A stretch of DNA of 16,152 bases, from positions 1-16,152 of the forward strand of contig JACRDV010000038.1 in assembly GCA_024860865.1 (NCBI GenBank), read 5' to 3'. Below, piece by piece: positions 1-16,152 of the stretch. The translations under genes and the position numbers were made by a program. Every line of letters begins with the position of its first letter. Positions within the stretch are counted from its first letter, which is position 1. The notes below the pieces were generated by a model, which saw only the letters and a program-made list of their open reading frames with translations, was not told the origin of the DNA and ran no database searches. The DNA comes from JACRDV01 sp024860865 [NCBI: Methanobacteriota archaeon] (GTDB taxonomy: Archaea; JACRDV01).

Positions 1-298
1 CTTTAAAGCCATCTGTTGAAATTGACTCTAGGATAACTTCCATCATTCATTTTGCTTTTCCAAAGAAAATGCTCGCGCTCTCAAGGTCTCTGTATTCTGA
101 GAAGTGGCTCTCAATGCAAAACCTGCTCCCTAAATCAAGCATTGACCAGAAATAGTTTTTCTCTCCTAATACTTTTAAAACTGTTTCGTCTGCAAGCCCT
201 GCTTTAGGATGGACTTTAAATTTGCCCGTAAATATACTTTTTCATAGGAACAGGAACCGATAGTACATAAGAACCCACTTTGTTAGAGAAAAAACGAC
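1..298 (-). pseudogene. Decayed DDE-domain transposase (IS6-like), partial
   Basis: Reading the minus strand from 298 to 1 in one frame gives a transposase catalytic region: KVHPKAGLADETV, then GEKNYFWSMLDLGSRF, then SEYRDLE and finally STDGFK at the window edge. The Asp of ADET (codon 190-188) and the Asp of TDG (codon 13-11) are 59 codons apart, which fits the first two acidic residues of the DDE triad in IS6-type elements; the third would lie outside the window. The frame carries two TGA stops (244-242 and 49-47). Upstream, a short YYRFLFL segment resembles the N-terminal region of such enzymes but abuts the core directly, so the helix-turn-helix part appears deleted. It is therefore a dead remnant, not an active element. 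I see no terminal inverted repeat. The family assignment is from motif memory, not a search. Confidence 0.72.
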
Positions 299-313
299 TT
301 TAAGTCCAAAAGA

Positions 314-350
314 CTTTTATAACTAAAAACCCTAAATTAAATTGGTGTCT
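314..350 (+). promoter_or_regulatory. TATA-like element and GGTGT ribosome binding site of the toxin-antitoxin pair
   Basis: ACTTTTATAAC at about 313-323 is a TATA-like element about 35 bases before the ATG at 353. GGTGT at 343-347, five bases before the ATG, matches the archaeal GGTGA-type Shine-Dalgarno. Transcription would start near 343, so the leader would be very short. Confidence 0.45.
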
Positions 351-352
351 TA

Positions 353-628
353 ATGGGAGGAATAAGAGTCTACGTTTCAGATGAAGTAGAAAAACGCTTT
401 AGGAAAATTGCAATGGAGCAATTTGGGTACGGTAGAGGATCAATTAGCGCAGCTGCTGAAAAAGCTTTTCAACTCTGGATTGCCCAGACGAAACCGATCT
501 CAAAAAAAGTTGAAATTCCTGAGGATCCTGTAAAAGCAATAAGAGGTTTATTAAAAACCGTTAAGAAATCCAGTGTAGAACTACAACATGAGGCTATTAG
601 ACTTAGAGCTAAAAAAATGTTAAGCTGA
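353..628 (+). CDS. Ribbon-helix-helix-like antitoxin (VapB-type)
   Basis: This small basic protein of 91 residues probably is the antitoxin of the PIN-domain gene that follows after four bases. The N-terminal part, RVYVSDEVEKRFRKIA then SISAAAEKAFQLWI (residues 5-45), has the strand-helix-helix pattern of archaeal ribbon-helix-helix DNA-binding proteins. The second half (residues 50-91) is charged and rich in Lys, Glu and Arg, as expected for the flexible toxin-wrapping tail of an antitoxin. The ATG at 353 has a GGTGT ribosome binding site five bases upstream. If it works like known VapB proteins, the dimer would bind its own promoter around 313-345 and repress the pair. The toxin-antitoxin assignment rests mainly on size, fold pattern and the adjoining PIN gene. 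Confidence 0.7.
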   Translation: MGGIRVYVSDEVEKRFRKIAMEQFGYGRGSISAAAEKAFQLWIAQTKPISKKVEIPEDPVKAIRGLLKTVKKSSVELQHEAIRLRAKKMLS

Positions 629-632
629 TGCC

Positions 633-1043
633 ATGTTTTTAGTAGACGCTAATATATTTTTAGAATTGCAACTTGATCAAAAATTTGCAGATGATTGCGA
701 ACAAATACTTCGAAAATTTAGAGATGGTGAGCTTGTAGGTATAACTACAGATTTTCTTATAGATAGCATAGTAATTGTAATGGAGGATAATAAAAAAAGT
801 CCGGATGAGATTAAGCTCTTTTTAACTTCGTTGATTGGATATAAAGGCTTAGCTGTATACTCATTGACATTAAGTGATAAAATTTTAGCAACTGAACATA
901 TGAAACAATATAAATTAGATTTTGATGATTCAATAACTTATCAAGCAATGAAAAGCAATGAAATCAAAGAAATAATATCTTATGATTCTGATTTTGATGG
1001 GCTACTCAACATTAAGCGAACTATACCTTCTGAACTCTTGTAA
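633..1043 (+). CDS. PIN-domain ribonuclease toxin (VapC-type)
   Basis: This protein of 136 residues fits the usual VapC length. PIN-domain acidic residues are visible: Asp5 in FLVDANIFLE, Asp98/Asp99 in LDFDDSITYQAM, and Asp118/Asp120 in ISYDSDFDGL, followed by the IKRTIP ending common in this family. The second conserved acid is less obvious; Asp44 in DFLIDSIVIVME is the best candidate. Members are Mg-dependent endoribonucleases that cut tRNA, rRNA or mRNA and are held inactive by the cognate antitoxin. The gene starts four bases after the antitoxin stop, so the two are almost certainly one transcription unit. Like the genes around it, it sits next to a decayed transposase, which suggests an accessory region. 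The RNA target cannot be read from sequence. Confidence 0.82.
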   Translation: MFLVDANIFLELQLDQKFADDCEQILRKFRDGELVGITTDFLIDSIVIVMEDNKKSPDEIKLFLTSLIGYKGLAVYSLTLSDKILATEHMKQYKLDFDDSITYQAMKSNEIKEIISYDSDFDGLLNIKRTIPSELL

Positions 1044-1045
1044 TT

Positions 1046-1573
1046 TTATTTATATTTCAAATGACATTCTGCTGATAACTTAGCCAATACTTGAGATAAT
1101 CTTTTAATCTCGTCCATGTTTTTGTCAATGATGGCTTTCTTAAGCTCTCCAACCTTTTGAGAGTAGTTTATCATTTCCTTTTTCCATTCTGGTTTAGCAC
1201 AACTTTCGCACTTTGTTACTAACCCTTCAAACTTAGCAAACTGCTCAATTGCTGGAATTACGCCGCCTCTGATAGTTCTATTAATATTTGAAAATTCAGT
1301 GCTTAGTTCACGCATTAAATCTTTAATTGAAGGTTTTGCTTCTGTAGGCACAGCCGTTACTTTAGTTTCGCTTGGAATCCATTTTAGCTCTATCTCAAAT
1401 TTTCCTTTATCAGGTTTTTCTTTATACTCTAATTCAACTTCAACCGACTCAGGAATTGAAATTTCACCTTTGCCAAAATCGAGTGCACCCTTTTCCTCAA
1501 GGGTTTTCCCAAGTTGAATCAATAGTTTACTTATTTCCTCTTTTCTCATCTTTTTTCTTTCTTCAAACTCCAT
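1046..1573 (-). CDS. Amphi-Trp domain protein with Cys-containing helical C-terminal domain
   Basis: Residues 1-67 match the amphi-Trp domain pattern: an N-terminal helix (KEEISKLLIQLGKTLEEKG) followed by alternating-polarity strands ending in KFEIELKWIP. This small domain occurs in archaea and bacteria and its function is not established. I chose the ATG at 1573 because GGTGA (1583-1579) lies five bases upstream; an in-frame TTG at 1591 would place the ribosome binding site inside the gene. After a Pro-rich linker (about 68-82) comes a helical domain (about 83-175) with C122-E-S-C125 and a terminal C170-H171-L-K-Y-K. That ending resembles cytochrome c' proteins, but the first Cys of CxxCH is missing. 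The gene converges on the PIN gene with a two-base gap. No signal peptide is seen, so it is probably cytoplasmic. Confidence 0.72.
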   Translation of the reverse strand: MEFEERKKMRKEEISKLLIQLGKTLEEKGALDFGKGEISIPESVEVELEYKEKPDKGKFEIELKWIPSETKVTAVPTEAKPSIKDLMRELSTEFSNINRTIRGGVIPAIEQFAKFEGLVTKCESCAKPEWKKEMINYSQKVGELKKAIIDKNMDEIKRLSQVLAKLSAECHLKYK

Positions 1574-1649
1574 ATCTCTCACCGGAATCAAAATAATACA
1601 ACTGACCTTAAAAACATAAAAATTGTATTAAATAGAGATAAAAACAACA

Positions 1650-2339
1650 CTATTTACGCATTAGCTCCTTTAATTTGTTATAAACCCCAAGTTTTTTAGA
1701 TAGCACACGAACATGTTTCCAGTCAAGCCCTTTACTATATTTTGTTATAAGAAATGCTGCACTTTCAAAACGTTCATAAAGTATTAAGTAAGGGATGAGG
1801 TCCTCAATTGTAGCCACTTTGACTTTTATGCCAATTATATCAACGGATTTAGCCTCTTTGACCTCACGCCTTTCCCTTTCTGATCTGATTGGAATTATAT
1901 CTAACCTAAAATAAGGTAACGGCTTTAAAAGAGCTGTAGCATGAGCCTTATTTGAGAGGGCCTGCTTAAGATCATTAACATTAACATCGAATCCTGCTTT
2001 AACTATGGTTTTGCTTAGCTTCTCTGCTTCATCTGCATGATAATCAATTAAAATATCCACATCAGCCGTTGAGAGAGGTCTGCCGTAAATAGCCGCAGCA
2101 GCGTTTCCAATAATAGCATAACTAAAGCCACTCTTGTTGAGATTTTGGGCAAGTTTTGCAATAATTTCTACAAGCTTTTTTGAATCAAGAGATATAGAAG
2201 CACCCCCCAAGCTGCTAAAAAAATTAAACAGAGAGAACATCAAAGTAAGTCTCTCTTCTGGATTTAAGTGCCTTGTTTGAGTATCCTCAATTTCAAATTT
2301 GGTTCGCCACCTACCGCGCCAAATTAAAACTTCGTGCAT
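1650..2339 (-). CDS. Nucleotidyltransferase-fold protein (AbiEii/DUF6036-like)
   Basis: The central part (residues 72-100) reads YAIIGNAAAAIYGRPLSTADVDILID, the signature of polymerase-beta-type nucleotidyltransferases: a Gly-containing first motif, a YGR-x-ST turn, then Asp93-x-Asp95. A third acid, Asp147 in FRLDII, fits the catalytic triad. The C-terminal part (about 160-229) has the DIIGIKVKVATIEDLI pattern of these proteins, in which a short strand precedes a helix. Relatives include AbiEii-type toxins and uncharacterised DUF6036 proteins. The usual GG of the first motif is GN here. No AbiEi-type antitoxin lies beside it. The ATG at 2339 is preceded by GAAGG seven bases upstream. The gene lies 55 bases downstream of the DNA polymerase gene on the same strand and might be read through from it. 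The substrate is unknown. Confidence 0.75.
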   Translation of the reverse strand: MHEVLIWRGRWRTKFEIEDTQTRHLNPEERLTLMFSLFNFFSSLGGASISLDSKKLVEIIAKLAQNLNKSGFSYAIIGNAAAAIYGRPLSTADVDILIDYHADEAEKLSKTIVKAGFDVNVNDLKQALSNKAHATALLKPLPYFRLDIIPIRSERERREVKEAKSVDIIGIKVKVATIEDLIPYLILYERFESAAFLITKYSKGLDWKHVRVLSKKLGVYNKLKELMRK

Positions 2340-2394
2340 ATAAATGCCTTCAAATTACAATATCATTAATTGGAAGTGTTTATATTAAAATGCC

Positions 2395-4629
2395 TCAGAA
2401 TAACTTTGCCTGGCGAGTGGTCGATTTAAGATCAGCTTCGGTATATCCTAAGGCGCTCATCACTCTCATGACAGCGGGCAATACTTGATTATCAATGTAA
2501 TAGTTAGGATCATAATCTTCAATTTTTGCTTCTTCAGCTGGAACAGCCCTTTTGCTCAGCATTTCAGGTCCCTTTCTTATCATGTAACCAATTATTGAGC
2601 CTACTGCTACTGGCCTTCCCTTGGTTCTTGCAATTTTTGCAGCTGTTACATGTGCTTCCTCAACTTCATATCTTGCAATCTCTCTTGTAAGTTGAGTGTA
2701 GATTATCATATCTTCAAGCATAACATTGCGTGCAATGATATTGGCAATTGTTTGCCTGATTATACCTGCTGCCTTCTCTGAATTTCCTTCCCTTAAAATT
2801 GCCTCTAAAACCAATCTTTGTGTCTTTTTTGCAATTGGAGCCCAATCTCTCCTAACAACTTCAAGGCCGCGGGCTGTTATCCTCCCATCTTCACCAGCCA
2901 AAGCATACCGTTTTTTAGTAACTAGTAAACCTCTTGGGTAGAATCCTTGGAACTCAAGTTGGATTATCCCTGGCAGCGATTTGTTTACTTCCTCAATAAA
3001 AGCAAATGCTTTTTCCTTAGGGTTATTTTCAACTGTGGTGAAAAGCGAATCGGTATCAGCGTAAATCGCATGAAGCCCAAATTTTTCCGCAAGATCAATA
3101 GTTTTTGTTATGTAATATCGGCCATATGCAGTGACGCTGGCAGCAGCTTCTTTGCAATACCATCTAAAGCGGGAATAGGCCAGAGTCCCATAAAATGCAT
3201 TTGAGGCGACCTTAATCGCTTCTTGCTGAACATTTAACATGCGAAATTCAATTGAATCTATTGGTAAAGTTTTCATTTTCTTTTTAATTTCCATCCTGCG
3301 ATTAATTAGCTCTTCTAAAATTGTCGGAAAAAATCCTCTGCGCTTAGCACAGAATTTAAAGCCAACTTCAGGCGCAAGATGGGCTTTTTCATTTGTGCAA
3401 CATACACAGTTAATAGTGGAAGGATCAATATTGTGACTCACTATTACTGTAGGATACATGCTCTTAAAATCGAAAACCAGAATGTTTTTATGCAGTCCCC
3501 TTTCAGGTTCTTTCACATATGCTCCAACAATTGGGGCCTCGGACTCTCTGCGTAAAACTTCTTCTCTCCTTGGCTTGTTTGGGATTAACTCCTCAATCTC
3601 ATAAGCTTTAGCCATTAACAAATATTCAACAATTTGACCGGCTGTTACCCTTGCAACATCGAAAAGTGGTTGCCTAATCAATCTCGCAAGTTCGATTTTT
3701 TGCGGTAAAAGTTTCTCTCCAAGTTCAAGTGTTACTTCAACATCGCTTAGAGAATATTCAATTAGCTCAAGAAGTTTTTCTCCGCCTTCTTCCCAATACC
3801 TCCAGATTTCATACCCAGGTATCTCTGGTTTTTCTCTTCCTAAAAGTTCGTGTGCAACTACATCTAAAGTATAATTAGCAAGTCTAATTGCCCTTCTAAC
3901 CGAAGGGAATATATCAATATTAATTCTACCTTTAATCTTGGCCCGAGGTGCCATCCCCCCTCTTCTGAACCTGAGTGCAGCAGGCTCTCTACCTAACAAA
4001 AATGGAATTCTATTATAGTCAAGTCTATCTCTCAGGTACGGTATGTCGAATGAATCCGAGTTAAAACCTAGCAAAATTTCTGGATCCCTCTCTTCAATGA
4101 TTTTAAGAAAACGTTGGAGCAATTCTTTTTCATTTTTCAATATTTCAACATAATCTGGTTGAGTTGGAAGAGTTTTAGCTTGTTTGCTATAAAAAGTGAG
4201 GGCCTTTTGAAAACCTTTGTTATCAAGTAAACTAATCACAATAATTGGATCTCTTTTGGGTCTTGGCGTACCTTCTGGATTATACACTTCAAGATCGAAA
4301 GCTAGAACATCTAGTTTTGGAAATTCTGGCTTAACAATCGGTCTTGGCGAAGAAGTCGCTTCAATAACTTGGTCAACTAATAATTTTCCTCTTTCTACTT
4401 CCTTTCCTTCAACTTGGACCCATGTAAAGGGAATTAATCCTTTTTCAATTATGTATTTTTTCTCAAAGGGGATATCGTACTCTCGGGGTTCTTTTACCGT
4501 AGGCATTATCCTAACTTGGTCCCGCACTTCTTGAACATGTTGCGGATGAAAAGTAACTATTTTGATTACTTCAATTGGATTGCCATAGATTGTTCTGGTT
4601 ACAACCTCAGTTCTCTTAACATTTGACAA
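2395..4629 (-). CDS. polB: Family B DNA polymerase (intact-frame part from the first canonical start)
   Basis: This is a proofreading DNA polymerase of the archaeal B family, the likely replicative or repair enzyme. The exonuclease motifs are present: FDLEVYN (Exo I, D-x-E), GFNSDSFDIPYL (Exo II) and YSLSD (Exo III). The polymerase motifs follow in order: DFKSMYPT (motif A), VASNAFYGTLAYSR (motif B), YADTDSLF (motif C) and TKKRYAL (KKRY). All catalytic residues are kept. The protein ends in TRQAKLF, a short form of the PCNA-binding peptide that lacks the usual trailing residues. The only canonical in-frame start is TTG at 4629, but homologous sequence clearly continues upstream to about 4810; see the separate entry. 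The TTG has no good ribosome binding site and would remove the first 60 residues of the N-terminal domain, so I doubt that it is the real start. Confidence 0.95.
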   Translation of the reverse strand: MSNVKRTEVVTRTIYGNPIEVIKIVTFHPQHVQEVRDQVRIMPTVKEPREYDIPFEKKYIIEKGLIPFTWVQVEGKEVERGKLLVDQVIEATSSPRPIVKPEFPKLDVLAFDLEVYNPEGTPRPKRDPIIVISLLDNKGFQKALTFYSKQAKTLPTQPDYVEILKNEKELLQRFLKIIEERDPEILLGFNSDSFDIPYLRDRLDYNRIPFLLGREPAALRFRRGGMAPRAKIKGRINIDIFPSVRRAIRLANYTLDVVAHELLGREKPEIPGYEIWRYWEEGGEKLLELIEYSLSDVEVTLELGEKLLPQKIELARLIRQPLFDVARVTAGQIVEYLLMAKAYEIEELIPNKPRREEVLRRESEAPIVGAYVKEPERGLHKNILVFDFKSMYPTVIVSHNIDPSTINCVCCTNEKAHLAPEVGFKFCAKRRGFFPTILEELINRRMEIKKKMKTLPIDSIEFRMLNVQQEAIKVASNAFYGTLAYSRFRWYCKEAAASVTAYGRYYITKTIDLAEKFGLHAIYADTDSLFTTVENNPKEKAFAFIEEVNKSLPGIIQLEFQGFYPRGLLVTKKRYALAGEDGRITARGLEVVRRDWAPIAKKTQRLVLEAILREGNSEKAAGIIRQTIANIIARNVMLEDMIIYTQLTREIARYEVEEAHVTAAKIARTKGRPVAVGSIIGYMIRKGPEMLSKRAVPAEEAKIEDYDPNYYIDNQVLPAVMRVMSALGYTEADLKSTTRQAKLF

Positions 4630-4817
4630 ATTAGCTAATCTTTCAGCGAGCTCTTTTGCTAAAATATTTTTTGGAATTGCATAAAAATAAGGCTCGAAAT
4701 TAGGATCATGGATCGCAACGATTTTTTCATCAAAAGTTTTAAGATAAAGCCTTATAACAGCTTCTTTTTCGCTCTTTGAAAGATGGTCGATATCAAAGAA
4801 TAACCCTTCAACCGTTT
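4630..4817 (-). other. polB: Missing N-terminus of DNA polymerase, in frame but without a start codon
   Basis: In the polymerase frame, minus-strand codons from 4815 to 4630 translate to VEGLFFDIDHL, EAVIRLYLKTFDEK, then DPNFEPYFYAIPKN. This is the classic start of archaeal family B polymerases, including the FePYFY segment. No ATG, GTG or TTG occurs in this frame, and a TAA closes it at 4818-4816. A TTG at 4811, with AGAAGGG about ten bases upstream, lies in the other frame: adding one T to GGTTA near 4804 would give MKGLFFDID and an 805-residue protein. A single-base deletion, real or from sequencing, is the simplest explanation. Confidence 0.8.
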
Positions 4818-4818
4818 A

Positions 4819-4899
4819 AATCCCTTCTTAGCTTTTAGTTATGCCTACGTTAGAAAAAACTTTAACTACTAGTAAATAAGTTAAACTAATTGGGGTAAA
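4819..4899. promoter_or_regulatory. Divergent promoter region between polB and the leu/ilv operon
   Basis: On the plus strand an A-rich stretch followed by CTTTAACT (4860-4867) and AGTAAATA (4871-4878) are two TATA-like candidates. They would place transcription starts near 4890 or 4900, just before or at the leader reading frame. On the minus strand, AGTTTAACTTATTTAC (4885-4870) could serve polB. ACTACTAG (4865-4872) is the inverse of CTAGTAGT (4927-4934), which lies inside the leader frame. Which TATA element is used is not decidable from sequence. Confidence 0.5.
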
Positions 4900-4968
4900 A
4901 TGACTACAAATATTGAATACTTGCTTCTAGTAGTAATTTTGCTTATTTTGTTATAAGTAGTCATCCCC
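4892..4968 (+). promoter_or_regulatory. Long-range hairpin enclosing the leader peptide frame
   Basis: GGGG (4892-4895) pairs with CCCC (4965-4968), and ATGACTAC (4900-4907) pairs exactly with GTAGTCAT (4957-4964), leaving a four-base bulge (4896-4899). The 5' arm contains the leader ribosome binding site and start codon; the 3' arm begins at the first base after the leader stop. An alternative pairing of ACTAC (4903-4907) with GTAGT (4930-4934), inside the Leu/Val codons, would exclude the first. A T-rich run (4977-4985) follows the 3' arm. Pairing was found by eye; no energies were computed. Confidence 0.55.
4900..4956 (+). CDS. Candidate leader peptide of the branched-chain amino acid operon
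   Basis: An ATG at 4900 opens an 18-codon frame, MTTNIEYLLLVVILLILL, ending at TAA 4954-4956. Seven codons are Leu (using TTG, CTT, CTA and TTA), three Ile and two Val, so 12 of 18 residues are the end products of the genes that follow: leuA, cimA, ilvB, ilvN and ilvC. GGGGT (4892-4896) just before the ATG could be a ribosome binding site, although the spacing of three bases is short; leaderless initiation is also possible given the TATA-like AGTAAATA at 4871-4878. The composition and position match the leader peptides that control ilv and leu operons by ribosome stalling in bacteria. I know of no established archaeal counterpart. The alternative is a chance hydrophobic frame or a tiny membrane peptide. 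Confidence 0.62.
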   Translation: MTTNIEYLLLVVILLILL

Positions 4969-4982
4969 ATCGTCCGTTTTCT

Positions 4983-4998
4983 CTTCGGCTTTCCGGAG
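4983..4998 (+). promoter_or_regulatory. Hairpin covering the leuA Shine-Dalgarno sequence
   Basis: CTTCGG (4983-4988) and CCGGAG (4993-4998) form a six-pair stem, with one G-U pair, around a four-base CTTT loop. The 3' arm contains the GGAG ribosome binding site (4995-4998), nine bases before the leuA ATG at 5008. Folding would hide it. An upstream TCCG (4973-4976) could compete for CGGA (4994-4997). Confidence 0.5.
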
Positions 4999-5007
4999 TT
5001 GATTTTT

Positions 5008-6564
5008 ATGGTTTCTGAAGAGACCTTTTATGTAAGTCAATTGGTAAAAAAATCTGTTCCGAAGGTTGGCAGGATCAAGGTATTTGATACCACGCTCAGA
5101 GATGGTGAGCAAACACCTGGCGTTTCATTAACGCCTGAAGAAAAGCTCGAAATAGCCACCCAACTGGATAAACTGGGAGTTGACATAATTGAAGCCGGTT
5201 TTCCAATTACCTCGGATGGTGAAAAAAAAGCAGTTAAATTGATCGCAAAAGCAGGGCTAAAATCTGAGATTTGCGGGCTGGCAAGAGTAACTCAAACTGA
5301 CTTAGATGCTGCAATTAACTGCGATGTCCCATATGTTCATACTTTCGTTGGGACTTCTGAAATCCACATGAAAGTTAAGCTGAAAATGATGCCGGAGCAA
5401 ATTTTAGAAAAAGCAGTTTGGGCCGTAGATTATGTAAAAAATCATGGATTAATTTGTGAATTCTCACCGGAGGATGCAACTAGAACTGATATGGCTTTCC
5501 TAAAGAAAATTTGTAAAGCAGTTCAAGAGGCAAAAGTTGACAAGATTAATATTCCAGATACAGTTGGGGTAATGGTTCCAACTGTTATGAAAAACTTCAT
5601 TTCAGAGTTAAAAAAAGTGATAAAAGTTCCAATTAGCGTTCACTGCCACAACGACCTTGGATTAGCAGTTGCAAATTCTATAGCTGCTGTTGAAGGTGGC
5701 GCAACACAAGTTCATGCCACTATTAATGGACTAGGTGAACGAGCTGGCAATGCAGCATTAGAAGAGGTTGTGATGGGATTAATTGCATTTTATGATGCTC
5801 AAACAAATATCAATACTAAACTAATTGCGGAAACTTCTGAATTAGTTGCTAGATTAACAGGAATTCGCCCTCAACCAAATAAAGCCATAGTTGGCGAAAA
5901 TGCATTTGCACACGAAGCTGGTATCCATGTGCATGGGGTCTTAACCTCTCCAGCTACTTATGAACCAATTACTCCTGAGATGGTTGGCCATAAAAGAAGA
6001 TTGGTTTTGGGAAAACATGTAGGTTCCCATGGAGTGAAAGCTGCACTAGATGAGCTTAATATACAGACAACTCCTGAACAACTCCAAGAGATAGTCACTA
6101 GGATTAAAGCAATTGGCGATAAAGGTAAAACAGTAACTGATGCGGATTTAAGAGCAATTGCTGAAGCAATTGTTGGAGAACTTACCAAAGAAGAAAAAAT
6201 AGTAACACTTGATGAACTTGCAGTAGTTACTGGAAACAGAGTAATTCCAACAGCATCTGTCAAGTTAGTTGTTGAGGGCAAAGAAAGAATAGCCTCAGCT
6301 ACGGGAGTTGGACCGGTCGATGCTGCTCTCAACGCAATTCAAAAAGTATTGGAGCTCCAAGATATTAGACTTAGAGAATATAGATTAGAAGCAATAACCG
6401 GCGGATCTGATGCAATAGCTGAGGTAATGATAAAAATTGAAGATAAATTTAGAAACATAGTTTCAGCAAAAGCAGCGCGCGAAGACATAGTTATGGCATC
6501 AGTTGAAGCTATGGTTAATGCAATTAATAGAATCCTGCTCAAACGCAGGGCAATAGCTGGTTAA
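5008..6564 (+). CDS. leuA: 2-isopropylmalate synthase (LeuA-type)
   Basis: This enzyme probably condenses 2-oxoisovalerate with acetyl-CoA, the first committed step of leucine synthesis. [12 protein letters not shown] (residues 27-38) holds the catalytic Arg31 and metal-binding Asp32; HCHNDLG supplies the other metal ligands; NGLGERAGNA is the second family signature; AFAHEAGIH follows. The C-terminal third (about 390-518) is the LeuA allosteric dimer domain with [13 protein letters not shown], so feedback inhibition is likely. The EAGFP and HTFVGTSEIH segments resemble LeuA rather than CimA, in contrast to the next gene. The ATG at 5008 has GGAG nine bases upstream; the in-frame TTG at 4999 directly abuts that site and is rejected. 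The length of 518 residues is normal. Homocitrate synthase activity cannot be excluded by eye. A candidate leader peptide precedes it. Confidence 0.85.
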   Translation: MVSEETFYVSQLVKKSVPKVGRIKVFDTTLRDGEQTPGVSLTPEEKLEIATQLDKLGVDIIEAGFPITSDGEKKAVKLIAKAGLKSEICGLARVTQTDLDAAINCDVPYVHTFVGTSEIHMKVKLKMMPEQILEKAVWAVDYVKNHGLICEFSPEDATRTDMAFLKKICKAVQEAKVDKINIPDTVGVMVPTVMKNFISELKKVIKVPISVHCHNDLGLAVANSIAAVEGGATQVHATINGLGERAGNAALEEVVMGLIAFYDAQTNINTKLIAETSELVARLTGIRPQPNKAIVGENAFAHEAGIHVHGVLTSPATYEPITPEMVGHKRRLVLGKHVGSHGVKAALDELNIQTTPEQLQEIVTRIKAIGDKGKTVTDADLRAIAEAIVGELTKEEKIVTLDELAVVTGNRVIPTASVKLVVEGKERIASATGVGPVDAALNAIQKVLELQDIRLREYRLEAITGGSDAIAEVMIKIEDKFRNIVSAKAAREDIVMASVEAMVNAINRILLKRRAIAG

Positions 6565-6623
6565 GTTCTTAGCAAAATTAATAAATCATTTCCAATAATT
6601 GCACAATACCCTTGGTGTAAAAA

Positions 6624-8126
6624 ATGTCAACAAAGTTGCCTACAAAAATAAGAGTACTCGATACTACGCTCAGAGATGGTGAACAAACACCTGGCGTTTC
6701 ATTAACGCCTGAAGAAAAATTAAGAACTGCAAGAAGATTAGATGAGCTTGGCATAGATATAATCGAAGCAGGTTCTGCCATTACATCTGAAGGAGAACGC
6801 CAAGCTATCAAATTAATTGCAAATGCCGGCTTAAATGCTGAAATATGCAGTTTTTCTCGCCCTATTCAGAGCGATATAGATTTAGCATTAGCTTGTGATG
6901 TTGACTCAATTCATTTAGTGGTTCCCACTTCAGATATTCATCTTCAATATAAACTTAAGAAAACTCGAGAGCAAGTTAATGAAATGGCGATTAAAGCTAT
7001 TGAGTATGCTAAAGCTCATGGGTTGATCGTTGAACTTTCAGCTGAAGATGCTTCTCGGACTAATATTTCTCATTTAAAAGAATTTTATAAAGCTGGAATT
7101 GAGGCAAAGGCTGATCGTTGCTGCTTTTGTGATACAGTTGGAGTAATGACACCAGAAAATACGACTCAAATCTTCCAAGAACTTAAAAAAGAAATTAAAG
7201 TTCCAGTTGCAGCTCACTGTCATGATGATTTTGGTTTAGCTGTAGCTAATACACTCGCTTCTCTTAGAGGTGGAGCTGAAGAATTCCATGCAACAATAAA
7301 CGGAATCGGCGAGCGTGCTGGTAATGCTTCCCTCGAAGAGATAGTTATGTCTCTAATTTCGTTCTATGGAACCAAACTAAATATTAAGACCGAACTTTTA
7401 GTTGAAACCTCAAAACTTGTCGAAAGATTAACTGGCATACCAGTACCCCCGAACAAAGCAATAGTTGGGGAGCATGCATTCGCACACGAAGCTGGGATTC
7501 ATACTCATGGAGTTTTAGCATATCCCGGGACCTATGAGCCAATTACCCCTGAGATGGTTGGGCACCGTAGACGGTTCATTCTTGGAAAAGATGTCGGCTC
7601 TCATGCAATTAAAGTAATGTTAAAGGAGGTTGGTCTAGAACCAACCGAAGATGAACTAAAGCAAGTTGTAAATAGAGTTAAAGAGCTTGGTGACAAAGGG
7701 AAGAAAATTACGGATGCTGATTTGCAGTCAATTGCTGAGTCAGTTATGGGGGTTATAGGAGAAAAATTTGTTGAGTTAAATGAACTAACTGTTGTAACTG
7801 GGAATAGAGTGACCCCAACAGCATCTGTTAGGCTAAAAATAAGGGACCAAGAATTCTTGCAGTCAGCTACGGGAGTTGGGCCGGTCGATGCTGCTCTCAA
7901 TGCAATTCAAAAAGTATTGGGTGAGCTCGCAGATGTTAATTTAGATCAATATAGAGTTGAAGCAATTACTGGAGGAACTGATGCATTAGTTGAAGTTCAT
8001 GTTAAGCTACGAAGGAATAATCAAATTGTAACTGCCAGAGGATCTGCTAGCGACATAGTTATGGCTAGTGTTGAGGCGATGCTAGCGGGTATTAATAGAT
8101 TGCTTACAAGATATCCTAAGAAGTGA
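6624..8126 (+). CDS. cimA: (R)-citramalate synthase (CimA-type)
   Basis: A paralogue of the preceding gene that probably condenses pyruvate with acetyl-CoA to citramalate, the start of the threonine-independent route to isoleucine. [12 protein letters not shown] (residues 13-24) gives Arg17 and Asp18; HCHDDFG and [14 protein letters not shown] follow, and the C-terminal allosteric domain carries [13 protein letters not shown]. The segments [14 protein letters not shown] and [13 protein letters not shown] match what I remember of the characterised Methanocaldococcus CimA (MJ1392) better than LeuA. Length is 500 residues. GGTGT (6614-6618) lies five bases before the ATG. It begins 59 bases after leuA and its last codons overlap possible starts of ilvB, so it is cotranscribed with both. 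Two tracts of about 59 bases are nearly identical to leuA at DNA level. Substrate choice between pyruvate and 2-oxoisovalerate is inferred. Confidence 0.83.
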
Positions 8127-8131
8127 GTTAC

Positions 8132-9814
8132 ATGGTTAAAATGACGGGTGGCAAAGCAATTTTAGAATCCTTAAAAAGGCATGGGGTAAAAGTAATATTT
8201 GGATTGCCTGGTGGAGCAATTCTCCCACTTTATGATGACATTTACAAAGATAAAGATATCAGGCATATTTTAGTTAGGCATGAGCAAGTGGCGGCGCACG
8301 CTAGTGATGGTTTTGCTCGAGCCAGTGGTAAGCCTGGAATTTGTATGGCAACTTCTGGCCCAGGAGCAACAAATCTTACCACTGGAATTGCAAATGCTTA
8401 TATGGATTCAAGTCCTGTAATTGCTTTTACTGGGCAAGTTGCTAGACCATTAATTGGAAATGATGCGTTCCAAGAAACAGATGCGTGCGGTATTACCCTT
8501 CCAATCACTAAACATAATTTTAAAATAATGAAAACAAAGGAAATCCCACAAATTATTAAAATGGCTTTTAAAATCGCTACAACTGGCAGACCTGGTCCAG
8601 TTCACATTGATTTACCTAGAGATGTTCAATCTGAGGAAACTGATTTTGACTTTGAAGCTGAACCAGAAATGCCGGGCTACAAGCCAACTATTGAAGGGCA
8701 TCCTCTTCAAATAAAGAGAGCAGCCGAAATTATCAGTGAAGCTGAGCGCCCAATTGTTTTGGCTGGCGGAGGAGTGATTCATTCAAATGCATCGCCAGAA
8801 TTATCAGTATTTGCTGAAATGCTTGGCTCGCCCGTAACAACAACATTTATGGGAAAGAGCTCTTTTCCAGAAAACCATCCGCTTGCCCTTGGAACAATTG
8901 GGATGCATGGTAAAAAGGCAGCTAATAAAGCAGTTACTGAGAGCGATGTTTTAATTGCTATTGGATGTAGATTTTCAGATAGATCAACTGGTAACGTCCA
9001 GTATTTTGCACAAAATGCAAAAATTATTCACATAGATATTGACCCGGCCGAAATTGGGAAAAATATAAAAATTTTTGTTCCAATCGTTGGGGATGCGAAA
9101 AGAGTTCTAAAATCATTGATCGAACGGCTCAAAGAGATTTATAAAAAAGGTAAAACCACAGCTTGGGTTGAGAAAATTAATCAATTTAAAAAAGAGTTCC
9201 AACCAAAAATGGACTACGATGAAATACCAATTAAACCCCAGAGGGTTATGAAAGAGCTAAATTCAATAATTGATTCGAATACAATTATAACAACGGAAGT
9301 TGGGCAAAACCAAATGTGGGCAGGACATTTTCTAGAAGTCCATCATCCTAGGCAGTTTATTTCATCGGGAGGACTCGGAACAATGGGATTTGGATTCCCA
9401 GCCGCAATTGGAGCAAAGGTTGCGCGACCAGAAGCTACAGTTATTGATGTTGCTGGAGATGGTTCATTCTTAATGGTTGAACAAGATTTAGCAACTTGTG
9501 TGCTTGAAAAAATTCCAGTTATAGTTTTAATTCTTGACAACAGACGATTAGGGATGGTCTCACAATGGCAAGAACTTTTTTACGGGGGAAGGCTTTCTGC
9601 TACTTTATTGGGCGAGTCTCCAGATTTTGTTAAACTCACGGAAGCGTATGGAGCGAAAGCTGAATATGTTACCAGACCAAATGAAATTCGGCCAGCACTA
9701 GAGAGGGCAATAAAATCAAATGAGCCATATGTGTTAGATGTTATAGTTGATCCAAAGGAGCACGTATTGCCGATGGTTCCACCAGGTGGTCGACTCGATC
9801 AAATGATTGGGTGA
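8132..9814 (+). CDS. ilvB: Acetolactate synthase large (catalytic) subunit
   Basis: This TPP enzyme condenses two pyruvates to acetolactate (valine and leucine) or pyruvate with 2-oxobutyrate (isoleucine). The N-terminal domain has the catalytic Glu in [17 protein letters not shown] and the SGPGATN segment. The middle domain carries ALGTIGMHG, and the C-terminal domain has the TPP/Mg motif AGDGSF (codons 9452-9469) ending at LDNRRLGM. The length of about 560 residues is normal. Two starts are possible: GTG at 8123, overlapping the cimA stop as GTGA, or ATG at 8132; I prefer the ATG because AAGTGA sits five bases upstream, though the difference is three residues. The gene follows cimA without a gap and overlaps or abuts ilvN, so translation is probably coupled. 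Confidence 0.95.
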
Positions 9815-9821
9815 ATTAAAA

Positions 9822-10328
9822 GTGGAAAGAGAGCACGTTCTGGTAGCATTGGTTGAGAATAAACCAGGTGTTATGCAAAGAATTTCTGGAATGTTTGCTA
9901 AAAGAGGGTTCAATATTGAAACTATAACAGTTGGACCGACTGAGAGTCAAGAGCTATCTAGGATGACATTAGTTGTTAAAGGCGATGAAAGAGTTCTGGA
10001 GCAGGTTCAAAAACAACTGAATAAACTGGTTGAAGTAATAAAAGTAAGCGATGTTGATCCAAACGAGAGCGTTATACGAGAGCTCTGCCTAATAAAGGTA
10101 CATACTCCTGACCAACATGCCCGTGCTCAAGTTGTACAATATGCCCACATATTTCGGGCACATGTTGTTGATGTAAGCCCAGAATCTCTTATGATAGAGC
10201 TCACTGGTGATTCAGACAAGATCAATGCTTTTATTGAATTGATGCGCGGATTTGGGATTAAAGAATTGGCCCGCACGGGAACAACTGCCATGCAGAGAGG
10301 GGCAAAGATAATAGAACCCAAAAAATAG
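9822..10328 (+). CDS. ilvN: Acetolactate synthase small (regulatory) subunit
   Basis: The N-terminal ACT domain, [21 protein letters not shown] then [12 protein letters not shown], is the valine-binding regulatory domain of IlvN/IlvH; the C-terminal half ([22 protein letters not shown] onward) is the second IlvH domain. It would bind IlvB, raise its activity and confer feedback inhibition. The start is uncertain: TTG at 9807 overlaps the ilvB stop by eight bases and has no ribosome binding site, while GTG at 9822 has GGTGA (9810-9814) seven bases upstream, which also contains the ilvB stop codon. I choose the GTG, giving 168 residues, close to the family norm. The arrangement implies translational coupling with ilvB. 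The subunit order ilvB-ilvN-ilvC is the classic one. Confidence 0.93.
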
Positions 10329-10381
10329 TTAAAACATCTTGTTTGATTTTGTTTAAAGCAGTTTTAGCAAAAATTTCACAA

Positions 10382-10432
10382 TTAAATTTAAGTTTTATGA
10401 GTTATTTTATTGCTACTTCAAATTGGGAGGGG
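10382..10432 (+). promoter_or_regulatory. Internal promoter-like sequence and strong ribosome binding site of ilvC
   Basis: TTAAATTTAAG (10382-10392 region) is TATA-like and would start transcription near 10412. GGGAGGGG (10425-10432), six bases before the TTG start at 10439, is the strongest Shine-Dalgarno in the cluster and decides the non-ATG start. The 110-base gap thus could allow separate expression of ilvC. Confidence 0.45.
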
Positions 10433-10438
10433 TAAAAC

Positions 10439-11428
10439 TTGGCTAAAATATACTATGAGCAAGATGCCGACCTTGAAATTTTGAAAGAAAAAACAATTGC
10501 TGTCATTGGTTATGGTTCTCAAGGCTCTGCTCAAGCAAACAATATGAAAGACTCTGGGCTGAAAGTTATTATTGGACTTAGACCTGAGGGAGCTTCAGCT
10601 GAAAGAGCCAAACAAGATGGATTCGAAGTTTTCCCGATATCTGAAGCAGCCGCCAAGGCTGACATTATTCATGTTTTAATTCCAGATGAGGTACAAGCAG
10701 ATGTTTATAATTCTGAAATTGCTCAGCAATTAAAGCCTGGCAAAGCTCTTGGTTTTTCTCACGGTTTCAATATTAGATTTAAACAAATTGTCCCTCCAAA
10801 CTTTGTCGACATAATAATGATTGCCCCAAAAGGCCCGGGCTTAATTGTTAGAAAATTATACAAAGAAGGATTTGGCGTTCCGGCATTAATTGCAGTTGAA
10901 CAAGATTACACAGGGAAAGCAAAGCAGATAGCGCTTGGGATGGCAAAAGCAATTGGTTCAACTAAAGTTGGTGTAATTGAAACAACTTTTGCAGAAGAAT
11001 GTGAAACAGATCTATTTGGAGAACAAGTTGACCTTTGTGGTGGAGTGACTGAGCTAATTAAAGCAAGCTTTGAGACTTTAGTTGAAGCTGGTTATCAACA
11101 TGAAATTGCTTATTTCGAAACCCTCCATGAACTAAAATTGATCGTTGATCTAATTTACTCACGAGGGTTGTATGGGATGTGGTCGGCAGTTTCTAACACA
11201 GCAAAGTATGGTGGATTAACTAGAGGAAAAAAAATCGTCAGCAAAGCATCTCGAAGGTCAATGAAGAAGATACTTGAGTACGTTAAAAGCGGCAAGTTCG
11301 CTGAAGAGTGGATGAAAGAAAATAAAAAAGGTCGACCTAAACTTAATGCATTGTTAGAGCAGGAGAAAGGGCATTTAATTGAAAAAGTTGGAAAAGAAAT
11401 CAGAAAAATGGCCGGTATAGAGAAATAA
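10439..11428 (+). CDS. ilvC: Ketol-acid reductoisomerase (class I)
   Basis: It converts acetolactate or acetohydroxybutyrate to the dihydroxy acid by a Mg-dependent alkyl shift and NAD(P)H reduction. The Rossmann motif is [10 protein letters not shown] (residues 23-32). The cofactor loop after the second strand reads [11 protein letters not shown] (46-56); Arg48 and Ser53 point to NADPH, but Glu50 is unusual enough to leave this open. SHGFNI, PKGPG and ETDLFGEQ, with its metal-binding Asp and Glu, followed by [16 protein letters not shown], mark the knotted C-terminal domain. The length of 329 residues is that of the short class I enzyme. The TTG start is chosen from the GGGAGGGG ribosome binding site six bases upstream. 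PKGPGLIVR has Leu where His is common. It closes the branched-chain cluster; ilvD and leuBCD are not in the window. Confidence 0.95.
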
Positions 11429-11452
11429 TCTAATCCCCAAATGCTAATTCTC

Positions 11453-11484
11453 ACTTTTTTGTTATTTTTTCTTCTTAGTTTTTT
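11453..11484 (+). terminator. T-rich transcription terminator after ilvC
   Basis: Three runs of T (11454-11459, 11465-11470 and 11479-11484) lie 25-56 bases after the ilvC stop without a strong hairpin, the usual form of archaeal intrinsic terminators. They would end the branched-chain operon. Confidence 0.55.
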
Positions 11485-11598
11485 GAGCCTGCTGCACGGC
11501 TTTGGCATTAATTTTATATTAATTTCATATTAAAAATTAAAAATTAATATGGTTTGTTGGATAATTATGATGTATTTTATAAATTTTTATACTGATAC
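11485..11598 (+). promoter_or_regulatory. AT-rich promoter region of the transglutaminase-like gene
   Basis: This stretch contains no gene. TATTAATTT (11517-11525) and AAATTAATA (11541-11549) are a 9-base inverted repeat, possibly an operator but also likely by chance in such AT-rich DNA. ATTTTATAA (about 11574-11582) is a TATA-like element about 22 bases from the ATG at 11599, and no ribosome binding site is visible, so a leaderless transcript is plausible. Confidence 0.35.
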
Positions 11599-12477
11599 AT
11601 GCCAAACTATAAGAAAATTAAGATTTGGGAACTGCCCAGTTTTAGGTTTAGCATATATGTTTTCATTTGCGCAGGGATGCTCAGTCTTATTTGGGCTAAT
11701 TTTTATCAATCTGAAATAAATGCGCTGAAAAGCGATAAGGAGCATGTAATTTCCGGAGCAGAACAACCAAATAATGCGAATGTACTGAATAGCACGCCAG
11801 ATAAATTAGGGTTTGAGAAGGAAGAACCTACAAAAAAAACGATATTTGAGACAAAAAATACGAGTGTTCAATCAAACTCACAAATGACAGTAACCCAAGC
11901 AAATTTGATTGAAACTAACACCAATTCAACTAAAGTTATCAAACTTGATGTATGGAAATACTATTATGATACACGACCAAATGAAATGACAAAATATCTT
12001 TTTGCTAATGATTTAGCAGACTCTTGGAACAAATCGGTTTATGATCTAGCTCAAAAATTAAGAAATTATACTAGTATTAATCAAACTCTATCTAATTACT
12101 ATTACTATGTTCGCTATAAAATCTATTATCCAAAATTCTATTGGCAAGGCCATCTTATCCAAGATGGAATCGATATTAACACTAATTTAGAACAATCCGA
12201 ACTAAATGATGTTTTATATAAAACATATCCAGCAAGTTTAACTTTACAAAAGGGTTATGGACTTTGTGATGAAAAAGCGGTTCTCTTTGTTGCTTTAGCC
12301 AGAGCTAATGGTATGCCAGCTCGCATAGCTGCTGGAGCCACAGATTATCCAAATCTTTTCCATTGGTGGGTTGAAGTTTGGAATGGAAATTGCTGGCAAG
12401 AAATTGATCCCACTTTTTGGTATCATTTTAATGAAATCAAATCAAACTATCATAAACTTAAGATAATTGAATTATAA
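11599..12477 (+). CDS. Membrane-anchored transglutaminase-like protein
   Basis: Residues 15-36 (SFRFSIYVFICAGMLSLIWA region) form one hydrophobic segment that would anchor the protein with its bulk outside the cell. A low-complexity linker rich in Asn, Thr and Ser (about 40-110) follows, typical of exported archaeal proteins. The C-terminal half is a transglutaminase/cysteine-protease-fold core: Cys223 in GYGLCDEKA, His255 in NLFHWWVEVW and Asp270 in EIDPTFWY form the expected triad. Such proteins may hydrolyse or crosslink peptides; the substrate is unknown. It stands alone, convergent with apgM, with its own A/T-rich promoter. The coding sequence is AT-rich, with many Tyr and Asn codons, but I see no sign that it is broken. 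The Cys-His-Asp triad makes the fold call firm; the role is open. Confidence 0.82.
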   Translation: MPNYKKIKIWELPSFRFSIYVFICAGMLSLIWANFYQSEINALKSDKEHVISGAEQPNNANVLNSTPDKLGFEKEEPTKKTIFETKNTSVQSNSQMTVTQANLIETNTNSTKVIKLDVWKYYYDTRPNEMTKYLFANDLADSWNKSVYDLAQKLRNYTSINQTLSNYYYYVRYKIYYPKFYWQGHLIQDGIDINTNLEQSELNDVLYKTYPASLTLQKGYGLCDEKAVLFVALARANGMPARIAAGATDYPNLFHWWVEVWNGNCWQEIDPTFWYHFNEIKSNYHKLKIIEL

Positions 12478-12521
12478 TTCATAATTCAGTCTAAAGGTGA
12501 ATTAAAGTTAAAGAAGAGCCT

Positions 12522-13760
12522 TTAAGCTCCAAACTTCTTAGCCCTCCCCATTAAATCGAGCAAAATTGGCATAAAATCTGAGCCGCGAATTCGATTAAGC
12601 CCACCTAAGACTACTGTATTTTCATTAAAGGCTTGAACTCCATCTTTCCTGACTTCAGGGCCACAAATTGTAATCGGAACTGGATCGGCTGTGTGATCCT
12701 TAACTGAAATTGGAGTTGTATGATCGCTTAAAATTACAACATATGTCTCTTCTAAATTAATTTGATCCAAAATTTTGCCAATCATTGAATCAATTCGTTC
12801 AATAATTTTAATCTTAGCCTCAAGCATGCCTTCGTGGCTTACCTCATCTGAGCCTTCTACATGGATTATGGCAAAGTCATGATTTTTTAGCGCCTCAACT
12901 GCGGCTTGGCCTTTTGCATCCACGTCAGTATCAATATATCCAGTTGCACCCGGTACTTCAATTACATCAAATCCCATTAATTTAAAAACTCCTTTAATTA
13001 AACCACATCCAGCTATGCACGCACCTGTTAGACCATATTTTTTAGAAAAGGATTCCATATTTTTTGAAAGTTTTCCTCCCCCTCTAATCAAAATTACATT
13101 AGCCGGAAGCTTTCCCTCTTGTATCCGTGCTTGGTTAATTGGATGAGCTTTTAGCATTTCATGTGATTTTTTTAAAAATTCGTTTAAAATCCGGGCAGTT
13201 TTATATGCTGTCTTAGTTCTATTTATTGGACGAATTTCTTTAATCGGTTCTCCAGTTCGTGGATAACAATCAGCAACTTTTGGAGAAAGACCTCTTCCCC
13301 TCAAAACAAGGGCTGCTCGATAGTCTGCAGAAACTTTGAAGATCAATTGCACTCCCTTAGCAGATTCAAGTTGAAGTTTGTTCAATGCTTGAGCGAGCTC
13401 TTCGTTCCCTTCCCTAATAAAGCCTGCAGTTCGATCAAGTAGGTTAAAATTGTTATCTGCAGTCGCAAAGTTACATCGAAATGCCACGTCATTCTGCCTG
13501 AGCTCAATTCCGGCGCCAATTGCTTCAATAGGCCCCCTTCCAGTATAGACTTCGAATGGATCATAGCCAAAAATTGAAAGATGAGCTATATCAGAGCCGG
13601 CTCTAATTCCGGGAGCCACTGGGTCCATTAACCCAGAAATTCCCATTTGAGCGAGCTTATTCATATTTGGAATATTCGCAACCTCTAATGGAGTCTTCCC
13701 ATTCAATTCAGGAATAGGTCGGTCAGCAATTCCATCTCCAACTATTACTAAAGCTTTCAT
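12522..13760 (-). CDS. apgM: 2,3-Bisphosphoglycerate-independent phosphoglycerate mutase, archaeal type
   Basis: It interconverts 3- and 2-phosphoglycerate in glycolysis and gluconeogenesis. The N-terminus MKALVIVGDGIADRPIPEL carries the first metal ligand Asp9; AGSDIAHLSIFGYDP holds the nucleophilic Ser56, with Ile in place of the more usual Thr two residues later; YTGRGPIEAIGAGIEL is diagnostic of ApgM. In the C-terminal part, VEGSDEVSHEG and LSDHTTPI supply the other metal ligands of the alkaline-phosphatase-like core. The length of 412 residues is normal. The ATG at 13760 has GGGG seven bases upstream. It lies 88 bases downstream of the DUF4443-like regulator on the same strand, so the two may be cotranscribed, but a separate promoter in the gap is equally possible. 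Confidence 0.95.
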   Translation of the reverse strand: MKALVIVGDGIADRPIPELNGKTPLEVANIPNMNKLAQMGISGLMDPVAPGIRAGSDIAHLSIFGYDPFEVYTGRGPIEAIGAGIELRQNDVAFRCNFATADNNFNLLDRTAGFIREGNEELAQALNKLQLESAKGVQLIFKVSADYRAALVLRGRGLSPKVADCYPRTGEPIKEIRPINRTKTAYKTARILNEFLKKSHEMLKAHPINQARIQEGKLPANVILIRGGGKLSKNMESFSKKYGLTGACIAGCGLIKGVFKLMGFDVIEVPGATGYIDTDVDAKGQAAVEALKNHDFAIIHVEGSDEVSHEGMLEAKIKIIERIDSMIGKILDQINLEETYVVILSDHTTPISVKDHTADPVPITICGPEVRKDGVQAFNENTVVLGGLNRIRGSDFMPILLDLMGRAKKFGA

Positions 13761-13848
13761 CAGTATTCCCCTAAAGTGCTATTGCTATTGGTACTAGGAT
13801 TAAACCTATCTTATGTTCTTTAGTGTGAAATTAATAAAGGCCTTTTTA
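13761..13848 (-). promoter_or_regulatory. Gap between the DUF4443-like gene and apgM, with AAAGGCCTTT palindrome
   Basis: AAAGGCCTTT is a perfect ten-base palindrome (about 13836-13845) extended on both sides by A/T bases to ATAAAGGCCTTTTTAT. It lies right after the stop of the regulator gene and could be its terminator or an operator for apgM. TTTAATCC near 13798 (minus strand) is a weak TATA-like candidate for apgM. Confidence 0.3.
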
Positions 13849-14490
13849 TTAAACTCCTTTAAAAAAATTCTTAAGTGAAATACAAGCGGCTGCTCTAGCC
13901 CCTTCTTCCGCCTTCTTAATTGTTGAAGCTGAACCAATTATAACCGCATCGTTTTCTTCAAGCTTAAATTCCTTAAAAATCTGTTTAACAACATTCGGGA
14001 AACTTGTCTTTATGTTAGAAGGATCATAAGGCAAAAGTAATTTATTGTTTTTAAAAACCAATGTAGTTGCTCCCTCAGCTCCAACCATAATTGCTGCATC
14101 CCGCTGTTCAAGGCCCATTTTTATCTTATTAGCAATTTTTCTCACCTGGATGGCTATATCATACTTTCCAACAGTCAAATTTCCAGCATCAATAAGCTTT
14201 GGCCGAGAAATTTTCTGCTCTAAAATTTTCAATGATCTCTTTCCCTTATTTGTAAGTATGGTACCTCGTGGCTGGATTTTAACTACCCCATCGTCCTCTA
14301 GCCTTGCTAATAAGGTTCTTACTGACCCTTCACCTAAAGATAAAAAGTTTCCTAGCTTTTGTCTGCTAATCGGTGTTTTAGCATCAGCTAAAATTTCAAT
14401 CGTTTTGATGACATGATGCGCCGAAAAACCGGGAATTGGAGCCTGTTTTTTTGGTTTGCTCAGCTTTTCAATCAATTTATTAACCATCAT
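13849..14490 (-). CDS. Winged-helix DNA-binding protein, DUF4443-like
   Basis: Residues 28-95 (counted from the longest start at 14511) form a winged helix: HHVIKTIEILADAKTPISRQ, then LSLGEGSVRTLLARLEDDGVV as the recognition helix, then a wing with PRGTILTNKGKR. The C-terminal half contains AIMVGAEGATTLVFKNNKLLLP and a long helix near the end, resembling the DUF4443 ligand-binding-like domain seen in TACK archaea. It is probably a transcription regulator that senses a small molecule. Three starts are in frame: ATG 14511, 14490 and 14487. I prefer 14490 or 14487 because AGAAAGGA lies just upstream, and the palindromic TATA-like element at 14517-14530 would start transcription near 14500, inside the longer frame. 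The target and the ligand are not known; autoregulation from the shared promoter is a natural guess. Confidence 0.72.
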   Translation of the reverse strand: MMVNKLIEKLSKPKKQAPIPGFSAHHVIKTIEILADAKTPISRQKLGNFLSLGEGSVRTLLARLEDDGVVKIQPRGTILTNKGKRSLKILEQKISRPKLIDAGNLTVGKYDIAIQVRKIANKIKMGLEQRDAAIMVGAEGATTLVFKNNKLLLPYDPSNIKTSFPNVVKQIFKEFKLEENDAVIIGSASTIKKAEEGARAAACISLKNFFKGV

Positions 14491-14516
14491 AATCCTTTCT
14501 GAATCATTCATATGCT

Positions 14517-14530
14517 AAAATTTAAATTTT
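14517..14530. promoter_or_regulatory. Palindromic bidirectional TATA-like element
   Basis: AAAATTTAAATTTT is a perfect 14-base palindrome between two divergent genes whose longest starts are only 19 bases apart. A TATA box at its centre would place transcription starts about 26 bases away on each side, near 14550 (plus) and 14498 (minus). These fit the GTG at 14552 and the ATG pair at 14490/14487. Confidence 0.5.
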
Positions 14531-14551
14531 GTGAGTGAATATTTGGTTCAC

Positions 14552-15055
14552 GTGAGAAAAAGAACAATTATTATTATAGCTTTAGCAGCTGTTATTGTAA
14601 GTGTTGTAATTTATTTCTATTTAGAAAAATCCATATTAGCTCCTAAAACGGCCCCTACTACTACAGCTCCAATTTTTCAACCAGTTACTGTGCCACTTGG
14701 TCCAGTAGCAGAATCTACTATTGAAGAATGGGTAAACAAAAATCCATTTTTCTTTAAGGGGTTAGAGAAAGGAGCAATTATTGAACTTCATATTGCGAAA
14801 AGTGCAGGTGAAGTTTTCGTTCTTGAGATGGTTGATAATACTGTAAGTGTTAGAGCTGGTACAACTACAAATAAGGATATTGAGCTATGGATTGACAGAG
14901 ATGGTTTTACCCTACTTTTGGGTTCAACTGATGCGAGAGCGGCTGCAAAGCAACTCTATCAAACCGGATCAATTACTTACAAAAAAATTGCAAGCATATT
15001 AACTCTCTACAGAAAAGGTTATTTCGGCTGGGCCAAAAACAATGGGTTTGTTTAA
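14552..15055 (+). CDS. Membrane-anchored protein of unknown function (possible SCP2-like fold)
   Basis: The longest form starts at GTG 14531 (174 residues); the GTG at 14552 gives 167 residues and fits the promoter position better, beginning with basic residues directly before the membrane segment. Residues 12-30 of the long form (TIIIIALAAVIVSVVIYFY) are one transmembrane helix, followed by a Pro/Thr-rich linker (about 35-60). The soluble part contains KDIELWIDRDGF, TDARAAAKQLYQTGSITYKKI and a terminal LTLYRKGYFGWAK. This strand-helix pattern recalls sterol-carrier-protein-2 domains, which bind lipids, but the match is weak and comes from pattern memory. The protein would face outside the cell. 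It is divergent from the DUF4443-like regulator, sharing its promoter, so it may be that regulator's target. Confidence 0.6.
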   Translation: MRKRTIIIIALAAVIVSVVIYFYLEKSILAPKTAPTTTAPIFQPVTVPLGPVAESTIEEWVNKNPFFFKGLEKGAIIELHIAKSAGEVFVLEMVDNTVSVRAGTTTNKDIELWIDRDGFTLLLGSTDARAAAKQLYQTGSITYKKIASILTLYRKGYFGWAKNNGFV

Positions 15056-15093
15056 AACTTGCTTTCAACAGCTCTGTGAAATAAAAAGAAAAA

Positions 15094-15309
15094 TTAAGCT
15101 CTGCAAACTGCTTTAGCAGCTAGCTTAACATCTTCACCAGTAACAGTTTTTCTCCCAGCATGTTTTGCCATGTTAGATGCTTCACGAGCAATTGCAGTTG
15201 TGCAACCTTCTAAAACTTCAATTAAGGTTTTAACAGCATCAGCAGAAACTCTTTCACAACCAGCTTTACGCATTAACCTATCCAAAGGCGCGGCAGGTAG
15301 CTCGGCCAT
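15094..15309 (-). CDS. Archaeal histone (HMf family)
   Basis: This 71-residue protein is a single histone fold, LPAAPLDRLMRKAGCERVS followed by the long central helix and HAGRKTVTGEDVKLAAKAV. The Arg of ERVS and Thr of RKTVT, the conserved Arg-Thr pair of the fold, are kept. It would dimerise and wrap chromosomal DNA. I chose the ATG at 15309 rather than 15348: GGGAGG (15322-15317) sits seven bases upstream, and the strong TATA element at 15359-15366 predicts a transcript start near 15337, inside the longer frame. It has three Cys (18, 36 and 69) where the classical HMfB has none. There is no extended tail. The gene is monocistronic, convergent with the membrane protein and divergent from the DUF429 gene. 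Confidence 0.93.
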   Translation of the reverse strand: MAELPAAPLDRLMRKAGCERVSADAVKTLIEVLEGCTTAIAREASNMAKHAGRKTVTGEDVKLAAKAVCRA

Positions 15310-15357
15310 TAAATCGCCTCCCAAGAGAGAATTCCAACTTCTCTTCATTTTTTAACT

Positions 15358-15374
15358 CCTTATATACTTTTTCC
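15358..15374 (-). promoter_or_regulatory. Strong BRE/TATA promoter of the histone gene
   Basis: On the minus strand GGAAAAAGTATATAAGG combines a purine-rich BRE (15374-15367) with a consensus TATA box (15366-15359). It is the best promoter in the window, as expected for an abundant chromatin protein. The predicted start near 15337 leaves a leader of about 28 bases with the GGGAGG site. Confidence 0.75.
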
Positions 15375-15481
15375 GTTTTTCGGTGCGGAACTAAAAACAA
15401 ACAGGCAAAATGTACTAAATCATAAATCACACAAATAATTTATGAAAATGCATTATTTGGGCGAAATATCTGGTTTTTAAT

Positions 15482-16123
15482 ATGAAAGCAATCGTTGGCA
15501 TTGACCTTGCAGGCAATCCGAAGAATCCAACTGGCTTTGCTGCTATTAAACCTAGCCTCACTGTCGAAGTTTGTTTAGTTTTTAATAATGAGGATATAAT
15601 AAAAAAAGTTGAAAGGACCGATCCAAGTTTAGTCGCTATCGATGCCCCATTAACTTTGCCAAAAGGAAGGTGTTGTTTTAAACTAAGTTGCAATTGCAAA
15701 ACTCGTGGAGCAAATTTAAGAGTTGCAGACCGAGAGATGATTAAACTTGGCTATAGAATTTTCCCTCCAGCTTTTGGCGGAATGAGAACTTTAACTATGC
15801 GCGGAATAGAGCTATCAAAAATTTTACATACAAAAAATTTTAAGGTAATTGAAGTCCATCCTAGATCTTCTAAACTTGCACTAAAATTACCAATTGAGAA
15901 CTCGCAAAAGCTTCAAAATAAATTGATAAAACTGGGACTAAAAGGAGAAATTCTGAAGCGAAAATTAAGCGATGATGAATTGGATGCGATAATTGCCGCT
16001 CTAACCGGATATCTCAACCTTAAAAATCAAACTGAAAAGATTGGAGAACCAGATGAGGGGCAAATAATCATTCCTAAAACAAATGCAAAGCTTAAGTATG
16101 CCAAATTTTCCAAATTATTTTGA
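15482..16123 (+). CDS. DUF429 protein (predicted RNase H-fold nuclease)
   Basis: The pattern MKAIVGIDLAGNPKNPTGFA (Asp8), LVAIDAPLTLP (Asp54), KVIEVHPRSS (Glu124) and LSDDELDAIIAALTGYL (Asp165/Asp168) is that of DUF429, a family with an RNase H-like fold whose acidic residues sit where a two-metal nuclease site would be. YRIFPPAFGGMRTLTMRG in the middle is also family-typical. Cys64, Cys65, Cys70 and Cys72 cluster in CCFKLSCNC just after the second motif and could bind a metal; whether this is general in the family I cannot say. The 213-residue length is normal. The ATG at 15482 has no clear ribosome binding site, so the transcript may be short-leadered or leaderless. The biological role of the family is not established. 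Confidence 0.8.
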   Translation: MKAIVGIDLAGNPKNPTGFAAIKPSLTVEVCLVFNNEDIIKKVERTDPSLVAIDAPLTLPKGRCCFKLSCNCKTRGANLRVADREMIKLGYRIFPPAFGGMRTLTMRGIELSKILHTKNFKVIEVHPRSSKLALKLPIENSQKLQNKLIKLGLKGEILKRKLSDDELDAIIAALTGYLNLKNQTEKIGEPDEGQIIIPKTNAKLKYAKFSKLF

Positions 16124-16152
16124 TATTTTTCCTCCGAAAATAGTCCTCATTA

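What the first reader, a model, noticed from the sequence alone, without database searches (positions are those of the whole stretch)
4900..4956. Branched-chain leader peptide in front of an archaeal leu/ilv operon
The 18-codon frame MTTNIEYLLLVVILLILL has 12 Leu/Ile/Val residues and lies 51 bases before leuA at the head of leuA-cimA-ilvB-ilvN-ilvC. The three amino acids it is rich in are exactly the end products of the operon. AT-rich random sequence would also favour Phe, Lys, Asn and Tyr, yet after residue 7 only Leu, Val and Ile occur. In bacteria such peptides (IlvL, IvbL, LeuL) drive transcription attenuation by ribosome stalling. I am not aware of an established archaeal example, so this could be a new control mechanism.
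Basis: partly seen in the sequence, partly recalled or inferred. Interest (0 to 1): 0.93.

Follow-up and report, generated by a model that had tools for sequence, protein, structure and literature searches.

The report
Amino-acid-sensing leader peptide in archaea
In front of an archaeal gene cluster that makes leucine, isoleucine and valine lies a tiny gene made almost only of codons for those three amino acids, and similar tiny genes stand before the leucine gene of several other archaea, which suggests that archaea, like bacteria, may sense these amino acids by translating a short leader peptide.

Summary
Observation confirmed. Frame 4900-4956 (MTTNIEYLLLVVILLILL) ends 51 bases before leuA. 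Of 912 short upstream frames in 614 kb of the same genome it has the best Leu/Ile/Val run (11/11; next 9); 1 of 20,000 shuffles reached 11/11. A helix pairs codons 1-3 with the 8 bases after its stop; a hairpin covers leuA's ribosome-binding site.

No close relative is held, so the frame's own conservation is untestable; Bathyarchaeia, nearest by LeuA, show no BCAA-rich frame at 38 cimA and 20 ilvB starts. But a different, bacterial-type leuA of other archaea does: 3 clear (L408, L409, L411) and 4 weaker cases among 9 loci. In the L408/L409 pair the C-terminal BCAA stretch is kept while codons change.

Most likely a ribosome-sensed BCAA leader. Folding with placed ribosomes showed no classical terminator/antiterminator switch, so the output step is open; conditional U-tract (aCPSF1/FttA) termination is my guess. 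The paper listings I saw show no archaeal amino-acid leader peptide.

The parts
4861..4878 (+). two TATA-like boxes, TTTAACTA 4861-4868 (7 of 8 consensus) and AGTAAATA 4871-4878 (6 of 8); centres 35 and 25 bases before the leader ATG, so transcription would start at about 4891 or at about the ATG; a third 6-of-8 match lies only 15 bases before it
   Evidence: transcription start not measured
4900..4956 (+). leader frame MTTNIEYLLLVVILLILL, 11 consecutive Leu/Val/Ile codons at 4921-4953
4900..4907 (+). 5' arm ATGACTAC (start codon included) of a helix that encloses the leader frame; GGGG 4892-4895 can add four pairs
   Evidence: (z -3.2 for 4890-4972); the longer stretch 4880-5020 has z -1.7
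4957..4968 (+). 3' arm GTAGTCAT plus CCCC, starting at the base after the leader stop codon
4937..4949 (+). two T4 runs inside the leader frame (4937-4940, 4946-4949); further runs at 4977-4980 and 5003-5007
   Evidence: 4 runs, 2.3 expected, P 0.13
4983..4998 (+). hairpin CTTCGG-CTTT-CCGGAG; its 3' arm holds the likely leuA Shine-Dalgarno sequence GGAG
   Evidence: no 16S rRNA gene found in this assembly, so the pairing partner was not seen
5008..6564 (+). leuA, 2-isopropylmalate synthase (archaeal clade)
6624..8126 (+). second isopropylmalate/citramalate synthase type gene (cimA?)
8135..9814 (+). ilvB, acetolactate synthase large subunit
9807..10328 (+). ilvN, acetolactate synthase small subunit
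10439..11428 (+). ilvC, ketol-acid reductoisomerase

Best explanation
The frame is a translated leader peptide that reports the supply of charged Leu-, Ile- and Val-tRNA to its operon (this sensing claim carries the confidence below; the output step that follows is my preferred guess, at about 0.3). A ribosome loads on the start codon at or near the 5' end of the transcript. With amino acids plentiful it runs to the stop and leaves; the helix between codons 1-3 and the bases after the stop closes, the U-tracts and the leuA ribosome-binding-site hairpin stay ribosome-free, and the operon is kept low. With amino acids scarce the ribosome stays on the 11 BCAA codons beside the RNA polymerase, which would hold off U-tract (aCPSF1/FttA) termination and let the operon be made. 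Shown by sequence: frame, composition, position, helix, hairpin, U-runs. Inferred: translation, stalling, direction and output.
For: Highest BCAA run of 912 upstream frames in 40% of the genome, and it sits at a BCAA operon; shuffles (also 0 of 2,000). A TATA-like box 25 or 35 bases before the start codon; 24-27 in L408, L411 and L414. The helix region folds better than 198 of 200 shuffles. Leaders of the same kind before leuA in other archaea: L408, L409, L411 score 10-11 and none of 2,000 shuffles each reached them. In L408/L409 all 11 BCAA residues of the C-terminal stretch stay BCAA although 8 of its 12 codons differ. Passages of PMC8716108: aCPSF1 needs two U4 tracts for efficient binding; one passage of PMC8116511 speculates that ribosome coupling and aCPSF1 termination exclude each other.
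Against: No close relative of this genome: genus, family, class and phylum searches held only itself. Bathyarchaeia show no BCAA-rich frame at the starts examined (0 of 38 cimA, 0 of 20 ilvB). The ribosome-blocking fold model shows the ribosome-binding-site hairpin closed in all 7 states (unpaired 0.02-0.11). Unlike L408, L409 and L413, the window has no strong local hairpin right after the leader stop (z -0.5). The helix score is not unique (42 of 5,942 ATG frames score as high). U-run excess in the window alone is not significant. Leu codons used are not markedly rare ones. In L408/L409 four BCAA residues of the N-terminal half are not kept, and 3 of the 7 compensated pairs lie before the promoter, so covariation there is no better than noise.
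Confidence: 0.68

Rival explanations
1. Chance frame in a T-rich promoter-proximal region; not translated or without function.
For: No conservation can be shown for this lineage; 4 of 412 other genes of this genome also have an upstream frame with 8 or more BCAA in its last 12 residues, as do 1 of 118 distant and 4 of 21 named archaeal upstreams; the window region is 44% T.
Against: Shuffles keep that composition yet rarely reach the score; the four other frames of this genome reach only 8, and one lies inside a trpE-like gene; same kind of frame before leuA in other archaea.
Confidence: 0.18
2. Same sensor, but a classical bacterial-type attenuator with mutually exclusive terminator and antiterminator hairpins (overlaps with the best explanation).
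For: Helix 4900-4907/4957-4964 and hairpin 4983-4998 followed by T5; in L409 a 7-base complement links the BCAA codons to the bases after the stop (4-5 bases in L408, L411, L412).
Against: No competing pairing between the two window structures in any modelled state; most archaeal terminators need no hairpin (passage of PMC8716108); the hairpin stretch has z only -1.2.
Confidence: 0.15
3. Same sensor, but translational control: the leader ribosome opens or closes the leuA start, or re-initiates there (overlaps with the best explanation).
For: GGAG in the hairpin arm; only 51 bases from stop to leuA; in the model the leuA AUG is 0.16 unpaired without a ribosome and 0.52-0.53 with one on the last codon or the stop.
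Against: The Shine-Dalgarno bases stay closed (0.02 to 0.11), and the modelled opening happens at the stop, not on the first BCAA codons.
Confidence: 0.2
4. The inverted repeat ATGACTAC...GTAGTCAT is a DNA operator for a repressor, and the coding capacity is incidental.
For: Perfect 8-bp inverted repeat near the promoter; ilvB promoters of one group in this survey carry a palindrome-like stretch just after the TATA box.
Against: Half sites 57 bases apart, the second beyond the leader; does not explain 11 BCAA codons in a row.
Confidence: 0.08
5. The frame encodes a short membrane peptide with its own function.
For: Hydrophobic C-terminal stretch of 11 residues.
Against: Too short to span a membrane as one helix (general knowledge); no Phe, Met, Ala or Gly among the 11.
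Confidence: 0.03

Closest known systems
Bacterial leader peptides IlvL, IvbL and LeuL (ribosome-mediated transcription attenuation; recalled)
   Same: Short frame rich in the end-product amino acids, between promoter and first gene of the cognate operon; 4 of 59 bacterial leuA upstreams in my survey show comparable frames by the same criterion (e.g. Bradyrhizobium L253)
   Different: Archaeal genome and TATA-type promoter, leader at or near the 5' end, no terminator/antiterminator switch found, no Rfam leader family match
ilvBNC uORF of Corynebacterium (PMC10272879 and PMC11857589; titles and starts of abstracts in the listing)
   Same: Small uORF or attenuator controlling a BCAA operon
   Different: Bacterial; structures not compared
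ErmC-type translational attenuation (a figure-legend passage of PMC10219788)
   Same: Leader translation coupled to exposure of the next gene's ribosome-binding site
   Different: Drug-induced arrest; here amino-acid supply, and no exposure of the Shine-Dalgarno bases in the model
TrpY-type repression of archaeal trp operons (recalled)
   Same: Amino-acid-responsive control of an archaeal biosynthetic operon
   Different: Repressor protein and TGTACA boxes (recalled); such boxes, and no Trp-rich frame, stand before this genome's own trp operon

Membership tests
Amino-acid operon leader-peptide attenuators (IlvL/IvbL/LeuL kind) | short frame rich in codons for the operon's product | tested here: met
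Amino-acid operon leader-peptide attenuators (IlvL/IvbL/LeuL kind) | lies between promoter and first structural gene of the cognate operon | tested here: met
   TATA-like boxes upstream, leuA and ilv genes downstream; start site not measured
Amino-acid operon leader-peptide attenuators (IlvL/IvbL/LeuL kind) | frame kept in relatives while bases vary | tested here: inconclusive
   no close relative for the window; met for the C-terminal stretch of L408/L409; not seen in Bathyarchaeia
Amino-acid operon leader-peptide attenuators (IlvL/IvbL/LeuL kind) | mutually exclusive terminator and antiterminator structures | tested here: not met
   by folding only, so I do not file the window as a member of this family; 'works like one' is the claim. 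U-tract termination was not tested
Amino-acid operon leader-peptide attenuators (IlvL/IvbL/LeuL kind) | leader is translated and expression follows amino-acid supply | not testable with these tools
   needs ribosome profiling or reporters
Rfam leader and T-box families | match to a covariance model at gathering score | tested here: not met
   0 matches in the window

The most novel reading that the evidence does not exclude
Archaea use leader-peptide sensing for branched-chain amino acids, present with two different LeuA types (archaeal clade in the window; bacterial-type in Diapherotrites, Nanohalarchaeota and unnamed archaea), wired not to a hairpin terminator but to the archaeal U-tract/aCPSF1 termination system: a translated, U-rich conditional terminator.
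Probability: 0.3. Interest if true: 0.93.

Novelty: new variant of a known kind. Interest (0 to 1): 0.83.

Why it matters
Transcription and translation share one compartment in archaea, but the rows shown by my seven paper searches on the subject (five of the lists capped) name no archaeal amino-acid operon controlled by a leader peptide. If leaders such as these work, a control principle known from bacteria also operates with archaeal ribosomes, RNA polymerase and termination factors, and archaeal transcription-translation coupling gains a natural, tunable reporter. The L408/L409 pair and the window give concrete constructs to test.

Tried and rejected
Rfam and tRNA scans of the window: nothing. 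A search for 16S rRNA in this genome found none. Ribosome-blocking folding: no switch. Upstream regions of 118 distant archaeal leuA (89) and ilvB (29) genes: one 11/11 hit (L144) is, by eye, the C-terminal tail of the upstream protein, not a leader. One search was wrong because minus-strand loci are not turned; it was redone. Bathyarchaeial leuA: in 30 of 30 loci a long same-strand frame precedes it, closely in most, at -397 in L274 and -526 in L280 (best BCAA score 7); in L184 it reads by eye as leuB, so leuA seems mid-operon there and not comparable; 20 more upstreams gave nothing above 5. That the 20 Bathyarchaeial ilvB genes head their operons was assumed, not checked. The cimA starts reach at most 7 of 11. 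A Trp-rich leader before this genome's trp operon: none. L416 and L417 were set apart as mid-operon because an aminotransferase-like frame, named by eye only, runs up to leuA. L415 repeats L414 and L208, L413 repeats L202, and L408 repeats L203; each counts once. L420 (Ile-rich frame MAFKGFSTLATILICIIGA before an isopropylmalate/citramalate synthase type gene) is unconvincing: shuffle P 0.23, no hairpin. Odinarchaeia L186 (same sequence as distant L121), L196 and Borrarchaeum L204 meet the loose criterion but were not followed.

Full report
OBSERVATION. The frame is as described: ATG 4900, TAA 4954-4956, 12 of 18 residues Leu/Ile/Val, all 11 residues after position 7. leuA starts at ATG 5008, judged by eye from homologues, 51 bases further on. 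In the window it is the best of 379 short frames (11 of 11 BCAA; next 8). In 61 contigs of the same genome (614,232 of 1,544,231 bases; 605 long ORFs; 912 short upstream frames) it is again the best, next 9 twice. Dinucleotide shuffles of 4817-5007 reach 10 or more in 6 of 20,000 and 11 in 1.

ANATOMY. TATA-like boxes lie 35 and 25 bases before the ATG, a third match 15 before it, so the leader is probably the first feature of the transcript. ATGACTAC (codons 1-3) is perfectly complementary to GTAGTCAT, the 8 bases after the stop; GGGG/CCCC can extend the helix. 4890-4972 folds as well in only 2 of 200 shuffles, the longer 4880-5020 in 11 of 200. A hairpin 4983-4998 holds the GGAG of leuA in its 3' arm. 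T-runs start at 4937, 4946, 4977 and 5003. Folding with a ribosome placed at six positions, and with none, left the GGAG at most 0.11 unpaired; the leuA AUG rose from 0.16 to 0.52-0.53 only with the ribosome on the last codon or the stop. No classical switch.

RELATIVES OF THE WINDOW. Genus, family, class and phylum searches returned only this genome. It is archaeal: one genome rated same domain (G281) carries the same leuA record as a named Nanohalarchaeota genome, and its LeuA falls in the archaeal set. The nearest LeuA are Bathyarchaeia, up to 68% identical. There leuA follows another frame. A second isopropylmalate/citramalate synthase gene lies 5' of ilvB in many of them (positions). These cimA starts (38) and 20 ilvB starts carry no BCAA-rich frame by the criterion (8 or more BCAA in the last 12 residues; 0 of 38, 0 of 20). 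By that criterion 1 of 118 upstreams of distant archaea, 4 of 21 named archaeal loci (L186, L196, L203, L204), 4 of 59 bacterial loci and 4 of 412 other genes of the window's genome pass. So the leader is not an old shared archaeal trait of this operon.

OTHER ARCHAEA WITH SUCH LEADERS. One named archaeal locus stood out: L203, Ca. Diapherotrites, leader MTAARFLGLKSLICLLALLVLVLVLLG before leuA-ilvB. Its LeuA groups with two Nanohalarchaeota (100/98). A search of 37 chosen genomes with this LeuA (chosen by me from intermediate LeuA matches, not at random) gave nine distinct loci with LeuA 53% or more identical to it or the seed itself. Of these nine, three have clear leaders (L408 = L203; L409 MKTAGSFGTKSTNYLLSLLVLLLVLLLG; L411 MESASKIGLLNVLLVLVVLLVLV; none of 2,000 shuffles each). 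Four are weaker, recognised by a Leu-rich end and by eye: L410, L412 (..TNLFVLLLL), L413 = L202 (..TNLFLLL, start beyond the contig end) and L414 = L208 (..SNLFLLL); their shuffle P values, 0.06 to 0.68, are not significant alone. Two (L416, L417) lack a leader and appear mid-operon. A local hairpin after the stop is better than most shuffles in L408 (0 of 200), L413 (3), L409 (6) and L411 (9), less so in L414 (18), L412 (32) and L410 (33), and absent in the window (58). TATA-like boxes lie 24-27 bases before the start in L408, L411 and L414, at 42 or 24 in L409, and too close, 17-19, in L410 and L412. By the fixed criterion 4 of the 12 loci pass, against 4 of 412 (Fisher P 2.5e-5); without the seed 3 of 11 (P 4.4e-4).

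THE L408/L409 TEST. LeuA is 75% identical. The upstream regions align from TATA box to hairpin. In the last 12 aligned codons 8 differ: 6 synonymous, one Val to Leu, one Ala to Ser, and all 11 BCAA residues stay BCAA. In the 13 codons before, 9 of 12 changed codons are nonsynonymous and none of the 4 BCAA residues is kept. The border was set after seeing the alignment; Fisher P for the contrast is 0.065. RNAalifold pairs 36 columns, 7 with both sides changed: 2 in a stem inside the leader, 2 at the hairpin after the stop, but 3 before the promoter, so this is no evidence beyond noise.

ORIGIN. The window LeuA lies in the archaeal set (26 rows, 95/93), the DPANN type on the bacterial side, and two of its members pass the bacterial leuA cut-off while the window's does not. 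The DPANN leaders may have come with an operon from bacteria; the window's did not come with a bacterial-type leuA. Two origins are the simplest reading (inference).

MECHANISM. Sensing by leader translation is the part I trust. For the output I prefer conditional termination: passages of PMC8716108 report that aCPSF1 binds RNAs with two U4 tracts and that most archaeal terminators do not strictly need a hairpin, and a passage of PMC8116511 speculates that a coupled ribosome excludes aCPSF1. Seven leader regions hold 24 T4+ runs against 12.6 expected from mononucleotide shuffles (single P 0.00 to 0.56; Poisson P 0.003 for the sum), but Leu, Val and Phe codons favour such runs anyway. Nothing here is measured.

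LITERATURE. Seven searches aimed at archaeal leader peptides showed none among the rows displayed; lists were capped (15 of 110; 15 of 85; 12 of 27; 10 of 418; 12 of 387). The other three were on small ORFs, frameshifting and termination. [quoted passage not shown] no archaeal case stands in the passages seen. A Methanothermobacter paper mentions attenuation of ilvBCD in passing; its leader-peptide reference is on Corynebacterium (passages of PMC13158618). Ribo-seq in Methanosarcina mazei puts 10% of unannotated small ORFs in 5'UTRs (passage of PMC11456600). Only passages, abstracts or listings were seen.

VERDICT. Observation confirmed; interpretation partly supported; new variant of a known kind.

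Noticed in passing
L298-L317 and L388-L407 (Bathyarchaeia, start of the second isopropylmalate/citramalate synthase gene): Of 40 fetched starts 38 held the enzyme core; 37 of 38 carry the motif [AG]TGGGGTATYGCTTTATY or a variant, and in 37 of 37 its start codon is out of frame (+1) with the enzyme; that frame stops after 6-16 codons (MGYCFI*, MGYRFIE*). In 17 of 38 no ATG/GTG/TTG at all is in frame before the core; the other 21 have one, often far upstream or close to the core. Base changes at motif positions 7 and 10 are mostly silent in the enzyme frame, while TTTAT (13-17) never varies in the 36 ungapped copies. This suggests a class-wide +1 frameshift or an unusual start; an archaeal recoding review (abstract passage of PMC8211752) knows one reported archaeal frameshift, a -1 case.
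   Followed up: partly
window 4800-4830, minus strand: The divergent DNA polymerase B gene has no ATG/GTG/TTG at its N-terminus: a stop codon and then ACG directly precede VEGLFFDIDHL.
   Followed up: no
L073, about 2511-2861 (own genome, trp operon head; genes named by eye): Several TGTAC/TGTACA sites before the trp operon, like the recalled TrpY box, and no Trp-rich leader: this genome may control trp by a repressor.
   Followed up: no
   Followed up: partly
L160, L165, L167-L170, L182, upstream of ilvB: A shared palindrome-like stretch ATGATttcaattttATCAT, or variants of it, just after the TATA box; looks like a repressor operator.
   Followed up: no
L420 upstream of an isopropylmalate/citramalate synthase type gene: Ile-rich short frame MAFKGFSTLATILICIIGA after a TATA-like box; not significant alone.
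   Followed up: partly
window 353-1043, plus strand: Two adjacent small genes that look like a DNA-binding antitoxin and a PIN-domain toxin pair (by eye).
   Followed up: no
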